From a virus, in the IMG/VR virus record IMGVR_UViG_3300009788_000012, positions 1 through 64,000 of that record: a stretch of 64,000 bases of DNA; one strand, 5' to 3'. The notes under the pieces were generated by a model that saw only the letters and a program-made list of their open reading frames with translations, searched no databases and was not told where the DNA came from. A program made the position numbers and the translations under genes. Shown here piece by piece: positions 1 through 64,000 of the stretch (the first letter of the stretch is position 1; every line of letters starts with the position of its first letter).

Positions 1-87
1 CCCCCACTTGTCAATATTTTCTAGCGCCTTCTCTTGTGCTCTGATAAGTTCTTGGTTGAATAGGCGTATCATCTTCTTTTCTGTCAT
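1..87 (-). CDS. Partial hypothetical protein, N-terminal end
   Basis: Only the first 29 codons are in the window; the frame runs off position 1. The ATG is at 87-85 and follows GGGAGA at a fair ribosome-site distance. The visible peptide is charged (MTEKKMIRLFNQ at the start) and looks helical. No family is recognised. It is the last gene seen of the leftward operon that contains the deoxyribonucleotidase. Confidence 0.6.
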   Translation of the reverse strand, partial: MTEKKMIRLFNQELIRAQEKALENIDKWG

Positions 88-89
88 GG

Positions 90-812
90 CTATTTTTCTC
101 CCTTGTTCCGTGGAATATTCCACTCAATATCGCTCCACTCGTGAGCGAGGGGTTTGTTAGGTACAAAAGATTTTTCGTCAACCACGCTCAGGAACCCCTC
201 TAAAAAGCTCCTGACATAATCCACCGACTGCTCAGGCCCGAGAACCTTGCTCCAGCGAGAGTTCCAGGGCCGAGGCACCAGCACCCCCGTGCCGCCCGCT
301 GCGTTCCAGGCGTCGATGGTCTCTTCCTTGTCGTCGACTAGCACATTACCCTCTCGAGCGAGCAGGGCTTTGTCCTTGCTTGACGAGACCATGATGGTTC
401 TGGTATAAGGAAGGTGCTTTTTGAGCCATAAAGCTTTGCCAGCAGCAGATCGAGCTGCATAGTCACCAGCACCGATACAGGTTAGGACACGAGGAGACAT
501 TAATCCCGCGAAACCCTTGAAGAAATTTACGAGTTTAAGCATCTCCGTGTGTGGTGCAAGGTTTGCCCACCAGCCGGTGTTCATTTTTTCCGGGTCGTAC
601 CATGACTCGACCTCCACCCCTAATTCCTTAAGCGCCGGCTCAATCTTCCACCCGCAGTTGGTTGGGTAGTCGTACCATTGGGCCAGGTCATCACCTTGTG
701 GGTTGCCCACATTATGCGCTTCAAAAACTGCCCCCGCAAAGTCAGCCAATACCCCATCCATGTCCCAATAAATGGTGTTGCCACCACCTACGCCTTGCTT
801 TTTGTTATTCAT
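90..812 (-). CDS. 5'(3')-deoxyribonucleotidase, HAD superfamily
   Basis: Predicted to dephosphorylate deoxyribonucleoside monophosphates in the host cytoplasm, adjusting the nucleotide pool during infection. Seen directly: HAD motif I as D17-M-D19-G-V, with the nucleophile/acid pair D17 and D19; a likely motif III lysine at K148; and the motif IV pair D160-D161 (VLVDD). The 240-residue length fits cytosolic NT5C-type enzymes. There is no signal peptide. It lies in a leftward operon upstream of the truncated gene at the window edge and downstream of two zinc-ribbon genes. Family membership rests on the motifs; the exact substrate is inferred. Confidence 0.85.
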   Translation of the reverse strand: MNNKKQGVGGGNTIYWDMDGVLADFAGAVFEAHNVGNPQGDDLAQWYDYPTNCGWKIEPALKELGVEVESWYDPEKMNTGWWANLAPHTEMLKLVNFFKGFAGLMSPRVLTCIGAGDYAARSAAGKALWLKKHLPYTRTIMVSSSKDKALLAREGNVLVDDKEETIDAWNAAGGTGVLVPRPWNSRWSKVLGPEQSVDYVRSFLEGFLSVVDEKSFVPNKPLAHEWSDIEWNIPRNKGEK

Positions 813-824
813 AATAGTTGCTCC

Positions 825-1028
825 TTAAGTCGGCTGGATTATTTCAGCCTCAAGTAGTCGCTTGCTCAAAAACTCTGAGCGCAATGTTTTCAAATTCACG
901 TGTCCGCCACACATAGGGCAGACAACGTTGAACCTATTCGACGGATGTTCGAATTGAATCCCGCAGTTGCTACACTCAATATACAGGATGTTCTTACCAT
1001 ATGTCCAGCGAGCGCCGACGAGAGTCAT
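825..1028 (-). CDS. Small zinc-ribbon protein
   Basis: A 67-residue protein with two CxxC knuckles (CSNC and CPMC) about 17 residues apart, a likely single zinc ribbon. I chose the internal ATG at 1028 over the longer frame because the longer frame overlaps the next upstream gene by about 110 bases and its N-terminus looks like an out-of-frame product. No good Shine-Dalgarno precedes the chosen start, so translation may be coupled to the gene ending at 1039. Function unknown; a nucleic-acid or protein-binding role is the usual guess. Confidence 0.55.
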   Translation of the reverse strand: MTLVGARWTYGKNILYIECSNCGIQFEHPSNRFNVVCPMCGGHVNLKTLRSEFLSKRLLEAEIIQPT

Positions 1029-1038
1029 GAGGCTATGC

Positions 1039-1299
1039 CTAACTATTGATTCGGCATCCCGAACAACAAACCCTGTTGTCCGAAGCACTAGCGGTACAGC
1101 AGTGACTGCACACCCGCTTACCACACCCGTCACAAATGTATGCGCCATATTCTACGCCGCATATTTCGCACAGGTTTTTTTCGCACAGGTTTTCATTGTT
1201 TTTTGTCTCCTCCTCCTCCTCCACCGTCGAGAAAGACAAACCTTTCTCTTCTCCGGGCTTCTTCCCGGCGAGGAACAATAGTATTCCTAAACCATTCAT
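1039..1299 (-). CDS. Small cysteine-rich zinc-finger protein
   Basis: 86 residues. The N-terminus has a short hydrophobic run (GLGILLFLAG), then a charged linker with EEEEE, then a dense array of cysteine pairs (CEIC, CDGC, CSHCC, CCSGC) resembling a B-box- or FYVE-like double zinc site. A GGGAGA ribosome site precedes the ATG at 1299. Its stop lies 10 bases before the next gene's start. Role unknown; it is one of many tiny zinc proteins in this phage. Confidence 0.6.
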   Translation of the reverse strand: MNGLGILLFLAGKKPGEEKGLSFSTVEEEEETKNNENLCEKNLCEICGVEYGAYICDGCGKRVCSHCCTASASDNRVCCSGCRINS

Positions 1300-1313
1300 A
1301 GCTTTGTTTCTCC

Positions 1314-1472
1314 CTATGTGGTTTTAACACACAGCGGGTGATCCGCGCTTGCGTTACACATTTCCAGAATCTCGTCTGCAAGTTCACGGGCCTTTTCCAT
1401 ATCTACAACCCCGCTCGGGCTCGAAAGCATCCCACATACCAGGCTGGTCATCAACATCATTCTGTTTGTCAT
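1314..1472 (-). CDS. Small hypothetical protein, 52 residues
   Basis: ATG at 1472 with a strong AGGAAAG site upstream; ends with TAG at 1316-1314. Its start overlaps the stop of the upstream gene as ATGA, the usual translational coupling here. The N-terminus is Met-rich and moderately hydrophobic (MTNRMMLMTSLVCGML), followed by an acidic helix-like stretch. No family recognised; it could be a small membrane-associated peptide. Confidence 0.55.
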   Translation of the reverse strand: MTNRMMLMTSLVCGMLSSPSGVVDMEKARELADEILEMCNASADHPLCVKTT

Positions 1473-1699
1473 GACTCTTCTTTCCTTTCCTCTTCTAGTT
1501 CCTTTACCCTTTCTTCAAGTAGCTTCCCATGAAGCCACAAATCCCACGCTGTTTGTCGACGCACACAAAGCCTGAAACCATCTGCTAAAATACGCGGACA
1601 ACCGGCACGTCGAGGTCGATTAGTAGGTGTTCCTGGCGCCTGTATTCCAACTTCTCGCTTAAAGTCAGCTTGTCTCTTCTCTAGTTGTGCTTCAGTCAT
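1469..1699 (-). CDS. Hypothetical protein, basic N-terminus and coiled-coil tail
   Basis: 76 residues from the ATG at 1699, which sits 11 bases after AGGAG; an in-frame GTG 12 bases further up overlaps that ribosome site and is less likely. The middle is rich in Arg and Pro (NRPRRAGCP); the C-terminus is a charged heptad-like helix (LLEERVKELEEE). Its stop forms ATGA with the next start. No family recognised. Confidence 0.6.
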   Translation of the reverse strand: MTEAQLEKRQADFKREVGIQAPGTPTNRPRRAGCPRILADGFRLCVRRQTAWDLWLHGKLLEERVKELEEERKEES

Positions 1700-1713
1700 T
1701 GGTCGCTTCACTC

Positions 1714-2757
1714 CTAATTTAATTCAAAATTCTCACACGCGAATGTACCCGAGTGGACACATGTTGGGACATTTGCGCAATCGACGCATTTGCTTGGATG
1801 ATGTTGTCTACATAACTTACCTGCAAATATTCGAACATACTTAGCGCCTTCGACGACGGTGTTGGGGCACATCATGCACTCCTTTTGACATATATTATAT
1901 TGGGGCTCATTAAGGGGTTTCTCTTCCTCTTCTTTCTTCTCCACCTCCTCCCCTGTCAACTCCAACAATCGATTCTTTGCCTTCTCCGACCACACAGGCA
2001 AGTCGTCCAGCTCAGCGGGAAGATCCCCTGCGTCAATCATCTCTTTGGTGTGGATGAGGCAGTGGACATTCCAGAAGGCAGCAGCCAAATGATCTTCGTC
2101 GTCGAGCCCCACTGCAAACTTCAGCATGTGGCGCATGGCGCTGTTGTAGTACTCAGACAACGGCATCCCTTTCTCCCAGTTCCTGGCGGCATACTTTCTG
2201 GCGCCACGCTCCATGTGGATAGCCGCTCGAGCGAAAGCAAACGGAGAGAGGAGGTCATAAGCCCCCTTCACTTTATCATCCGCGCCCCTGTCCCTCACGG
2301 CCCCGCTCTCAAACTCTCGGCGGTGGCCAGAATCCTTGATCAAGGATTCGCCTGCGGCAGAGTCTTTAATCGAGGCATCGCCCTCTCTAGCGAGCGGGGC
2401 AACGATTGCGCCGGTCGACTCGAAGATGGGCGATGCGTCGCTAGTGGATTCTTCCAGACCCTCAACAATACCGTCAATGACCTTGACGAATTCCTCTTGG
2501 GCCGTGCGCAGCCTAAGCTTGATAAAATACTCACACGATTCAGTATTCCAGTTTTCGACAGATGAGTCGGTTGCACCTAGTTGTAAGCAGATTTCACGCT
2601 TAATGTAAGGAGTCAAATCCACGGCAGCATCATTCTTCTCTGAGGGATCGGTGATAAAGAAAAACGTTCCATCACTTAATTGGACATCGACACCCCATAC
2701 ATCGACTTCATCGTCAGGTATCCGCTCAATCTTAGCGCTCTTTAGTGTCTTCGACAT
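1714..2757 (-). CDS. MazZ-like dATP/dGTP diphosphohydrolase domain protein with zinc tail
   Basis: 347 residues. Residues about 162-245 match the phage dATP/dGTP diphosphohydrolase N-terminal family (DUF5664, MazG fold): KGAYDLLSPFAFARAA, then ERGARKYAARNW, then a metal-binding helix pair with RHMLKF and AAFWNVHCL. These enzymes hydrolyse purine dNTPs to monophosphates. Upstream is an unrelated N-terminal half (1-160). Downstream an acidic linker (EEVEKKEEEE) leads to a C-terminal Cys cluster at about 290, 294, 297, 316, 324, 327, 333 and 341 that should bind zinc. In phages with diaminopurine DNA the domain partners with PurZ; no PurZ is seen here, so plain dNTP-pool control is the safer reading. 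Confidence 0.7.
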   Translation of the reverse strand: MSKTLKSAKIERIPDDEVDVWGVDVQLSDGTFFFITDPSEKNDAAVDLTPYIKREICLQLGATDSSVENWNTESCEYFIKLRLRTAQEEFVKVIDGIVEGLEESTSDASPIFESTGAIVAPLAREGDASIKDSAAGESLIKDSGHRREFESGAVRDRGADDKVKGAYDLLSPFAFARAAIHMERGARKYAARNWEKGMPLSEYYNSAMRHMLKFAVGLDDEDHLAAAFWNVHCLIHTKEMIDAGDLPAELDDLPVWSEKAKNRLLELTGEEVEKKEEEEKPLNEPQYNICQKECMMCPNTVVEGAKYVRIFAGKLCRQHHPSKCVDCANVPTCVHSGTFACENFELN

Positions 2758-2911
2758 AATCCTCTACGCTCCTATCGTCTTCCTGGTCTCGTTCCTGCTG
2801 GCGTAATTGCCTGTATCGCTTTGTCTTCGGCGCGAACTTGCCTCTCGACCGTCGCTCTGCTTTCCATCGCTCGCTCTTTCGACCACCCTTATGCCTCTGC
2901 GTGTGGCTCAT
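2732..2911 (-). CDS. Small Arg/Lys-rich protein
   Basis: 59 residues starting MSHTQRHKGGRKSERW, very basic in the first two thirds and acidic at the end. The start overlaps the upstream stop as ATGA and GGAG lies 9 bases before it; the C-terminus overlaps the next gene's start by 26 bases. The composition suggests nucleic-acid binding. No family recognised. Confidence 0.5.
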   Translation of the reverse strand: MSHTQRHKGGRKSERWKAERRSRGKFAPKTKRYRQLRQQERDQEDDRSVEDYVEDTKER

Positions 2912-3180
2912 TTCACAACTCCACTCTTGTTTTTACGCAGATAGCTATGTAGAGATTCGCCATTTTCTATCGAATCCCAATAGGCTTGCGGCTGCTTGAA
3001 CGACACTTGCTTTTTCTGTTTATGGCTAAAGAGCGCAGCTATTTTCCGTAAAGTAGTCTGCACCTCGTCGTCTAAATTAGCCGACTCCCGATCTTTCATG
3101 TCAAACCAATCCGCCAACAAAGATAACTTATCGGCGCAATCTCTAGCCTGCTTTTTTGACACTGAAATAGCGTGGCTCAC
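2908..3180 (-). CDS. Hypothetical protein, 90 residues
   Basis: Soluble and charged, without recognisable motifs (starts MSHAISVSKKQARDC). Coupled at both ends by ATGA overlaps: with the metallophosphoesterase upstream and with the basic 59-residue protein downstream. Probably a real member of this operon; function unknown. Confidence 0.6.
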   Translation of the reverse strand: MSHAISVSKKQARDCADKLSLLADWFDMKDRESANLDDEVQTTLRKIAALFSHKQKKQVSFKQPQAYWDSIENGESLHSYLRKNKSGVVK

Positions 3181-4046
3181 GAGTAAACCTCCTCAACTGA
3201 CATCTTCACACATCTCGGATACGCCTTGACACGAAGCCAATACGCACCCACGGCTTTTAGCATGTTCATCTGTATATCAAACGCACCGCCCGTCTCTTTG
3301 GTCGACGGGATGTTCATGTGACGGACCTGCTTTACTACTTCTTTGCACGATGGCAGGAGTACCCTCTCTGGTCTGATGCAGTTGAAGTAGTTGTGGTTGT
3401 GTCCGCCCCAAAACACATCCACTAGGCCATGGTCGGCTTGTTGCCGCTGCGTCTGGATCATACCAAGAGTCACGGGTGCCGCCCCACCTGTGCCGTGAAA
3501 GTATTTGATAGTTTTGGCAAACCTTGATGTTCCGCCGACCGTGAATCGCAACTTCACGTAACCACCGTAACCGCCGGCCAAAACCTGTGAGCCATCCTCC
3601 GCTCTCAACTTCTCGACCAACATCTTAGTGATGTCAACCTCATTGTGCTTAAGTATGGACGACTCGTGGTTGCCCTGGCTAAACATCACCCAGTTCTTGG
3701 CGTATGGTCTATAGAATTCTGCCGCGTTTTCGACCAAGGCATTCCAATAGTCATCTCTGTCCTGCAGCGCCTTGATCTTGCCCTTGTTACTGCTGCGCCT
3801 GTCGTTTGTTCCCTGCATTGCGTCGAAGCAATCCCCCACGTCGAAGATGAGTGCCTTTCGCTCGAGCGCTTCGTCGAGGAGTTCCTTCTCAAGCTTGACG
3901 TTAGCGTATGGCGAGTCATGATGAGCATCAGCCCGCACAAGATAGTGCTGAACCTCTCCGACCTCGAGCGGTTGCGACACTACAATACACTTAGACTTTC
4001 TCTCTACTGTGAAGTTGGGGGTAGTGGACTGAATAATATCAGTCAT
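3177..4046 (-). CDS. Calcineurin-like metallophosphoesterase
   Basis: 289 residues with the full metallophosphoesterase signature in order: D40-x-H42 (RADAHH), G71-D72...D75 (GDCFD), G125-N126-H127-E128, H184 (YFHGTGG) and G215-H216-N-H218 (GGHNHN). The fold binds two divalent metals and hydrolyses phosphoesters; relatives include nucleotidases, nucleases and Mre11-type proteins. The substrate cannot be told from sequence. No signal peptide, so cytoplasmic. Its start overlaps the end of a 58-residue zinc protein upstream. Confidence 0.85.
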   Translation of the reverse strand: MTDIIQSTTPNFTVERKSKCIVVSQPLEVGEVQHYLVRADAHHDSPYANVKLEKELLDEALERKALIFDVGDCFDAMQGTNDRRSSNKGKIKALQDRDDYWNALVENAAEFYRPYAKNWVMFSQGNHESSILKHNEVDITKMLVEKLRAEDGSQVLAGGYGGYVKLRFTVGGTSRFAKTIKYFHGTGGAAPVTLGMIQTQRQQADHGLVDVFWGGHNHNYFNCIRPERVLLPSCKEVVKQVRHMNIPSTKETGGAFDIQMNMLKAVGAYWLRVKAYPRCVKMSVEEVYS

Positions 4047-4215
4047 TAGATAATTCCTTCATTCCATCAAGGAATATTTTTCTACAATCCATACAGATTA
4101 GACTTGAAAAATTATGCTCTTCGCATATACCATTCTCATGGTCCACCGTTGTGGACCCCTTTAATAGACAAACGGGATCTTTGTTAAGTTCTTTTTTGCA
4201 GTCTGCACATTTCAT
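4039..4215 (-). CDS. Small zinc-ribbon protein, 58 residues
   Basis: Begins MKCADCKKEL with a first CxxC and has a second CxxC (CMDC) about 40 residues later, a likely zinc ribbon. GGGAG stands 7 bases before the ATG at 4215. The stop (TGA, 4041-4039) overlaps the start of the metallophosphoesterase, suggesting coupled translation. No more specific family seen. Confidence 0.6.
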   Translation of the reverse strand: MKCADCKKELNKDPVCLLKGSTTVDHENGICEEHNFSSLICMDCRKIFLDGMKELSND

Positions 4216-4278
4216 CAACGTTCTCCCTTTATGCGCTACGCGCTTTAGTTGCCTCGTATTGTGTCAAGATTTTTTTAT

Positions 4279-4473
4279 TCAATAATCTCCTCCAAGTTGT
4301 CCATTATGTGTCCACTGGCCGCGACCATGAGTGTGGGTTGTGCCTAAATACCCCTTATGCGTTTTTACCCAGCAATCGCAGCGAGTACAGTGAACATGTT
4401 CTGCTTCTTTGGTGTGTTGTAGTATTGTGGTCAGACCTTTTGTAGTACAGTAACAAACTGTTACGGTCATCAT
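4279..4473 (-). CDS. Small Cys/His-rich protein
   Basis: 64 residues with CYC, then H-V-H-C-x2-C-x-C and several later histidines, a plausible small zinc site. AGGAGG lies 8 bases upstream of the ATG, one of the best ribosome sites in the region. It sits 12 bases after the SF2 helicase stop. Function unknown. Confidence 0.6.
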   Translation of the reverse strand: MMTVTVCYCTTKGLTTILQHTKEAEHVHCTRCDCWVKTHKGYLGTTHTHGRGQWTHNGQLGGDY

Positions 4474-4485
4474 CCCTCTTACCTC

Positions 4486-6033
4486 CTACGTCGCCCCGCC
4501 AAACGTCGGCGGTGGCTTTGGTTTGTTTATCACTTCGTCTATTCTAACAGAAGCTTCCTTCATTGTCAAGAGGGAACCATCCACGCCTAGTTTGCGAAGA
4601 AATATCACCTGTTTAACTGTCGCGAGTTTCTGTTTCGCTCGAGCGAACAACCTATCGATTATCATAGAGGCGTGCCCTTTGCACGTAACCATGGTCGCGT
4701 CGATGCCAAACTTTCTGATAGCGCTAAGCTGCTTCTCTGACGCCGGGGCTTTTTCCCAGGCCATCAGCGGCACGTATTCCATAAGCGCGTCGTCGTGTAG
4801 GCACAGACTCCACTCGAGCGGATTAATAACCCTCTTTTTCCTTCTCTCAGAGGCTGCCAGGGCTTTAGCGAGCGCCTGTTCTCTATCTGCCTTGGCATCT
4901 CTCTCGGCGTCCAGGAGGTCTACTTCGCCATCCTCGACAGTAAACTTCTCCATGATCTCTTGGGCTTCTTTGATATCCTTGGCGACCAAGGACGCCGGCA
5001 CGCATAGGTCGTGCCTGGTGGTCTGCCAGAGGAAATCCAAAATCAAAAGGTTTTCTTTACCGGGCGAAATCCGTGTCCCTCGACCAACTATCTGGGCGTA
5101 TAGACTTCGTACCTTGGTCGGGCGGAGACAGACTATGCAGTCGATGTCCGGCTGGTCGTAGCCCTCGAGGAGGAGGGAGGAGTTGCAGAGGGCGGATCCA
5201 CCATCCATTCGGTGGAACCATTCCAAAATCTCCGCCCTGTCTTTCGACTTGCCGTCGATGTGCAGGGCGCCAATACCCCTGTCGCATAGCAGCCTAGTGA
5301 ATAGCTCCGACGTCGCTATGAGCGGCAGGAAGATTAAGGACTTACGCTTCCACCCGTGCTCCGCCACAGCATCCGCCACAGCTTCGAGGTGGGGACGGAT
5401 ACCCACATCAATATCTTTTGGATTATAGTCGCCGGCTGTGACCCTGACGTTACCCAGATCAACCGATATGGGGAGTAGCCTGGCCGATATAGGACACAAA
5501 AACTCTTCTTTAATGGCCGTCCTGAATGGGTATTCATAAGCTATGTTCTCGAAGATATCAGCGAGCGCTTTCTTGTCGCCCCTGTCAGGTGTGGCCGTAA
5601 CCCCCAGCACCCGTGAGTTTCCGAAGTGGTCTAGTATTCTCTGGTATGAGTCGGCCAGGCAGTGGTGCGCTTCGTCGATTATGATTAGATCTATTGTGTT
5701 GGGATCCCATCGCTGTAGCCTCTTATCTGAAAGGGTTTGAACGCTTGCCACTATTACTGGCAGCAGGCTGTCGTGTGCTTGGCTGCTTGCTTTTTCCAGT
5801 GAACTGTGGAGGCCCGCTGCTTGAAGGAGTTGGTTTTGCGCTTGTTCGAGCAGTTCCGAACGATGGGCAAGAACCATTACTCTTTTTCCGGCCTCCGCTT
5901 CTTGCTTCGCCAGATGTGAAAAAACTATTGTCTTCCCAGTTCCGGTTGGAAGAACCAAGAGCTGACGCCGGAATTGTGACCAGCCAGTTCGGATTGCCTC
6001 CATCGCTTCCTTCTGATACTTGCGCAGTTCCAT
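4486..6033 (-). CDS. DEAD/DEAH-box superfamily 2 helicase
   Basis: 515 residues. Seen: a Q-motif-like start (LRKYQKEAMEAI), Walker A P29-TGTGKT, DEAH at 120-123 (IIIDEAHH), TAT at 146-148, and motif VI as Q-I-V-G-R-G-T-R around 314-321, so both RecA-like lobes are complete. A C-terminal extension after about 360 is helical and basic. It should be an ATP-driven nucleic-acid translocase used in replication, recombination or repair; phage relatives often sit with recombination genes, as here (SSB-like, Sak4-like and Cas4-like proteins upstream). AGGAG lies about 10 bases before the ATG. Confidence 0.88.
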   Translation of the reverse strand: MELRKYQKEAMEAIRTGWSQFRRQLLVLPTGTGKTIVFSHLAKQEAEAGKRVMVLAHRSELLEQAQNQLLQAAGLHSSLEKASSQAHDSLLPVIVASVQTLSDKRLQRWDPNTIDLIIIDEAHHCLADSYQRILDHFGNSRVLGVTATPDRGDKKALADIFENIAYEYPFRTAIKEEFLCPISARLLPISVDLGNVRVTAGDYNPKDIDVGIRPHLEAVADAVAEHGWKRKSLIFLPLIATSELFTRLLCDRGIGALHIDGKSKDRAEILEWFHRMDGGSALCNSSLLLEGYDQPDIDCIVCLRPTKVRSLYAQIVGRGTRISPGKENLLILDFLWQTTRHDLCVPASLVAKDIKEAQEIMEKFTVEDGEVDLLDAERDAKADREQALAKALAASERRKKRVINPLEWSLCLHDDALMEYVPLMAWEKAPASEKQLSAIRKFGIDATMVTCKGHASMIIDRLFARAKQKLATVKQVIFLRKLGVDGSLLTMKEASVRIDEVINKPKPPPTFGGAT

Positions 6034-6259
6034 GAGTTACCATACTCCTATATAGGGATCTGATGTCTGATTGCCATGCGCCCGTTAAGACTCGAGGGGC
6101 GTCGAATTTCCTACAGTCATGTTTTAGCTGCTTGAGAAATGGCTCGGGGCAAATCACCTTCACTTGTTTGTTCAAAACAAATGGGCAGGGGGGGAGATCC
6201 TCGATCTCCACCCCTGCCAGCCAGGAACTCATCTTCTCATATTGTTCCCTGGACGTCAT
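5723..6259 (-). CDS. Hypothetical protein, N-terminal part supported
   Basis: GGAG is well placed before the ATG at 6259, and residues 1-75 (from MTSREQYEKMSSWL) lie in unique sequence. The frame then stays open for 310 more bases across the start of the SF2 helicase, giving 178 residues. The overlapping part is Ser/Gly/Pro-rich and reads like an out-of-frame copy of helicase codons. Either this is a genuine long overlap, or the true protein ends near 6034-6060 and one base is missing or extra there. The start is credible; the end is not settled. Confidence 0.45.
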   Translation of the reverse strand: MTSREQYEKMSSWLAGVEIEDLPPCPFVLNKQVKVICPEPFLKQLKHDCRKFDAPRVLTGAWQSDIRSLYRSMVTHGTAQVSEGSDGGNPNWLVTIPASALGSSNRNWEDNSFFTSGEARSGGRKKSNGSCPSFGTARTSAKPTPSSSGPPQFTGKSKQPSTRQPAASNSGKRSNPFR

Positions 6260-6261
6260 AA

Positions 6262-6726
6262 TTATGCTCCGTGGGTTGCCTTGAAGTAGGAGTCAAACTC
6301 TCGCCCTACGTTCGCGTCAATCGGAGTGACTTCTCCACCACCCCACTGCGCAAAATCCCACTTGTCGCTTGTCTTGCCTTGGTAGGTCGAGTGTCGGCAG
6401 ATAAGTTCGACGCCTGTTGCTTTCTCAGCGTCAAACGTCGGGGTAGAAATGGGCGGTGCAAAGCCGATCATCTCCAACTTGTCAGCCGTATACTTGCGGG
6501 CCTTCTCGCTGAGATAAAGGTACATGGTGCGAAGGAACTTCTCCTTGATATTGTCTCGCTCCTCCCATACCTCGCCCTTCTTAGAGTGCGTGATATTCCA
6601 TACAAGCTTGACAAAAGAGGCCTTCTTTTTACCATCCACCTCTTCGCCTTTGCCGGCCTCGATACTCTCCAGTGTGCCCTTGTAGGCACCCTCTGGAATC
6701 AGGTCATTTCCTTTGTCTTCACTCAT
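6262..6726 (-). CDS. Single-stranded DNA-binding-like protein (DUF669-like)
   Basis: 154 residues from the ATG at 6726, chosen because AAGGAG lies 9 bases upstream and the longer frame starts in spacer sequence. The pattern (IPEGAYKGTLESIEAG, then FVKLVWNI, then a late KWDFAQWGGG) resembles phage DUF669/SSB-like OB-fold proteins. Context supports this: the gene directly follows a Sak4-like recombinase ATPase and a PD-(D/E)XK nuclease, the same set in which such proteins commonly occur. Likely binds ssDNA during recombination and replication. The assignment is by pattern, not by a sharp catalytic motif. Confidence 0.6.
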   Translation of the reverse strand: MSEDKGNDLIPEGAYKGTLESIEAGKGEEVDGKKKASFVKLVWNITHSKKGEVWEERDNIKEKFLRTMYLYLSEKARKYTADKLEMIGFAPPISTPTFDAEKATGVELICRHSTYQGKTSDKWDFAQWGGGEVTPIDANVGREFDSYFKATHGA

Positions 6727-6778
6727 TGTGTATTGCTCCTTTGCGCATTGCGCGTTTGTGGGGTGATGAGCACCCAAG

Positions 6779-7720
6779 TTATTTCTTGTCTACTTCAGAC
6801 TTGTCCTTGATATCGTACCCGCCAGGCCAAAGGTCATTCGGCACCAGTACGCAGTTCTCTTTTGCATACTCGATAGCATCCGCAATGGTCGACCACACCT
6901 TGGTAGGATTGTCGGGGATGTCAATTGCCTCGGGAAGGCCGAACCGGTTCTTTGCATCGTAGGCATCGCGCCGCTCAGTGTATACCACCCGGTCCGTACC
7001 GCCGATACCTTTCTTTCGGCCCTTGTCTTTACCGTCGTCAGTAACCAGAACGGACACATACTGCCCGTTAAAGATGGCGTCGAGCCATTTTCGTGTCGGA
7101 CCCCACACCTTCTCGTGCATATCGATCTGGAACCTGTCGAAGTCGGCCCCTGTCGGATTCTTGTAGGGTTTAATGATGACGTGACCCAGGAAGATCACGT
7201 TCGTACCCCACTTCGCTTGGATTTGGTCGAGCAGAGCCAGGGATTCAATCCACGAAGGGATGGCCGCAGAGTATCCCTGCATGTAAGACATGAAGCCAGA
7301 CTTGCCCCAGTCGCCGTTGTACTCATCTCGACACACCTTCTCGTTGTTCATGTGTGCGAAATCGCCAATTGAGTCGATGCTGAGATTCTCAATGCCTTCG
7401 GCGCCACCGTCGCGCATCCATTTGAGTGTTTCGATATATTCGTTCCAATCGGAGACCGGGCGAGGGGTACCGTCCTCATTCAGAAGGGTCATCACTTCCG
7501 GCACCCTGTTGTGCTCACGCAACACGGTGTATCCGGTCTCGCGTTTGCTCATAAGGATGGCAGCATTAGGGGCAAACGCCCCCATAGTTGTCTTGCCAAA
7601 TCCCTCCACCGCCGCTAATAGCATTCGAAACGGCGTCTTCGTCTTCTTGGTTGCTTTGCCAAAAGCCAGGGGCTTCTTGGGTGCTTCCTCTGCTGCATTG
7701 CCAAATGGACTACCTGTCAT
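6779..7720 (-). CDS. Sak4-like RecA-fold ATPase, phage recombinase
   Basis: 313 residues. A RecA-type core with Walker A around 40-45 (EGFGKTT) and Walker B near D116 (LSIDSIGD), plus a following HVI segment, matches the AAA_24/Sak4 family of phage single-strand annealing or RAD51-like proteins. Known family role: homologous recombination of phage DNA together with an SSB and a nuclease. Exactly those neighbours occur here, the SSB-like gene downstream and the Cas4-like nuclease upstream, spaced tightly. The conserved LxxxN-type KWSTI region near the C-terminus is family-like but not diagnostic. Confidence 0.75.
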   Translation of the reverse strand: MTGSPFGNAAEEAPKKPLAFGKATKKTKTPFRMLLAAVEGFGKTTMGAFAPNAAILMSKRETGYTVLREHNRVPEVMTLLNEDGTPRPVSDWNEYIETLKWMRDGGAEGIENLSIDSIGDFAHMNNEKVCRDEYNGDWGKSGFMSYMQGYSAAIPSWIESLALLDQIQAKWGTNVIFLGHVIIKPYKNPTGADFDRFQIDMHEKVWGPTRKWLDAIFNGQYVSVLVTDDGKDKGRKKGIGGTDRVVYTERRDAYDAKNRFGLPEAIDIPDNPTKVWSTIADAIEYAKENCVLVPNDLWPGGYDIKDKSEVDKK

Positions 7721-7725
7721 AACTC

Positions 7726-8868
7726 TTATACCTCCTCTTTCTCTGTTAGTTCGGGATGAGCTGTCTCAATGACATGGAACTCTTCTGGCAAGTCCTCAAG
7801 CCCATCCCTCATCGGGTTAAACCCTGCCGTACACAGGGCTCTGAACTGACACGTCATTCCGGGCGACTTGCAATGTTTATCATTGCGTGGCCAACGGTTG
7901 TTCTTAATGCTTTCTCGCAGCGCCTGGCCCCAGTCCCAAAGATCCTGTTGGCCGTCCTCGAGGTCGTTGCCTATGCGCTGCACCTGTTCGCGCCGGAAAT
8001 ACTCTTTGGGATTCTCTGTGAGGATCGCTTTGAGTCTGGCACCGAACTCCTTAGGGGTCTCGGGACGCCTCAAAATAAACGAGTCAGGCCTGTCTTTTGG
8101 CTTGGTCTTGTAGGGCTCGCCATTTTTCTTGATGAGTCTTTCGCCCGACGGAGTCATCACTTGCGGCAGCTTATCTTCTGGGTGAAGGTGGTTGACTTCC
8201 TTCGGCCTTATCCCGGGCTTGCGAAGGACGTCGTAGAGGCAAGACTTGACATCGATACCCATTGCCTGGGCAGCGGTTAGGTATGCCGTCACCTGCAGAT
8301 CAATGGCGAGGCCTTTCCAATAGTCTGCGCCAGGACCAATCTCGTCGACAGTGGTCTTGTGCTCACCGATGCAAATACCATAGTCTGGTATGTTAATGAC
8401 TTTGTCAATAACGCCTTCGAGTTCGAAGGTGCGGCTTCCTCTACCTGTACCCGGGTTGACGAGAGGAACCTTAAATGCTAACTCAGAGTGGATTGGTTTG
8501 ACTGGCGCCCCGGACCACCTGTTCCAATAGCCGCGCAGGAGAGCCTCGACCATCTCAATATCATAGAAGTACATCTTCTTTCCGCGTTCTGTCTTCGGTT
8601 CGCAGGAGAACCAGCCTTCGCGGACGGCACCGATAATTTCATTAATGGTAAGCATCTTATAGGTGGGGTCTTTGGCTTTGTCTCCAGCCAAAAGAGAACT
8701 TTTCGCCATCAAGTCCAAACCGTAATGTACACCCGTACCAATCCTGAGCGGCGATGGTGGGTCGACCATTCTAATCTTGCAACGATACGCGAGGCATGCC
8801 TTACGCGGACAGCCGGCGTTACAGCGTATCATACTGACAGTGAGTTTTTCTGGGGGTTTCTCAGACAT
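7726..8868 (-). CDS. PD-(D/E)XK nuclease, Cas4/RecB-like
   Basis: 380 residues. Nuclease motifs in order: H48 (GTGVHYG), E129, D155 (EGVID), E169-x-K171 (GEHKTT) and Q192...Y196 (QVTAY). Cysteines at 16, 20 and 25 near the N-terminus and a C-terminal cluster (HCKSPGMTC, then C) could hold an iron-sulfur cluster as in Cas4 and AddB. Expected role: exonuclease or end-processing partner of the Sak4-like recombinase next door. It is not a CRISPR gene; no array or cas genes were seen. Confidence 0.82.
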   Translation of the reverse strand: MSEKPPEKLTVSMIRCNAGCPRKACLAYRCKIRMVDPPSPLRIGTGVHYGLDLMAKSSLLAGDKAKDPTYKMLTINEIIGAVREGWFSCEPKTERGKKMYFYDIEMVEALLRGYWNRWSGAPVKPIHSELAFKVPLVNPGTGRGSRTFELEGVIDKVINIPDYGICIGEHKTTVDEIGPGADYWKGLAIDLQVTAYLTAAQAMGIDVKSCLYDVLRKPGIRPKEVNHLHPEDKLPQVMTPSGERLIKKNGEPYKTKPKDRPDSFILRRPETPKEFGARLKAILTENPKEYFRREQVQRIGNDLEDGQQDLWDWGQALRESIKNNRWPRNDKHCKSPGMTCQFRALCTAGFNPMRDGLEDLPEEFHVIETAHPELTEKEEV

Positions 8869-8897
8869 TCGTCTTTGCTCCTTTGGTGCAGCTTTCG

Positions 8898-10127
8898 CTA
8901 CCCCTTTATCACCGCAATCGGTGTCAACTCAGTGACGATCTCGACGAGGTCGCTTTGCTGAGCCATAACCTCGTCGATGTCTTTGTAAGCTCCCGGGGCT
9001 TCGTCGAGGTCGTTAGCATTCGTCATGGTGTGCTTGATGCCCTCCATAATCGCCTGTTGATCGGCAAGGTCTAATGTCTCTTTCGCTTTCTTGCGGCTCA
9101 TCCTCCGTCCGGCCCCATGCGAGCATGACATGAAGCTGTTTGGATTGCCGAGTCCCTTGACAATGTAGCTCTTCGTACCTTGGGAGCCCGGGATGATACC
9201 CAGCTCACCAGCACGTGCCCTCGTCGCGCCCTTGCGGTGAACCATCACGTTCTTGCCAAAGTGGTTCTCAAGGGCCGCGTAGTTGTGGGCGATGTCGATG
9301 TTTTCCTTCTGGCTAGGGTTCATAGACGTGACAGGAAAGTGTTTCCACCCCTCCGCCCTACGGTTGTGAAACACATTAGCAAGCGCTGCCCTCACCTTGC
9401 ACCCCATCTCAAAGCGATTGATCTGGGCATACCTGACACACCAGTTCATCTCTCGGATATACGTCGCGTGAGAAACTCCGTGTATATAATGCTCTCCCGG
9501 CATAATATCTGCCAGAAACGCCAGGTCGTCTTGCGTATCCGAAAACCAGGCGGCGTTCAGCTCTTTAGCTACCTTGTTATAGTAGTCAGCAATCTGCTTG
9601 CCGACATTGCGGCTCCCTGAGTGAATCATCACCCAGACCCACCCCTCCCCGTCTTTTTGTATCTCAATGAAATGGTTGCCTCCTCCTAAGGTGCCAAGCT
9701 GTTGGGTGGCGTTCTTTTTGTGCTTACCCGCAATAGGACACAGCCAATCATTAGGGAGTTGCCTGTATGTATATGGCGTCCTGGCGTGCTTTTTACAGCC
9801 AACCGGTACCGTGCTGCGGATGATGTCGATTATTTGCTCAAGACGCTCATAGGTTAGGTCGTCAGCCGTCAGCACGGTCCTGAAGGCATAGACGCCACAT
9901 CCAATATCAACCCCTACAGCGTTGGGTATAACGACGTTTTGGTCGGTCGCTAACACACCACCGATAGGCATACCGTAGCCCATGTGGCAGTCCGGCATGA
10001 TTGCGATATGGTGGAAGGCGAAGGGGAGACGAGCTAAATTATAGATCTGGTCGAGTGCGCCCGCCTCGATATTGGGGCACCAACTCTTGACATGAATACC
10101 GCAGTCCGTTTCGAATGCTTCGTGCAT
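8898..10127 (-). CDS. rtcB: RtcB RNA-splicing ligase
   Basis: 409 residues. Joins RNA 3'-phosphate or 2',3'-cyclic phosphate ends to 5'-OH ends using Mn2+ and GTP. Metal and active-site residues are visible: D46 and H48 (PDCHMG), D74 and C77 (VDIGCG), N152-H153 (GGGNHF), H170 (MIHSGSR), and the guanylated histidine H338 (SCSHGAG). The protein appears full length and intact. AAGGAG precedes the ATG. It is the first protein gene after the RNA region at 10.1-11.4 kb and is probably co-transcribed with it from the promoter at 11464-11492. That placement suggests its substrates are the tRNA pieces encoded there. No archease or RtcA is seen nearby. Confidence 0.93.
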   Translation of the reverse strand: MHEAFETDCGIHVKSWCPNIEAGALDQIYNLARLPFAFHHIAIMPDCHMGYGMPIGGVLATDQNVVIPNAVGVDIGCGVYAFRTVLTADDLTYERLEQIIDIIRSTVPVGCKKHARTPYTYRQLPNDWLCPIAGKHKKNATQQLGTLGGGNHFIEIQKDGEGWVWVMIHSGSRNVGKQIADYYNKVAKELNAAWFSDTQDDLAFLADIMPGEHYIHGVSHATYIREMNWCVRYAQINRFEMGCKVRAALANVFHNRRAEGWKHFPVTSMNPSQKENIDIAHNYAALENHFGKNVMVHRKGATRARAGELGIIPGSQGTKSYIVKGLGNPNSFMSCSHGAGRRMSRKKAKETLDLADQQAIMEGIKHTMTNANDLDEAPGAYKDIDEVMAQQSDLVEIVTELTPIAVIKG

Positions 10128-10139
10128 CTGTTTGCTCCT

Positions 10140-10480
10140 TCTGTTGTACCGCCTATGTTGTATAATGCCCGTCTCTCCGGGCTGTCACGCCGTTCCGTGG
10201 TTGTCCAATTCCAGGCGTCCTCGTATCCGACTTACCAAACCACTTGGCCGCATCAGTCTAATGGCTTTCCGGTGCGATGAGCATCATGTTCACCATAGCT
10301 CACAGAATTTGACATCCCGGTAACCATCAAGGCGTGGCCTTGTGCTAGGTTAGAATTTCCAGCAAACTCAGGAGTGCGCACTGGTGTAGCTCCTCCGGGA
10401 CTTGAAAACTATTCAAATGTTATGTATCAAAGCTGGCTCGTTAATTGGTGAGCCACGCCATCGCGGGCGCCTGTTTTAGT
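10140..10480 (-). other. Non-coding stretch, probable structured RNA
   Basis: No convincing protein gene on either strand. On the minus strand it begins with a hairpin (GGCTC/GAGCC arms near 10435-10456), then ATTTGAAT at 10418-10411, the same octamer found just before tRNA genes elsewhere in the window. Further hairpin-forming segments include CCCGG near 10392 able to pair with CCGGG near 10315. I could not fold it into a tRNA. It may be a leader of rtcB or an unrecognised ncRNA. Confidence 0.35.
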
Positions 10481-10546
10481 GTCCTCTGTGGGGGCAATTA
10501 TCCGCGCTTTTCGAGGGATGCCATCCTCCGTATGCAATGACTAAAC

Positions 10547-10626
10547 TGGTACCCGACGACGGGACTCGAACCCGCAAACACCACGACTCTTAATCAGGCT
10601 CGCTATGCCAATTCGCGTACGTGGGT
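10547..10626 (-). tRNA. tRNA-Leu-like gene, anticodon probably AAG, CCA encoded
   Basis: T-arm GCGGG-TTCGAGT-CCCGT is canonical, the D-arm has CGC/GCG with AATTGG as in leucine tRNAs, and CCA is encoded at 10549-10547. The acceptor 5' strand ACCCACG pairs with the 3' strand only if one C is bulged (CGT-C-GGGT). The anticodon arm CCTGA/TCGTG has one mismatch and a TTAAGAG loop, giving anticodon AAG, unusual in bacteria. The variable loop is short, unlike normal tRNA-Leu. ATTTGAAT lies 14 bases upstream. It may be functional or decayed. Confidence 0.5.
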
Positions 10627-10823
10627 GACCAGTAAAGATTATTCAAATTTTAGGTCCACCCCACAGGAAGTCATCCCGACTAAAGCGTTTTAGCCCCGTA
10701 GACCAGCGGGTAGGGCGGATAATGGTCAAATATTCTTAATCCTCGCACCCCTTCTCGACGAACAGACGTCTACTTTGGCGGCGAACGCATCAAGTTTCGA
10801 TGCGGTGCGAGGAATAAAAATAT

Positions 10824-10897
10824 GGGAGGTGCTCTATCCGCTGAGCTACACGTATGGGGGCGTGGCGGGATTTGAACCCACGACCTCCTCCCTAAAG
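10824..10897 (-). tRNA. tRNA halves in permuted order, unit Z
   Basis: Minus-strand order is: anticodon-loop end, GGAGG (10891-10887), T-arm GTGGG-TTCAAAT-CCCGC, acceptor 3' strand CACGCCC (10864-10858), a 2-base link, then acceptor 5' strand ATACGTG, TA, D-arm GCTC-AGCGGATA-GAGC, and CCTCC. So the 3' half precedes the 5' half. The anticodon stem CCTCC/GGAGG is perfect; the acceptor pairs only at its inner four positions (CGTG/CACG). ATTTGAAT lies 3 bases before the unit. Alternatively the 3' half belongs with the 5' half at 11025-10992 around a 95-base insert. Confidence 0.45.
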
Positions 10898-10991
10898 CTT
10901 ATTCAAATTTCAGGGGCGCCCGCCTAGCGGCTTCAAAGGCCTATGCGAAGCAATACGGTTTCAGTATTTTTATCGAGAGACGGGCGCAAAC

Positions 10992-11071
10992 ACGGGAGGC
11001 GAGATGACCACTTCTATATACACCCCTGACGGGTGTAGCCGGATTCGAACCACGCGATCTCCTCCCTAAAA
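10992..11071 (-). tRNA. tRNA halves in permuted order, unit Y
   Basis: 3' half first: GGAGG (11065-11061), T-loop TTCGAAT with a weak stem, acceptor TACACCC (11037-11031). Then linker GTCAG and the 5' half: acceptor GGGTGTA (11025-11019), T8-A9, D-stem AGA/TCT with AGTGGTCA loop, G26, CCTCC. The acceptor strands pair over all 7 positions. Read instead as a contiguous tRNA, 11109-11031 has an almost unpaired acceptor (GGCGACG against TACACCC). The joined loop would carry TTTT, consistent with a Lys UUU anticodon. Confidence 0.45.
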
Positions 11072-11072
11072 C

Positions 11073-11155
11073 AGGGAGGTGCTCTACCTACCAGTTGAGC
11101 TACGTCGCCCTGAGGGGGCGTCGGCAGGACTCGAACCTGCATCTCCTCCTTAAAA
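11073..11155 (-). tRNA. tRNA halves in permuted order, unit X, tRNA-Lys-like
   Basis: 3' half first: TTTTAA, GGAGG (11149-11145), T-arm GCAGG-TTCGAGT-CCTGC (perfect), acceptor CGACGCC (11123-11117). Then linker CCCTCAG and the 5' half: acceptor GGCGACG (11109-11103), TA, D-arm GCTC/GAGC with a GG-containing loop, A26, CCTCC, CT. Acceptor strands pair at 6 of 7 positions (one A-A). Joining the ends gives a 76-nt tRNA with a canonical CTTTTAA loop, anticodon UUU for Lys. ATTTGAAT lies 6 bases before the first base, where other tRNA genes here begin. Confidence 0.5.
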
Positions 11156-11161
11156 CTGTTC

Positions 11162-11340
11162 ATTCAAATTTTATGATTGCATTCGCGGAAGGGCGGCGCC
11201 CTTTAAGGATGCCCGCCCTTCCGCTCGACATAGGAGGTGGCGATATTTTTAGTGAGACGCCATCACTGTAAGTTTGGTTAGCCAGCAAAAGTAATCCATG
11301 CCTCCTACGATTGTTCAACTGTAGTCATTGCTCTTGGCGA
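11162..11340 (-). other. Leader segment with long hairpin before the tRNA halves
   Basis: Minus-strand stretch between the promoter leader and unit X. It holds a perfect 12-bp stem (GCGGAAGGGCGG at 11185-11196 with its complement at 11213-11224), then ATTTGAAT at 11169-11162. A second weaker hairpin (TGGCG/CGCCA) lies at 11238-11263. Tiny reading frames such as MDYFCWLTK... (16 codons near 11300) exist but are too short to call. No gene longer than 20 codons is supported. Confidence 0.4.
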
Positions 11341-11463
11341 GTAGTCTCGCGTCAAACATTAGGCATTGGTCTTCTCCTTTTGGGTGCTTTCCCGTGCGGG
11401 GCACAAATTCTATTTTCAACTTGTTGATGGGTGTCTTACCCGTTCTCCCCTCAACTTGACCTA

Positions 11464-11492
11464 AGTGTACACGAAAACGATCCGTTTGTCAA
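11464..11492 (-). promoter_or_regulatory. Sigma70-like promoter for the RNA region and rtcB
   Basis: Minus strand: TTGACA (11492-11487), 17-bp spacer, TACACT (11469-11464). Transcription would start near 11457 and run into the tRNA halves, the tRNA-Leu-like gene and rtcB. The spacer ends TTTTCGTG, like other promoters in this window. Confidence 0.75.
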
Positions 11493-11531
11493 GTACTTTC
11501 TCAAAAAACTTTTAGAGGGGCGCAGCCCACT

Positions 11532-11903
11532 CTACAGCGCATCTTTCTTCCTGTGGTTCCGCCACGCGAGCCAGCCGCCCATGCGAACACCAGCCCAGAT
11601 GATGCGTGCCTTCTTCGCGCGGCACTCCTTCATGGCTACTAGGAATATCTTGTCGCACTCTTTACGTGTATAAACACCAATATCATACAGATAGTCGTGC
11701 AATACTGCTGCCTCCCCGTGACGCCCCCAGCGGGGCACTATGTTCCAGAGGCCGCGCGGTACAGACGCAAAGTCCGTGACGAAGCCGGCGGGCACTGTGA
11801 TGACGATACCTAATTCGTCGTATCGATACCTTAAGGGCTGCATTAGCCTCCATCGCTTACCGTCACCCAATGGGGTTACTACTAGTTTGTTTGTGAATGG
11901 CAT
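11532..11903 (-). CDS. DUF1353 family phage protein
   Basis: 123 residues with the DUF1353 signature: an early beta region (GKRWRLMQPLRY), then TDFASVPRGLW, and HDYLYD with a following helical C-terminus ending WLAWRNHRKK. The family occurs widely in tailed phages near tail or lysis genes; its function is not established. Here it is the last gene of the virion operon, just downstream of the 2103-residue internal virion protein. The protein is complete. Confidence 0.8.
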   Translation of the reverse strand: MPFTNKLVVTPLGDGKRWRLMQPLRYRYDELGIVITVPAGFVTDFASVPRGLWNIVPRWGRHGEAAVLHDYLYDIGVYTRKECDKIFLVAMKECRAKKARIIWAGVRMGGWLAWRNHRKKDAL

Positions 11904-11909
11904 TGTTTG

Positions 11910-14900
11910 TTATCTCCTTGTTCTGCTTCGCACTCTGCCTCTACCTCTAGTTTTTCTCCTCGTTCTTTTAGCTGCGTTCACTTTAGCTTTCTTCCTGGCG
12001 GGCGCACCAATTAGACCGAGACCAGATTCAATCTTCTGGATAACGCCACCCAGGGGAGCGCCAACGATATTGCTACTACCTTCGACCAACTCAAAAACAC
12101 CGCGTAACGTTTGACCGTGGTCGGCATTGGATAATCCTTTCGCCAGATCTTTTGCGCCAAACCCGAGTTTGTTTATTGTGCTGCCAACAAGAGATTCGTG
12201 AATTTCCTCGGAGAATCCAAACAGTACTTCCGCAAATGCCTCCGTGCCTTCAACCGCAGCTTCTCCTACGCTCTTGTCTGACCATTCCACATCATTGATT
12301 TTTTTTGCGGCCCCCAGGATAACGCGAGATAACTTCCCCGCCCAGGGGACGAAAGACGACGGAAATTCAGAAAGGAAATTCATAACGTCATAATCGCCGA
12401 ACCCGGCATACCAATCTAGGAATGTGTTTTCTTTCTCTAGTTCCTTGACATCATCTGGGTCAGGCTTCCATTTAGAACCAAGAGCCGCAGCGAGCTTAAC
12501 TATAAGCACTGATGCCGCGCCGGTTCTGGCCATCCTGAATCCCTTCCGGATAAGGGAAGATGCAAAACCATTAGCGACAGCCGTTAGTGCTGTGCCCATC
12601 AGGTTCTTGGCATTCTCCGGGGTCTTGTTGTACTTCCATTTTAGCCAGTCCTTGTACCAAATATTAGCAGCGACAGAAGGTTGACCAAAGAACGGCAAGA
12701 AGATGCCGAAGCCTGTACTCTTGAGAGTGCGATACTGCACGGTCTCCTCGAGGGCTGTGGCTGGGTCTTGAGTCTTGCGAATAATCTCGTCAAGGATGTC
12801 AATCGTTTCGACTTCACTTCTTCCTTGATCCTTCAAGAGTTTATAGGCGGCTACTGCATTCCTCTGTTCTGCGATAGACATACCTTGTAGGGCCTTGCTC
12901 TGCCAGCGTCGCATTGCGAGTTGTGCTAAAGATTTACTGGCCTTTACATCTACCGGTAAGTTGGACATAACGCGAAGTTCATCCATTACCCAGCGATGGT
13001 AGAAATAGCCTTGCTTGAGCAACTTCTGTCGAATGGCTTCGTTCTTTTTGTCGGCGAAAAATCTAGTAGGTATCGCCAGCTTACCCGTAGCAAATGTAGA
13101 TATACCCAATTTGCGCAGTTCGTTCGCGAGTAACACGCTACCCGGCCCCCTGTTCATAAGTACGGTGCTAAGCCTTGACCCCAGAATGGCCGGAGAGGTA
13201 CGGCGCTGGATAGCCTGAAGGAACTTATCTATATCGGTCCACTTGTCCGAATGTTTGGTAACACCGGCGAGTGCGAGGACGTTATCCACCATGTTCTGTG
13301 CGAACTTCGTACCTAGTGTCTTAGCCATGGTTTCTTTTACTTTAGGATCATTAAGTAAAGATATTGCATCCGATCCGGGTACCAGCATATGAGTCCAAGT
13401 GGCCATGTCGTACACCTGCTTTTGGAACCTATCGAAAACATCGCCAAGCATAAGTACGTGCTTATGCGGAACTCTGTTCTTGGTAAAATTGGGATTCATT
13501 AACGACGCGACCTGGTTGTAGTCCTTGCCCCGAAAGTCTTCAGACTTCTGCGGTGGGGTGTCAGAGGTATCAGGAGTCATCACCCAATGGTCTTCATTGA
13601 AGAACCTTTCCCTTCCAAAAACACTCAAGGAAGCCAGGTTTGCCTCCGGGACAAGAGCATTCTTCAGCGAACGCATCTCTTCGACGATCTTCTTTTGTGA
13701 AGAAGACAGGGTGTTTATTAAGGGTCCGATGTCTTCGAATCCAAACTTATCAACGCCGGGTTCGTTTTGAATTCTTTTACGCTCAGCCTTAAAGCCATAA
13801 GATCGAAGGTGCAGCCGCGCCTGCGGGTCAAGCATCAGGGCATATAGCTCCATTATTTCTGCGTCCGTGAATTCGAGAACGCGACCATCAATATTGTGCT
13901 TTTTGAGTTTGACGATCCACAAACCCATCTGCTTGTTAGTGACATTGTTGTCTTTAAGCAGATCCTGAAAATCCCTATGGATATCAGCCACCGAAGTCAA
14001 GGAATCAATGTTTGCCCTCCGGAGTGATTCGTAGAAAACGCTATAGCCGACAGTGTCTATTTTCCCGCCGCCCATAACCAAGGCCATGGTATTCTCGTCG
14101 CCTCGACCATCGCCAAAAAGGCTTTGAAACCACCCTCGCGTCTTCTGCGTTTCATTGATTGACTTTTTAAGCACGGGCAACGTAGAGGTCAGATCTTTAT
14201 TGAGCTGTCCTGCGGCGTCCCCTTTCTGCGTCTTATTTTTGTCTGACAACTTCTGCTGCATTAGGGTCGACATTTTGAAAAGAGCGGAAAGTTCAAGCGC
14301 GAGAGTTCTGTTGTCTTTCCAGTTAGCCTTTTCAAGTCTTGCTTCGACATCGTTTTTCAGTTCTGCTATCTTCTTTTCTGAGGCTTCCACTTCGGCATGC
14401 GGGGCTTTGTTTTTAACCAGGCGACGGCGATTGTTTTTCTCTTCGCGCAGTCTGCTGAGCGTGCCTTGAATACCCTTGTAATCTCTTATCAGTTTCTTCG
14501 CCTGGTCCCCAAAGTCAGTACCGTTTTCTGCTGAGCCGTTAAACATCTTCTCTGGTACCGTCTTGGTCAACCACCTACGAAGATCGGCTTTCCAGTATCG
14601 ATTCTCAAGTGTGTTCAGGCGCTTTCGTGCATGGACGAGAGACTTAGCAATGTCGCCGCGAGTCGCACGACGTATGGCGAGCCTGTTCTCTTCGCCGATC
14701 CATTCGTTCATGTCGGCCCGAGCCTTCTTGGTCTTTTCTTTTTCCGTTCCTGGGCCATCAAGGATTTCTTCCAGATGGGTAATCATGAAATCGAACTCAT
14801 CCATAGAGGTGCGCAGATTATCTGGTCTGCCTGCATTGATGGCCTGTATCTCTTTCAGCGCCTGGTCGATTGCGGCGTTGACTCCCTTCACGAATTGCAG

Positions 14901-17900
14901 CTCTCTACCGGCTTTCTTGCCCTCGTTAAAGGTGGAGCGCATAACACTAGGTATAGTCTTCGCCTCGGTTGGTTTGCCTGTCAGTTTCTTGTGTTCTTTC
15001 TTGAAGCGTTCGATTTGTTTATCCCTGGTCTTCTGATCTTTGGTGCCTTTTCTAAACGCCTCGCTCACTACTCCGGCAGGCGTCTTCGCTTCCGGTACTT
15101 CGCCTGTGATCTTTTTGTGCTTTCTCTTGACGCTCTTGAGCGCAGCCTTTTTCTCCGCCTTCACCGCCCGCTGCTTCGCCTTAGTCTCTTTCCTCTTGGC
15201 CTTGAGGCGTTCGATGTCGACCACAACGGGGCGAGTGATCTTGGCTGCTTCACCAAAGGTTGGGTCTATCTCGTTGAGCAGTTTGTCAATTCTCTTGAGG
15301 ATAGCTTTCTCGGCTACACCCTTATCCTCAGATGTAGAGAAGGCAAGGCCGGCAGTTGCCGTAGCTGGACGTGCGAACATTGCCGCAGATACTATGTCGG
15401 CGAGCTGTTCATTAGTGAATCTGGCGCCAGATATCTTAGCGAGTGCTTTCTTAAACATAGCGATTAATCGTTTCCACCAAACCTTTGCCTTGTCGAAGTG
15501 ACCAAGCGCGACACTGTCGGCCATCCACTCTCGCGCGGCTAGACGTCTCCCAGATGGGGTGTTTAATGGAATATTTCGCTCGTCGGCGTACTCCTTAATG
15601 TCTTTTCTGCGAGCGAGTAACAGATCCTTGAAAAACGGCTCCACTTCTTTACCAAGAACAGCATCGATGCCTCGATGTCCCACTAACTCGTGAGTGGCAA
15701 CAAAAGATACTTCGTCCGGGTCTCTTAGATTGCTCGAAACTAAATACACGCTATCTGTATCGGTCTGGTACATAGCTCTAACCCTGAGTCCTTCTTCCGC
15801 CCGTTCTTGCGCAAATTCTCGCGCGGCTGGAGGCAGTTGATCTATGGTGTCCACAACTATCAAGTTGTTGGGCGGCACTGCCTGTTTAGACACAACCCTC
15901 TTGGCTATCGCCTCAACATTCGCACTAGTCAATCCCTTGACTGTGTCTCTTGGAGACGTGGAAAGAGAGAGATCTAACGGCGCAACGCGGCCTTCCTGCG
16001 CTTGCGCCTGCGTTCTTTCCTGGTCTTTTTCATTTACAACTCCTAGCGCGAACTCGTCAAATCCCCTGAGTTCTTCTTGTTCTTCTTCCTCGATAGCTTG
16101 GTCTTCTTTGTTATGCCACACCTCTATGTCGGCTTCTATCCTGGTCTTCTGATCAATCTCCGTTGTGGGATTAACTAGATCTTTCTGTTCGCGGTCGAGC
16201 CTATCTTCTGCGTCCTTCACCGCCAAGCTCGCTGTTTCATCGCGCTCTTCAACGGTGGGCGATCTGGCAATCTCAATAGCCTTGTCTGGGTCTACGCCCT
16301 TTTGAATAAGGTCGTTTACAAACAGTCCCTGCTCCATTCGTTTGCCGAGCATGTTTCCAGTCAGTGACGCCATGACCGCATCGGGATCTGGGGCGGCCTC
16401 ATTACGTTCATCTAAGATGCGCTCAGCTTCGTCAGCAGTTACTGCAACGCCGTTGTCTGCAAACAATTGCGCAATTTTGCTGATGTCTTCGGTCTGCTTA
16501 CTCTTCCTTTCATCAACAAATTCGGCTACTTTTTCTCGAGATTCTTCTACGTCGTCACTGTTACGTATGTCGGCAGACAATGCCCTTATCTGCGTGTCTG
16601 AAGCTTTAACAGAATCTCCGAACTGTTCTTTCATTTCCTTTCCGAGGGCTGAATCTTGCTGTGCTATTCTCTTAAGGTTAGCTGCGCCCCGGAGTCCTGT
16701 AAATCCGCCGCCTGTAGCCGCGAGAACCAGGGCGGTGATCTTCATTTCTTCTCTGCTCATAAAGGGGGAACGAACTCCCAAATCAAACACATCTAGGCCT
16801 GTGGCCAGACCGAGTTCTGAGGAAAGCCATTCTGCGGTATGCTGTATTGTTTCCTCCGCAAACTCACCGGCGAATCCGTTCCATAGAGAATTCTTGGTAA
16901 ATTCAGACACACCAGGAGACGCGGTAAATCCGGCTTTGATTCTTAATGCTTGCTGTAGAAATTTACCCTTATCGCCCGCTGCTGCTTTGGCTGCAAAAGA
17001 AAGCATGCCCTTATACACTCTCTTTATTTGGCCGACAGATAACTTATCTACGCCACTAAGAAGAGCGCGCACAGACGGCCTGCTAAGTACGAAGCGAGAT
17101 GCTCCAGGCAGAAACTCTCCAATACCCTCGGTACCACGCTCCATCATGCCCTGGATTGTGTTGCGAATAAAACCCTTTGCGATGTCTGTCTTAAATTCTT
17201 TGGCGTCGAAGTTGACTACAGTGAGTTGGTGTTCATCTGAATTCAGATTGTATTCATCGCGGATGTCCGCTGCCTGTACGGCGTCGAGCGCAGCTTTGGC
17301 TGCATATTTCGGGAGAAGAAAGGGAGTACGCAACAATTCTCGTTTTGCGATACGTGAAGCAGCGTTGATGGTTTTGGCTGGAAACTGCTTCCATGTTAGA
17401 CTGGCTGCCGCCGTGCCAACTGCTCCTCTATAGGCTTTCCTAATACCGACCTTGGCAGCTTTTTCTATGCCTTCCTGAGCCACCTTTCTGCCGCCAGATA
17501 CAACAGGTCCGGTCGCGGCAAGTTCTGCAATAAATGGTATAGTCTGCGCAATACCAGATCCCACGTGAAACCCCGTACTGCCAGGCAGAGATCTATCGAA
17601 CATTTCATTCTGTATGTCTAGCACGTCACGATATGTTGCGTCATCAGTGGCGCCGTTGAGGGATCGGTAGAGAGTAAGTCCTTGCTTGCCAAGCTTGATG
17701 AAAGTCTTAGCCCCAAACACATCGAGGGCTTCAGTAAAGTCTACGTTGAAAAACTTCTTTTCTTTGAAAATGGCTAAGTCCGATAGAGTCGCCTTGGGTA
17801 ACTGCGCTTTTTCTCGGAATGAATCAACCGCTGATTTCAAATTCGGTCCAGATAGCTTCTCCCAGTCACCCATCTTCTCGTTGAGAAAGTCGAGGGTGTG

Positions 17901-18221
17901 TTGGTTGGCTTCGGTACTTCTGAGGCGATTCAGGGTATCTTGTTTGACTACCTTCGGGTCGCCCACGACAAGAGGTTTGGCTGTTGGAGGTTGGAGTGTA
18001 TCGTCAGTTGGTCCCTCGACATCTATAGTAGTGAATTGCGCGGGGCCCGTGGCCGGCGCAGGGGCTTCGGCTGGTGCGGGGGCGACCGGCTGCGGTACCG
18101 GCTCTTCGCCTCTGCGCAAGAGATCGGAGAAGATGCCCCCCTCTTGAACGGGCGGCGCCTGTTGTTCGGTAGAGACTCTGCCTTCTGTTTCTTTCAATAA
18201 ACCTGTAAAGATGGTAGCCAT
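11910..18221 (-). CDS. Giant internal virion protein with LPD38-like domain
   Basis: 2103 residues. The N-terminus (about 20-75) is Pro/Ala-rich. Residues 150-520 are helical with Gly/Ala-rich hydrophobic stretches (for example IAQTIPFIAELAATGPVV) that could insert in membranes. A HELVGH motif lies at 844-849, resembling zincin sites but spaced HExxxH rather than HExxH. Residues about 1060-1400 are Lys/Glu-rich coiled coil. Residues about 1737-1910 match large polyvalent protein domain 38 (pattern FHRWVMDELR, then LPFFGQPSVAAN, then membrane-like helices). Such proteins in podoviruses are packed in the head and ejected with DNA. The C-terminus is a basic Arg/Lys tail. Role inferred from size, position and LPD38. 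Confidence 0.7.
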   Translation of the reverse strand: MATIFTGLLKETEGRVSTEQQAPPVQEGGIFSDLLRRGEEPVPQPVAPAPAEAPAPATGPAQFTTIDVEGPTDDTLQPPTAKPLVVGDPKVVKQDTLNRLRSTEANQHTLDFLNEKMGDWEKLSGPNLKSAVDSFREKAQLPKATLSDLAIFKEKKFFNVDFTEALDVFGAKTFIKLGKQGLTLYRSLNGATDDATYRDVLDIQNEMFDRSLPGSTGFHVGSGIAQTIPFIAELAATGPVVSGGRKVAQEGIEKAAKVGIRKAYRGAVGTAAASLTWKQFPAKTINAASRIAKRELLRTPFLLPKYAAKAALDAVQAADIRDEYNLNSDEHQLTVVNFDAKEFKTDIAKGFIRNTIQGMMERGTEGIGEFLPGASRFVLSRPSVRALLSGVDKLSVGQIKRVYKGMLSFAAKAAAGDKGKFLQQALRIKAGFTASPGVSEFTKNSLWNGFAGEFAEETIQHTAEWLSSELGLATGLDVFDLGVRSPFMSREEMKITALVLAATGGGFTGLRGAANLKRIAQQDSALGKEMKEQFGDSVKASDTQIRALSADIRNSDDVEESREKVAEFVDERKSKQTEDISKIAQLFADNGVAVTADEAERILDERNEAAPDPDAVMASLTGNMLGKRMEQGLFVNDLIQKGVDPDKAIEIARSPTVEERDETASLAVKDAEDRLDREQKDLVNPTTEIDQKTRIEADIEVWHNKEDQAIEEEEQEELRGFDEFALGVVNEKDQERTQAQAQEGRVAPLDLSLSTSPRDTVKGLTSANVEAIAKRVVSKQAVPPNNLIVVDTIDQLPPAAREFAQERAEEGLRVRAMYQTDTDSVYLVSSNLRDPDEVSFVATHELVGHRGIDAVLGKEVEPFFKDLLLARRKDIKEYADERNIPLNTPSGRRLAAREWMADSVALGHFDKAKVWWKRLIAMFKKALAKISGARFTNEQLADIVSAAMFARPATATAGLAFSTSEDKGVAEKAILKRIDKLLNEIDPTFGEAAKITRPVVVDIERLKAKRKETKAKQRAVKAEKKAALKSVKRKHKKITGEVPEAKTPAGVVSEAFRKGTKDQKTRDKQIERFKKEHKKLTGKPTEAKTIPSVMRSTFNEGKKAGRELQFVKGVNAAIDQALKEIQAINAGRPDNLRTSMDEFDFMITHLEEILDGPGTEKEKTKKARADMNEWIGEENRLAIRRATRGDIAKSLVHARKRLNTLENRYWKADLRRWLTKTVPEKMFNGSAENGTDFGDQAKKLIRDYKGIQGTLSRLREEKNNRRRLVKNKAPHAEVEASEKKIAELKNDVEARLEKANWKDNRTLALELSALFKMSTLMQQKLSDKNKTQKGDAAGQLNKDLTSTLPVLKKSINETQKTRGWFQSLFGDGRGDENTMALVMGGGKIDTVGYSVFYESLRRANIDSLTSVADIHRDFQDLLKDNNVTNKQMGLWIVKLKKHNIDGRVLEFTDAEIMELYALMLDPQARLHLRSYGFKAERKRIQNEPGVDKFGFEDIGPLINTLSSSQKKIVEEMRSLKNALVPEANLASLSVFGRERFFNEDHWVMTPDTSDTPPQKSEDFRGKDYNQVASLMNPNFTKNRVPHKHVLMLGDVFDRFQKQVYDMATWTHMLVPGSDAISLLNDPKVKETMAKTLGTKFAQNMVDNVLALAGVTKHSDKWTDIDKFLQAIQRRTSPAILGSRLSTVLMNRGPGSVLLANELRKLGISTFATGKLAIPTRFFADKKNEAIRQKLLKQGYFYHRWVMDELRVMSNLPVDVKASKSLAQLAMRRWQSKALQGMSIAEQRNAVAAYKLLKDQGRSEVETIDILDEIIRKTQDPATALEETVQYRTLKSTGFGIFLPFFGQPSVAANIWYKDWLKWKYNKTPENAKNLMGTALTAVANGFASSLIRKGFRMARTGAASVLIVKLAAALGSKWKPDPDDVKELEKENTFLDWYAGFGDYDVMNFLSEFPSSFVPWAGKLSRVILGAAKKINDVEWSDKSVGEAAVEGTEAFAEVLFGFSEEIHESLVGSTINKLGFGAKDLAKGLSNADHGQTLRGVFELVEGSSNIVGAPLGGVIQKIESGLGLIGAPARKKAKVNAAKRTRRKTRGRGRVRSRTRR

Positions 18222-18230
18222 CTAAGACTC

Positions 18231-19511
18231 CTATAGTGTTTCCAGAATGTCTTCCACTGTAACTCCCTGTTCGAGAAGTTTACCCAAGTCGCTGCGCTCA
18301 TCCCTGGTCAGTACGCGCTTGAGTTTCTTTTCTACTTCCCTCTGCGCGCCGCCAAGTTTGCCGAGACGTCGCTTAGGCCTCTTGGACGCCTTGACCTCTG
18401 CGGCTGGCTTTTGGGCCGGCGTTGTGATCTCTGGGACTTCTGAAACCACCGGCTCTACGTCCCCCTTGCCGCCTACGGCAAACTCGGTTATGCCAATCCC
18501 GGATGCGGACGAAGGCGGGGTAGCTTCGCGGGTATCAATCACATCGACATTGAGACCTCGTCGCGCGGCAGGAGAAACTGGGCCTTGTGCGGCGGGGGGT
18601 CCGCCGATCAAAGGCTGAATGCCCGCGAGTGATGCGGCGGTAAAGGCTGCGTCCTGGGCAGATAGCTGTGGATTCTGTTTAGCAATCACTTCTGTCATGC
18701 CATGAACCGACAATCCTAGCGGAGTTATTTCTCCAGTGCTGTCGATAAGGGCGCCAGTTGCCGGTTTGGTGACAATGCCCTTGGCGTTAATAACTTCATC
18801 TCCAGATCCAATAGTGTTTATACCGCTGGTATTCAAGAACCCGATGGTCGCGTCAGGCGAGGGGATTATTGCCTTGGGCGTTTTAATCCCCCTGGCTTCA
18901 GTGGCGGCCACCCTGCGCTCGTCGAGCGCAAATTCTCTCTCCTTTAGATCTTGTGTCGCTTCCTCTTGGGTTATGCGTCTCCCTTCTCGCTCGAGCTGTG
19001 CTTCTCCGAGAGCAAACTTCTGTTCTTGAGATCGTCTTTCGAATTCCCTCTCTTGAACAACCTCTGGGCGAAGCGTCAGTCCCCTCGCCTGTCCATTGCT
19101 GGCGAAGCCATTTTCGCCCTGCAGTCCGCCCGGAGTCGTCGGGTCGAGTAACGCAGAGTCCGTGAACTGCTGTGCCGATTCAGGGGTGAAGCCCTGGGCA
19201 ATGAGTCCAGTTGCGCCCTTCAGTCGTGCCTGGTTCCGACCAAAGCGAAGTCGTTCCTCAGAGAGGGCATCCTGGGCGGTCTGCCGGATGCGGTTCGTCT
19301 CGTCCATATCACGCTGCCGGCGAATCTGGAAGTCGAGGATCGTCTGGCGCCTCTTGGCCTGGATACCTCGGTTACGTGTCGCCTGGAATTGACCAGGTTG
19401 TGGAGGTGCAACAACAGGCGCTATTCGAGTGAGCTGACCACCTGCGCCAGCGGCTTCTCGCAGCTCTCGCCTTGCTTCAAGCCCTCTGAATCTTTGTCCG
19501 AATAGTGCCAT
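18231..19511 (-). CDS. Probable internal virion protein, coiled coil
   Basis: 426 residues. The N-terminal third (10-100) and residues 145-205 are Arg/Glu/Gln-rich helices (for example RRQRDMDETNRIRQ) predicted to form coiled coils; the middle is Gly/Thr/Pro-rich; the C-terminus is basic. No enzymatic motif. It sits between the giant LPD38 protein and a structural protein, the position where podoviruses encode ejected core proteins. Function is inferred from context only. Confidence 0.55.
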   Translation of the reverse strand: MALFGQRFRGLEARRELREAAGAGGQLTRIAPVVAPPQPGQFQATRNRGIQAKRRQTILDFQIRRQRDMDETNRIRQTAQDALSEERLRFGRNQARLKGATGLIAQGFTPESAQQFTDSALLDPTTPGGLQGENGFASNGQARGLTLRPEVVQEREFERRSQEQKFALGEAQLEREGRRITQEEATQDLKEREFALDERRVAATEARGIKTPKAIIPSPDATIGFLNTSGINTIGSGDEVINAKGIVTKPATGALIDSTGEITPLGLSVHGMTEVIAKQNPQLSAQDAAFTAASLAGIQPLIGGPPAAQGPVSPAARRGLNVDVIDTREATPPSSASGIGITEFAVGGKGDVEPVVSEVPEITTPAQKPAAEVKASKRPKRRLGKLGGAQREVEKKLKRVLTRDERSDLGKLLEQGVTVEDILETL

Positions 19512-19537
19512 TTTATTTCCTTTCGTAATTTTCTTGT

Positions 19538-19567
19538 ATTTTACACCAAATGGGTGTTGTATTGCAA
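19538..19567 (-). promoter_or_regulatory. Candidate promoter within the virion operon
   Basis: TTGCAA (19567-19562), 18-bp spacer ending TTTGGTG, TAAAAT (19543-19538), just after the stop of the gene at 19569. It would boost the two internal virion proteins. Weaker -35 than the other promoters, so moderate confidence. Confidence 0.45.
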
Positions 19568-19568
19568 A

Positions 19569-20618
19569 TTATCCAAATGTGAGATCTCCTGAGATGTCGG
19601 CCATAACAAATTGGTCAGAACGTTTCAGATATCCAGACACTTCAAACCCCCTAAAAACTTGGTCTGGGAAAAACGCTGAGTTCGGAAACGGCACACTGCC
19701 CGGAAGTGCCATACTGACTTGAGGTATTGGCATAGTCCCTCCAACGTTGTAGGTAAAAGGGTATACCTCGTTCTCGGTTACGTCGTCGGGCGCAGGCCCT
19801 ATAGACACATCTCCGGCAGAGGATGCGAAAGTAATTTCAGCATCCAATGAGCGATCTGGGGACGAGTCGTTAGAAGAAAACTTTGCTTCTAGACCAATCT
19901 GGCCCTTAGTAAAGATTCCGGGATGCGAACTTAGGTCGAAAACTCGCGTCCCGTCAGATGTAAGTACCACGGCTTTGTCTGCCCTCATAAATAAGTTTGA
20001 GATGTCTCTCCCATAAGTCATTGTGAGGTGCGCTTCCGATAACACTCCTGCCAACGTTCCCAGGGCATTATAAGCGGAGTTCCACGCCTGAAGTACCTCT
20101 GCATTCGTGGTGTCTCCGTTCACACCTAATGCGTGAGCGACACGCCTTTCATCTACCTGGCTTATTAAAGACCTGGGTATCGTGTCAGTTTTATAATACA
20201 CGATTATATCTAGAGCTTCCTTTATTTGGTCGTATATTCTATAGTCTGTTTGGTATGTCAGCGGTAGCCAAGTGTCTCCATAAGAACCCTCCGACAAGAC
20301 GCGGGTTGATCCCAGAGCTATGCCTGAAAACTCGGTCTCGTCTGTTGCTCCTTTTGTGTGTATTGCATCTATACTGGTGTGCCTAGACTTCATATTTTGC
20401 CTGATCGTGGCTATCAGCAATCTTAAATCTGTATCTCTCCTCATGCCGGAGAAATCGGAAGCCACCGGGAAACGCTTGCCCGCAATGGGCCATGTTGTGG
20501 GGAACAAGTCCCCGAAGAGATCTTCTCTCTCATTAATGGCCCAGCAGAATTCCGCTAGAATTGTCGTCAGATTGTCTATCCTGACCCCGTCATAATTTCC
20601 GTTGTTAAACCAAGCCAT
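19569..20618 (-). CDS. Structural protein, unknown
   Basis: 349 residues, soluble, mixed alpha/beta, without recognised motifs. It starts MAWFNNGNYDGVRIDN and has a beta-rich C-terminal part with Ser/Asp-rich loops (KFSSNDSSPDRSLDAE). Position between the 1684-residue protein and the internal virion proteins suggests a tail or neck component. A ribosome site is not strong. Not recognised further. Confidence 0.6.
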   Translation of the reverse strand: MAWFNNGNYDGVRIDNLTTILAEFCWAINEREDLFGDLFPTTWPIAGKRFPVASDFSGMRRDTDLRLLIATIRQNMKSRHTSIDAIHTKGATDETEFSGIALGSTRVLSEGSYGDTWLPLTYQTDYRIYDQIKEALDIIVYYKTDTIPRSLISQVDERRVAHALGVNGDTTNAEVLQAWNSAYNALGTLAGVLSEAHLTMTYGRDISNLFMRADKAVVLTSDGTRVFDLSSHPGIFTKGQIGLEAKFSSNDSSPDRSLDAEITFASSAGDVSIGPAPDDVTENEVYPFTYNVGGTMPIPQVSMALPGSVPFPNSAFFPDQVFRGFEVSGYLKRSDQFVMADISGDLTFG

Positions 20619-20633
20619 CTATGCCTGCCCTCT

Positions 20634-21098
20634 TTATGATAAGAAAATTAAAGATATTCGATCCTCCCCAGACAGCACGGTGAGATCGTCAGTAGAATCG
20701 TATACAAGTTGACCGGGATTATCCCCTTCGTCTTGTATTGTTTTAATTCCGTGAGCATGACTAGCTCTGGCCAAAGCCTCTCCGCTACCTCCGTCAGATT
20801 CTCCACCGCCCCTTAGAACTGTTGCGGAGTCCCCCCTCACAACACCAGAAACTTCTTCCTCCTCTGTTGTTGGCGCCCGCGCAGCACCTTCCACAACCAG
20901 ATCGGGGGGTATCTCTTCCGTCCTGCCTCCGATGCCGTCCTGCCTGGGCGCTGTCAACACATCAATCTGCGCCCTTAGCACCTCGACAATCTCCTGCAGT
21001 TCTCGAATGGTCTTCTGGGCAGCGGGGTCTTGTACTTCGTTCGGCATGGTCATGCCTTGGATCTGCGACCTGTGGCGCGATCTGATTATGTCAACCAT
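20634..21098 (-). CDS. Small structural protein with coiled-coil N-terminus
   Basis: 154 residues from the ATG at 21098, chosen because GAGGAG lies 8 bases upstream. Residues 25-50 (KTIRELQEIVEVLRAQ) form a short coiled coil; the middle is Gly/Glu-rich; the end is beta-like with SHAHGI, a motif frequent in phage fibre proteins. Likely a trimerising tail or fibre accessory protein. It overlaps no neighbours and lies between two structural genes. Confidence 0.55.
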   Translation of the reverse strand: MVDIIRSRHRSQIQGMTMPNEVQDPAAQKTIRELQEIVEVLRAQIDVLTAPRQDGIGGRTEEIPPDLVVEGAARAPTTEEEEVSGVVRGDSATVLRGGGESDGGSGEALARASHAHGIKTIQDEGDNPGQLVYDSTDDLTVLSGEDRISLIFLS

Positions 21099-21109
21099 TA
21101 TTTCTCTCC

Positions 21110-24100
21110 TCACGCACGTTGCAGTACCCCCATGCTGGTGGCAACGCCAAGCTCGACGATATCCATGTCCGGCTTAGACGTGGTGACAGCCAATTCCCAT
21201 TCGCGCTCTGGGCGCATCTGCGGCAAGCGGATGGCGTCATCGCTCGAGATAACTACATTAGTGATCCTTGTTCCGTTCACGAAGAACTCAAGATTGATCG
21301 TGGCGCCGCCGCTGTAGTCGGCCAACACCCGCGCACACGAGAAGGCCGTAGGTCGTGCTGCCGTTATCCTGGTACTCGACCACGTGTATGGAATGTCGTC
21401 ACGCTTGATTATTACTGCACCATTGGCCGGCATTTGAATTGGCCGCACCATTTGAATTAAGACCTCGTTGACAGTGTCGTTCGAGCCTCGACCATCAGAA
21501 CGGTAATCTCCCGTATCTGGCCCAAAGTCAAACTTGAAAGACTCGCATCGAGGGAGGTTAATCCTCATCTCTTTGCCGGACGTGATCTTTACATCGGTCG
21601 GCGTGGTGGACCCGTCCAGATAAAAGCGCATCGTGAGCGTCTCTGACGTTGAGTCAACGCGGACGTTTGCTATCTGGTGGCCACCATCCAGCTCGTAGAC
21701 CTTTTGTGACCAAGGGGTCAGTCTCATCTCCCCGACGCGCTCCCTCACTATGGTTCCCGTAGGGATAGACTGCCTGGGTATAATAGCAACGCTTCTTATC
21801 TTAGGCTGCTCTGCGTTTTCGCAAAAGATGTCCAGGGTCCAGTTCTCGTGATTGGTCATGGTCGGGGCAAAATAAGCCGGCCTACCGTCTGATATGCCTC
21901 GGAGGTATTGTATTCCGTCGCTATCGGTCAGGCTGATGATTATAGGCTTGCTTTCTGGATACCAGTCGGCGCTCACGATAATCGCACCCCAAGATCCCGG
22001 GGACACCATCTTGTATCGAATGCGCCTGATCGACTCTGGTTGCTCAAGGGTAACTGTATCGCCCACACCTTGTTCAATGTCAGCGAACAAGGTAACGCTT
22101 CGAACCTCGTCGGTGTCGGCAGCGCTGAACGCTATATCGAACTCGGTTCCCCAAATATCCAGGGGAACTTCGTTGTTTAGATCTGTGTCGGACACTACGC
22201 CATTGTAATTTGAGGTAGTGCTCGGCTCGGGTGTTCCCAGCTCTACAAAATAGCGACCGCTACTAGACCTGTTTGTGGTTATTGGCGGAGTCGCTGCGAC
22301 AACTTGAGCTGTACTCCTGGTTCTGGATTCAGATACCGAATTGGTCTCTGACCCGTCCGCATACACCTCGAGAGTAACAGGGTAACTGTTTGACTGTACA
22401 ACTGCGCTTTTGATATTTACCCGCTCAGAGAATCGAACCCGCTGCCAAAACCATGGCGGGGGGGAGTTGGCTCTCTTGTTCCATCGCGCGGTACCGGCGA
22501 CATCTTGAACTTGAAGGGGAATCAGATTGAGCGTTTGTATCTCTTCGGTGTCGGCAATATCTACTTCCCAAAGCGACGCCTCCGGGAGCGTCCGGGGCAG
22601 TTGGAAGTAGTCCGCATTACCTACTGCTTTATTGAAGACTTCTACGCCGTCAGCACGAAGTATCAGATTAAGGCCAGCATAGTTTGACGCGCCTATAGAG
22701 CAAGCCGCAAACGATCCCTTGTCAGGGAACCTGTAGCGCAACCCTCGCCACGTGTGAGATCCAGAGAGACTAACTCCTTCGCTAGTAATCTGCTGTGTAT
22801 CTGCCGCAAAGAGGAAAACCTCGTTGATTAAGTGGTTGTCCGCGCCGAATGAAATATCTACAGCGTGGGCGCGGACCTCACCTATGAATCCATCGAATTC
22901 GCTATAGGTGGTCGGGAGCAGAATCTCTTGAGCATTCTCGATGACCATTGTCCTGGTCGATTCGTCTGCCCCTTCAATGTACGTATTCATAGTGACCGGG
23001 TAGCTATCTGAGCGGACGATGATGCTCTTTACTTCTTCTTCTCCGACGAACTCATATCGCGCATGAATCCACGGAGGAAATCCGTTTTCGTTGCTACCGA
23101 CACGGATAATCTTACCGGATTGTACCTGCGATCTTGGGAGAAGGGTCACGCTGTATACCTGAGTGCTGGCGATGACGTCAATCTCCCACAGCGTGGCCTC
23201 AGTCAGCGTGCGAGGAAGCTCGAAGGCGTTTCCGTTTTGGACTATCTCGTTGTACACTTCGACGCCGTCTGCATAGATGATCATAGTGACGTTGCCTATT
23301 GACTCGTTATCGAGATTTTCGCCAATCCCATAATCATCAGCGACTACCTGAGCAGCGACGAATTTGCCCCTGTCAGGAAAGGAGAATAAATTGCCTCGCC
23401 AAGACTGCGCATTGACCATGTTAATGGCGCCACCGCTTGGCAACTGGTTGACCATTCTTGTGGTGAACAAAACCTTATTGACCTTGTAATCGTCACCGCC
23501 GAAATCAAATTCAAGAGAGCTACACCTAATGTCGTCGAATCTGTATTCCTCGTCGTTGGTCAGCAGCACGGTTGTCGCCGTGTCGGAACCGTTAAGGTAG
23601 AGATTGACTGTGATATTTCCGCCGGCTTCTACGGTAAGTCCTTTGAGGAACGTCTGGGAGTCAACACACTCGTATCGCTTAAATAGCCACGGCTGAACGA
23701 TGGACTTAAATTCGCTCAGGGTCTTACCCACGGGCTGCGTTTGCTGCGCGAACAGTGTAAGGCTGTTTACCTTACCTGTCGTAATAACCTCAACGCGCCA
23801 CAGATCTGAATCGGCGATTGTCTTAGGCAGAGAGAACACGGTGCCGCTGGTCACAGCCTCTGTGTGCCTCAGCACTTTGCCGTTCTCGTGGAACTTGATC
23901 GTAGCCGTCCCTGCTCCTTCGAAAGAACATGTTCCCGCAACGAAATGCCCTCGATCTGGAAACTCAAGCCAGATAGACTCCCATACCGGGGTGTTTTCTG
24001 GAGTCAATTGAACGACGCTTCCCGCTTCGCGAACTTGACGTTCGAAAAATTCCATGCTGCGCACGGTGTTGTTGGTCCTGACCTCAAACTCCCACTCTCG

Positions 24101-26164
24101 CGAATGGTTCATGTAGGTAATGCCTTCCTCGTCAGTGTCGGAGGCCGCTGGAGGTGGCGCATATCTAGGGGGAGACGCGCTGCCGTTAATTACTTCAGGA
24201 GGGATACCGCCCGCCCCGACAACGCCTGTATTTTTAGTCACGTCATTTGCTTCGAACTGGCCAAGCAGAACAGGCGTGTCGTCCGGAATGGTGTAGGTCG
24301 CCGTTGTGGCACCACCCGTTACAATAATGTCCACCTCTCCGTCGGCCACGATACGGGCGTACTCGAACAGGGTGGGTTGGTCAAAGCGGTACCTGCGAGA
24401 TTTCCAATGGGTAGTCTTCTCAGCGACTGTGACGGGAGGAGTTACGAGGCTTCGAGCGAATCGCGGATATCTATCAGGGACGGACTTCTCCACCCCAAAA
24501 GTAGTCACCGCGAGAGACGAGTCTAGGTCAAACCTAACTCCAAAATCCGTTGGAGCCTGGGCGTACACAACCCTGCCTTCTACACTAACCGCCATTGCAG
24601 CCGGATTAAATTCTTGCCACTGATCCTTTGTAAAGTGGTTCTGTGTTATGATAGATACACCGTTGGCGTTAGCGGCTGCTAAACCGTCGTCGGTGGCGTA
24701 ATACGCTGTCTGACCCAGTTGCGCGAGTCCGGCTTGCGACAGAAGGGGGTGGGCTTTCGAAATTATATACTTGCTCATTATTTTAGGATTACTGCCAGAC
24801 ACACCGAAGACTCTGCCGCCGCCCTCTTCATTGGTCGTGAATACAAGAATAGTGTTTCCAGTGATAGCTATGCTAACAATGTCTTCTTGGAAAGGAACGG
24901 TGTTCTCATCCGGCCAGGACCAAAATCTAAAAATATCCGATAGGTACAACGTCTTCTCGAAGAAAGCGACAGCGAATTGCGCGGGGTGTACTACTATCCC
25001 GGACAGAAATTGATCCTTGTCTACGCCTGCGGGGTAGTTGCCAAATGGTGGGATAATCTCGCCCTGAAGAAATGGTCTCGGCTCAAACACTGTCGCCAGA
25101 TTAATGTCGTCGACTAAAAGGAAGTTGTCAGTGCCCGTGGCGCTGCGATAGAGTCTGTTCTTGTTGTACAACCCTCCTCCGCCAACCTCATCATCCGGGA
25201 TGTTGGCGAACGGAGTATTGAGCGTCAGGAACTGTCCAGGCATCACGGTAATTAATTCACTCACTTCTGATGGCGGACCCTCTTCTCCCGGGTCTTCGCT
25301 GGTTAGCATAGACTGAACGTAGAACAGGTGCTGTCTCGTTCTTAGGACGTAGTTCAGGTTCACAATAAACGTGACGATGCCTTCGTTTCCAGAAACAAAC
25401 CTATCGTCCTGACCAGGAAATGTATAAGTGACAGTCGGGCTAAAGTCTGTGTTCAAAAACTCGTTGTCGAACTTTGGGCCTTTCACATCAATAGGTTGGA
25501 AGCTACCGTAGATATGGCTTCCGTACCCCGGCGCCGAAATAGTCAGAGGAACGTTCCCTCCGGGCAACTCAGGATCTTCAAGTGTTACTGGATTTGGATG
25601 TGATATGGTCTCATCTGGTCCACCAATACTGAATTGCGAAAAGTGGAATTGATAATGAGGCCCGCGAAAACTGTAAGGGATATCGATATCGAAGTTGGCC
25701 CAGAAGCCATGCATTTTGCAGACCAACTCCAGACCAGTATCGGTGTATCGGGTGTCTAGTATTTCAAGATTGTCGGCATACCTCTCTACCTCATAGGTTC
25801 CGTTGGTTGGGTGAATCCACGACTTCCAAGCGTAGGCAGTAATACTCAACCATTCTGCTGGTTTGCAGGCATAATCTACCGACTTTTTGCTTGGAGGATT
25901 TGGCTTGGCAATTCTAATCAAGTCTTCAGCAGGTATCTCATTTTTCAGCAGACCATTCTCGTCGACATTACTGTCTTTTGGAGTGGATGTGGCCGGAATC
26001 CATCCAGACACACCGTTGGCGGTGGGGTCGTTGACCACAGAGACAGGCACCAGGGCACCCGAAGTAAGCTCGCAGTTGTGTGCTATCTGCGCACCTTCTT
26101 CGGGCAGCTTGTCTGGCTGAAGTCTCGGAATCAGTCCGTCAAATTTATTGATACGGATCGGCAT
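21110..26164 (-). CDS. Very large modular tail/adsorption protein
   Basis: 1684 residues. The N-terminus (INKFDGLIPRLQPDKLPE, then AHNCELTSGALVPV) resembles a head-to-tail or tail-tube associated family in podovirus-like phages. After about 650 residues of mixed domain, a module of roughly 190-215 residues recurs: its marker F-P-D-R/K-G-x-F appears near residues 734, 925 and 1142, with degenerate versions near 1383 and 1625. Each module also has an LPRTL/LPKTI segment and a beta-rich FDFG or ISFG end. Such Ig- or jelly-roll-like repeats suggest a fibre or adsorption protein. No cleavage or enzyme motif is visible. Confidence 0.6.
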   Translation of the reverse strand: MPIRINKFDGLIPRLQPDKLPEEGAQIAHNCELTSGALVPVSVVNDPTANGVSGWIPATSTPKDSNVDENGLLKNEIPAEDLIRIAKPNPPSKKSVDYACKPAEWLSITAYAWKSWIHPTNGTYEVERYADNLEILDTRYTDTGLELVCKMHGFWANFDIDIPYSFRGPHYQFHFSQFSIGGPDETISHPNPVTLEDPELPGGNVPLTISAPGYGSHIYGSFQPIDVKGPKFDNEFLNTDFSPTVTYTFPGQDDRFVSGNEGIVTFIVNLNYVLRTRQHLFYVQSMLTSEDPGEEGPPSEVSELITVMPGQFLTLNTPFANIPDDEVGGGGLYNKNRLYRSATGTDNFLLVDDINLATVFEPRPFLQGEIIPPFGNYPAGVDKDQFLSGIVVHPAQFAVAFFEKTLYLSDIFRFWSWPDENTVPFQEDIVSIAITGNTILVFTTNEEGGGRVFGVSGSNPKIMSKYIISKAHPLLSQAGLAQLGQTAYYATDDGLAAANANGVSIITQNHFTKDQWQEFNPAAMAVSVEGRVVYAQAPTDFGVRFDLDSSLAVTTFGVEKSVPDRYPRFARSLVTPPVTVAEKTTHWKSRRYRFDQPTLFEYARIVADGEVDIIVTGGATTATYTIPDDTPVLLGQFEANDVTKNTGVVGAGGIPPEVINGSASPPRYAPPPAASDTDEEGITYMNHSREWEFEVRTNNTVRSMEFFERQVREAGSVVQLTPENTPVWESIWLEFPDRGHFVAGTCSFEGAGTATIKFHENGKVLRHTEAVTSGTVFSLPKTIADSDLWRVEVITTGKVNSLTLFAQQTQPVGKTLSEFKSIVQPWLFKRYECVDSQTFLKGLTVEAGGNITVNLYLNGSDTATTVLLTNDEEYRFDDIRCSSLEFDFGGDDYKVNKVLFTTRMVNQLPSGGAINMVNAQSWRGNLFSFPDRGKFVAAQVVADDYGIGENLDNESIGNVTMIIYADGVEVYNEIVQNGNAFELPRTLTEATLWEIDVIASTQVYSVTLLPRSQVQSGKIIRVGSNENGFPPWIHARYEFVGEEEVKSIIVRSDSYPVTMNTYIEGADESTRTMVIENAQEILLPTTYSEFDGFIGEVRAHAVDISFGADNHLINEVFLFAADTQQITSEGVSLSGSHTWRGLRYRFPDKGSFAACSIGASNYAGLNLILRADGVEVFNKAVGNADYFQLPRTLPEASLWEVDIADTEEIQTLNLIPLQVQDVAGTARWNKRANSPPPWFWQRVRFSERVNIKSAVVQSNSYPVTLEVYADGSETNSVSESRTRSTAQVVAATPPITTNRSSSGRYFVELGTPEPSTTSNYNGVVSDTDLNNEVPLDIWGTEFDIAFSAADTDEVRSVTLFADIEQGVGDTVTLEQPESIRRIRYKMVSPGSWGAIIVSADWYPESKPIIISLTDSDGIQYLRGISDGRPAYFAPTMTNHENWTLDIFCENAEQPKIRSVAIIPRQSIPTGTIVRERVGEMRLTPWSQKVYELDGGHQIANVRVDSTSETLTMRFYLDGSTTPTDVKITSGKEMRINLPRCESFKFDFGPDTGDYRSDGRGSNDTVNEVLIQMVRPIQMPANGAVIIKRDDIPYTWSSTRITAARPTAFSCARVLADYSGGATINLEFFVNGTRITNVVISSDDAIRLPQMRPEREWELAVTTSKPDMDIVELGVATSMGVLQRA

Positions 26165-26181
26165 TAAGGAGGTGTTCCTTT

Positions 26182-26556
26182 CTAGGCCGGGTCAAGGATC
26201 TCAATGTCAAACGCGGGAACTGTCACGGTATTACCAGACGTCACAGATTGAGACACTGTCGTGGTAACGTAAAGCAGGGTAGACCCATCATCAAGAGAGA
26301 TGTGCGTACCGGTGCCCGTGGTGTCGACGGTAACGCTCGCCTGTTGACCTACGGTGATCTTGCGACCGCTGGTGTCACCATCTCCCACAACGTAGTCGCC
26401 ATTGCCGTCACCAGCCGTGAGAACAACGTCCGCTAGGCTCACGGCAGCAATACCCGCAAAGTTGGCCGGCTCGCCCGAGCAGAGATTCATGTTGACGCAG
26501 GTCGCGATCTTGTCCATTGCCGCATCTAGTACAGCATCATTAACTGATTTAGCCAT
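26182..26556 (-). CDS. Small virion protein, beta-rich
   Basis: 124 residues. A helical N-terminus (VNDAVLDAAMDKIATC) is followed by a Gly/Thr/Asp/Val-rich beta domain (DGNGDYVVGDGD). Position upstream of the large modular protein and downstream of a His-repeat protein suggests a fibre or spike accessory. No named family. Confidence 0.55.
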   Translation of the reverse strand: MAKSVNDAVLDAAMDKIATCVNMNLCSGEPANFAGIAAVSLADVVLTAGDGNGDYVVGDGDTSGRKITVGQQASVTVDTTGTGTHISLDDGSTLLYVTTTVSQSVTSGNTVTVPAFDIEILDPA

Positions 26557-26586
26557 TTGTCTTATTCCTTTACCGCCTCGCGGTGT

Positions 26587-27303
26587 TTAGACTACCAGCG
26601 TCACTTCGTCGGCAGTGTGTTCGTGTTCCGCGTCCTCTACGGATAAGTCCGCATGAACGATAATCGGTGTTACCTGGTCGGCCAAATGTGTGTGTTCGCA
26701 ATCGCCCACAACTAGCTCTATGTCTGAGAAGAATTCTGCCATTGTGTCAGTCATAATGTGGCTGACGTCTGGAACTATTAGTATTGCGTTATCCGTAAAC
26801 GTCAGCTTGTCAGCAACGTGCCCGTGCTGGCAACCGTCTATTTCGAGAATGGATACCATCGACGCACTCTCGGCTGTATGGCCATGCACGCATGAATTGA
26901 CGGTTATTCCGGCCTCGAGCGCACCAAGATTGTCTATAAAGGCGTGCTCAGCATCATTGACCGTCAGGTCGAAGTGAGCCGAAACTGTTAGCTGCGGCAC
27001 GGTATGCCCATGTTCCGCATCGTCCACCACTAGTGTTGGGCTGAACTCCGGAACAGTCGACCGCATTACCATATGGCTGTCAAGACCGATTAGCGTAGCG
27101 GTCAAGATTATTGGCGTTACCTGGTCAACCGTGTGTACAAGCTCTCCATCCGCTACGGATAGATCAGCATGAACAATTATTGGCGTAACATTCTCAACGG
27201 TGTGAGAATGCGAAGCTCCGCCATCACGAATCCAGACATACTCATCTGTTTCGCGAAATGTTCCGGCGAGAGCTACGCTACCTATTACACCGCCACCGAG
27301 CAT
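26587..27303 (-). CDS. His-repeat (HxH) virion protein, possible spike
   Basis: 238 residues made almost entirely of about ten repeats of 20-24 residues. The repeat pattern is D-A/C-x-H-x-H-T/V-A-D-x-V followed by a beta strand such as IIVHADLSV. HxH pairs occur in SHSH, HGH (three times), HTH and HEH contexts, ideal for metal binding along a beta-helical or trimeric fibre. T4 gp12 and P2 spike proteins use comparable HxH iron sites. The start has a Gly-rich MLGGGVIGS. Role as a spike or fibre is inferred from the repeat and position in the virion operon. Confidence 0.55.
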   Translation of the reverse strand: MLGGGVIGSVALAGTFRETDEYVWIRDGGASHSHTVENVTPIIVHADLSVADGELVHTVDQVTPIILTATLIGLDSHMVMRSTVPEFSPTLVVDDAEHGHTVPQLTVSAHFDLTVNDAEHAFIDNLGALEAGITVNSCVHGHTAESASMVSILEIDGCQHGHVADKLTFTDNAILIVPDVSHIMTDTMAEFFSDIELVVGDCEHTHLADQVTPIIVHADLSVEDAEHEHTADEVTLVV

Positions 27304-27557
27304 TAGGCTTCCTCGGCTGCCACAATTGCGTTATATTTGTCTGTCGCCAGCGCAATCAGCGCGTCATCTGCTCCAGGCACAAGTGCATCAATTGCGCCCA
27401 GGAGCGCATGTTTTTGCTCGGCCACACTCGGGCCGGGATCCATGAGTGTTTTGAACTCTTGTTTCTGTGGTGCCGTGAGATTGGATTTAAGCCAGTCGAA
27501 CACTACACCTGGGTTCTGCTGAATCTCACGCAAAATTGCTTTGTCTCTTCGTGCCAT
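27303..27557 (-). CDS. Hypothetical protein, helical
   Basis: 84 residues, helical and soluble (for example KAILREIQQNPGVVFDWLKS). The stop shares one base with the start codon of the His-repeat protein. Possibly a chaperone or small virion protein for the tail fibre encoded upstream; no family recognised. Confidence 0.55.
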   Translation of the reverse strand: MARRDKAILREIQQNPGVVFDWLKSNLTAPQKQEFKTLMDPGPSVAEQKHALLGAIDALVPGADDALIALATDKYNAIVAAEEA

Positions 27558-27572
27558 TGCTTCGAATCCTTC

Positions 27573-29474
27573 CTAGCTGTTACTTACTCGATGCGCAGTA
27601 AAATCAATGCGCTCTATTGTCATCGGATCGGCCAAGGAGCCGTCGCTGGATGCCTCTATCTCTATATAGTCACCATCTGCCAGCGTTACCAATCCAGAGA
27701 CTCCTATTGAGGTGTCGTCATTATTCCCCATGGTGGCATGCGCAATTGACAGCGTAGCGTCATACGAACCATTCTTGCTGAGCCTAACCTGTATGTGCTT
27801 ATCTGGAGTAGTCGCATCCTTGAGCGTCACAGAAGCGTCGACGTGATAAATTCCGCCGCCCGCAGAGCCGGCTAGTAATGCACTACGGCCCTTCACGTCT
27901 TCCGTGGCGTCTCCGGTTGCCGCTGCGTTCAAAAGGGGCAGATCGATTCCTATGAGATCGGTTCCGCCATCAAAAGTAACAACATAAGTTCCCGCTCCGC
28001 CAGTTACGCTAACGCTGCCACCAGCGGCAGATATTGTGCTCAGTAAGTTGAGTGCGTCTTCTACTTCCTGCGCGGTTGAGGCCGGGCTCAAAGTCGATGT
28101 GGCCTGCCCTCTGAAGCTAACCGTCTCAGATGCGCCAATGGTTAGCGTCTGGACTTCGTTCACGATGTTGGACGCCAAAAGGGTTGCCCCGCTTGAATGG
28201 CCAGAAATCATGGCCCCGAAAGTAACGAACGTATCATCCGGCACATCGTCTTCGTCGTAGAAGTGTGGCATGTCTACGTCTCTGTAAATATGCGCATAGG
28301 CTTCTTTGACGAGGCTGGCGCCATCACTCAGCGCGGCAGAAGTTATCTGTACGTCGTTGATCTTGTAGACTTTGCCAGAAGCTACGTCCATGTTTCCTGA
28401 GATGGATACGTCTCCATCTTTGAGGAGGCTTGCGCCGTCGCTCAGGGCGGCGGACGTTATCTGCACGTTGTTGATTTTGTAGAGTTTCCCGGAGGCGATA
28501 TCGAGGTTTCCACCAAAGGTAGCGTCACCCTGAGTGCCGTCGATGGTCAGGGCCACGCCCGAGTCCCAGTTGACAACAAAGTCAACATCGGCTGAGCCGG
28601 AGTTGAGCGTCACTGCGCCGGTGTTCTTGACTATCGCAGAATCGTTGGTCAGATTGGATGAAGAAATTTCCGTTCCGTTAACACGATACACGCCCTCCGT
28701 GTCAATGTCACCAACTGCATTGAATCCGTAGCTGCCAGTGTTTTTACCCTGGCTAATGCGCCCCGTCAGGCCGTCCATGTAGAAGCCGAAGTTATTCCCC
28801 AGCCATGACATATTAATGTTGATGTCTTTCTGATCTTCATTAAAGTTGACAATAGAAGTGCCAAGCTGAAGTGCCGTAGTTCCGCTTTCGGTGTTAAAGT
28901 TGATTACGTTCGGTAGAAATTCCAGGTTGGTGCCTTCATCACCCATATGCAAAAGGTGGCGTAACATCTTTAGCTGTCCGCCCTCGTTGATTGCAAAAAC
29001 GGTAGCCCCCGCACCGTCCTTGATCTGGAACTCCTCAGACGCACCGTCGTTATCCGCATCGAGTTGGAGAATGATATCTTTGTCGGAAGAGATGGTCAGA
29101 TCCGAATCAATGGCGCCGGTAATTGAGTCTAGCCGGGTGGTACCGTCCTCAATGTTATTGATAGCCGCAGTAATATCGTCCGCGTAGGCCGCAGTCCACG
29201 TGACTCGAACTGGCACTGCTGCGAGGAACGATTGCCCGCTCGTGCCTTCCTGAGCGCGTGTGACGGTGAGCGTATCGGTAGACACACCTGTCACTGTCAT
29301 AATTTCGAAGTTGCTCTCGATGTCGCCTACTGTGATATGTACCTCGCTACTGCCGTCAGGAGCGAACGGAGGACCATCGCCAGCCTCGACGTTAAAGGTG
29401 GTCTGAGAATTGTCGATACCGGCATCGAGTGCGCTACCGGCAGCGTTTCTTACTTTTAGGAATGTGGTGGTCAT
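27573..29474 (-). CDS. Tail fibre protein
   Basis: 633 residues, Gly/Ser/Thr/Asp-rich and beta-dominated, typical for a tail fibre. The N-terminal 100 residues (FNVEAGDGPPF, then EIMTVTGVS and TRAQEGT) match a common fibre-attachment pattern in phages. Residues about 325-395 contain a tandem duplication built on ASGKxYKINxVQITSAALSD. The C-terminus (about 480-633) looks like a jelly-roll or receptor-binding domain. Only position and composition support receptor binding. Its stop overlaps the small membrane protein downstream in the same operon (29471). Confidence 0.7.
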   Translation of the reverse strand: MTTTFLKVRNAAGSALDAGIDNSQTTFNVEAGDGPPFAPDGSSEVHITVGDIESNFEIMTVTGVSTDTLTVTRAQEGTSGQSFLAAVPVRVTWTAAYADDITAAINNIEDGTTRLDSITGAIDSDLTISSDKDIILQLDADNDGASEEFQIKDGAGATVFAINEGGQLKMLRHLLHMGDEGTNLEFLPNVINFNTESGTTALQLGTSIVNFNEDQKDININMSWLGNNFGFYMDGLTGRISQGKNTGSYGFNAVGDIDTEGVYRVNGTEISSSNLTNDSAIVKNTGAVTLNSGSADVDFVVNWDSGVALTIDGTQGDATFGGNLDIASGKLYKINNVQITSAALSDGASLLKDGDVSISGNMDVASGKVYKINDVQITSAALSDGASLVKEAYAHIYRDVDMPHFYDEDDVPDDTFVTFGAMISGHSSGATLLASNIVNEVQTLTIGASETVSFRGQATSTLSPASTAQEVEDALNLLSTISAAGGSVSVTGGAGTYVVTFDGGTDLIGIDLPLLNAAATGDATEDVKGRSALLAGSAGGGIYHVDASVTLKDATTPDKHIQVRLSKNGSYDATLSIAHATMGNNDDTSIGVSGLVTLADGDYIEIEASSDGSLADPMTIERIDFTAHRVSNS

Positions 29475-29725
29475 GCGTGTTTCTCCCTCAGATCCTTACG
29501 GATAAGATCAATATCTTGCTTGCAAGAACAATCCAGCCGACGTTTCTCGCAAATTTCGTGGGGGACCATCTTGCCCATCGTTAGCTCGAGCCTGGTGAAT
29601 GTTTTGTTTATGTCGATAAATGTTTTGTTTATTTTGTCTAGTTGGTGACTGATGAATCCGCATATAGGCAGGACGATAGTCACCAATAAAGCAACGGTCT
29701 TTAGAAGTTCAGTACTGATTATCAT
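29471..29725 (-). CDS. Small membrane protein with coiled coil, holin-like candidate
   Basis: 84 residues: one N-terminal membrane helix (about 8-27, LKTVALLVTIVLPICGFIS) followed by a charged helix with hydrophobic spacing (KINKTFIDINKTFTRLEL) and a Cys-containing tail. This resembles XhlA-type haemolysin/holin accessory proteins of phages. It lies between a structural gene and the tail fibre gene. No partner lysis gene is adjacent, the M15-type endolysin being 12 kb away, so the lysis role is tentative. Confidence 0.5.
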   Translation of the reverse strand: MIISTELLKTVALLVTIVLPICGFISHQLDKINKTFIDINKTFTRLELTMGKMVPHEICEKRRLDCSCKQDIDLIRKDLREKHA

Positions 29726-30045
29726 AGTGCCCTTTCGAAGAGGGCGAGGAACTTCTGCGCCTCCTGTGCGTTGGCCGTATCGGCATTATCCTCCAAGAGA
29801 GCGCGGTAAGCGGTGTAGTAGGCCAGCGCGCTCTCGTATCTGTCTCCGGTAGTCGAATTGAGCGTAACTACAGAGATAGAACCAATTGTCTCGAAGTCAG
29901 TCATAAAGAGATCTGGTCGAAGTCGATAAATCTCCTGTTCGCCAGCGTCGACATAATCATTTAATGTTCCGGTCGCCCACCTCGGTGTAGAAAAGGTGTC
30001 TTTCAGTAGGCGCCTCGCTAGAGCTACTACGGATGACTGTGTCAT
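29722..30045 (-). CDS. Head-tail connector or neck protein candidate (DUF6682-like)
   Basis: 107 residues, helical, with the pattern ARRLLKDTF, then EQEIYRLRPDLF and a C-terminal AYYTAYRALLED helix. This resembles small neck/adaptor proteins (DUF6682-type) found between capsid and tail genes in podovirus-like phages. Both ends overlap neighbours by 4 bases. Assignment is by pattern and position. Confidence 0.5.
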   Translation of the reverse strand: MTQSSVVALARRLLKDTFSTPRWATGTLNDYVDAGEQEIYRLRPDLFMTDFETIGSISVVTLNSTTGDRYESALAYYTAYRALLEDNADTANAQEAQKFLALFERAL

Positions 30046-30614
30046 ATGAGTGGTATCTCCACTAGTATATTCTGGCTTCTGCGTTCGACAACAAACTCGC
30101 TTCTTGCGGTAACAATTTCTTGTTCAAAAAGCTGAAAGTTGAGACGAGAATTAACCTCATCTCTCCACTGCCTCTTCATGTTCAGAAGCGTATACAAAGT
30201 GCCTGCTACAAAGGCGCTACTCCATCTATTGACCATTCGCTCAGGGTACAGAGACATGGCAAGTCGAGGCCTCAGCACTACCGTGATAGATAGCACGTCG
30301 TCCGCGATTGTGGGGGCCGGATCGAAAGTTATAACGCCACCAGGAGAGACAGTGTACTGGCTCTCCTGAACAATGGTGTCTTCCCTTAAGACCTCGGTCA
30401 CGCGTTCAATGTCTGTATCCCAGGTTCGCTCGAGTGTGTACGACGCCTGATCTGCTACCGTAGCAATGTCATCAAGAGTATCCAGGAAGATGTTCGTCTC
30501 TTTGCAGAAGAGGCGAGCCATTTCATAGAGCTTCTGCTTTATGAAGTTCTCCGGACACCCCGGAACATAGGGGATTATGTGAGGAAGGAGCGTGCTCAGC
30601 TCTACGTCAGCCAT
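30042..30614 (-). CDS. Structural protein, probable tail-assembly/adaptor
   Basis: 190 residues. It starts with a helical segment containing LLPHIIPYVPGCPENFI and continues with a beta-rich core (YTVSPGGVITFDPAP) and a helical end (RMVNRWSSAFVAGTL). The pattern is shared by uncharacterised phage neck proteins encoded together with the small connector-like gene downstream. It overlaps both neighbours. Function inferred from position. Confidence 0.55.
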   Translation of the reverse strand: MADVELSTLLPHIIPYVPGCPENFIKQKLYEMARLFCKETNIFLDTLDDIATVADQASYTLERTWDTDIERVTEVLREDTIVQESQYTVSPGGVITFDPAPTIADDVLSITVVLRPRLAMSLYPERMVNRWSSAFVAGTLYTLLNMKRQWRDEVNSRLNFQLFEQEIVTARSEFVVERRSQNILVEIPLI

Positions 30615-31152
30615 TATTTCCAGCCGCCTTATTAGCCTTCGCGAGTCTCTCCTTGGCTATGTTGCTTTCCTGCTTTTCCATGTTCTCACATAGCTCCTTG
30701 ATTTCAATCATGGTGTGACCGGGTACATCCATGTGCCATCGGTTCTTCACATATTCCACCATTTCGGACTTTTTAACTATCCGTTTCCATGGAAACTTCT
30801 TGCGTGCCTTGATTGGCTTAACAGGACTCTTGTCGGGTTCTCGCAGCACTATGTCGTCAAGCATAGTAACCACCCCTTGCTTGACGTACCCTACTTCCCA
30901 ATCCGGATGGATGTTGGCCAGCACCTTAGTCCATGTAAAGACCACTCCGTCGGGGCGCCTAACTATTCTCGTTTTGCTGCTATCGAAACCGACATCAACT
31001 CCAGGATCGGATGGCACGACCGCCGGAGCCGAATCGTTGGAAGAGACGTTCAAAACAAGCTCAACGTCCAGCTCTTCAGTAATTGTCATGTCGGTCAGTT
31101 CGAGATCTTCCGGTACACCCATATGGGTTGCTTCAATATTTTTGTCTTCCAT
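30607..31152 (-). CDS. Hypothetical virion-operon protein
   Basis: 181 residues from the ATG at 31152, chosen for GGAG 7 bases upstream; the longer frame starts in spacer. Acidic N-terminus, then a segment RRPDGVVFTWTKVLANIHPDW and a Lys-rich C-terminal helix. No family recognised. It lies between the decoration-like protein and the neck genes. Confidence 0.55.
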   Translation of the reverse strand: MEDKNIEATHMGVPEDLELTDMTITEELDVELVLNVSSNDSAPAVVPSDPGVDVGFDSSKTRIVRRPDGVVFTWTKVLANIHPDWEVGYVKQGVVTMLDDIVLREPDKSPVKPIKARKKFPWKRIVKKSEMVEYVKNRWHMDVPGHTMIEIKELCENMEKQESNIAKERLAKANKAAGNNG

Positions 31153-31236
31153 CTTGCTTCTCCAATCATTTTGTTTTGCTCCTTTATGATGTGCGCCAGG
31201 AAGAAGGAGCAGGACTCCCTGGCGCACAAATTGCTA

Positions 31237-31686
31237 CTAGATTACTTCGTAGCAATGACAAGCGAATTCGATTACCGCCGTATCGGTGTCGTCGTCGTTC
31301 ACCTCGACAGAAATGACGGCGGCGGATGTATACAGCCTACCATGCGAGAACGCGGGCAAGAATGTATTTGGAGTTCCATCAACCAAAATACCGGGCTTAG
31401 AACCAGAGACAGCAACAGCGTTAATGTCGAGGCCGTCAATCCAGCGGTCCTGATCACCGCCAAAATCACCAACGTCAACAGTAGACGCGGCGCCCTCGGC
31501 GGTAGTAACACTTGCAAAGACGCCGATCACGTAGGTGTTGGCGGGGATATTGAAAAGCTTGACAAAATCCCCGTCGTCCCCGTTGTCGACGGAGGCATCC
31601 CACGTTCTCTTTAAGACGAGGTGGTTGCCCGGGTTAATAGACGGAAGCTTAGTCGTTCCGCCAATTCTAAGATCTACAATCGCCAT
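31237..31686 (-). CDS. Probable capsid decoration protein
   Basis: 149 residues, nearly all beta, rich in Asp, Gly, Val and Thr (for example TTAEGAASTVDVGDFGG). It is encoded directly downstream of the major capsid gene, the usual place for head decoration or fibre proteins, and past the intrinsic terminator at 31725-31755, so it may be read at a lower level than the capsid. Function inferred from position and composition. Confidence 0.55.
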   Translation of the reverse strand: MAIVDLRIGGTTKLPSINPGNHLVLKRTWDASVDNGDDGDFVKLFNIPANTYVIGVFASVTTAEGAASTVDVGDFGGDQDRWIDGLDINAVAVSGSKPGILVDGTPNTFLPAFSHGRLYTSAAVISVEVNDDDTDTAVIEFACHCYEVI

Positions 31687-31724
31687 GTTTTAATCTCCTC
31701 ATGACTTTACTCGTTGAAAAATGA

Positions 31725-31755
31725 ATTTCTACCCCGCACTGTGCAGGGTAGAAAT
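31725..31755 (-). terminator. Intrinsic terminator after the major capsid gene
   Basis: Perfect 10-bp stem (ATTTCTACCC at 31725-31734 with its complement at 31746-31755) enclosing a second GCAC/GTGC stem, followed on the minus strand by TTCATTTTTC. It lies 8 bases after the capsid stop. Probably partial, setting the capsid-to-tail ratio. Confidence 0.75.
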
Positions 31756-31762
31756 CTCTAGC

Positions 31763-32680
31763 CTACAACTTGAAGTACAGGTGTCCCATAGCTTCAGGCT
31801 TCACAACCTTAAAGCCGTAGACCTGCAGAGCACGAAGCAAATCACCGAAGTCTTTCGGATTCGGGATTATGTTGTGCTCAACCATCTGACTTGCGAACGT
31901 GAGCGCCTCAGTCTGACCGAAGATGCTATGCCAAACCTTGACGGTGTCCGTCGCGGTAGCAATGTTATTCGAACAGAAGATGGTGAACCGATCGATCATG
32001 CCAACCTTGCCGTTACGAAGAATCGAAACGTTGTCACCAGTAATGCTGGCGTCTTTGAGGTCGGACTTCTTGATCAGGCCGCAAGCGACAGGAGGCAAGA
32101 CGATATAACGACCCTCGTCGGGGACGTTCTGCTCATCGAGGACAACTGCGCAATCGACAATCTTGGCCAAAATGGTAGACGCCGTAAGCTGGAACGGAGT
32201 ACCAGAAACGCCAAGGTTAATAGAACCACTCTCGAGGCCAGCAGTAGCGCCAGTGTTGGCCGCGTGAACTTGAGAGTAGACAGCCGCAAGAATATCGGAA
32301 TCGATATTAATCTTGAGCGTCTTGGACGCATGTTCCGCCCACTTCTTCACGAAGTCGATATCGGACTGCTTCTTATCAACGGTGTTGATAGCGAGCGCCC
32401 AATATTTACCCTGGTCAATGTTCAGCGTAACTTTGCTGGGAGGCGGGTTCTCATAATCGAGATCCTGACCCTTGACATAGTCGCGAACAGTGATTGTCGG
32501 CAAGGTGCGAATTTCTACCTTGTCACCAGAACTCTTGATCTGGCCTTCATACTTCGTATTAGCAATTGCTCCGAAGACCGTGTCCTTATAGAACTCGATC
32601 AGAAGCAATGCAGCGTACAGTGTCGGGATGTAATTACCAGAAAGATCCGGATGTCCCGATGCGATTGGGTATACAGCCAT
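31763..32680 (-). CDS. Major capsid protein
   Basis: 305 residues. Order of genes (portal, scaffold, this gene, decoration, neck) and the sequence pattern identify a HK97-fold coat protein: N-terminal arm with LSGNYIPTLYAALLLIEFY, an extended loop region (TRVDRDYVKGQDL-type segment), central helix and a C-terminal half with ASQMVEHNIIPNPKDFGD. AAGGAAA precedes the ATG at a good distance, and a terminator follows the gene, both fitting a highly expressed protein. The assignment rests mainly on position and length. Confidence 0.78.
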   Translation of the reverse strand: MAVYPIASGHPDLSGNYIPTLYAALLLIEFYKDTVFGAIANTKYEGQIKSSGDKVEIRTLPTITVRDYVKGQDLDYENPPPSKVTLNIDQGKYWALAINTVDKKQSDIDFVKKWAEHASKTLKINIDSDILAAVYSQVHAANTGATAGLESGSINLGVSGTPFQLTASTILAKIVDCAVVLDEQNVPDEGRYIVLPPVACGLIKKSDLKDASITGDNVSILRNGKVGMIDRFTIFCSNNIATATDTVKVWHSIFGQTEALTFASQMVEHNIIPNPKDFGDLLRALQVYGFKVVKPEAMGHLYFKL

Positions 32681-32734
32681 TGCTGTTTTCCTTTCTTAAG
32701 AAACTGCGATATAGAGAAGAGAAAAATTTCTCTA

Positions 32735-33646
32735 TTAGTCAGGAACTACTCGACCTTCCCTATAAGCAGAATCGATTATTTCTTCGATTTCAACGGCACG
32801 TTTTTCTGTGAAGTCCTTTTGCGTAAGTGCAGTAGCCATCGCCTGTATCTCCGTAACGGTGTATATTCTGCCTTCTGGCTGCACCGGTTGCGGAGCGGAA
32901 GCTGCCGTCTGCGGCATTACCTGAGACTGGAGCGATGGTTGCTGAGGTTGAGTAACGACTGGCGCCACAATGGGCACTGCCTTACTCGCTCGGTAAGCGT
33001 TAAAGATCGCAGCCGCCGCGTAGGGGTTGAGATCTTTTTCTGCCGTCTCGAGCGTAGCCGAACGCAACTGATGGCTAAGAGGATCAACCTGACCGAGCCA
33101 GAGCAAAAACTCCGGGTCGTCATTGTCGTCTTTCCACTTTTTCGCTACCTTATCCAGCGTAGAAAAAAAGTTATTCGTTGCGTCTGACTGTGCGCGTTCT
33201 GTTGCCTGCTTCGACTCAAGCTCGTTACGCAGTTTATCTACTTCTCGACCGACCACATTCTGGGCGATCTTCTGCGCAATACCTGTCACTTCTTCACCGT
33301 ACCCTAACTCTTCTTCAGTAAATCCGAACGGATTATTCGGGTCTACATTTGCTTCCTCGTCCTTTTTCTCGATGAGTTCACGTAAAGATTTAAGCTCTTC
33401 CTGGCTACGCTTAGTATCCGCCCGGAGTTCTTTCGTCTCTGCGTTGTACTTGCCCTGCAAAACCCTGTAGGCCTGCTCGGCTTTTTCTCGAGCTTCTTGT
33501 TCCGCCGTTAGATCCTGTGTTCCCTGGTCGACCACAGGAGCCGCTACTGGCGCGGTGTTCACTGCTGGTGTCACGGGAGCAACATCTGTTGGGACTTGAG
33601 ATACGATTGGTTGCACGTCATTGATAACAATAGGTACGTCACCCAC
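32735..33646 (-). CDS. Capsid scaffolding protein, frame from GTG 33646
   Basis: 303 residues: Pro/Val/Ala-rich N-terminus, then a long charged coiled coil (residues 45-105 and 125-170), a second Gln/Pro-rich linker and a helical C-terminus (ALTQKDFTEKRAVEIEEI). This is the typical layout of phage scaffolding proteins, placed between portal and coat genes. The GTG start has no ribosome site. A reading frame with a good start (33753) overlaps it and is joined in frame by a -1 shift at the A6 run 33657-33662, giving a likely full product of about 339 residues. Confidence 0.7.
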   Translation of the reverse strand: MGDVPIVINDVQPIVSQVPTDVAPVTPAVNTAPVAAPVVDQGTQDLTAEQEAREKAEQAYRVLQGKYNAETKELRADTKRSQEELKSLRELIEKKDEEANVDPNNPFGFTEEELGYGEEVTGIAQKIAQNVVGREVDKLRNELESKQATERAQSDATNNFFSTLDKVAKKWKDDNDDPEFLLWLGQVDPLSHQLRSATLETAEKDLNPYAAAAIFNAYRASKAVPIVAPVVTQPQQPSLQSQVMPQTAASAPQPVQPEGRIYTVTEIQAMATALTQKDFTEKRAVEIEEIIDSAYREGRVVPD

Positions 33647-33753
33647 GGGGTTAACGTTTTTTCGGTGCCCATGGACTCTGTGCTATTTGCTGCTGCCAAT
33701 AATGCTTCCAATTTCTCTGTCGCCTGTTCCGGAACTTCTGTTTCTACTGACAT
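33571..33753 (-). CDS. Upstream frame of the scaffold gene, 60 residues
   Basis: Starts MSVETEVPEQATEKLEALLA at an ATG preceded by GAGAAAG. After GTEK it crosses six adenines (minus strand CGAAAAAACG) and, unshifted, ends at 33571 with an unlikely hydrophobic tail. A -1 slip on the A run continues as NVNP and then into the scaffold frame. So this is best seen as the true N-terminus of the scaffold protein, made by programmed frameshifting or broken here by a one-base homopolymer error. Confidence 0.5.
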   Translation of the reverse strand: MSVETEVPEQATEKLEALLAAANSTESMGTEKTLTPWVTYLLLSMTCNQSYLKSQQMLLP

Positions 33754-33832
33754 TCTTTCTCGCTTTCTGCTCTTTTGTGAGCCTGCTTGTGGAGTAAAGT
33801 ACCCCAATAAGGTATTCACTTTTTATTCAAAA

Positions 33833-33884
33833 CACTTAAGCCGAGCGAGTGGCCTCGAGACCACCCCAATTCGGTGTTTAAGTG
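33833..33884 (-). terminator. Hairpin before the scaffold gene, possible terminator
   Basis: CACTTAA/TTAAGTG (33833-33839 with 33878-33884) and CCGA/TCGG arms enclose a loop with a CTCGAG palindrome; TTTTGAATAAAAAG follows on the minus strand. It overlaps the stop of the gene at 33878. Could be a weak terminator or an RNA-processing site. Confidence 0.4.
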
Positions 33885-34105
33885 GTAGTGCTCAACCTCG
33901 TTTGTAACTCCCTCGAATTGTCAACCGTCTCCAGTATCTCTTTAAGGGCCAACCCTTCGCCGCCGAGTCTCGGGTCGGGATTTGATAGGTTAATATCCTT
34001 GATTGACTCAAGGGACTCCCGGAACCAGCCGAGAATTACCTTGAAGTCCTGGTTGTTGCCCAACTTGATAATTGACTGTAGTTGTTCTATCGAAATTCTC
34101 TTCAT
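33878..34105 (-). CDS. Hypothetical protein, 75 residues
   Basis: Helical and soluble (starts MKRISIEQLQSIIKLG), no motif. It sits between a basic 69-residue protein and the scaffold gene. The start shares one base with the upstream stop. Small proteins in this place in podovirus-like phages are often head-assembly helpers; function unknown. Confidence 0.55.
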   Translation of the reverse strand: MKRISIEQLQSIIKLGNNQDFKVILGWFRESLESIKDINLSNPDPRLGGEGLALKEILETVDNSRELQTRLSTTT

Positions 34106-34314
34106 TAGAATCTCCCCCGTAAGATGCGCCAGGCTACAGCGATTCGCTTTCGAAGCGGCAACTTATTGAGTGACGTGCTGAGCTTTTCACTAATCTCTTT
34201 TGCCTGTGCCTTCGCCTGCACCTGAAGTGCCTTTAGCAACTTCTTGCGTGTCTTGGGCGTCATTTCTTTTGGGGTTGTGGTCTGTAAAGCAACCGCCTTT
34301 TTCTCTTTACCCAT
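34105..34314 (-). CDS. Small basic protein, 69 residues
   Basis: Lys/Arg/Ala-rich and helical (KTRKKLLKALQVQAKAQAKE). The start overlaps the last codons of the portal gene. Its charge suggests binding to DNA or acidic capsid surfaces. Not recognised. Confidence 0.55.
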   Translation of the reverse strand: MGKEKKAVALQTTTPKEMTPKTRKKLLKALQVQAKAQAKEISEKLSTSLNKLPLRKRIAVAWRILRGRF

Positions 34315-36274
34315 TTCCTGCTCCTTCTTGTGGCAGCGCGGCTTGCTGAGCCTGTTGCTCTGCCTGTTTAATCATTTCTTCGTCGGTTGGAACAATATCG
34401 TCAGCATTGAATCCATGGGCATCGATAACGTCGCGCAAGAGGCTTGCTCGGCCACGAAGCCCTATGATTGCCAGATCGGTTGGGTTGTTAGTATTAGCCA
34501 TCAGCTCGTTACGTCTGAGCTGTTGCTGTTCTTTGACCAACTCATGCAGGGCGCCGCGTGGGACTACCTGGGCGTCACCCTTGATAGCCTTATCGATATC
34601 AGGGTTCATTAGGTTCCACTGATAGATGTACTCCACTGCCGGGCGAAGCACGTCCTCATCGACATTTCCAATTACACGCTTGATGCCGCGACTTGCTGCT
34701 GTCATCAGCATGCTGAGTCCGCTGGCCGTATCTCCCGCGCCGCCTACGTTTGCATTGCCGTGCGTGAATCTAGGTATAAGGGTGCGGTCGTCTGCCTTCT
34801 GTTCAAAGTACTCGGCCACCTGCTGAAGTTCTCCGGCATTACTGACGGGTTGGAAGAATGTGATAGGCTGTCTGCCGGCTGTCTTTTGACCATCGTATGG
34901 AACGACCATCCAGGGAGCGACTTTACTATAGTCGTAACCTGGCGCTACGGCATTTACGTCTACTCCGACCATTGGTCCGGAGGCGAGCGCCATATTGTTG
35001 ACCAAAGCCCGCATAGCGTTATTGTTGCCAACCTGGGTATCGCGCATCTTCTCGGGGATACTCTTGCCCCACAAAGAAGAAGGCACCTTCTCGAAGGAGG
35101 TGCCGAAGTAGGGTCGCTTGTCGAGGGGGTGCGGATTAAGTATTGCGTTAACAACTTGATCGTCGATGAGTACTGCTTTAATCTGGTAGTATGCCAGATC
35201 GTCTTCTACGCTACCACCCCACTCGTTGTACATCTTGCCTTGTACTGGCCCCCAGAACTCGATGGCTTTCAAGATGGACGGCGCCATGCCGCTATTTTTG
35301 GACACATCTCTGTTTTCCACATCGGCTCTTTCGGATTCCCCGTCAGGGATAGCGGCAAGATCGGAAACCTCTGTTTTGCCAAGGATGATGTCAATCGCCT
35401 TAGTATCCCAACCTTCGATGCCGCGCATCTGAGCAAGCGCCTGACGATCCATCTCCATAGTTTCGCACAGGTAGCTGTCCTGCATACTCCTTGCGTTTGG
35501 AGCCGGATAGATGTCGTTTGGATCGATGGCCTTCCATGTGGGTACGATCTTCATCTCCGAGACAAGGGTTCCGTCTTTCCACACCAGTACAGGCCTGCGC
35601 TCCAGCACTGGACCTTTGATAACTGCGAGCTGATAGGTGGTGAGATGTTGGATGAACTCGACCATAGTCTTTTTGAAGTCGCCGTCTGCGAATTGGTCTT
35701 CGATCTGAGTGGTCATTCGGTCAGACTTTTCTTTAGCTTCGTCCTGAAGGAATGCGAGCTGCTGATCATATAGTTCGAATGCGAGTTCCTGGATCTCTTC
35801 GGGGGTTGGTTCCTGCCCCTTGAGTTCTTTCGCGATTTCGTTTGCGATTTGTGCTTTGTCGTCTTCGGACAGAGAGGGGATGGGGGTGGGCTCGAGCGAC
35901 CAAGGGTTATCGCCTTGACCAGAGATTACGTCTTGAATCCACGCCTCGGCGGCGTCGCACTTCGTCTCGGTAATGTTAAAAAATAGGTCAGAGCCACCAC
36001 GAGCTTGAATCAAGGCTAGATCGTTGGGGTCATAGTCGCCGTTGCGCTGTCGCTGTGACTGTTGAAGGCGAGTGTTTACGTTCATGGCGTTGCGGTGATT
36101 GGCTGCTTCATCGAAATTACCCTTGACAAATGCGGCCAAAAGGGTGGTATTGACTTTGGGAGCTATGGCGCGTTCGCGCTTCTCGTCGCGTTCTTCTTGA
36201 TCAGATATTAGATCGTCTACCGATTTCCTGATTAATATTCCCAAGCTCTGTCCTTTTGTGGTTAACTCACCCAT
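34307..36274 (-). CDS. Portal protein
   Basis: About 655 residues from the ATG at 36274. It has the helical N-terminus, the conserved middle with PTWKAIDPNDIYPAPNA and a later GIKRVIGNVDEDVLRPAVEYIY segment seen in P22-like and related podoviral portals. The C-terminus is Gln-rich coiled coil (EEMIKQAEQQAQQAAL). Twelve copies would form the DNA gate of the capsid. It is the first gene of the virion operon, behind the promoter at 36398-36427 and the structured leader. No strong ribosome site precedes 36274; an upstream TTG and a downstream TTG with AAAGGA are alternatives. Confidence 0.8.
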   Translation of the reverse strand: MGELTTKGQSLGILIRKSVDDLISDQEERDEKRERAIAPKVNTTLLAAFVKGNFDEAANHRNAMNVNTRLQQSQRQRNGDYDPNDLALIQARGGSDLFFNITETKCDAAEAWIQDVISGQGDNPWSLEPTPIPSLSEDDKAQIANEIAKELKGQEPTPEEIQELAFELYDQQLAFLQDEAKEKSDRMTTQIEDQFADGDFKKTMVEFIQHLTTYQLAVIKGPVLERRPVLVWKDGTLVSEMKIVPTWKAIDPNDIYPAPNARSMQDSYLCETMEMDRQALAQMRGIEGWDTKAIDIILGKTEVSDLAAIPDGESERADVENRDVSKNSGMAPSILKAIEFWGPVQGKMYNEWGGSVEDDLAYYQIKAVLIDDQVVNAILNPHPLDKRPYFGTSFEKVPSSLWGKSIPEKMRDTQVGNNNAMRALVNNMALASGPMVGVDVNAVAPGYDYSKVAPWMVVPYDGQKTAGRQPITFFQPVSNAGELQQVAEYFEQKADDRTLIPRFTHGNANVGGAGDTASGLSMLMTAASRGIKRVIGNVDEDVLRPAVEYIYQWNLMNPDIDKAIKGDAQVVPRGALHELVKEQQQLRRNELMANTNNPTDLAIIGLRGRASLLRDVIDAHGFNADDIVPTDEEMIKQAEQQAQQAALPQEGAGNG

Positions 36275-36287
36275 AAGGGAGGGTGTC

Positions 36288-36391
36288 AATCAGGGCAACA
36301 AAAAACGCGCACAATGAGGTGAGTACTCACTGTGCGCGTAAACGCTTTGGACGGCGGGGATCAATCCGCTTGTTGCCCTGATTCAACTTTC
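36288..36391 (-). promoter_or_regulatory. Structured leader with intrinsic terminator upstream of portal
   Basis: Expected 5' leader of the virion operon. A perfect 14-bp inverted repeat (arms 36370-36383 and 36288-36301, TTGTTGCCCTGATT) encloses a strong hairpin (ACGCGCACA 36305-36313 with TGTGCGCGT 36331-36339, plus GTGAG/CTCAC) followed by six U on the minus strand. This is a complete intrinsic terminator between promoter and gene, so late expression probably needs antitermination. Confidence 0.65.
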
Positions 36392-36397
36392 GAAGTG

Positions 36398-36427
36398 ACT
36401 ATACCACAAAGGTGATAGTAATGTCAA
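36398..36427 (-). promoter_or_regulatory. Promoter of the virion operon
   Basis: TTGACA (36427-36422), 18-bp spacer ending TTTGTGG, TATAGT (36403-36398). Near-consensus sigma70 form. It lies between the radical SAM gene and the structured portal leader. Confidence 0.8.
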
Positions 36428-36466
36428 GAACAAATAATCCCGGCTTTTCTTGAAAATCAATTAAAT

Positions 36467-37177
36467 CTAGGAGCTTCTATCCCAGCTCCTGGTAATCTTG
36501 CCGTCGACATGGCACTTAAAGGACTGTGCTGCCTTTTTGTTAATAATCATGTCACAACGCTTAATGATGTGTCCTCTGTATATTTGCCCAATCATCTCAT
36601 TGAACAGAACGACCCATTCCGACCAAGGCAGAAGATCCAGGTAGGGTACACATCTTCGAATGTGAGTCCAGTCGTTACAATCAGTGAGTGTGGAAAATTT
36701 CAGATGAGCCCGATGTTCAAACTGATCAATAAACGAATCTAGGCTATCCCTCGTTCCTAACTGCCCTGAATAGATAATCGTGCTTATAGTCAGGTCCGAA
36801 GAGAAGTCAGATTGGCTAGGAAGCCGCCAAAGGCCAGACGGGTAGTTTGATATATTGAAGCAATCTATTACTCCGTCCACAGATTTGAGTATTGACGGGA
36901 GGGTATAGTTCGTCGTAAGGACAGATCGAAGTTTGGACTCGCGCACAAGGTGCGCTATTTCCTTGAGTCGAGGATGCATGCACGGCTCCCCACCCGTTAG
37001 CAGGACATCTTCGAGACCTTGTTGTTCGGCGAAGCTAATGGCGTTAGCTACGCTGTCAAGAGAAATAAACCCCTTGTCGCCCCTGTATTTATCAATGCAA
37101 AACTGGCACGACTTGTTGCACTCATGCGTAAGTACTATGTTTATATACGAGCCCGCCACTTGTTTTACTGAGAACAT
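36467..37177 (-). CDS. Radical SAM enzyme
   Basis: 236 residues. The Fe-S motif C20-x3-C24-x2-C27 (CNKSCQFC) is followed by the SAM-contacting GGEP at 62-65, in an N-terminal TIM-barrel pattern. Such enzymes generate a 5'-deoxyadenosyl radical; the substrate is unknown. It lacks the QueE-type N-terminus, so deazaguanine synthesis is not supported. No SPASM-type Cys cluster is obvious at the C-terminus, although C150, C159 and later single Cys occur. It lies just upstream of the virion promoter, in a group with small unknown genes. Unusual cargo for a phage. Confidence 0.8.
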   Translation of the reverse strand: MFSVKQVAGSYINIVLTHECNKSCQFCIDKYRGDKGFISLDSVANAISFAEQQGLEDVLLTGGEPCMHPRLKEIAHLVRESKLRSVLTTNYTLPSILKSVDGVIDCFNISNYPSGLWRLPSQSDFSSDLTISTIIYSGQLGTRDSLDSFIDQFEHRAHLKFSTLTDCNDWTHIRRCVPYLDLLPWSEWVVLFNEMIGQIYRGHIIKRCDMIINKKAAQSFKCHVDGKITRSWDRSS

Positions 37178-37187
37178 TTAATCTTCC

Positions 37188-37403
37188 TCAATCGGGAAAC
37201 TCCTCTTCCCAGAATTTGATATCCATCAATCGCTCCGGCACCAGGTCGCCGGCTGCGACGTGCTCTTGTAGGTGGGCTATAATGTGAGGCGGGTGGGCGC
37301 TCTTGAATGCACATCCACACACTAAAATACCATCTTCGCTGCCGTCGTCGGTGCAGTAGAGGTAGATGTCGCTGTCGAATTCTGTTGAGCGGCAGTAGCT
37401 CAT
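37188..37403 (-). CDS. Small conserved phage protein (MSYCR family)
   Basis: 71 residues beginning MSYCRSTEFDSDIYLYC, a start shared by many small phage proteins (MSYCRxS...SDVYxY). The C-terminal half has HIIAHLQEHVAAGD. The family function is unknown. Its start overlaps the upstream stop by 4 bases. Confidence 0.65.
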   Translation of the reverse strand: MSYCRSTEFDSDIYLYCTDDGSEDGILVCGCAFKSAHPPHIIAHLQEHVAAGDLVPERLMDIKFWEEEFPD

Positions 37404-37735
37404 TCTGCTAATTTTCCTCTCGCAAGTCTCTCATCGAGAATTTCAACCCTGTCAACCATAAGGCTGGAGTGTTCTTCCATTTTTCCGGCTAACTCTTCCC
37501 AAAACTCCCGATCCTGCTTAAGGTCTTCAATCTCTTGACGATCGAACAGGATGGTTCTTTTAGCATCTACAAGTTCTCTCCCCAACTCGACGATCTCCGC
37601 TACGTTCCTTTGGACTTCACATTCGGAATTGTGTCGCTGTCGTTCAGCTAATTTATTGATTGCGTCAATCTCATCAACTAGACGCGACTTTGTTTTACTC
37701 AAAAGGCGAACCCTGTTTAGTTCCTTTTTATTCAT
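37400..37735 (-). CDS. Coiled-coil protein, 111 residues
   Basis: Almost entirely charged helix with heptad spacing (LSKTKSRLVDEIDAINKL, then IVELGRELVDAKRTIL). Likely an oligomeric rod. Overlaps both neighbours by 4 bases. No family recognised. Confidence 0.6.
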   Translation of the reverse strand: MNKKELNRVRLLSKTKSRLVDEIDAINKLAERQRHNSECEVQRNVAEIVELGRELVDAKRTILFDRQEIEDLKQDREFWEELAGKMEEHSSLMVDRVEILDERLARGKLAE

Positions 37736-38043
37736 GCTTGCACTATCTCCTTCACGCAGCCATATGGGATGACTGTGTAACTTTTGTCGCCGTTAGGTTT
37801 GTTGACATCGCATATGGAGTTGGCGATTATAATAGACTCCTCCGTGAGCGACACAAGGAAACCCGTATTGACACATGGAGACGGCTTAGCAGCTTTCACG
37901 TCGGCGTGCTTGGTCCAAGCGTTGTTTTCCACTATGTCATCCCAAAATACGTAGACAAGCATGTACTGCTCTATGCCGGGCTCAGAGAGGAGCATCGATG
38001 AGGCCTTGACAGGTTTTAGCTTAGTCTTTCTCTTCGCTGTCAT
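37732..38043 (-). CDS. Small conserved phage protein of unknown function
   Basis: 103 residues from the ATG at 38043, selected for GGAGGAG just upstream. Pattern: FWDDIVENNAWTKHADVK, then VNTGFLVSLTEESIIIAN. The layout W-x-D...G-x-L-V...D/E-x-I-x-I-A is seen in many small phage proteins of unknown role. The start lies within the end of the gene at 38021. Confidence 0.6.
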   Translation of the reverse strand: MTAKRKTKLKPVKASSMLLSEPGIEQYMLVYVFWDDIVENNAWTKHADVKAAKPSPCVNTGFLVSLTEESIIIANSICDVNKPNGDKSYTVIPYGCVKEIVQA

Positions 38044-38617
38044 CTGCGGCTCCTCCTTCTGTGGGGGTAGGTACCGACTCCAGCTCAGCAAGCAACACAA
38101 ACTTGCCACACATCGTCTTTACAACTGCCAGCTTATGAGCGTGGACGTAGTCCCGCGAGCGTTCAGGATCTTCGTCATCGTTAACATTGACCAATCCACC
38201 GAAGTAATAGGTGGTGTCTTCGTCTACTACGAATTTGCCCTGCAAGTTCTCTCCGTCGATACGAGCAAGGAGGATAGAGCCGAGCTGGAAGCTCGAGATT
38301 TTCTCGGCGGAACCGATGTTTTCCATGGCACTGGCCCTAATAGACATCTCTGCATCGAACGGAGTTGGGATAGGGGTTTCGTTAGTAATCTCGCTGCCGT
38401 CCTTCATGAGTATCCGCAAGAACGCTTTACGCTGAACGACGATCTCCATAACGGCGGTCTTGATTGAGTGAATTTGAACCTGATCTTCCTCTGCCTCTCG
38501 ACATAGTCGACCGATATTACGATAGTATTCATCAGACTTTTCTTTTTGATCTTTCAGTTCACTTTTGAGGCTTGCCATAGTTGGCTTCGCTTTATTTTTT
38601 TTAATTTTCTTCGTCAT
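38021..38617 (-). CDS. Hypothetical protein with FQLG-TYYxGG domain
   Basis: 198 residues from the ATG at 38617 (AAGGAG upstream). A basic, coiled-coil N-terminus (about 1-75) leads to a C-terminal domain with FQLGSILLAR, then GKFVVDEDTTYYFGG. The same domain pattern occurs in the plus-strand protein at 53873-54271, so the two are paralogues. Function unknown. Confidence 0.6.
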   Translation of the reverse strand: MTKKIKKNKAKPTMASLKSELKDQKEKSDEYYRNIGRLCREAEEDQVQIHSIKTAVMEIVVQRKAFLRILMKDGSEITNETPIPTPFDAEMSIRASAMENIGSAEKISSFQLGSILLARIDGENLQGKFVVDEDTTYYFGGLVNVNDDEDPERSRDYVHAHKLAVVKTMCGKFVLLAELESVPTPTEGGAADDSEEKD

Positions 38618-38633
38618 TTGCTTCAACTCCTTC

Positions 38634-38969
38634 TCAGTTTATTGCGGATAGTAATACCCACAGGTGGTAACATATGTCGGGGATCATATACAAGAACACA
38701 AGCACTGTCGCCCAGGCGGAGAGGACGCCTTGTATCGGGTGAGACAGTTTGTGGCGCTCTTCCTCGTCCAGCTCGTCCCTGATAAGCTTGAGGGCAACCA
38801 CAGAGGAGGCTACGTCTTCATTTATCTGATGACGAGTTTTCTTTCGAATACCACCCTCAAGCCAGCCGATGACTATCTTGATCCTGTTCAATACTGGTAG
38901 CAGCTTTGCAGCCCTTGCATCTTTTATGCCTACCCTCCGGGCTCTTCGTGTGTTTTTTTTGACAAACAC
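38634..38969 (-). CDS. Basic protein with C-terminal membrane helix
   Basis: About 111 residues from GTG at 38969, preceded by AAAGGAG; an ATG 21 bases up would place that ribosome site inside the gene. Arg/Lys-rich N-terminus (VKKNTRRARR), a helical middle, and a hydrophobic end (GVLSAWATVLVFLYMIPDI) that should anchor it in the membrane with the basic part in the cytoplasm. Function unknown. Confidence 0.55.
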   Translation of the reverse strand: MFVKKNTRRARRVGIKDARAAKLLPVLNRIKIVIGWLEGGIRKKTRHQINEDVASSVVALKLIRDELDEEERHKLSHPIQGVLSAWATVLVFLYMIPDICYHLWVLLSAIN

Positions 38970-38991
38970 TTTTGCTCCTTTGCGTCTCATC

Positions 38992-39041
38992 TATGAGACA
39001 TTAATTAGTTAGTGTCTCATATTTTGCGTTTCATGAGACAC
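38992..39041. repeat. Inverted and direct ATGAGACA repeats
   Basis: TATGAGACA (38992-39000) and its exact complement TGTCTCATA (39013-39021) flank an AT-rich 12-base spacer. A further ATGAGACA lies at 39033-39040 and a complementary half at 38984-38989. It fills the gap between the RNA ligase gene and the membrane protein gene; a regulator-binding site or RNA hairpin is possible. Confidence 0.5.
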
Positions 39042-39056
39042 AAGCCCCAGACGGGG

Positions 39057-40208
39057 TTACAACTTACTCTTCGCCAAGTACTCTGGCGACCTCTGCTTCA
39101 GCATTAGACGGCCCTGCAGCTTCGGGCTCCAGATCTCTTCCAGCCATGGCTTGATGACAATTCCCTCTCGCGCGACATCTGGGTTTAGGACGGAACGTCC
39201 GTTGCTGGCGTCTTTGACTGAACCGCCATATGGCGCTAGGAATTCGCTGAGCGGACCACGGAAAATTTCTGGAACTGCCGGTCGTGGAGAATGCCCCTCA
39301 TCCATGAGAATGAAATCACCAAAGGTTTCCATTATACTTTGGAAAAGACGCGACGATAGGTACTTCCTGTCGGGTAGCAGCGCATCAAAGAAACGGACCT
39401 GATGTTTCTCAAGCTTGTAGATGTTGCCCTGGATCCCGGGACCGATCAATTCGCCACGAAGGCAGAATGTCTTAACTTCAGGATAAATCTCAGATAACAT
39501 AATGTGGAAATAATGGGCGACTCCGACAAGGTTTAGCTCCTTCACCACCCGATGGAAGGTGTGGACCTTCGCCTGCTCCTCAAGGAGTGGCGTCACCGTA
39601 TGCTTCCGGGTACAGACCTCGTGCTCGCCGGTGGTGGCGTCGTAGGTCATGGCGAAGTTGGTGCCTTCGAGTTTTTCGGTTATCCAAACGTCGCCACACC
39701 GTTTCAACTCATCCAGCTCTCTCGGGTGTCGGTCCGCCCCCTCGATGTCGTAGACGGGTACCCATGGCGGAAGTGTGGTGAGCTTAGCAGAGCCGACGAA
39801 GACCTCGGGGGGTTCGTATTTGGTGACGCCCAGGCGCTCTGCTATATCACCAATTTCGTCGCGCTCCTCGATAAAATCATACCAAAAGTGCTTGAAGAGC
39901 CAATGTGGGAGAGTATCCTCTGGCTTGCCGACGATCCCTTGGCTAATTTCACTCCTAAGCCGGATGGTTTTCACTCGATTTTTCTCAGGGCCTGATAGTC
40001 GCCCCTCTAAGCCAAGCCGAGCGATGATGTCGTCCGGCAGAATGCTATCGATGGGGAAATAGACCACCTCGTCGCCCTGCTTATACTCATCTCGACCCGT
40101 GATAAACTGAAACTCCAACCCGTCCACCTTGGCGATGTCGAGGCGGTCGGCATTCGGGTGATGGCTGACTTCGCTGATGCGTCTGATTTCGACTGCGAAT
40201 TTACTCAT
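39057..40208 (-). CDS. RNA ligase, DRB0094/Rnl5 type
   Basis: 383 residues. An N-terminal OB-like domain (HPNADRLDIAKVDG, residues 17-30) precedes a nucleotidyltransferase domain with the AMP-accepting lysine K179 in T-E-K-L-E-G-T-N, motif III-like RGE at 251-253, motif IV EGIVIKPW near 348-355 and motif V LKQRS near 370-374. This matches the Deinococcus RNA ligase family, which seals 3'-OH/5'-phosphate nicks in RNA held by a template strand. It lies 400 bases from the second tRNA cluster, so tRNA repair is a natural guess. With RtcB the phage has two RNA ligases of different chemistry. Confidence 0.85.
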   Translation of the reverse strand: MSKFAVEIRRISEVSHHPNADRLDIAKVDGLEFQFITGRDEYKQGDEVVYFPIDSILPDDIIARLGLEGRLSGPEKNRVKTIRLRSEISQGIVGKPEDTLPHWLFKHFWYDFIEERDEIGDIAERLGVTKYEPPEVFVGSAKLTTLPPWVPVYDIEGADRHPRELDELKRCGDVWITEKLEGTNFAMTYDATTGEHEVCTRKHTVTPLLEEQAKVHTFHRVVKELNLVGVAHYFHIMLSEIYPEVKTFCLRGELIGPGIQGNIYKLEKHQVRFFDALLPDRKYLSSRLFQSIMETFGDFILMDEGHSPRPAVPEIFRGPLSEFLAPYGGSVKDASNGRSVLNPDVAREGIVIKPWLEEIWSPKLQGRLMLKQRSPEYLAKSKL

Positions 40209-40579
40209 GATGACAACACCACTTCATCCTCGATGATAGCCTTGGCTTCCTGGAGATCTCCCGCATCCAACCAGCGATGAACTCTTTTGAAGAGGTCTTC
40301 GTGGGTATTGATGCGGTTGGCCATGGACTTGAGCGTCTTGGGCACCCATGCCATGTCCTCGTTAAATCTATAGTATCCAGAGTTATCTTGGTCGTCGTCG
40401 TAAACGTTCGTCTCGAGACCTTCCGTTATAACTACGAGGTTAATAATACCGTCTTCGACATCAGACAGTATTCTGGCAAAATCTTTTTCGTCGTAGAAGC
40501 TGAAACGTTCAATGTCGTCTCGTAGGAATGGCTTGATGTCTTCTGGGTTATCGTCTGTGATTAGTTTTACTTCAATCAT
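40205..40579 (-). CDS. Hypothetical acidic protein
   Basis: 124 residues from the ATG at 40579 with AAAGGAG upstream; a longer frame reads back through the tRNA-Met gene and is not credible. Acidic and soluble (MIEVKLITDDNPEDIK...). Its stop overlaps the RNA ligase start. No family recognised. Confidence 0.6.
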   Translation of the reverse strand: MIEVKLITDDNPEDIKPFLRDDIERFSFYDEKDFARILSDVEDGIINLVVITEGLETNVYDDDQDNSGYYRFNEDMAWVPKTLKSMANRINTHEDLFKRVHRWLDAGDLQEAKAIIEDEVVLSS

Positions 40580-40608
40580 CGTTTGCTCCTTTGTTTTTTG
40601 CAAAAACT

Positions 40609-40684
40609 TGGTGAGCCCGGTCGGATTCGAACCGACGACCCACGGCTTATGAGGCCGGCGCTCTACCAACTGAGCTACGGGCTC
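40609..40684 (-). tRNA. tRNA-Met (CAT)
   Basis: 76 bases with encoded CCA. Acceptor GAGCCCG/CGGGCTC perfect; D-arm GCTC-AGTTGGTA-GAGC; anticodon arm CCGGC-CTCATAA-GCCGT (one mismatch at 27-43); T-arm GTCGG-TTCGAAT-CCGAC. Anticodon CAT reads Met; initiator, elongator or Ile2 use is not decided from sequence. Confidence 0.9.
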
Positions 40685-40686
40685 AT

Positions 40687-40756
40687 TACCTTCGGGAGGA
40701 TTCGAACCCCACCTCCGCCTCGCAAGGCGGCGCTCTACCATTAAGCTACCGAAGGC
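40687..40756 (-). tRNA. tRNA-like gene, anticodon uncertain (GCG if 6-base loop)
   Basis: Acceptor GCCTTCG/CGAAGGT, D-arm GCTT-AATGGTA-GAGC, T-loop TTCGAAT with TGGGG/CCTCC stem. One extra base lies before T8 and the anticodon loop between CCGCC and GGCGG has only six bases (TTGCGA). No CCA. ATTTGAAT lies 2 bases upstream. Possibly a decayed or unusual tRNA (Arg or Ala). Confidence 0.6.
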
Positions 40757-40790
40757 AAATTCAAATGTTTTCTTCGAAATGTTTAAGTGA

Positions 40791-40864
40791 ACCCCGCGAC
40801 TGGAATCAAACCAGTACCTCGCCCTATAGGGTCAATTGCGTGCTATCAACTACACCACGCGGGG
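40791..40864 (-). tRNA. tRNA-like gene with abnormal anticodon arm
   Basis: Acceptor CCCCGCG/CGCGGGG, D-arm GTGT-AGTTGATA-GCAC and T-arm ACTGG-TTTGATT-CCAGT are all perfect. Between them are 23 bases (CAATTGACCCTATAGGGCGA...) that do not form a normal five-pair anticodon stem; CCC-TATA-GGG is the only stem. No anticodon can be assigned and CCA is not encoded. Confidence 0.6.
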
Positions 40865-40881
40865 GTAAAGACTACGCCAAT

Positions 40882-41130
40882 CTAATCGGTTGCCCAAAAA
40901 GATCTAGTTACATCTAGCTCGATTCTGCCACGGAGTTTTTCACACAACCCTGGGTGTCCAACTAGATCGTTTCTGTACTTCCTGATGATTCTTATTAACC
41001 GAGCAGCTGCGGCTAATATATCCCTCTCGGCCATCTCTGGATGGTGCTCGTCGATGCTGAGGCTACACCGTGGAATCTTCTCGCCATCTCCAATGGTTTG
41101 CCTAATTGCGCCCAGTGTGGTTTCGCTCAT
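40882..41130 (-). CDS. Hypothetical protein, 82 residues
   Basis: Soluble, helical, with one segment LAAAARLIRIIRKYRNDL. No motif. It is separated by only 2 bases from the endolysin gene upstream. Role unknown. Confidence 0.6.
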   Translation of the reverse strand: MSETTLGAIRQTIGDGEKIPRCSLSIDEHHPEMAERDILAAAARLIRIIRKYRNDLVGHPGLCEKLRGRIELDVTRSFWATD

Positions 41131-41132
41131 GG

Positions 41133-41741
41133 CTAATCCTCCCCAAGCGTCGGCTCGAGCGACGGCTTTGCGGGTGTGATTGCATCCTTCAGTTTCTTGC
41201 CGCCATCGCGTTGGTCGACATGGACGTGAGCATGTATGGCTTCATAGTCATCCTTGACGTGATCGAAATGCTTTCTACAGATGTCGCCCAGTTTCTTTTC
41301 GTCGACGCGGTGCCACGTAACCTCATCAACCTTGATGCCGGACTCGTATTCATAAGTTCCCGGAGGGTGGCCATACCAGCCCGTAATGTCTGCTGCTATC
41401 CCGCCATATTCGACCAAGTGCGTAGAGTCTGGCGACACGAGACCACCAGCGGTGGTCCAGCCGAATCTCTCTGCGAGTGCATCGTTATCCCTTTCTGTGC
41501 GCGTTCCGTTTGTGATAATTACTTCTACTAAGGGGCCGTAGATTTCGCGTAGATCTCTATGGACCAGCTCGAGGCCAAGGAGTAATGTCTCGTGAACAAC
41601 GGCAATGCCATCCTTGTTCTCAAACTCTCGTAGTTTGAAGTGCGAGGACTGTTCGAAGCTCGCGTCTTCTGCCACAATGCTGTGGCCGACCAAGATGATG
41701 GGAATCAGGCAGGTCAACCGGACGTTGTTTCTGTCTTTCAT
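41133..41741 (-). CDS. M15-like peptidase, probable secreted endolysin
   Basis: 202 residues. A signal sequence is visible (about 1-24: basic MKDRNNVR, hydrophobic LTCLIPIILVGHSIVA). The mature part starts with SSHFKLREF and has the zinc/catalytic pattern of VanY/M15 peptidases: H108 (STHL), D119 (AADI) and H174-x-D176 (VHVD). Such enzymes cut peptide bridges of peptidoglycan. Export by the host Sec system would mean lysis does not need a classic holin for release. The spacing H108-D119 is a few residues longer than the usual SxHxxGxAxD. No holin is adjacent. Confidence 0.72.
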   Translation of the reverse strand: MKDRNNVRLTCLIPIILVGHSIVAEDASFEQSSHFKLREFENKDGIAVVHETLLLGLELVHRDLREIYGPLVEVIITNGTRTERDNDALAERFGWTTAGGLVSPDSTHLVEYGGIAADITGWYGHPPGTYEYESGIKVDEVTWHRVDEKKLGDICRKHFDHVKDDYEAIHAHVHVDQRDGGKKLKDAITPAKPSLEPTLGED

Positions 41742-41743
41742 GT

Positions 41744-41932
41744 TTACTCTCCCTCCTCGATCCTATCCTCGTTCGCTTTCTTAATCATTTCCTGTAGGGC
41801 TCCAAGCGCCCTAATATGAGAACGCTGCGGCTTGGTGCGATACACCTCTTCTCCGTCTCTGGTGGCGACGCCAATGAACTTGATACCTTTGGGCGTCTTC
41901 TTGTCTTCGAATGTGAAGGTGTGGTTATGCAT
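41744..41932 (-). CDS. Small hypothetical protein, 62 residues
   Basis: Starts MHNHTFTFEDKKTPKG, soluble with a beta N-terminus and helical end. Separated by 2 bases from both neighbours. No family recognised. Confidence 0.55.
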   Translation of the reverse strand: MHNHTFTFEDKKTPKGIKFIGVATRDGEEVYRTKPQRSHIRALGALQEMIKKANEDRIEEGE

Positions 41933-41934
41933 TT

Positions 41935-42024
41935 CTATTCCTTGTCGTCGCCGAGGCGTTTCTTTGCGTAGGCTACGAGGGCGCTTACGAAAGTAAAGTG
42001 CTTACTATAGCAGAGGGGCGTCAT
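41935..42024 (-). CDS. Possible 29-residue peptide
   Basis: MTPLCYSKHFTFVSALVAYAKK then RLGDDKE. The frame starts inside the upstream gene's end and stops 2 bases before the next start. No ribosome site of its own, so it would rely on coupling. The YAKKRLGDD ending is typical of small phage proteins. Tentative. Confidence 0.35.
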   Translation of the reverse strand: MTPLCYSKHFTFVSALVAYAKKRLGDDKE

Positions 42025-42598
42025 ATCGACCAGGAGTCGTTCTTCGAAATCGTCGCACCATGATACGGTCGGTGACGTAATCGATCAGAACCCTGACGCG
42101 ATCTACATAATCTTCTCGCCTATAGCGAAGGTGTAGACTAGCGACATCCTCGAAGATTTGTGCGTACCGATCACCGGCTCCATAATCGTTGCTCTTTTCC
42201 CAGTCCTGTTGGTCTAAAAAGAAATTCCACAATGTGTCCGTGATCTCAGAAATGACCGATCCCAAAGAAGTCGCCCGGCGACTCGAAAGTTGGCAATAAA
42301 AATGATCTACCAAATACCATCTTAACTCACCAAGATTCCCAGGTTTTTGAACAGCCAGCTTCGTATCCATCGGCGCAGTCTCCACCGTAGTCTCTTCTTT
42401 TTTCTCGGTGTCATTGGCTTGGGTCTCCTCTTGTTTTTCAAAACGGAAGTCCGGGTCGCTACCGAGGTCTACCATTAGTTCGCTGATAGCGTAGTTAAGG
42501 TCTTCGCGTTCGCCTGGCGTTATGTCGCCACGATCTTCAGCGTCATGCCTGACGCCCTGCAGCCTGCTAATTATTTCGAGTTTAGTTTCTGTGTCCAT
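42005..42598 (-). CDS. Hypothetical protein, 197 residues
   Basis: ATG at 42598 chosen for GAGGAG upstream; the longer frame crosses a promoter. An acidic linker (about 55-75, EETQANDTEKKEETT) separates a helical N-terminus from a C-terminal domain with WYLVDHFYCQL and DRYAQIFEDVASLHLRYR. No family recognised. Confidence 0.6.
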   Translation of the reverse strand: MDTETKLEIISRLQGVRHDAEDRGDITPGEREDLNYAISELMVDLGSDPDFRFEKQEETQANDTEKKEETTVETAPMDTKLAVQKPGNLGELRWYLVDHFYCQLSSRRATSLGSVISEITDTLWNFFLDQQDWEKSNDYGAGDRYAQIFEDVASLHLRYRREDYVDRVRVLIDYVTDRIMVRRFRRTTPGRYDAPLL

Positions 42599-42827
42599 TT
42601 TCAGTTTGCTCCTCTGATTCGGTTGTTGTTTCTTCAGTGGTATTATCATACATGTTTTCCGTCGCTGTGTCAAGATCTTTTTTCGCGGCAGCAAGAGCTT
42701 GCTCTTTCTCGTGTAGTTTGGCCATCTCGAGGGTACAGAGGAAGGCGTGCTGCGTCAGTGGGTGCGCGTGTTGACCAACGACGTTGTCGAGTATCCATTG
42801 CTCTAGACGGGTGGAGAAGAGTTGCAT
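42582..42827 (-). CDS. Hypothetical protein, 81 residues
   Basis: Starts MQLFSTRLEQWILDNVV and ends in an acidic Thr/Glu-rich tail. The start overlaps the zinc-ribbon gene's stop as TAATG. A promoter lies inside its coding sequence. Function unknown. Confidence 0.55.
   Translation of the reverse strand: MQLFSTRLEQWILDNVVGQHAHPLTQHAFLCTLEMAKLHEKEQALAAAKKDLDTATENMYDNTTEETTTESEEQTENGHRN
42645..42673 (-). promoter_or_regulatory. Promoter inside 42582-42827
   Basis: TTGACA (42673-42668), 17-bp spacer ending AACATG, TATGAT (42650-42645). It would drive the gene starting at 42598 and those after it, including the endolysin. Confidence 0.7.
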
Positions 42828-42985
42828 TAGCCCTTCTCTCCCCTGCGTTGGTTTCTGGATTTAACCTCCCAGTCCTGTTTGTCAAACCCCCACACATCTC
42901 CACCGCAATTGGGGCAAGACCTGCAGGTGTCAGCACACATTTTTACTTTACAGTATGGGCATAACTTCAACCATTTTTGTGTCAT
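42827..42985 (-). CDS. Small zinc-ribbon protein, 52 residues
   Basis: Two knuckles: CPYC at 9-12 and CRSCPNC at about 21-27, then a basic tail. AAGGAG lies 7 bases before the ATG at 42985. It is the first gene after TerL in this operon. Typical rubredoxin-like zinc ribbon; role unknown. Confidence 0.6.
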   Translation of the reverse strand: MTQKWLKLCPYCKVKMCADTCRSCPNCGGDVWGFDKQDWEVKSRNQRRGEKG

Positions 42986-43050
42986 TGCTTTGCTCCTTAT
43001 GGAACCACTATATCGGGTGAGTGTTTTGAATCCACCGCCAGAGCGGTTTG

Positions 43051-44496
43051 CTATTTGAACCCGCCCCAGCCATCACGGGTCTGGGTGGTTGTCGTGAGAA
43101 CTGATTCAACTGGTTTCTTAATTATATACGAAAGCACACCGTATTGCAAGGCGTCGTGAGCGTGGCTATATTCGTTCTTGATGGGGATGTCGCGAAAGCG
43201 CTCTTGACCGGCCACTTGCACTCGAGCAAATTGGTAGCCGCCCATAAATCCCTTACGCAGGAAAGGACAGCAAGTATTGAGGATGAAGCCCGGATTGCCA
43301 CCAACGGTTTTAGACAAGAAGTCTATAACAGCCTGGCGCCTGGGGATAAGAAGGTTAGTCGGAGCCTCAACTGTATAGAGCCCCATCTTGTTGAGCTGAG
43401 AGATGCAACTCAGATCTGAGTTTGCCTGGTTCGCCTGCATGCCGGCAGGATCGCCCATGCCCGTGATGTCCATACCGCCAAAAAGGTTGGCTAGTGCCGG
43501 CATAACTGTGTTCGCAGCAAACTGCTTGATTCCGCCACGTTCACACATCCATTCGCGCAATACTCTGAGTTGACCATCAGGGGAGAGCTGCATGGCGACA
43601 CAAGCCGGGGTGAGCCCAAAATCCCATCCAAGGTGAATAGGTATACCCTTAAAGATGGGGAGGTCGACTTTAGATCGGTGCATCGCCTCGCTGAACATAC
43701 CATCATACACGGGTCGCCCATCAAACAGCGCTCCATATTCACCAAGAAGGTAGACCTTAATCCATTCAGGATCTTTACCTGCCACCTGTCGGGTGTAGTA
43801 AGTGAATCCCAGCTCGAGGTTGTTAACATTCTCCGCCATCGGATTGGCACGAAATCCGCCCTTTGGGGTTTTGATGAGGGCTCCGGGCTGACGGAAAAAC
43901 TTCCAGCCATCCGGTCTTTCCGTTTCGGCAATACGATAGTACCAGTGGTCGTTGTCCGGCGGGTTTGTGTCCATGATAATACCGGACCAATTAAAGCCTC
44001 CATCTCGCTTCGAGGGATACCGACCAATGCGTCCAATTGCAGCATCCAGGTGTCGCTTGTTGATTTCTCTGACTTCATTAAACCATGCTCCCGTGAGTTC
44101 GAGCGACAACAGCTTTCTGTCGTCGCCAGGTTTGTCGAGCGGCAAGAAGAGGATCTCCGCATCTATCCTAGTACCGTCTGGCAATGGGACACGGAGAGTT
44201 GCGGTTATTTCAGAACCTTCCCTTATGGTGCAAAAGTGCTCGAACCAATCCTTCCAGGTGTTAAGTGTCGTCTTCTTCAGCTGCTGGTAGGTGTTACGTA
44301 TGACGGCCCAGCGGCTACGGCGAACTCCGTTCACGGCTATCTGGTTCCTACACTTGAGGAAGATCTCCATACAGCACGCTACTGATTTTCCGCTACCGAT
44401 TGGTCCCATAATGCCGCGCACAAGGCTATTGTCTTGGTGAAAGAGGCGGGCGGTTGGCACGGCGCGGTAGTTTATACTGATGGGTTCAGGTGACAT
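43051..44496 (-). CDS. terL: Terminase large subunit
   Basis: 481 residues. The ATPase half has Walker A G31-PIGSGKS and a Walker B-like LELTGAWFNEVRE near 133-144; the nuclease half has D292 (GWDFG), D349 (MGDPAG) and D448 (HAHDALQ), the RNase H-type triad. It translocates DNA into the procapsid and cuts it. The small subunit gene is 4.7 kb upstream, separated by at least ten small genes, an unusual split. Its start overlaps the end of a 59-residue zinc protein. Confidence 0.92.
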   Translation of the reverse strand: MSPEPISINYRAVPTARLFHQDNSLVRGIMGPIGSGKSVACCMEIFLKCRNQIAVNGVRRSRWAVIRNTYQQLKKTTLNTWKDWFEHFCTIREGSEITATLRVPLPDGTRIDAEILFLPLDKPGDDRKLLSLELTGAWFNEVREINKRHLDAAIGRIGRYPSKRDGGFNWSGIIMDTNPPDNDHWYYRIAETERPDGWKFFRQPGALIKTPKGGFRANPMAENVNNLELGFTYYTRQVAGKDPEWIKVYLLGEYGALFDGRPVYDGMFSEAMHRSKVDLPIFKGIPIHLGWDFGLTPACVAMQLSPDGQLRVLREWMCERGGIKQFAANTVMPALANLFGGMDITGMGDPAGMQANQANSDLSCISQLNKMGLYTVEAPTNLLIPRRQAVIDFLSKTVGGNPGFILNTCCPFLRKGFMGGYQFARVQVAGQERFRDIPIKNEYSHAHDALQYGVLSYIIKKPVESVLTTTTQTRDGWGGFK

Positions 44497-44665
44497 CGCC
44501 CTCCCTTATTGTCATGTCTATCTCGATAAACACCTTCGCGCACCACGGACAACTGATGGGCCTTAAGTTGGACGCCATCTCGAAAGATTTGTCGCAGTCT
44601 ATACAGGTGTATTTGTACATAACGTCAACAAGTGTTGCTTTGTTGGTGGTTCTTTCTTCAGGCAT
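44486..44665 (-). CDS. Small zinc-ribbon protein, 59 residues
   Basis: Two CxxC knuckles (CIDC and CPWC) 17 residues apart with a beta pattern between, a classic zinc ribbon. The stop (44488-44486) overlaps the TerL start. AAGGTG precedes the ATG at 44665. Possibly DNA-binding; role unknown. Confidence 0.6.
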   Translation of the reverse strand: MPEERTTNKATLVDVMYKYTCIDCDKSFEMASNLRPISCPWCAKVFIEIDMTIREGDVT

Positions 44666-44668
44666 AAA

Positions 44669-45007
44669 TTACACCTTATCTCCCAGGCTAGGCACAGGGC
44701 AAGACTCCGTCATCCAAGGACAGAGGTGGACCTTTATGCCATACATTACGATCCCTGTGTTCACGTAACAGCCCACAGGCAGGTCGTCGTGAATTCCCAT
44801 CTCATCCAAAATATCATGTCCAACAAGGAAGTGGGCAAACTGTGGGAACGAAGACAGGTGCGCGTAACTATCAAGACGGTCCATCAATATCGGCACGTCG
44901 ATTTCAATTATCTTTATGTCGGCGTCGACACAAGAAACTGGCAAAGTCTCGACAATGCCGCCCGTTCCTGGTATCTTGACGAAGATTTCAACCTTGTCTC
45001 CTATCAT
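44669..45007 (-). CDS. Hypothetical protein, 112 residues
   Basis: Beta-rich, soluble (VEIFVKIPGTGGIVETLP), with four cysteines without a clear zinc pattern. The start overlaps the upstream stop as ATGA. No family recognised. Confidence 0.6.
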   Translation of the reverse strand: MIGDKVEIFVKIPGTGGIVETLPVSCVDADIKIIEIDVPILMDRLDSYAHLSSFPQFAHFLVGHDILDEMGIHDDLPVGCYVNTGIVMYGIKVHLCPWMTESCPVPSLGDKV

Positions 45008-45183
45008 CCCTTCTTCCTCTTCGGCGCAGGGAAGATTTTCCCCGCCTCTGCCTTCTCGTGGTCAGTCTCGTAGCATTTGAGGCACTGGTGCGTCTGCGAC
45101 ATAAGGACGCCTCTGTCGAAGCTCTGGTGGGTTACGCTTGCTATTTCTCCGCAGGCGCATAGGTCTGGTGAATTGTCTACCAT
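45004..45183 (-). CDS. Small zinc protein, 59 residues
   Basis: Cys pairs CAC near the start and CLKC in the middle, then a Lys-rich end (PAPKRKKG). I used the ATG at 45183, close to the upstream gene's stop, because the longer frame lies entirely in another coding region. Function unknown. Confidence 0.5.
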   Translation of the reverse strand: MVDNSPDLCACGEIASVTHQSFDRGVLMSQTHQCLKCYETDHEKAEAGKIFPAPKRKKG

Positions 45184-45689
45184 TGAAGACACCTGTATCC
45201 TTCCCGAACGCAGGCGCCCGAATGTATACATTTGTCTTTCAGATCGCAGGCATCCTTCTTCGAACAGAGGCGAACCTCTATTCGACAGCAGGCCGCACAC
45301 TGGTATCTCGACCAGTCAGGCTCTTCGTTGCCACTGGCAAAGCTTTCTCGGAGGACTACCGCCCGGGCACCGCACTGGCATTTATGGTCTCGCGGGCGGA
45401 TGATGTCTCCGTTCCTGTCGAGGCAGTTCGCCTCATATTCCTTCTCTTTATAAACTTTTGCGATGATTTCCCTAGACATCTCTTCGTCGGAAGCTCTTGC
45501 TTTCCCGTCGATGAATTCACATCCACGAATAGTGACTACGTTGCTTATCCAGTATGCAGACTCTCTGCTGATGTCAACGAACTGCAAGATCTCATCGGAC
45601 ATCTCTTCGAACGTGTCGGCGTACTTTTTCCCTGAGCGTCTGGAGAGGATACCCCATAGTTGTTTCTTGAGCTGATTGTTTGTTCTCAT
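45177..45689 (-). CDS. Cys-rich hypothetical protein
   Basis: 170 residues. The first half is helical; the second half has CQC, CAACC, and three late Cys in CDLKDKC and CVREGYRC contexts, likely two zinc sites. ATGA coupling with the large upstream gene. No family recognised. Confidence 0.6.
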   Translation of the reverse strand: MRTNNQLKKQLWGILSRRSGKKYADTFEEMSDEILQFVDISRESAYWISNVVTIRGCEFIDGKARASDEEMSREIIAKVYKEKEYEANCLDRNGDIIRPRDHKCQCGARAVVLRESFASGNEEPDWSRYQCAACCRIEVRLCSKKDACDLKDKCIHSGACVREGYRCLQW

Positions 45690-47248
45690 TCGGAATCCCC
45701 CTGCGCCATGACCTTCTCCGTAATGTTTTTGGCCAGGTCGCTATCGTCGTGGCTTTTCGCTCCACCAACCGTGTAGACCAGGCAGTTGCAGACGAGGTTT
45801 TTGGCAACCGGTTCAGTGAGTTTGACGAACTCCATGATTTTTTTTATTAGCTGGTCGGCGGTTGCGCTGTATAGTTGGCCGTGAGAATTGGACAGAATCT
45901 CTGCCAGCTCTTTTTCGAGGTGGCGGCGGGTCCAGGCGTCACGGATTTCTTGCGGGAGAGGACTGCCGAAGCCAGCAACCTGCTTCATGGCCTTGCGGTA
46001 CGCATCAATAATTTGGCCGAACTCGCTGCTCCCCATCGGCAGGAGTATGTTCCATACCCCGGGTGAGTTTTCTCGGCAGACGACATCTGAAGAGCTGGCG
46101 GCATCAAAGTCGTACCAGAAGTTCAAAATAGGATCATTGCGTAAATCTCTCTTGAACTGGTAGTTCGCGAAATCCATGCTGGTTTTTTCCAGAAGCCTCG
46201 CTTCTCCCGGGTATTTTTTACCCCAAGCTTCTGATATTTCCTTTGGGATGGTCGTCATCGGGACGTCTAGCAGGTCAATTATCCTCTTGAGGTGGTCTTG
46301 CACCTTACTCCAGTCGGGCGTGTCGAGAGGGAGCCACGCATCTTTGCCGAAGGCTAGTCCCCGAAGGTCCATGACGACAGGCTCGCCGCCAGGTTCTTTG
46401 TCCATGTCGAAATAGAGTCTCAGTACGCCGTCGATTCCGTCCTCCTTTTGGTACGACATGACATAATCCGGTGTGGGGTGGTTCTCTTCATCCATTGTTT
46501 TATGGATGGCCTTCCAGGCGTCGATGTATGCCTGCGACAAGTGGGTCGAGACGCTTTTACACTCCATTCCGAGCGTGGCCCCAAGCGAAGCGAAGAGGGA
46601 GTCGAGTACTTTTTCACACTTACAGTTCAGTGGCAGGTGGATGTGGTAGGTGTAGAAGAGGCTGTTGCATCCTCTAACATATTTCCTTGATCCGCCCCGC
46701 TTTACCCTCTCCTCAGTGCCGGTCACCTCTTTATACCAATGGTGAGTTGAAAGCTCATTTGTGAAGTAGAGCTTCACAATGTGAAGCTCGCGGGTTGCGC
46801 TGTCGCGCTGCGTCATCGACCAATCGGGTGTAGAACGAGGGTTGTCTCGGCGGTAGGCGGACCACTCTTGGTCGATGTAGTCCAGAGCTGCCTGCTGCTG
46901 GGCTGTTTTTTCTCTCCGTGCCTCGTCGTGCTCTTTCCAAATGCGCGTGAACTCTTCGATGTTTTCGCGAATGGTATCGGCCAGAATTCTGGCATGATCC
47001 TCGGCCATATGTTTCATATCTGGCAGCAAGGCATTACTGAGGCATTGTGTGACGCCACCGATATACTCGCTCAAAGTCTGGTCGGTACCTAGATGAATCA
47101 CAGAGGTATAGCGATGCGGATAGGCGTACAGGTGGGGAGCCGTTCCGGTTTTTACATGTGATCTGCCGCCGCAAAGCGAACAAATCTCTACGCATAGGTG
47201 GGCGTAGCGGTCTGCGGCATTTATTTTCTTAATCGTTACTGTTGCCAT
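45686..47248 (-). CDS. Large hypothetical protein, 520 residues
   Basis: Chosen start MATVTIKK at 47248; an ATG 9 bases up is only two bases from AAAGGAG. The N-terminus has CSLCGG and a later C-x-C (CKCEKV), suggesting a structural zinc. The rest is helical with Trp-rich segments (SWMTQ-type and WYKEVTG). Two internal pieces look alike (STPDWSM...LHIVKLYF and TPDYVMS...GVLRLYF), hinting at an internal duplication. No enzyme motif. It is the largest unknown gene in the early/middle part of the leftward region. Confidence 0.6.
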   Translation of the reverse strand: MATVTIKKINAADRYAHLCVEICSLCGGRSHVKTGTAPHLYAYPHRYTSVIHLGTDQTLSEYIGGVTQCLSNALLPDMKHMAEDHARILADTIRENIEEFTRIWKEHDEARREKTAQQQAALDYIDQEWSAYRRDNPRSTPDWSMTQRDSATRELHIVKLYFTNELSTHHWYKEVTGTEERVKRGGSRKYVRGCNSLFYTYHIHLPLNCKCEKVLDSLFASLGATLGMECKSVSTHLSQAYIDAWKAIHKTMDEENHPTPDYVMSYQKEDGIDGVLRLYFDMDKEPGGEPVVMDLRGLAFGKDAWLPLDTPDWSKVQDHLKRIIDLLDVPMTTIPKEISEAWGKKYPGEARLLEKTSMDFANYQFKRDLRNDPILNFWYDFDAASSSDVVCRENSPGVWNILLPMGSSEFGQIIDAYRKAMKQVAGFGSPLPQEIRDAWTRRHLEKELAEILSNSHGQLYSATADQLIKKIMEFVKLTEPVAKNLVCNCLVYTVGGAKSHDDSDLAKNITEKVMAQGDSE

Positions 47249-47558
47249 TAGTTTCATTGCTCCTTTGGTTGCGGGGTTCGTATTTTCCTGATGCAAGCAT
47301 ATTAAAGAACTCTCCAATTGAGAGTAGCTCGGTTGGTGCCTTTTTCACCGCGCAGACCATCAGGTCAGGGCGCGGGGCAACCATCACACTTGTGTGAATA
47401 GCGTCGAAGGTGTTCACGTCGACTACCTGGCTGTGCGGATGAACGCGCGCAGCTTTTACGTGCGCTGGGTATGATGGGTCGCCCAGTATCAGATAGAGGT
47501 GTGGTTCCAATTCGAAGAAGTCGCCCGTGTCGAGTGTTTGGAGTTTTACTTTGGTCAT
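47229..47558 (-). CDS. Hypothetical protein, 109 residues
   Basis: Starts MTKVKLQTLDTGDFFEL, beta-rich, ending in an Asn-rich tail. The pattern T-G-D-F-F-x-L...LG...VVDVN-T suggests a small barrel. Its start overlaps the stop of a 32-residue membrane peptide as ATGA, and its end overlaps the next gene by 20 bases. Function unknown. Confidence 0.6.
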   Translation of the reverse strand: MTKVKLQTLDTGDFFELEPHLYLILGDPSYPAHVKAARVHPHSQVVDVNTFDAIHTSVMVAPRPDLMVCAVKKAPTELLSIGEFFNMLASGKYEPRNQRSNETNGNSND

Positions 47559-47653
47559 CTAGTGGCCCTCCCTATCATGAAGCCGGCCAACAAGCCGGAC
47601 ATAAAGGCAGCGGCGATGGCGGCTAGTGCTTGAGCTAGTGCTGGATTGTTCAT
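47555..47653 (-). CDS. 32-residue membrane peptide
   Basis: MNNPALAQALAAIAAAFMSG then LLAGFMIGRATR: one helix rich in Ala and Gly. AGGA lies 8 bases before the ATG; the stop overlaps the next start as ATGA. Could be a lysis- or exclusion-type micropeptide. Confidence 0.5.
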   Translation of the reverse strand: MNNPALAQALAAIAAAFMSGLLAGFMIGRATR

Positions 47654-47655
47654 GC

Positions 47656-47811
47656 TTACAATCCTATTACGCAGTCGCCGACCGCGTGTATACCGCCGCC
47701 AAAGAGTATGTGGGCAGTGATGTCAACGCAGATAACCGTTACTACAATTAAAAGCGCGGAGACCATGATGGTCGCCAGTGTTCCTAATATTACGTTTGCA
47801 ATTTCTTCCAT
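47656..47811 (-). CDS. Small membrane protein, 51 residues
   Basis: From the ATG at 47811 (AAGGGAG 7 bases upstream): MEEIANVILGTLATIMVSAL followed by LIVVTVICVD, one strong membrane helix, then a Gly/His-rich end. The longer frame to 47889 lacks a ribosome site. Two tiny membrane genes in a row suggest a holin/antiholin or superinfection-exclusion pair. Confidence 0.5.
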   Translation of the reverse strand: MEEIANVILGTLATIMVSALLIVVTVICVDITAHILFGGGIHAVGDCVIGL

Positions 47812-47968
47812 CTTTCCGCTCCCTTCGAGAAGGTTTTGAAAGTTTTCTGGCTTGCTATTTCCCTCTACGGCTATCATGCCGAGCGGCACCCAGGGCTGAC
47901 CCTGGCGTACCAGGGCTCCAGCTCCCTCCTAACCCGAAGCAGGCCAACACGGGTGGGTTGATAAAGGT
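47812..47968 (-). other. Leader between promoter and membrane-protein genes
   Basis: About 157 bases with no gene. GC-rich with several possible stems (CCCTGG/CCAGGG near 47892-47915, and CCCGG-like arms near 47930-47960). A structured 5' leader is likely; no known riboswitch was recognised. Confidence 0.35.
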
Positions 47969-47997
47969 ACTGTACCACAAATGGTGACGGATGTCAA
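47969..47997 (-). promoter_or_regulatory. Promoter for the 47.8-43 kb genes
   Basis: TTGACA (47997-47992), 17-bp spacer ending TTTGTGG, TACAGT (47974-47969). Near-identical in its spacer end and -10 to the promoters at 36398 and 48805. Confidence 0.78.
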
Positions 47998-48000
47998 GGG

Positions 48001-48171
48001 TTATGAATCGTCTAGCCATTCGTCATACCCCTCTTTTACTTCGTATGACCATTCGTCCTCGTCGCCATCGAGTCTATCCAGGCCGGCACCGTGGATGCCT
48101 GTTGCTACTTCCAGCAGTTTTGTTTCGATGTCGGAATCGTCGTCTGCGTAGATTGTTAGTACGAATTTCAT
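48001..48171 (-). CDS. Small acidic protein, 56 residues
   Basis: MKFVLTIYADDDSDIETKLL..., a beta start then an acidic Trp-containing end (EWSYEVKEGYDEWLDDS). GAGGAG precedes the ATG at 48171 and the gene follows the 48175 stop directly. Very acidic, possibly a DNA mimic or inhibitor; function unknown. Confidence 0.6.
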   Translation of the reverse strand: MKFVLTIYADDDSDIETKLLEVATGIHGAGLDRLDGDEDEWSYEVKEGYDEWLDDS

Positions 48172-48174
48172 TTG

Positions 48175-48615
48175 TTACTCCTCTGCTCGCTCGGTGAAGT
48201 GAGGGATGATTTCGACTTCTAGATCAGAAACTGGCATCATCAACCTTCCTTCTCGCGTTACTGCGGAACAGCCGGCACCCTCTGTTTTCTCTATCCTCAT
48301 GCGCTCTTCGCCCTTTACGCCACCTGAGAGATACCTGTACATCTGGCCAAGTTTAACGTCGCGGAAGGTGAGCTTTGGTTTCGGAAGAGGGAGGGCTCTG
48401 ATGCGCTCGCTCTTACCCTCGAACCTGTCGCTAAAGAAAGTGAATGGTACTACTGAGCCCAGACCATTGTGAAACGCCTCCACGTGGTCGTCATAGGTTC
48501 CAGGCATAAACTTTGCGGCTATTGTGAATGCTTGCATCGTCCTGGCTACCTCTAGCGGCATTTCTACTACGACCATCGTTTCTTCTGTTTTGAGTGTTGC
48601 TGTTACTTCGCTCAT
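48175..48615 (-). CDS. Hypothetical protein, paralogue of 63462-63971
   Basis: 146 residues. Pattern MVVVEMPLEVARTM, then GTYDDHVEAFHNGL, then RALPLPKPKLTFRDVKLGQMYRY. The protein at 63462-63971 has the same order (VLTMPRSVAETV, GTFDEYAEPVYEAL, RAKPLPPESKKLLQVDLEPGDIFRF), so they are diverged paralogues at opposite ends of the window. Function unknown. Confidence 0.6.
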   Translation of the reverse strand: MSEVTATLKTEETMVVVEMPLEVARTMQAFTIAAKFMPGTYDDHVEAFHNGLGSVVPFTFFSDRFEGKSERIRALPLPKPKLTFRDVKLGQMYRYLSGGVKGEERMRIEKTEGAGCSAVTREGRLMMPVSDLEVEIIPHFTERAEE

Positions 48616-48639
48616 TTCTTTTGCTCCTTTTGGGTTGAG

Positions 48640-48804
48640 AATTATTTTTAATCACCTGGTGGCGGGGCTTGATACCCGCTCAGTATGCATCCTGCTCGGC
48701 AACATCATGACGACCCGCTCCGCCTTGGGCAGGTATCCTGCTGCGTCTTGCGGTAGCCATGGTAATAACCGGGCGTTTCCTTCAACGCCGCACCAGGTGA
48801 AGAT
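48640..48804 (-). other. Long structured leader
   Basis: 165 bases between promoter and gene. Inverted arms TCACCTGGTG at 48652-48661 and its complement at 48791-48800 enclose several hairpins (GGCGTT/AACGCC, GCAG/CTGC and GAGCGGG/CCCGCTC). AT-rich TTAAAAATAATT follows. A 26-codon frame (MATARRSRIPAQ...) lacks a ribosome site. A regulatory RNA leader is likely. Confidence 0.5.
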
Positions 48805-48833
48805 ACTGTAGCACAAATTGGCGAAGATGTCAA
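48805..48833 (-). promoter_or_regulatory. Promoter for 48175-48615
   Basis: TTGACA (48833-48828), 17-bp spacer ending TTTGTGC, TACAGT (48810-48805). It overlaps the 3' end of the gene at 48830. Confidence 0.78.
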
Positions 48834-49090
48834 GGAGTTATTTTGTGGTTACGTGCCTCAAGGGCGTCGCCGGGAGTTCTAAATATATTTTTAGATCCGT
48901 TGAGGATTACTATAATACCGGCGGCCTCGTTAATCAGCGTGTAGTACACCCGCCACTCTGTGGCTCTTTGCATCCCATCTCGGCTCGACTCTATAGAGAC
49001 CTTGTCGATAACTCTTTCGGCTATCTCGTCAGTTCTGTCAGTCCAGACTGTTTCACCGGCTTTGAACTCTGGTGTTGGAATATTGTTCAT
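48830..49090 (-). CDS. Hypothetical protein, 86 residues
   Basis: Starts MNNIPTPEFKAGETVWTDRT. The layout (a short KAGETVW barrel-like start, WRVYYTLINEAAGIIV) is soluble beta/alpha. AAAGGAG upstream. It has its own promoter at 49115-49143. Function unknown. Confidence 0.6.
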   Translation of the reverse strand: MNNIPTPEFKAGETVWTDRTDEIAERVIDKVSIESSRDGMQRATEWRVYYTLINEAAGIIVILNGSKNIFRTPGDALEARNHKITP

Positions 49091-49114
49091 AGTTTGCTCC
49101 TTTGTTTTTCTATA

Positions 49115-49143
49115 CCATACACGAAAGCGGTAGTGATGTCAAG
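49115..49143 (-). promoter_or_regulatory. Promoter for 48830-49090
   Basis: TTGACA (49143-49138), 17-bp spacer ending TTTCGTG, TATGGT (49120-49115). The start of transcription would lie about 18 bases before the ATG. Confidence 0.75.
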
Positions 49144-49235
49144 TGCTTTCTTCGTGCATTACCATGCTATAACCCTCATACAGTGCTTTTCCTCATGGTT
49201 TCTGAAATTTTTACGAGGAATAGGTATATACGATC

Positions 49236-49844
49236 TCAACCACCCCGGGTGGGGTCTTCTCCAGCAGGGGGCTCCCTCGTCTCTCCGTAACTGAATGCCC
49301 GCTTCGCGGTCACGGGTGGCGGCAACTCCGGCGGCAGTTCAATGACCTCTTCGCGTATCGTGTCGCCTAAGTCTATATTGACCGTGACTGCTGCCGTGTT
49401 GACGGCCTCACTGAACATGCCGAGATGTTTGCCCATAGCGTCTAAGGCTTTGAGCCGGTCGAACAGTTCGATCTTGAATGAGCCGTCCTTCTTGGTGTTG
49501 ATACTCTTGATAGCGGCACGCTCCTGAGGCGTGAGGCTGTTCAACTGTTTGAGTGTGATAGTACCATCCTGTGACTGGTCAAGGATGTCAGGTAGTGTGG
49601 TACGTATAATACCGCAATACTCAGATACCACATGAGCTAGCTCCATGCGGTTTGCCTCCATGAGAGCGTCAGCGCGAAGTTTCAAGTGATAGGCCACGGG
49701 TGGGCGAACAAACACCTTTCCGCAGTTGATGGCGTTCACCTGGCGCCCCTTGTCCTGGTAGACGCGCGCATAGGATTCGGCCTTGCTGCCGGTGAGCTCG
49801 TATGCGTCGATGAGAGCGATTTCTTTCTTGTTTAATTTTCGCAA
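49236..49844 (-). CDS. terS: Terminase small subunit
   Basis: 202 residues. N-terminal helix-turn-helix-like DNA-binding region (ALIDAYELTGSKAESYARVY, then VRPPVAYHL) matches the Terminase_2/XtmA family, followed by an oligomerisation helix region and a Pro/Glu-rich tail that contacts TerL. It should recognise the phage packaging site. Its gene is the first of the leftward set, right beside the palindrome-rich control region. The last codons form a GC-rich hairpin (CCCCACCCGGGGTGG). Confidence 0.8.
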   Translation of the reverse strand: MRKLNKKEIALIDAYELTGSKAESYARVYQDKGRQVNAINCGKVFVRPPVAYHLKLRADALMEANRMELAHVVSEYCGIIRTTLPDILDQSQDGTITLKQLNSLTPQERAAIKSINTKKDGSFKIELFDRLKALDAMGKHLGMFSEAVNTAAVTVNIDLGDTIREEVIELPPELPPPVTAKRAFSYGETREPPAGEDPTRGG

Positions 49845-49875
49845 TGTAAAAAACTCCTCTTTACGTTTTGTATAG

Positions 49876-49905
49876 ATTGTAACACTTATTGTATATAAAT
49901 GTCAA
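49876..49905 (-). promoter_or_regulatory. Leftward promoter for terS
   Basis: TTGACA (49905-49900), 18-bp AT-rich spacer, TACAAT (49881-49876). The -35 lies 5 bases from the first palindrome at 49910, so a bound regulator there would block it. Confidence 0.75.
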
Positions 49906-49909
49906 ATTC

Positions 49910-50007
49910 CTAGTGTTTCAAAATGAAACACTAGGCGTATATCGCAAAATGCCGATATACACAAATATTGTCACTAAGTGACAAAGATTGTCACGTGAAT
50001 AATGACA
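49910..50007. promoter_or_regulatory. Divergent control region with three palindromes
   Basis: Perfect inverted repeats: CTAGTGTTTC/GAAACACTAG (49910-49919, 49925-49934); GTATATCG/CGATATAC (49937-49944, 49953-49960); TTGTCACT-A-AGTGACAA (49968-49984). A further TTGTCACGTGA lies at 49988-49998 and a TGACA half site at 50003-50007. Such operators fit repressor and Cro-like binding between opposing operons. About 120 further bases before 50132 hold no gene; no clear rightward promoter could be fixed by eye. Confidence 0.65.
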
Positions 50008-50131
50008 TGCAATTCTCATGCCAATATGCCAAAAGCCATAAGGTGTTGCAAATACTACACTTCCACGAATTGGCACGCAACCTGCTACATACTACGCGAC
50101 AATTGAATGAAACAACCGAAAGGAAACGATA

Positions 50132-50311
50132 ATGTATACACTCAAATTTGACGGAGTAACGATCCACACTTCAAGCGATGTAGGCTGCGACTACTGGGCA
50201 AAAACAATCGCTTACGAAGAACATACTTATGTACACGTAACTAACGAGGACGGCGAACCGTTAAGAGTTTATCATCCTCTCGGTGGAATCAAAGATCCAC
50301 TGAGAGCCTAG
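50132..50311 (+). CDS. Small hypothetical protein, first rightward gene
   Basis: 59 residues, MYTLKFDGVTIHTSSDVGC..., beta-rich and soluble. AAAGGAAACGATA precedes the ATG. It is the first gene of the only rightward operon, so probably expressed early. No family recognised. Confidence 0.6.
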   Translation: MYTLKFDGVTIHTSSDVGCDYWAKTIAYEEHTYVHVTNEDGEPLRVYHPLGGIKDPLRA

Positions 50312-50312
50312 C

Positions 50313-50361
50313 GCGGGGTATCAAATAGGATACACGAAGCGAAACACAACAACGGAGATCA
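50313..50361 (+). repeat. Intergenic direct repeat, copy 1
   Basis: GGTATCAAATAGGATACAC, then GAAGCGAAACACAAC and AACGGAGATCA. It carries the next gene's ribosome site. A near-identical copy lies at 50592-50641 and a partial one (GACACGAAGCGAAACA) near 51020-51035. Confidence 0.65.
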
Positions 50362-50366
50362 AGGAA

Positions 50367-50561
50367 ATGAATGCAATAACAGGCCAAGACAGACTAGATA
50401 CACTCAAGGAATTAAGCGAATTACCCCATGAAGAAATGTTGACAGCCATAAGGAAGCATGCGCACACTCACAAATTCAAAGAGTGTCAATGCATGGTTTG
50501 CGGATATCTACTTACGTCCGTAGAATCGGTTTGCGGTACTTGCGTTATAGGCTTGATGTAA
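50367..50561 (+). CDS. Small zinc-ribbon protein, 64 residues
   Basis: Helical N-terminus (LDTLKELSELPHEEML), then CQCMVCG and CGTC, a probable zinc site in the C-terminal half. GGAG in the repeated leader precedes the ATG. Function unknown. Confidence 0.6.
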   Translation: MNAITGQDRLDTLKELSELPHEEMLTAIRKHAHTHKFKECQCMVCGYLLTSVESVCGTCVIGLM

Positions 50562-50578
50562 CGCCTAGTGTCTCCCAC

Positions 50579-50641
50579 TTGATACCCTTTCGCGGGTATC
50601 AAATAGGATACACCGAAGCGAAACACAACCAACGGAGATCA
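50579..50641 (+). repeat. Hairpin and intergenic direct repeat, copy 2
   Basis: TTGATACCC/GGGTATCAA (50579-50587 with 50594-50602) forms a 9-bp hairpin; the rest repeats copy 1 with two single-base insertions (ACACCGAAG, ACAACCAACGG). Both copies end in the GGAGATCA ribosome site. Confidence 0.65.
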
Positions 50642-50646
50642 GAACA

Positions 50647-50964
50647 ATGAACAATATTGATTTTCAGCCAAACACTATTTTAGCACATCTACTAAGTTTC
50701 AAGAATGGTTTAGCGACAGTCCTGGAAAACGAAAAAGAAAACTGGTACAGAAGTAACTTTTGGACACTGCGGCGCTGGATGGTATACAAAGGGAAGGCGA
50801 AGTGCACAGAAGAAGAATTCAAGGTCTTACCCTACGAAGAGCAAGACAAAATAAAAAAACAAATAATCAAAACAGGTCAAAAAATACCCTATGAACAAGC
50901 CGTGACGGCTTGTGAACGTAGTGTCTGGTTCACTATGTCTAACAATCAAAAACGATTTAGCTAA
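50647..50964 (+). CDS. Hypothetical protein, 105 residues
   Basis: Starts MNNIDFQPNTILAHLLSF; soluble with Lys/Glu-rich helices and a Trp pair (RRWMVYKGK). No motif. Translated from the ribosome site in repeat copy 2. Function unknown. Confidence 0.6.
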   Translation: MNNIDFQPNTILAHLLSFKNGLATVLENEKENWYRSNFWTLRRWMVYKGKAKCTEEEFKVLPYEEQDKIKKQIIKTGQKIPYEQAVTACERSVWFTMSNNQKRFS

Positions 50965-50991
50965 CCCAGGCCAAGGCCTAGTGCCTCCCAT

Positions 50992-51013
50992 CCCGCACTC
51001 TCTGGAGTGCGGG
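50992..51013 (+). other. Spacer hairpin
   Basis: CCCGCACTC, loop TCTG, GAGTGCGGG: a perfect 9-bp stem between 50964 and 51073. No U-tract follows, so an RNA processing or stability element rather than a terminator. Confidence 0.5.
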
Positions 51014-51072
51014 CTAGTAGACACGAAGCGAAACAGACGCAACGCAACGAAATACTTGGGAGGTAACGAGAA

Positions 51073-51261
51073 ATGAACAGAGCACACAACGCGCAGAAGT
51101 TTGTTGACGAAAACAGAGGTATTGAAGGTGAAGCCGCTATGTTAATGGCGACAATGAAACTAGAGGTCATGCTCTTTAACAGAGATAAAGAGCAGATGCA
51201 ACCATTTCTAGATCGTCTCGTGGTGCTACACAACGAAGGAAAAGGAGTAGACCTATCATGA
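51073..51261 (+). CDS. Hypothetical protein, 62 residues
   Basis: Helical, soluble (MNRAHNAQKFVDENRG...). GGGAGG 8 bases upstream. ATGA overlap with the next gene. Function unknown. Confidence 0.6.
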   Translation: MNRAHNAQKFVDENRGIEGEAAMLMATMKLEVMLFNRDKEQMQPFLDRLVVLHNEGKGVDLS

Positions 51262-51506
51262 CAAAACAAGAATTCGGCAAGGCCATCGAGCTGGCAAAAA
51301 GCACGATCACGCTCACGGTGAACCGCGACACCGCGTATCTATTCAGCAAAGTAAACCGAGAGCCTGTAGAATGCACCATGCACGAATTGGCAGCATGCCT
51401 GCGCCTCACGTGTGTACACAACGATCTTGGTTGGCTTGATACAAGCCTTGACAATTTCATGGCACGCAACAACATCCGCAACATAAGGATTGCGAGTTAT
51501 GAGTAA
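51258..51506 (+). CDS. Hypothetical protein, 82 residues
   Basis: Starts MTKQEFGKAIELAKST, with a later CTMHELAACLRLTC segment. Soluble. Coupled to both neighbours by overlaps. No family recognised. Confidence 0.6.
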   Translation: MTKQEFGKAIELAKSTITLTVNRDTAYLFSKVNREPVECTMHELAACLRLTCVHNDLGWLDTSLDNFMARNNIRNIRIASYE

Positions 51507-51696
51507 CACAAAAGAATACACTGCTACATGGTCAATCCAAATTGACGCAGAATCACCAGAAGAGGCAGCAAAGATAGCAGAAGAGATATGCTCTTCGCGC
51601 CCCGACCTTGCTCGCTCTTGGGAGATCCTGGAATGCGACAACAAAGACGCAGAGCCACAAATTATAGACTTGACCGAAGTGTTAGAAAGGGAGTAG
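51499..51696 (+). CDS. Small acidic protein, 65 residues
   Basis: ATG at 51499 (AAGGAT 8 bases upstream); an upstream TTG in frame is less likely. Pattern YTATWSIQIDAESPEEAAKI is shared with small phage proteins of the DpnD/PcfM-like type (beta strand, then AxSxEEA). Function unknown. Confidence 0.6.
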   Translation: MSNTKEYTATWSIQIDAESPEEAAKIAEEICSSRPDLARSWEILECDNKDAEPQIIDLTEVLERE

Positions 51697-51702
51697 CGCG
51701 CT

Positions 51703-51921
51703 ATGACATACAAAACAAGCTTCACACTAGCAGAGGCCGCTGGCTGGCAAACGGGGCGCATACTCACGCCAGAGGATTGCTTCTACATACTAGGACAAAT
51801 TGCACGTCTGAGGATAGTGCATCCTGACTGGCAAAACCCCGAACCAGATAACGCCGATCTTGGTAGCCTAGCAGGCTCTAGTGTCGGATTGTATTACGGC
51901 CAATGCCCCTGGGCGGAATAA
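51703..51921 (+). CDS. Hypothetical protein, 72 residues
   Basis: MTYKTSFTLAEAAGWQTG..., soluble. GGGAG upstream. No motif. Function unknown. Confidence 0.55.
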   Translation: MTYKTSFTLAEAAGWQTGRILTPEDCFYILGQIARLRIVHPDWQNPEPDNADLGSLAGSSVGLYYGQCPWAE

Positions 51922-51942
51922 CAAAAAAAGGAGTAACACACC

Positions 51943-52425
51943 ATGAGTAAAACAATCAAAGATCCGTGCCCCGTTTGCAAGACAGAGGAAGTAATGTTGG
52001 AATGTCACATATGCGGCGCTGAGCTGTGCCTCAAGTGCGCAAGAGATGAGCTGTGTTCTTTTGCCATGTGCCCCGACTGTCAAAAAGAAGACCCCCTGGC
52101 AATTTGGGAATCAGACGGCTTCCGAGTGATTATGCGACCAACCGGACGCTACGACAGGTACGGAAAAACCGGAACAGCCTATAAGTTTTTCCACGAAGGT
52201 AATCTAATCTTCCGAGGTGAAGAATACTACCCAGCCCCAAGCACTAAGTGGGACTCAGAAGCAAGTCAGCTAAGCCTCCTTAGTTTCTTCGCCATGGGGT
52301 ACGAAGACACAGACGACGAATTCTTCGAGGAGTACACGCCAGAACAGATAGCCTGGCGCGACGAATTCGCCGAAGAGCTAAGCATGATTGTGATGGAGCA
52401 AGAAGAAGAATTGGAAGAAGCCTAA
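51943..52425 (+). CDS. Zinc-finger protein with acidic C-terminus
   Basis: 160 residues. N-terminal zinc array: CPVC, CHIC, CLKC, C and CPDC within the first 45 residues (two crossed sites, RING- or B-box-like). The middle is mixed; the last 50 residues are strongly acidic with EEEELEEA at the end. GGAG upstream. A regulator or DNA mimic is possible; function unknown. Confidence 0.62.
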   Translation: MSKTIKDPCPVCKTEEVMLECHICGAELCLKCARDELCSFAMCPDCQKEDPLAIWESDGFRVIMRPTGRYDRYGKTGTAYKFFHEGNLIFRGEEYYPAPSTKWDSEASQLSLLSFFAMGYEDTDDEFFEEYTPEQIAWRDEFAEELSMIVMEQEEELEEA

Positions 52426-52429
52426 TACC

Positions 52430-52465
52430 CCCACGGTTCGGCTCTGCCAAGAGCCCTATCGTGGG
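52430..52465 (+). other. Nested spacer hairpin
   Basis: Outer CCCACG/CGTGGG and inner GGCTCT-GCCA-AGAGCC stems between two genes. No U-tract; possibly an mRNA processing element. Confidence 0.45.
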
Positions 52466-52509
52466 CGCATTAGCGCAAAGGCGGAAACCCGCCAAGAAAG
52501 GATCGCACC

Positions 52510-53043
52510 ATGTGCAAACCAAAAGTAATGACATTCGAGCAATTCCTGCAAAAGCATGATCTTGAGCCACTGGGACCAAAACCAAACCACCTCACGGGCG
52601 ACTTTGAGTGCATAGAATACAATATTGGGAGAAAGGAACTTCTTGCCGAATACGATCGCTTGGTCGAGAAAGGCTTTCTACGCCCACCCACACAAGGGGA
52701 GCGCTTCGTGGCACACACCGCCGAAGAGAATCAAGGCAAGATAGACTTCGGCCACAAAACCGGCGCACAAATCAGCCAAGAGATAGGCCGGCGTGTCGTT
52801 GACTTCCGCGCCGAGATGGACTTTGGCCAATTTCACGAGTACGACCACAAAGAAGACCCTGAAGGTTTTTGTTGCAGTGTGCTCTTGGGTATGCTACACT
52901 GGTGCAACATCAACGGCCACGACTTCGACGAAGAGATGGCAAAAGCCATGGATCATTTCCGTGACGATCTCCACGATGACGATGGCCCTGGCTCAGTGAA
53001 GGCTTACATTGACGACCATATTACTAGAGGCGGCAAGGACTAG
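52510..53043 (+). CDS. Hypothetical protein, 177 residues
   Basis: Soluble, acidic, His/Asp-rich C-terminus (DHFRDDLHDDDGPG). Cys pair in GFCCSVLL. A segment of conserved-looking FGHKTGAQISQEIGRR. No family recognised. AAAGGA precedes the ATG. Confidence 0.6.
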   Translation: MCKPKVMTFEQFLQKHDLEPLGPKPNHLTGDFECIEYNIGRKELLAEYDRLVEKGFLRPPTQGERFVAHTAEENQGKIDFGHKTGAQISQEIGRRVVDFRAEMDFGQFHEYDHKEDPEGFCCSVLLGMLHWCNINGHDFDEEMAKAMDHFRDDLHDDDGPGSVKAYIDDHITRGGKD

Positions 53044-53076
53044 CCGTCGAGAGAGACGGAAAGGATTAAAATCACA

Positions 53077-53538
53077 ATGGCAGGCCGACCCCGAATACGC
53101 ACCGATGCCGAGAGGAAAGCCATTAGGGCAAAGCACGTTACACCCCCCATCCGCCGTATCCCTATCCTCGTCGTACCCGACGGGGAATTGTGGGAGGTAG
53201 ATGGCCACTATCTCAAGGTGCCGAAGAAGTATATGGCCTACTGTCGCAAGCAGCATATGTGGTGTGGCCGCAGATGGTTTCGCCTCAATGCCCCCCTCGC
53301 TACCCCCGAGGAGCTGCTGCTGATCAAGGACCACATCGAAGCCCAAGGAAACCTGCGCAAGAAGCGCTTCAAAGAGATGCGTAAAAACGCAGCTATGACA
53401 CTCGCGGACGTCGCTATGGCCTTTGGCCTCACCACTTCGAGTATATGCAGTATCGAAAAAGGCCATCAGAAATGCCTACCCTACCATGTCCTAGCGCTAC
53501 GCGCTGTTGTAGAGAATTGGGAGTGGCGGCTCAAATAA
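53077..53538 (+). CDS. Helix-turn-helix regulator, XRE-like C-terminus
   Basis: 153 residues. The N-terminus has an AT-hook-like AGRPRIRTDAE; the middle includes HMWCGRRWFRL, a possible HNH-like relic; residues about 98-150 form a Cro/XRE helix-turn-helix (MRKNAAMTLADVAMAFGLTT then SSICSIEKG). It is the only recognisable DNA-binding regulator in the window and a candidate ligand of the palindromes at 49.9 kb. GGAAAGG upstream. Confidence 0.65.
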   Translation: MAGRPRIRTDAERKAIRAKHVTPPIRRIPILVVPDGELWEVDGHYLKVPKKYMAYCRKQHMWCGRRWFRLNAPLATPEELLLIKDHIEAQGNLRKKRFKEMRKNAAMTLADVAMAFGLTTSSICSIEKGHQKCLPYHVLALRAVVENWEWRLK

Positions 53539-53625
53539 CCGAGCCACCACAGTTTGAAAACAATGGCGACAAAAGGACAAAAGCCGCACCAGGCTCACGC
53601 CGCACGCGGCAAAGGAGTAAACAGA

Positions 53626-53838
53626 ATGAAGTTTGAAGACGTGCCAATACACAATGAATTCAGATTCTTAGGTCCGACTAGCGAGCGGTTAAGGGGTAAA
53701 ATATTTACTAAAGTCGATCCTGAAAAGGTGGCCTTTTCGTATTTCTGGAACGCCTCTTTTGGTCACGCCGTCGATGCGCAAATGACGTTGTATACCTTTG
53801 ACTACGACGAACTGCAAACGGAAGTAATAGTGTTTTAG
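53626..53838 (+). CDS. Hypothetical protein, 70 residues
   Basis: ATG at 53626 has AAAGGAG upstream. Starts MKFEDVPIHNEFRFLG and ends in a beta strand. Similar layouts (short barrel with RGKIFTKVDP) occur in phage proteins of unknown role. Confidence 0.55.
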   Translation: MKFEDVPIHNEFRFLGPTSERLRGKIFTKVDPEKVAFSYFWNASFGHAVDAQMTLYTFDYDELQTEVIVF

Positions 53839-53872
53839 GCACAAAGCGGAAACCCCGCGAAAGGAGTAACAC

Positions 53873-54271
53873 ATGAGTTCTTCGAAAGAACGAATCAAAA
53901 TGATCTGTAAGTGGTACGCCGGAGGCTTCTGTTCAGATTCCAGCATTAAGGATTATGATCCGGAAGGCAAGAGTCCTACCCAAATTGCACAAGAATTACT
54001 GCTAGGCAAGCATACTGGAGGTCTCTACGCATTCCAGCTAGGCTACCGCACGCGCCTCACGGTGGGCGGTGAAACGGTAGATGGCAAATTCACGCTCGAT
54101 CCGGATATCACCTATTATATCGGCGGCAAGGTGTTAACTCAAAAAAATCTCGAAGAGGGAGATCAAAGTATCCTTGCGCAAAACATGCGGGGCAACAACT
54201 GGGATGTCGTCATGACTCGATGCGGTCAAGCTATTCCAATCAGCGGCGAGGTCGTGATACTAGACGTATAA
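53873..54271 (+). CDS. Hypothetical protein with FQLG-TYYxGG domain
   Basis: 132 residues. The core FQLGYRTRL, GKFTLDPDITYYIGG and a late CGQAIPISGEVVIL match the C-terminal domain of the leftward protein at 38021-38617, a paralogue on the opposite strand. Function unknown. AAAGGAG upstream. Confidence 0.6.
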   Translation: MSSSKERIKMICKWYAGGFCSDSSIKDYDPEGKSPTQIAQELLLGKHTGGLYAFQLGYRTRLTVGGETVDGKFTLDPDITYYIGGKVLTQKNLEEGDQSILAQNMRGNNWDVVMTRCGQAIPISGEVVILDV

Positions 54272-54323
54272 ACACAACGCCGCACAGGGCTTACGCCGCA
54301 TAGCGGCAAAGGAGAAAAGGGAA

Positions 54324-54647
54324 ATGAAGACAAAAATAGACGAGCCGGCAGTAATGAACGGTAGCGCGGCATTCAAGCTTGCCGAGACAGCGCTCACAAC
54401 ATCTACCAGGGAAGTCCGTACAATGAAGGCGGAAGGCACAATTAAAGATGCCTGCGTTCTCGTTGCCCGCCTTCTCGATGAGCACAGTGACGAATGCAAC
54501 AACTACTGGATTTGCCGAGTCGATGACTATATCGAGTACACCACAAACTGGTACACCTACAGGGGCTCGCAAATGGGAGTCGAAAGCTGCATGATTGCTT
54601 GGGCCAACAAGATTATGCGCCCCGTTGGAAGAATAGTGACCGCATGA
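54324..54647 (+). CDS. Hypothetical protein, 107 residues
   Basis: Helical, soluble (KLAETALTTSTREVRTMK), with Tyr/Trp-rich middle. AAAGGAG lies before the ATG. Stop and next start overlap as ATGA. No family recognised. Confidence 0.55.
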   Translation: MKTKIDEPAVMNGSAAFKLAETALTTSTREVRTMKAEGTIKDACVLVARLLDEHSDECNNYWICRVDDYIEYTTNWYTYRGSQMGVESCMIAWANKIMRPVGRIVTA

Positions 54648-54805
54648 CCGGCCAATACCCCAACTGCAACGCCCAATTCCTCCACCGCGTGAAGTGGTTA
54701 CGCGGTGGTAGAGCCATTCACTGGTGGCAATGCACTGGCTGTACTGTCACCACGAAAGAACAGCGGTACCTAACCGAAGAAAAGGAGCAAGGAAAAGATG
54801 AGTAA
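54644..54805 (+). CDS. Small zinc protein, 53 residues
   Basis: MTGQYPNCNAQFLHRVKWL..., with WWQCTGC later, two half sites of a zinc ribbon. Start coupled to the upstream stop (ATGA). The longer frame from 54599 lies inside the upstream gene. Function unknown. Confidence 0.5.
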   Translation: MTGQYPNCNAQFLHRVKWLRGGRAIHWWQCTGCTVTTKEQRYLTEEKEQGKDE

Positions 54806-55439
54806 AGAAAAAACTAGTCACAAGACCACGATTAAACACAAATTCAACCAAGGCGACGAGGTGTTCTTCTTGAGCACCTTTGACGATGGCAGCACAACTC
54901 GCATTACGGAGGATGTCATAAAAGACTGCACAGTCCATAGCGGTACCGGAGGATGGACAGACATCCATTACCTCAACAAGGAGGGATATTCCTACCCAGA
55001 ATCCCGCGTCTTCCACTCCATTCAGGACGCAGTAGACGGCCTTAGGAAGATCCTCTACGCCGAAGTCGACAAGAAAATCAAAGACGATCTCGACCTCCTT
55101 GTAGTAAACTACGACATCGACCTTGAGCCAGCCCAGAAAGCGCCGGCGGCGGTCTCGCCGGAAGGCCTTCGCATCTCTGGCGTACCGATCGGGAGGGTGT
55201 TTTGTATTACAGACCCCGAGAATGATGCTCGGGCTATTCCTTGGCGTGGGCTCTACCTGAGGGTTGAATGTAAGCACCCAACATCAAGCAAGAGCGAACT
55301 CTGGGTCAGGGACATTTTCCTTGGTATTGACGAAACCAACAACGACATTAGGGTAAGAGCGGAAATTGAACATCCTACATTCTTTACGAAAGGTGGCGAC
55401 AACTCAACCGACTACCTAGTCACCCTCCTCAAGCCGTAG
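54798..55439 (+). CDS. Hypothetical protein, 213 residues
   Basis: Last gene of the rightward operon. N-terminal barrel-like start (NQGDEVFFLST), a coiled middle (residues 70-110), a linker, then a beta-rich C-terminal domain with IGRVFCITDPEND. AAGGAG upstream. It ends 10 bases inside the converging gene at 55429. No family recognised. Confidence 0.6.
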   Translation: MSKEKTSHKTTIKHKFNQGDEVFFLSTFDDGSTTRITEDVIKDCTVHSGTGGWTDIHYLNKEGYSYPESRVFHSIQDAVDGLRKILYAEVDKKIKDDLDLLVVNYDIDLEPAQKAPAAVSPEGLRISGVPIGRVFCITDPENDARAIPWRGLYLRVECKHPTSSKSELWVRDIFLGIDETNNDIRVRAEIEHPTFFTKGGDNSTDYLVTLLKP

Positions 55440-55776
55440 GTCGCACCTCTTCAGCGGCTCCTTGACGGGAGCCGCTGAAATACGTCTCCAGCCATGTCAA
55501 ACCCTCGTCACTCAACACCCCCACCCCTTCCGCCAGCGCCTTGTCGGCCGCCACTAACGCGAGCCGTATCGTCTTCTTTTGACCACGGGTGGCGTATGGA
55601 TTTATATTGTAAACCAATCCCTCTACAGTCCAAGGAAACATCCCGCGCACGGCCTTTGTCTTGACGTGAGCCGTCACTCCACCATTGGGAAGTAAAGCCG
55701 ACTTGACCATCTCCCCATCTAGGGCGTCACCTTTAACAACCCAGCCCTCAAAGGTATTTTTCGAGGCCTTACTCAT
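55429..55776 (-). CDS. Hypothetical protein, 115 residues
   Basis: Soluble alpha/beta (TFEGWVVKGDALDGEMVK). Its 3' end overlaps the converging plus-strand gene by 11 bases and contains a strong inverted repeat. ATG overlaps the upstream gene's end by 8 bases. No family recognised. Confidence 0.6.
   Translation of the reverse strand: MSKASKNTFEGWVVKGDALDGEMVKSALLPNGGVTAHVKTKAVRGMFPWTVEGLVYNINPYATRGQKKTIRLALVAADKALAEGVGVLSDEGLTWLETYFSGSRQGAAEEVRPTA
55450..55479. terminator. Inverted repeat between converging operons
   Basis: TTCAGCGGCTCC, six-base loop, then GGAGCCGCTGAA: perfect 12-bp stem immediately after the rightward operon's last stop. No U-tract on either side, so it may act as a bidirectional roadblock or RNA 3' end rather than a textbook terminator. 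Confidence 0.45.
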
Positions 55777-56398
55777 TCAGCGCCTCTATTCCAAGCTTCA
55801 CAACCTTCCGTATCCTCGGCATCAGCCGGCGGATATCTATATCAACATCCTCACTATAATGAGCCATATACTGACGAGAATTCTCCCATATGTCCTCATC
55901 TTTCCCATACAGAGAACACATAAAGACAGCGCTCGCGAACTCGGCTATTAACTCGCAATCAGAGCCCTGAAGGATGGTGTTTTTCTTGCGCCAGCGCCTT
56001 GGCCACCACTGAGGATACACAGGAATCTGGTGGTTGATATGGTGTGCTAATTCATGTGCATACGTTCGAGTATTGAAACAGAAAAGCTTTATCAGGGGTA
56101 CATCCCCCTTTATATTTTTCCACCCTAAGGGACAATACCTTCCTAAGCTTTTTGTCTTGCTCTCGATCCAAAGATAAACCACATCCACCCTAAGCCTTGC
56201 AGCCATTTTATCTAACTTCTTAATAAACACTTGATCGGCATGAGATGTGAAATTATACAAATCAGGCCACTTGCAGGGATTGTGATAGAACCCCTTCGGT
56301 ACCCACTTGTATTCTTTTCCAGGAACCGCCACGGACTCATTGACGTGAAGACTGTCAAGCATCCACCGGATGAGATCATCAGCTGCGTTTTGTTTCAA
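55769..56398 (-). CDS. Zincin-like metallopeptidase (HELAH)
   Basis: 209 residues. HExxH is visible as H115-E116-L-A-H119 (TYAHELAHHINH), followed about 30 residues later by ELIAEFASA with E149 or E153 as third ligand. The AHELxHH...ELxAExAxA layout is that of ImmA/IrrE and ArdC-type proteases, which act on repressors or in anti-restriction. No signal peptide. The start overlaps a small basic gene upstream. Substrate unknown; a role against host defence or a repressor is inferred. Confidence 0.7.
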   Translation of the reverse strand: MKQNAADDLIRWMLDSLHVNESVAVPGKEYKWVPKGFYHNPCKWPDLYNFTSHADQVFIKKLDKMAARLRVDVVYLWIESKTKSLGRYCPLGWKNIKGDVPLIKLFCFNTRTYAHELAHHINHQIPVYPQWWPRRWRKKNTILQGSDCELIAEFASAVFMCSLYGKDEDIWENSRQYMAHYSEDVDIDIRRLMPRIRKVVKLGIEALNE

Positions 56399-56597
56399 AC
56401 CACATCCCTCCCTTCCTCGTCAACGTCGAGCCAGCGGGTGTCGCGCCAAAACGCTTCGCCTTGAGGGGCAGTTTCACACAGCTCCTCCCCCACTCCGCCA
56501 TCTCGAGCCACCGATCCACTCTCCCGATCTTCTTGGGCCACCAAAGAAACGCAGCGCGCTTCTGGGTAGTGCCTATCACAGGTTCAATGAATTTCAT
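56379..56597 (-). CDS. Hypothetical protein, 72 residues
   Basis: Basic, with Trp/Lys-rich FLWWPKKIGRVDRWLEMAEW. Overlaps both neighbours. No family recognised. Confidence 0.5.
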   Translation of the reverse strand: MKFIEPVIGTTQKRAAFLWWPKKIGRVDRWLEMAEWGRSCVKLPLKAKRFGATPAGSTLTRKGGMWFETKRS

Positions 56598-56947
56598 AGG
56601 GTTAACCCCCTCTCCTTAAGAATCTTCTCAAGTTCAAACTCCATCCCAACTATCGCATCATCCTGACACTCGCCGATGTCCCAGGTCAATCTGCGAAAAT
56701 ATAAGGTTGACCTATTACTATTCTCTGTTTTTTCGTCAATCTGAAACCGCCACTCGTGCCGGCTATTCATCTCTCGACCAAGGCGGATACGCAAGAAAGG
56801 CTCATCGTCAACACAGGCGAGCCCTTCAACAGTAACGGTGCTGCCCTCCTTATCTTTCGGCCAACACACCCACTTCTGATAGAACAACCCGCAGTCGATC
56901 CATCCGTCTGCAATCATTTCCTTGTCTGTTTTCAGGTTCTCACTCAT
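56594..56947 (-). CDS. Hypothetical protein, 117 residues
   Basis: ATG at 56947 with AAGGAG upstream. Pattern IADGWIDCGLFYQKWVCWPK, then a beta-rich core with FRRLTWDIG. Soluble. ATGA overlap with the next gene. No family recognised. Confidence 0.6.
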   Translation of the reverse strand: MSENLKTDKEMIADGWIDCGLFYQKWVCWPKDKEGSTVTVEGLACVDDEPFLRIRLGREMNSRHEWRFQIDEKTENSNRSTLYFRRLTWDIGECQDDAIVGMEFELEKILKERGLTL

Positions 56948-57113
56948 CGCTTCGCTCCTTATTGTATTCACAATCCTCACACATAGCCTTTGTGTTGTTG
57001 GCTATGCAGCTCGCACATACATCGCCGTGAAAGTCAACTCCTAGCTGGGCGTTCCGCTCTTTCTCTTTCCACTTCTTCAGCTCGGTGTGAATCCTTCGTG
57101 CTTCAGCATTCAT
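56940..57113 (-). CDS. Small zinc protein, 57 residues
   Basis: Helical charged N-terminus (RIHTELKKWKEKERNAQ), then CASC and CEDC, a likely zinc site. Start overlaps the RuvC-like gene's stop as ATGA. Function unknown. Confidence 0.6.
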   Translation of the reverse strand: MNAEARRIHTELKKWKEKERNAQLGVDFHGDVCASCIANNTKAMCEDCEYNKERSDE

Positions 57114-57631
57114 AAATTATTTTTTATTCCCCAGGTCAATATCCCCAACGCGTCCGCCGTATATAGCGTCACATCCAGGTGGGGATACAGCCCAGCCACC
57201 ACATCCTTAATCTCATTTTTCCTGATCGTCTTGTCCTTCGAGGAAGAGCCCTTGTGAAACGGCACACCATTCCGGTGTTCCGTTGCCAACCACTTCATCC
57301 ACGTCTGTGGCGCCACCAACTCAAACGGCGGTGTCGACTGATCCTGCCCGTAACATATCCCCTTGATTATACCAACATGGTGAGCGAATTTGCAAGAAGA
57401 GGGGCCAGCATTACCTTGACGATAAAACCCGACGTTCTCAATGTAGATCTTCTGGTACACCTCGCAATTGTCGTTGCGGAGATACTCCATTAACATAGTT
57501 CCGTGCAAAACTCTCTCTTTACCTTTGCCCTTAGTGGGCATTTTATAGGCATATACCCCGAGTGGAGCACATGTCGCCACCCCACCATCCTTCCCGGGAT
57601 CAATGGCTACTACAACTTGTGGCTTGCCCAT
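57110..57631 (-). CDS. RuvC-like Holliday junction resolvase
   Basis: 173 residues from the ATG at 57631. RNase H-fold signature: D11 in AIDPGKDGG, E65 in YIENVGF, and D160 in TADALGI, with HHVGIIKG and APQTWMKW between, as in phage and poxvirus RuvC-like enzymes. It would cut branched DNA before packaging. The length is typical. TGATG coupling with the coiled-coil gene upstream. Only three of the usual four acidic residues are obvious. Confidence 0.82.
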   Translation of the reverse strand: MGKPQVVVAIDPGKDGGVATCAPLGVYAYKMPTKGKGKERVLHGTMLMEYLRNDNCEVYQKIYIENVGFYRQGNAGPSSCKFAHHVGIIKGICYGQDQSTPPFELVAPQTWMKWLATEHRNGVPFHKGSSSKDKTIRKNEIKDVVAGLYPHLDVTLYTADALGILTWGIKNNL

Positions 57632-57948
57632 CACTCAGCACCTTCCTTCCTTGCTGCCCAGGCGGCAAACTTCCGAGCGACCACACCAACGGCATCAGCC
57701 ATTATCTCTTCGTTCAGCGCCTTGAGGCGCTGATTCTCTAAAAGAAGCTCCATGTTGTCAGCCTGAAGGGAGAGGGCTTCATCCACTTGCGCTTGTTCTT
57801 TATTTTTTAATCGTAAGATCCAATCTCGCTGATCCTCCACTAAGGCACGAGCATTATCTCTTTCTATTGCACAGAAACAGAGATCGCTCCTCAGTTTGGA
57901 GATCCTCTCCCGAAGTATAACCGTGTCGTCTTTCCAAAGCCAACCCAT
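57631..57948 (-). CDS. Coiled-coil protein, 105 residues
   Basis: Charged helix with heptads (ILRERISKLRSDLCF, then LQADNMELLLENQRLKAL). Starts MGWLWKDDT at 57948 and is coupled at both ends by TGATG. Could be a membrane-edge or spanin-like rod, but no signal sequence or lipobox is seen. Function unknown. Confidence 0.55.
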   Translation of the reverse strand: MGWLWKDDTVILRERISKLRSDLCFCAIERDNARALVEDQRDWILRLKNKEQAQVDEALSLQADNMELLLENQRLKALNEEIMADAVGVVARKFAAWAARKEGAE

Positions 57949-58196
57949 CACTCAGCCCTCCCTGTGAGCTTATCGCTCGGACAAATCCCTAGGCACTGCT
58001 GTCCAGGGATGTTGTTCTCGTCACACTCGGCACACTGGTCTTCGGCCTCCTCCTCGGTGAGGGAGGCAAAGAGCCTGTGGCCGGGCGAAAGAGGGTCTTC
58101 GCCCGGATAGGACTTCCTCTTCTTGGCCAGCTTGGTGGCTTCCGACCAAGGGATACTCCATTTACGTCCGCGCGTTATTACTTTCTCACTCTCCAT
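57948..58196 (-). CDS. Hypothetical zinc protein, 82 residues
   Basis: ATG at 58196 with AAAGGAG upstream. Basic first half, then CAEC and CLGIC knuckles. Soluble. Function unknown. Confidence 0.55.
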   Translation of the reverse strand: MESEKVITRGRKWSIPWSEATKLAKKRKSYPGEDPLSPGHRLFASLTEEEAEDQCAECDENNIPGQQCLGICPSDKLTGRAE

Positions 58197-58416
58197 CTTG
58201 ATCTCTCCTTTCATCCGCTACCGGCCTATGCGGCCAGAGATGACAAACATCCCTAGAGCAATCCCTAATACCGCTCAAGCCATTACGGCCAACACTACAA
58301 TGTTCTAAGCAGTTTTCAGCAATTGCATCCTTCAGTACTTGTGCCTCTTCTCTCAATTTAGCGATTATCTCATCAAGGTAGGCAAACTCTTTCATCATTT
58401 TTGCTTCATTTATCAT
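58186..58416 (-). CDS. Small protein with C-x3-C...C-x4-C-x-LWP zinc motif
   Basis: 76 residues; start ATG 58416 after AGGAGG (58419 is an equal alternative). A coiled helix (LDEIIAKLREEAQVL) is followed by C-L-E-H-C, an 11-residue loop, DCSRDVC and HLWPHRPV. The same C-terminal motif is in the protein at 58576-59025. This CxxxC...CPLWPYR signature is common in small phage proteins of unknown function and should bind one zinc. Confidence 0.6.
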   Translation of the reverse strand: MINEAKMMKEFAYLDEIIAKLREEAQVLKDAIAENCLEHCSVGRNGLSGIRDCSRDVCHLWPHRPVADERRDQDGE

Positions 58417-58419
58417 CAT

Positions 58420-58575
58420 TCTCCTCCTCTCATCCGCCCAGGGTATGCCTAGGGGTACGTTACACATCCTCTACAATCCCGCTCCTCGAACAGAACCACA
58501 CCGTGGCTCCACGAACGACCCCAAGGTGGGGTCGAGATACCTCTTAATCGCTCTGAGACGACCACAGGCCGTCGG
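58420..58575 (-). other. Spacer with two hairpins
   Basis: No supported gene. GACCCC/GGGGTC (58527-58544 area) and CCAC/GTGG stems follow the upstream stop. The frame after the TGA of 58576-59025 stays open for about 34 codons but has no start. Probably untranslated. Confidence 0.4.
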
Positions 58576-59025
58576 TCAAGGCGATTCTAGGGCCTCGTTC
58601 GAAGAATTATTTACTTCTTCCTCTACTCCCATCCGATACGGCCAGAGGGGACAGGTGCTGTGAGAGCAGTCGCTAATCAGCCTTCCAAGAGCAGGCTTAG
58701 GGCAATGCATCGCGCACAGCTCAGCTATCGCCAACCCAACCCCCGGCCCACTAGGCACCTTCCCGGCCACCACGTCAGCCACGAGGTGCTTGTGATGGAC
58801 TCGTTGTGCGGGTGCTTCGTCAACCAACTCGTCGCTAAACTCGGGCGGAGGGAATTTGCTAAGCACGTCCGTTTTTCCAGAACGAAATGGAAAAGAAACA
58901 CACGTATGCTTTTTACATGTGCTTGCACGGAAATCACAATCATTCCTGCAGTGCCACTGCACAGCCCCTAGCATCTTCCCCGCCAACTCTCTGAGCTTAT
59001 TAAATCTCTCGTCGCTTGCATTCAT
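58576..59025 (-). CDS. Zinc-motif protein, 149 residues
   Basis: N-terminal Cys-rich part (CRNDCDFRASTCKKHTC) and a C-terminal C-AMH-C, then DCSHSTCPLWPYRMG. The second motif matches that of 58186-58416. The middle is helical with an HHKHLVADVV patch. Two zinc sites are likely. Function unknown, possibly DNA-associated, as its operon carries RuvC-like and ori functions. Confidence 0.6.
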   Translation of the reverse strand: MNASDERFNKLRELAGKMLGAVQWHCRNDCDFRASTCKKHTCVSFPFRSGKTDVLSKFPPPEFSDELVDEAPAQRVHHKHLVADVVAGKVPSGPGVGLAIAELCAMHCPKPALGRLISDCSHSTCPLWPYRMGVEEEVNNSSNEALESP

Positions 59026-59168
59026 TTCGTCACATCCTCCTCTGGGTCGTCGCCGCAGGCCAGGATGAGAGTCTCAGCCTCGCCTACAAGATCAGTAACC
59101 CTCATATCCCTACACGCCGATCTGTTTCCCGCATCAAGTATCGCCGCCACTAGTGTCTTTGCTTTCAT
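59022..59168 (-). CDS. Small hypothetical protein, 48 residues
   Basis: From the ATG at 59168 (AAAGGAG upstream): MKAKTLVAAILDAG..., ends overlapping the next start as ATGA. The AKTLVA-IL segment also appears in the protein at 61058-61327. Function unknown. Confidence 0.5.
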   Translation of the reverse strand: MKAKTLVAAILDAGNRSACRDMRVTDLVGEAETLILACGDDPEEDVTK

Positions 59169-59257
59169 CTCTCTTTGCTCCTTTAGGCCGAAGCCCTGTT
59201 TCGGTTCCATCTACACCAACCCACTCGGGTTAGTGTCTCTTTCAACCGCTTTTTCAT

Positions 59258-59744
59258 GAGGGACAAAAGTCCCTCGCGAAAACTCGATTATTCTACCCAA
59301 TATTTGCGTACCCTGTCTGAGGCCACGGGAGGAGGAGGAGAGACCGCTCTTTAGGGCTCTCTCTCCTCCCCCGTGGACCGACAGGGACATAAGTATATTA
59401 TATATAAGGACTTTTGTCCTTTTGTCCCTCTGCTGTAACCCCTTTGATACCATAGACTTACCGGGAATTTGACCCCCATTTCGTGTCCCTCTGTAAGTCG
59501 TGTCATACCAACGACTTAGTGTTTTCAAAATACTTTTGTCCCTCACTTTTGTCCCTCTAATGTCCCTCCCGGGGACAGACTTTTGTCCCTCTGAAATAAA
59601 GGGGTCAGTCCCGAAACCACCTTCTCGGGCAGAGTAGAGATCCATAGGTTTAATTGATTTTCTCAAAGTATACCCCGCAGACAATAGTGTGGAACCCTGG
59701 AAACACACACCATCACATACTGCGTTCTCAGCGTGATGGTGTGT
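59258..59744. other. Candidate replication origin: iterons, AT-rich tract, large inverted repeat
   Basis: At least seven GTCCCTC copies, several as CTTTTGTCCCTC, start at 59269, 59424, 59485, 59538, 59551, 59562 and 59585; the first is half of GAGGGAC-AAAA-GTCCCTC (59258-59275). An AT-rich tract (AAGTATATTATATATAAGG) lies at 59391-59409. ACACACCATCAC/GTGATGGTGTGT (59705-59716, 59733-59744) is a perfect 12-bp inverted repeat with further outer pairing. A 186-codon frame across it is low-complexity and not credible. It lies 1.7 kb from the primase-helicase gene. Confidence 0.6.
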
Positions 59745-59771
59745 TATGGTTTCTAGAGTTCCGCTGCTCAT

Positions 59772-60383
59772 TTACTCAGTACCTTCATTATTCTTAGTCT
59801 CCTCGGGAGAGGCTAGTTCCGCCAACGCCGCCCGCCAGTCCCAAAGGAACGTGTGCGCTGGCTGCTTCGTGAGCTTCTTTCGGAAGACAACTAGGACGTT
59901 GTCGTGCATGTTTTTGTTCGCGGTGATCTCTAACCCAGGCGCTAGCACGAACTCGATACGCGTTCCACACAACAGCCGAATCTCAGACGCATTCTCATGG
60001 CAGAACCTCATCCACTTAGCGTTAGATGTCGGCCCGAGTACCAGCACACAGCCGTTATGCACCTTCTGTGCCTCAGCGTAAGCCTTCTGCACCCATGGCA
60101 TCATGTTTCGGAATGGTGGGTTACACCAAGCGACATCTTTATGCTGATGCATAATCAGCCACGGCCTAGAGTTGCTCAGTGCATTATCTTCTTCGGTTAA
60201 AAATCTATCGCATTTTGCATTCCCTGCACTCGCGGCCACATCACTATCTGGTCGGAATTCTTCTCTGATCACGCTCCAGAAATCATCCGGCGTCTCATAC
60301 TCCTGCTTGAGTTTCTTGATGCGGGCTTGTTCTTCAAAGCTTAGGGGCATGCCTTCAAGTAGTACCGGTCTGTTGTTATCCAT
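59772..60383 (-). CDS. dam: DNA N6-adenine methyltransferase, phage Dam type
   Basis: 203 residues from the ATG at 60383. Pattern of the phage Dam family (PF05869): TPDDFW at 31-36, D48 in the SAM pocket region, CDRFLTEEDNAL, and the catalytic CNPPF at 87-91 (a variant of DPPY). It would methylate adenine in phage DNA, protecting it from host restriction or marking the origin, which directly follows this gene. The start overlaps the ThyX stop by 8 bases. Confidence 0.83.
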   Translation of the reverse strand: MDNNRPVLLEGMPLSFEEQARIKKLKQEYETPDDFWSVIREEFRPDSDVAASAGNAKCDRFLTEEDNALSNSRPWLIMHQHKDVAWCNPPFRNMMPWVQKAYAEAQKVHNGCVLVLGPTSNAKWMRFCHENASEIRLLCGTRIEFVLAPGLEITANKNMHDNVLVVFRKKLTKQPAHTFLWDWRAALAELASPEETKNNEGTE

Positions 60384-61071
60384 GGTCGCCAATCCTCTCC
60401 TTAGCCAGCTCGCCATAGATACAAGGCAGTGCCAAGTTGAACTGCACTAGCAACATCTTCGCCACCACCTGCATGTCAGGGTGCGCCTTCGGCGATGTCC
60501 GCAGATTGAAGAAATGGAGCCACTCCCGAAGGTTCATGGTCATGACAATCTCTGTCTTGAGAGAATTAGGCAGCACGGAGCGGGCTTCTTGGGGTGAAGC
60601 CTTTAATTCAAGCAGCTCCATATAGGCACTTTCAACATTTTCCATGGCTCTCTGCCATATAAGAAACTGCCCAAGTTTTGGCGAATTTCCTTCATCGACA
60701 AAACACCCTGTCTGTACCATACTGTACGCTTCGCGTAAAAACTCCGGCAGCACCACTGTGATCTCACTCCCGTATTTATCCCCCGCATAGTTACAGTACC
60801 GCGTTGACTCCTGCGTGTAGCTTGCGATCCTGTGTCGCACGATCTCGTGTGTCACGCCACGGTCACACACCACCCGTGCGCTGACGGACACATGCTCTAG
60901 CACCGACATATGGCCGCGAGTAATGATTGTTCGAACGAAGGCTTCTGCCGATTGGTCGGTGATCTTGTCTTCACTCTTGTAGGCTGTGCGCCCAGCCGCC
61001 TCAATGCGCTTCATCATCTCGTCACCCGTCTCCGTGAAGAGAACCTCTGCACTTGGATTAACTATCTTCAT
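60376..61071 (-). CDS. thyX: FAD-dependent thymidylate synthase
   Basis: 231 residues from the ATG at 61071, with GGAGGAG upstream. The ThyX signature RHRx7S is seen as R79-H80-R81...S89 (RHRIASYTQESTR), plus HMSVLEH and NLREWLHFFNLRT. It makes dTMP from dUMP with methylene-tetrahydrofolate and FAD, for phage DNA synthesis. Length fits the family. Overlaps genes on both sides, so it is co-translated with Dam. Confidence 0.93.
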   Translation of the reverse strand: MKIVNPSAEVLFTETGDEMMKRIEAAGRTAYKSEDKITDQSAEAFVRTIITRGHMSVLEHVSVSARVVCDRGVTHEIVRHRIASYTQESTRYCNYAGDKYGSEITVVLPEFLREAYSMVQTGCFVDEGNSPKLGQFLIWQRAMENVESAYMELLELKASPQEARSVLPNSLKTEIVMTMNLREWLHFFNLRTSPKAHPDMQVVAKMLLVQFNLALPCIYGELAKERIGDHG

Positions 61072-61327
61072 GAGAGATCTCCTCCATCCAAACGCCGTCC
61101 CCCTGGGACGTCTTGCGATAGTCAATAATACCCCGTCCGCTTTTAAATCCGGTTACGTCAGTGATGGCTAGGCGGATACTGTCCGCATGTTTTCGGTAAG
61201 ACGTCTGTGTATCGCCTCCGACTTGAGCCAGTATAGCAACGAGAGTTTTTGCCTCTACTATGCTCATGTCTACCGTTACGCCACTTGATACCTTGACAAC
61301 CTCTTCCCTCTTTACCGCTTCAGCCAT
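61058..61327 (-). CDS. Hypothetical protein, 89 residues
   Basis: Starts MAEAVKREEVVKVSSG; contains VDMSIVEAKTLVAILAQVG. Soluble. AAGGAG upstream. The AKTLVAIL segment resembles the 48-residue protein at 59022. Overlaps the ThyX start. Function unknown. Confidence 0.55.
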   Translation of the reverse strand: MAEAVKREEVVKVSSGVTVDMSIVEAKTLVAILAQVGGDTQTSYRKHADSIRLAITDVTGFKSGRGIIDYRKTSQGDGVWMEEISHEDS

Positions 61328-61399
61328 TATCTTCTTGCTCCTTTTGGTTTAGCCTCTCGGGCCTTGTCGCCCCAAAGCGGGGCTCATTTACATACTATC

Positions 61400-63451
61400 T
61401 TACCATTCTTCCTTGTCGTCAAACAAGGGATTTTTTTCGTTGTCCTTCTCGTCGGGCATGTCATGCGCTGTTCCTTTTTGGAACACCATACCATCATCAA
61501 CTCCGAGACCCTTAGCCTCCTTTAACATCCGCCTCACAGTCTTGTTGGTGACATCCAGCTTGTCTGCTATTCCGTCCACATGAACAGGGGCTCCCTTACC
61601 GATGGCCCACCAGGCGCCGAAGAGCTTGTCTCCATCCGCTTTCTTTGGTCGGCCCATTGAAGAGCTTCCGCTCCCCCCATCCTCCTCGTACCCTTCCAGA
61701 TCATATGACACTGTATGTATTGGGTATTCCCACCGGATGATAGACTTTTCTGCACGAGAAAACTCTCGTAGAGTCCACTCCAAAAAGAACATGTCTTTCT
61801 CGTCCTGGACCTCAGTGAGCGTACCTATGGCATCAGGGTCACGACCGAAGACACCAGAGCCGGACGTCCTGTCAATGGACGCCCGGCCGCCTTGGTGCCC
61901 TTTGGCGAAATGGCCACAGAAGACGATAGACGCGCCACTACTCCTGGCTATCCTGTCGATGCAGGCACAAAATTCACTCATGTCTTGGGCTGAATTTTCA
62001 TCGCCCTGGTGGGCTTTGTACGCAGGGTCAACAATGACCACGCTATACCGCCCACCTGCTATTCGCTTGGTCAGTTCGAGGGTTAGATCGCCCATACTGA
62101 GCGGAAACCCTCGCAAATTCCACACATCGAGCGACTTCGGATTTAATCCTACATGCTTCTCAACTTCCTTGACTCGCCAGAAGAACGAGGGCGGGTCGAT
62201 TTCGAGGTTGATGTAGAGTACCCGGCCCTTCTTACAGACGTTACCTAGCCAATCGCCGCCAATTGATATAGCGTGTGCCAGTTCGATGAGCGCAAATGAC
62301 TTCGAGGCCTTGGATGGTCCACTCAGTAGCATCTTATGGCCCTGCCTCAGAATCCCCTCTATCACCTCTGGCGCCAGCTCCGGTGGATGTACCTCCCAGT
62401 CGCTGAACTTCTGGAATGGCGGCAGGCCATCCTTCACATCTGAGAGATGGTCGATCCATTCGTACCAAGAGGCACATCCCACGTGTCGCGCGATCAGGAA
62501 CTGCGGTCGTCGGTCACGGTAGCACCCAGGTATTCGGCTCAACCTTGAGGGGTTCTTGTTCTGTTTGTCGAGCAGGGGGATGTCCTTGTCGAGCAACATC
62601 CCGGAAGGCGTAGAGCGACCGTAACTATCCAGCAGCTCGTACAGCTCCTTCACCCTGGCGTCATAGAGCTTTCGGTCGGTGCCCGCATCCACCTTCACGG
62701 TGAAGTGGAGGCTTCGCCGGCCAGAATGTACTACTGTGGAGCACGGCACTCTGAGTTGGTTTACAATATCCCATTGGTCAGTAATAGACAGGTTGTCCAT
62801 TTCAACCAAGGCGTGACGGTAATCGGTGACGTTTGAATCCTTAATCCCCTTTCCGTCCATAGGGTTGATTCTTGCCCACACCCCCGCTGGACTCTCGTAA
62901 GCAGCACCAAGGGCGTTGTAATCATAGACGCTGCCGGCTTGTTGGTCGGCTATCCACTCGCCCACATTGGCCGAAGTACCCCGACCTCGCGGGATGCACT
63001 TTCCGTCCCTCTCAGAGTAGTTGGCGTTCCAGGAAAAGATCTCATCCTTCTCGAAGAGAGCTTCCAACCACTCCTTTGTGTCACCCATGTAAAAATCGGG
63101 ATCGGCCTCAAACGGATGGTGGAAAACATCACCATCCGTTGCCTCGCCGCCCATGGCAGCGGGATGTGTCAATTGGGCGCTGTCCCTACTCTTCGAGGTA
63201 TCAGCTCTACTCTTTGGGGAGCGCTTCTCCCAGGGTGGGTTGGCAACAACATCCCGCTCCATGGCCGACTGAAGGGTCGTGCTAATCTCTTCTTCTGATA
63301 ACCCATCCCGCGCAGCGCAAGGGATGAGATTGTCCTGTATCCAGGAGTCGCTCTTCCCATCCTCTCGAGCGAAAAGAACCGCTGTGAAGAACGTGGCGTT
63401 CCTCTCACCCTCGGGTGTGGTAGTACTCATATATTCCCTGAGTGAGATCAA
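61400..63451 (-). CDS. Primase-helicase, AEP-like primase plus AAA_25/RepA-like ATPase
   Basis: 683 residues. N-terminal (about 10-75) helical region; central AEP-type primase pattern with ALVEMDN (E217, D219), then SGRRSLHF (243-250) and RLSRIPGCYRD near 303-313. The C-terminal RecA-like ATPase has Walker A G378-PSKASKS, Walker B VVIVDPAY (D475) and a sensor-like FCGHFAKG (H514). A winged-helix-like tail (VDGIADKLDVTNKTVRRML) ends the protein. This is the likely replisome core, priming and unwinding phage DNA at the nearby iteron region. No DNA polymerase gene was found in the window. Confidence 0.82.
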   Translation of the reverse strand: MISLREYMSTTTPEGERNATFFTAVLFAREDGKSDSWIQDNLIPCAARDGLSEEEISTTLQSAMERDVVANPPWEKRSPKSRADTSKSRDSAQLTHPAAMGGEATDGDVFHHPFEADPDFYMGDTKEWLEALFEKDEIFSWNANYSERDGKCIPRGRGTSANVGEWIADQQAGSVYDYNALGAAYESPAGVWARINPMDGKGIKDSNVTDYRHALVEMDNLSITDQWDIVNQLRVPCSTVVHSGRRSLHFTVKVDAGTDRKLYDARVKELYELLDSYGRSTPSGMLLDKDIPLLDKQNKNPSRLSRIPGCYRDRRPQFLIARHVGCASWYEWIDHLSDVKDGLPPFQKFSDWEVHPPELAPEVIEGILRQGHKMLLSGPSKASKSFALIELAHAISIGGDWLGNVCKKGRVLYINLEIDPPSFFWRVKEVEKHVGLNPKSLDVWNLRGFPLSMGDLTLELTKRIAGGRYSVVIVDPAYKAHQGDENSAQDMSEFCACIDRIARSSGASIVFCGHFAKGHQGGRASIDRTSGSGVFGRDPDAIGTLTEVQDEKDMFFLEWTLREFSRAEKSIIRWEYPIHTVSYDLEGYEEDGGSGSSSMGRPKKADGDKLFGAWWAIGKGAPVHVDGIADKLDVTNKTVRRMLKEAKGLGVDDGMVFQKGTAHDMPDEKDNEKNPLFDDKEEW

Positions 63452-63461
63452 AGGTAACTCC

Positions 63462-63971
63462 TTATTTTTTTACGGGCTCCCCGCCCCAACCATTAAGGAT
63501 CTCGACTTCTTTACCATTGTGGTCACCGTGCATCCGAAATGTTGAGAAATTAGCTCTCATAGTATTAGGCTGTTCGCTGTTGTAGCTCACAGCGTTAAGC
63601 CTTAAATACTCAGCTAAAATACCTACGTAAGGCTTTGTATTCTTAAACCGAAAGATGTCCCCTGGCTCAAGGTCCACCTGTAGGAGTTTCTTCGACTCGG
63701 GCGGGAGGGGCTTAGCCCTGAGCCACTTCTCGCTAAAATTAAACATCTCGTGCGGTTTTATAGAAACAAACAACTGCATGTCGAGTACAGCGTCGAGCGC
63801 TTCATAAACGGGCTCGGCATACTCGTCAAACGTCCCTATACCGCCCGTGACTAAGGCGGTTAGCGACCCTACCGTCTCCGCCACGCTGCGAGGCATCGTT
63901 AGTACGATAAGATCCTCTCCGCCAATGACGCTTTTAACTTCTGCTGTTACTTTAGTGAGATCGTTTTCCAT
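63462..63971 (-). CDS. Hypothetical protein, paralogue of 48175-48615
   Basis: 169 residues. Shares order and motifs with the 146-residue protein at 48175: VLTMPRSVAETV, GTFDEYAEPVYEAL, then RAKPLPPESKKLLQVDLEPG. Soluble alpha/beta. AGGAG precedes the ATG. It is the last complete gene in the window; 29 further bases at the edge hold its ribosome site. Function unknown. Confidence 0.6.
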   Translation of the reverse strand: MENDLTKVTAEVKSVIGGEDLIVLTMPRSVAETVGSLTALVTGGIGTFDEYAEPVYEALDAVLDMQLFVSIKPHEMFNFSEKWLRAKPLPPESKKLLQVDLEPGDIFRFKNTKPYVGILAEYLRLNAVSYNSEQPNTMRANFSTFRMHGDHNGKEVEILNGWGGEPVKK

Positions 63972-64000
63972 GGTTATTTTCTCCTCTTGGTTTCCTCGAT

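Follow-up and report, generated by a model that had tools for sequence, protein, structure and literature searches.

The stretch of viral DNA analysed here (64,000 nucleotides, hereafter the window) covers nearly all of an IMG/VR virus record of 64,291 bases, which is classed as linear. Most of its genes are encoded on the minus strand, and the identified products include a portal protein, both terminase subunits (large and small), primase and thymidylate synthase. Between a DUF1353 gene and rtcB, positions 10128-11531 form a 1.4 kb stretch without any minus-strand gene, which contains, in minus-strand order, a promoter-like site, three tRNA-like units (X, Y and Z), a tRNA-Leu-like element and further structured spacers (Table 1). 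The first gene downstream of the X-Y-Z array is rtcB, about 680 nt from the end of the last module, and the conserved RtcB motif residues are intact in its product. The sigma-70-like promoter upstream of the array is suggestive only; promoter-like sites were observed four times, against 2.4 expected from shuffles. No intrinsic terminator was found when one was looked for on the minus strand between the array and rtcB. A distant blastn search with the array region against phage records returned zero matches. A pattern scan of IMG/VR for the ATTTGAAT leader (see below) followed by GGAGG gave a near-identical contig as its sole related match, and a scan with the neighbouring exonuclease gene recovered the same contig alone; over 2,800 compared bases the two loci differ once, and no other relative was found in the collections searched.

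Table 1. Coordinates of the array, its neighbours and the RNA ligase genes in the window (R1, permuted tRNA covariance model described in the text)
Feature	Position	Strand	Basis or score
rtcB, RNA 2',3'-cyclic phosphate/5'-OH ligase	8898..10127	-	PF01139 E 2.9e-108; phrog_1075 E 2.9e-122
Leader motif copy CATTTGAATAG, no assigned downstream element	10409..10419	-	
tRNA-Leu(aag)-like element, normal order, encoded CCA, poor anticodon arm	10551..10626	-	ARAGORN
Leader motif AAATTTGAATAATC before Leu-like element	10637..10650	-	
Unit Z, candidate Y-RNA-like module	10808..10905	-	YrlA 39.4 bits, whole model; R1 59.3 bits
Z 5' half	10825..10855	-	string match
Z 3' half	10858..10891	-	string match
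Leader motif AAATTTGAATAAGC before unit Z	10897..10910	-	
Unit Y, candidate module	10995..11065	-	acceptor 7/7, weak T-stem; R1 37.8 bits
Y 5' half	10995..11025	-	string match
Y 3' half	11031..11065	-	string match
Unit X, candidate Y-RNA-like module	11067..11162	-	MFE -36.1 kcal/mol; YrlA 27.4 bits; R1 51.6 bits
X 5' half	11075..11109	-	acceptor 6/7 with X 3' half
X 3' half	11117..11149	-	sequence reading, string match
Leader motif AAATTTGAATGA before unit X	11160..11171	-	
Sigma-70-like promoter TTGACA-17-TACACT, upstream of array	11464..11492	-	10/12 consensus matches
Second RNA ligase (PF09414, PHA02142 OB-fold, phrog_968)	39057-40208	-	downstream of tRNA cluster 40609-40860

With the ligase gene downstream of a tRNA cluster listed in Table 1, the window encodes two RNA ligases of different kinds, both with tRNA-like genes nearby. 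The location of the second ligase beside a cluster of tRNAs with odd anticodon arms fits an RNA-repair theme. As separate observations on this region, an ordinary tRNA-Met is accompanied by a tRNA with a 6-nt anticodon loop (40687-40756, minus strand) and by a tRNA-like element (about 40785-40863, minus strand) that has a 7/7 acceptor but no convincing anticodon stem. A radical SAM protein with a weak QueE-like match is encoded at 36467-37177 (minus strand).

The original prediction described three tRNAs encoded as permuted halves, and string matching located all six halves, alternating 3'-5'-3'-5'-3'-5' on the minus strand as described, with half-to-half spans of 11149-11075 for X, 11065-10995 for Y and 10891-10825 for Z (minus strand). 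In a matrix of 5' against 3' halves with G-U counted, the claimed acceptor matches of 6/7 (X-X), 7/7 (Y-Y) and 4/7 (Z-Z) were reproduced, and Watson-Crick pairs alone give the same 6/7, 7/7 and 4/7. Off the diagonal, Y-Z reaches 6/7 (5 Watson-Crick and 1 G-U) and every remaining combination at most 3. In our own reading, X has one additional G-C pair beyond the seven acceptor pairs. When acceptor strands of 80 different phage tRNAs were combined with one another (6,320 pairings), the chance of at least six Watson-Crick pairs was 0.0043, that of seven was 0.0005, and that of a sum of at least 17 over three random pairings was 4.5e-6, placing the observed matches above chance; permutation among the three window units alone is a weak test (best of 6). 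The CCTCC/GGAGG anticodon stems are perfect (5/5) in X, Y and Z, and joined X would indeed be a 76-nt tRNA with a CTTTTAA loop. Spacers resembling variable loops, and conserved letters in the T- and D-loops, are also present in the units. The T-stem of Y is poor (3/5), and the Z acceptor is a mere 4-bp hairpin from which the three outer acceptor pairs are missing. A loop of 5-8 nt caps each of the three acceptor stems, and the expected CCA site carries no encoded CCA. X and Y are joined by 9 nt, CTGTTTTAG, and the loops of joined Y and Z would set C32 opposite G38.

Read in normal order, the element at 11109-11030 scores 21.5 bits with the Rfam tRNA model (gathering score 29) and has four broken acceptor pairs, in agreement with the claim that this contiguous tRNA is a poor one. 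In that order the X 3' half and the Z 5' half are without partners. The combination Y5'-[103 nt]-Z3', a possible intron reading with a 6/7 acceptor, had gone uncounted. ARAGORN, one of the programs proposed for checking the locus, made a single call in the array region, tRNA-Leu(aag) at 10551-10626; a permuted model found all three units, but this model also scores tandem tRNA junctions, as described below.

Secondary structure prediction suggests that X and Z, each taken by itself, adopt the swapped form and pair their own ends in a basal stem. For X with its flanks (11162-11067), the minimum free energy structure is the complete swapped form, consisting of the basal helix GAACAG/CTGTTT, a 6-nt bulge, the GGAGG/CCTCC stem, a T-arm, a closed acceptor stem and a D-arm, and 5/300 shuffles folded to as low an energy. 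For Z, both the minimum free energy and the centroid structures are the swapped form (-30.5 kcal/mol, z -2.4; 4/300 shuffles as good), which contains the basal helix GAATAAG/TTTATTC, a 5x5 internal loop, GGGAGG/CCTCCC, a T-arm, the 4-bp acceptor hairpin and a D-arm. The fold signal is absent from trimmed X and Y fragments and present in full-length X. A basal helix was looked for in Y and none was found, and for the X-Y tandem two separate modules are 4.5 kcal/mol less stable than a fold containing an X5'-Y3' hairpin. No bulge-helix-bulge is present at the junctions in the predicted folds, where X has a one-sided 6-nt bulge and Z a symmetric 5x5 loop, while a non-archaeal processing signal may lie at these junctions.

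An AU-rich leader, ATTTGAAT, precedes five small-RNA-like elements, all on the minus strand (at 11171, 10910, 10650, 10419 and 40768). The last copy stands 3 nt ahead of an ordinary tRNA at 40756. Since ATTTGAAT is found before X, Z, the Leu-like element and an ordinary tRNA, it appears to be a signal ahead of small RNA genes rather than part of a tRNA, and could act as a promoter element of RNA genes or mark a processing site. The Leu-like element (10626-10551) scores 20.7 bits with the tRNA model, below the gathering score of 29. The letters TTTA, which look like the remnant of a Lys anticodon, also follow ATTTGAAT before this element, which is itself not a 3' half; the TTTA before GGAGG therefore need not be an anticodon.

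The swapped order has a known counterpart in the bacterial Y RNA YrlA, an RNA of 90-150 nt in which a long stem joins the ends and a tRNA-like domain is formed by T, acceptor and D arms (PMC8394870, PMC7790460). Bacterial Y RNAs are tRNA mimics that are used as transcribed (PMC8394870). The structure of Salmonella YrlA is cited as 6CU1 in PMC8394870, and a decoy role has been raised as a possibility for its tRNA-like domain (PMC7790460). In some bacteria, rsr, Y RNA genes and rtcA-rtcB form one operon, rsr-yrlBA-rtcBA (PMC7790460, PMC8394870). With regard to Rfam, the best-scoring family for Z is YrlA, matched over the whole model with 39.4 bits (E 8.4e-7), and X scores 27.4 bits; neither reaches the gathering score of RF02553 (69 bits). 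Modules linked to Ro60 (TROVE) genes in other RtcB phages score 26.9-41.2 bits, likewise all below 69, so that X and Z lie within their range. YrlA binds Ro60/Rsr, directing PNPase. Neither TROVE (PF05731) nor DUF2828 (PF11443) was detected in the 64,291-base record, which is possibly a fragment, and tblastn of the record with open reading frames from TROVE loci gave no convincing match. Because the gathering score is not reached and a Ro60 gene was not found, we do not claim strict membership of RF02553.

As a second probe, a covariance model (R1) was built solely from ordinary phage tRNAs that had been permuted in silico. In 29 RtcB records, R1 ranks Z first and also finds X and Y. Ordinary tandem tRNA junctions score as well, up to 29 bits with YrlA and up to 49 bits with R1, so that bit scores alone are not diagnostic with either model and were rejected as proof.

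R1 was then applied to 79 records of RtcB-encoding viral contigs, with hits between ordinary tRNAs excluded. Isolated modules were left in the window record (plus its near-identical contig) and in the contigs numbered G002, G017, G021, G034, G071, G075 and G076. A TROVE gene occurs in 5/8 records with isolated modules vs. 0/31 tested records without (Fisher p 9.7e-5, a post hoc test that record length may confound), at about 0.4-4 kb from the module in those five records. Neither TROVE nor DUF2828 is found in the window record, G021 or G075. Short loops close the acceptors both in the window and elsewhere, with UUCG in G017, G071 and G075, GCAA in G075 and 5-8 nt in X, Y and Z. The G021 module has a 7/7 acceptor, a discriminator A and an encoded CCA. 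Among named phages with rtcB, Mycobacterium phage Aziz has a module at 57619-57690 (71.2 bits), Caulobacter phage phiCbK has one at 103600-103671, and Enterococcus phage EfV12-phi1 has three, of which two immediately precede a DUF2828 gene; a search for TROVE alone found no such gene in the complete RtcB phages Aziz and phiCbK. The modules of Aziz, phiCbK, EfV12-phi1, G017, G034, G071, G075 and G076 share the topology and have similar R1 and YrlA scores. Unlike those of the window, they are mostly single or scattered and do not lie directly upstream of rtcB, and several are near TROVE or DUF2828 genes.

Several further matches were rejected or are recorded here separately. Matches in Proteus phage P59, BUCTxx99, pf16 and one in phiCbK were rejected as tandem tRNA junctions, and G002:86167 (R1 53.4 bits) was set aside as the junction of two insertion-bearing tRNAs with similar acceptors. 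The RtcB contig G075 (210 kb, no TROVE gene) carries tandem permuted modules with UUCG/GCAA-closed acceptors and a 4-nt linker among ordinary tRNAs (L223, minus strand 99730-99100). Long insertions interrupt the anticodon-loop region of three tRNAs in G002 (L039, minus strand 1714-1570, 1560-1437 and 1419-1299), a record that also codes for RtcB and a TROVE protein; two of the insertions look homologous, CTATT/TTATT .. CCGRA .. TTATC is common to all three, and they are possibly an undescribed small intron type. In Mycobacterium phage GenevaB15, the element annotated as tRNA-Leu(aag) (L258, 284-352) is probably a mis-annotation composed of a permuted module's 5' half and the 3' half that follows.

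Covariation was analysed in a module alignment of the mycobacteriophages Aziz/GenevaB15, Estes, MrMagoo and Reindeer; the phiCbK relatives were left out, their alignment showing the module clearly in phiCbK and Ccr10 only. Two pairs of the swapped anticodon stem (C-G to U-A and G-C to A-U) and two of the T-stem have changed in a compensatory manner, and 98.7% of alignment cells are paired, compared with 32-51% for controls with slid partners. All four changes occur in Reindeer, which means four pairs, yet one lineage. The aligned sequences thus show the swapped pairing to be under selection in that lineage. By itself, this covariation fits a Y-like RNA and a permuted tRNA alike and does not distinguish between them.

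Taken together, we consider it probable, though well short of assured, that X, Y and Z are orphan non-coding RNAs of a Y-RNA-like (YrlA-type) kind, arrayed in tandem within the leader of the phage's rtcB operon. What the genomes themselves display is the predicted module structure, its repetition in an array, the site directly upstream of rtcB and the like modules in other RtcB phages. In each module a T-arm would be followed by an acceptor-like stem capped by a short loop and then by a D-arm, reproducing a tRNA's upper half with its order swapped. The ends would exit through an anticodon-stem-like helix that is extended by a basal stem in X and Z, and the module would be used as transcribed, without end joining. 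A single transcript from the promoter at 11492 may include rtcB, and the RNAs may be freed by cleavage, perhaps near the ATTTGAAT leaders, to serve as tRNA mimics beside RtcB in RNA repair. In one option, the modules would bind a host Ro60/Rsr, a putative interaction linked to PNPase as for YrlA; in another, they would act as decoys for the nucleases that cut tRNAs (anticodon nucleases), with RtcB re-sealing the cut ones. The data favour neither option, and we make no choice between them.

While X and Z resemble YrlA in the swapped order of T-arm, closed acceptor-like stem and D-arm, in a basal stem of paired ends, and in length (96-98 nt vs. the reported 90-150), and the array resembles YrlA systems in its adjoining rtcB (common in bacteria, not obligatory), there are also differences. 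First, the window has three modules in tandem, with an X-Y gap of only 9 nt. Second, its modules keep a tRNA-like anticodon stem and variable-loop spacing. Third, the contig has no detected Ro60 gene, its scores are under the Rfam cutoff, and any Ro60 binding is putative. The absence of a phage Ro60 gene, the sub-cutoff scores, the missing basal stem of Y and the competing X5'-Y3' fold all count against the Y-RNA-like reading. Phage precedents exist: Y RNAs have been reported in mycobacteriophages according to PMC12282133, which cites Chen 2014, and the authors of that study propose that abundant non-coding RNAs of Listeria phage CKA15, beside an Rsr-like gene, are Y RNAs. These RNAs, like the array, are phage non-coding RNAs near tRNAs; however, CKA15 has an Rsr-like protein and measured RNA expression, whereas the RNAs of the window array are predicted from sequence (PMC12282133).

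That the units are true permuted tRNA genes, as first proposed, we regard as unlikely. The ends of each module would be cut, RtcB would circularise it by joining the 5' half to the 3' half at the anticodon loop, and the acceptor would then be opened by RNase P and tRNase Z. Circularly permuted tRNA genes are known from Cyanidioschyzon, other algae and Thermofilum (PMC3978253, PMC3218864), where the 3' half also comes first, the intervening sequence is short and a ligase is plausible; intervening sequences down to 1 nt are known (PMC3978253), and RtcB ligates tRNA halves in archaea and metazoa (PMC7790460). The downstream rtcB, a tRNA-splicing-type ligase that the original prediction did not mention, keeps the idea alive through its adjacency to the array and its intact motif residues, together with the acceptor pairing (good in X and Y, poor in Z), the spacers and loop letters typical of tRNAs, the canonical Lys-type loop that X would yield, the CCA-bearing module of G021 and the modules of the TROVE-less Aziz and phiCbK. 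The second RNA ligase (39057-40208) is a further candidate for joining halves. On the other side, the lack of a predicted bulge-helix-bulge, the CCA-less linkers of 5-8 nt, the UUCG and GCAA loops closing other modules, C32 opposite G38 in joined Y and Z, and the TTTA shared with the Leu-like element argue for the Y-RNA-like over the permuted-tRNA reading. Z lacks its three outer acceptor pairs, and no splicing endonuclease was found among the proteins scanned. In its predicted junction folds and its imperfect Z acceptor, the array differs from the permuted genes of algae and Thermofilum. Of the original prediction, the swapped order and the pairing are real, but end-joined tRNA genes are not the best reading; its statement that no permuted tRNA is established in phages still holds in the literature searched. 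The wider proposal that RtcB phages (the present one and others such as G021 and Aziz) encode permuted tRNAs which are joined by their own RtcB, and are spared from or remade after anticodon cleavage, is doubtful to the same degree.

The fallback offered with the original prediction, a decayed and functionless array in which recombination in the shared anticodon stem scrambled ancestral tRNAs, is improbable in our estimate. It would account for the identical GGAGG/CCTCC stems in X, Y and Z, for the broken Y T-stem and outer Z acceptor pairs, and for the sub-cutoff scores of the Leu-like element and of 11109-11030. Decay would hardly leave the acceptor hairpins of X and Y intact despite their differing sequences (p 4.5e-6 for the sum of three), nor basal helices in X and Z with folds that beat about 98% of shuffles, nor isolated like modules in other phages, one lineage of which maintains the pairing by compensatory changes. 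For X and Z, which retain both acceptor hairpin and basal-stem pairing, scrambled pseudogenes are disfavoured.

We hold it very unlikely that the modules are a cis-acting operator, remaining in the rtcB leader so that RtcB or a sensor of tRNA damage controls rtcB. The shared strand, the upstream promoter and the failure to find an intervening terminator are compatible with such a role, but the last module ends some 680 nt before rtcB, the leader motifs and spacers suggest separate RNAs, and in most other phages the modules do not adjoin rtcB. Scarcely plausible is a series of normal-order tRNAs with RtcB-spliced introns, such as Y5'-[103 nt]-Z3' and others: against the 6/7 acceptor of this combination and the long anticodon-loop insertions in three tRNAs of RtcB-encoding G002 stand the single workable pair (Watson-Crick pairs X5'-Y3' 2 vs. 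Y5'-Z3' 5, the swapped order giving 6, 7 and 4), the unpartnered Z 5' and X 3' halves, and a Y-Z spacer that by eye is unlike the G002 insertions. Group I or other known introns were rejected, with no Rfam match.

These results tie swapped-order tRNA-like modules to RtcB phages both with and without a Ro60 gene, and the Aziz relatives represent one lineage that maintains the module through compensatory changes. For annotation, YrlA matches inside phage tRNA arrays may be artefacts of tandem junctions, and permuted modules can be annotated as tRNA-Leu, as seemingly in GenevaB15. Aziz and phiCbK are cultivable and carry both rtcB and a module, which opens the question to bench work. If the units are joined into tRNAs, theirs would be, to our knowledge, the first permuted tRNA pathway in bacterial viruses. 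If the Y-RNA-like reading is true, tRNA mimics would be part of the RNA-repair equipment of phages, possibly even without a phage Ro60.
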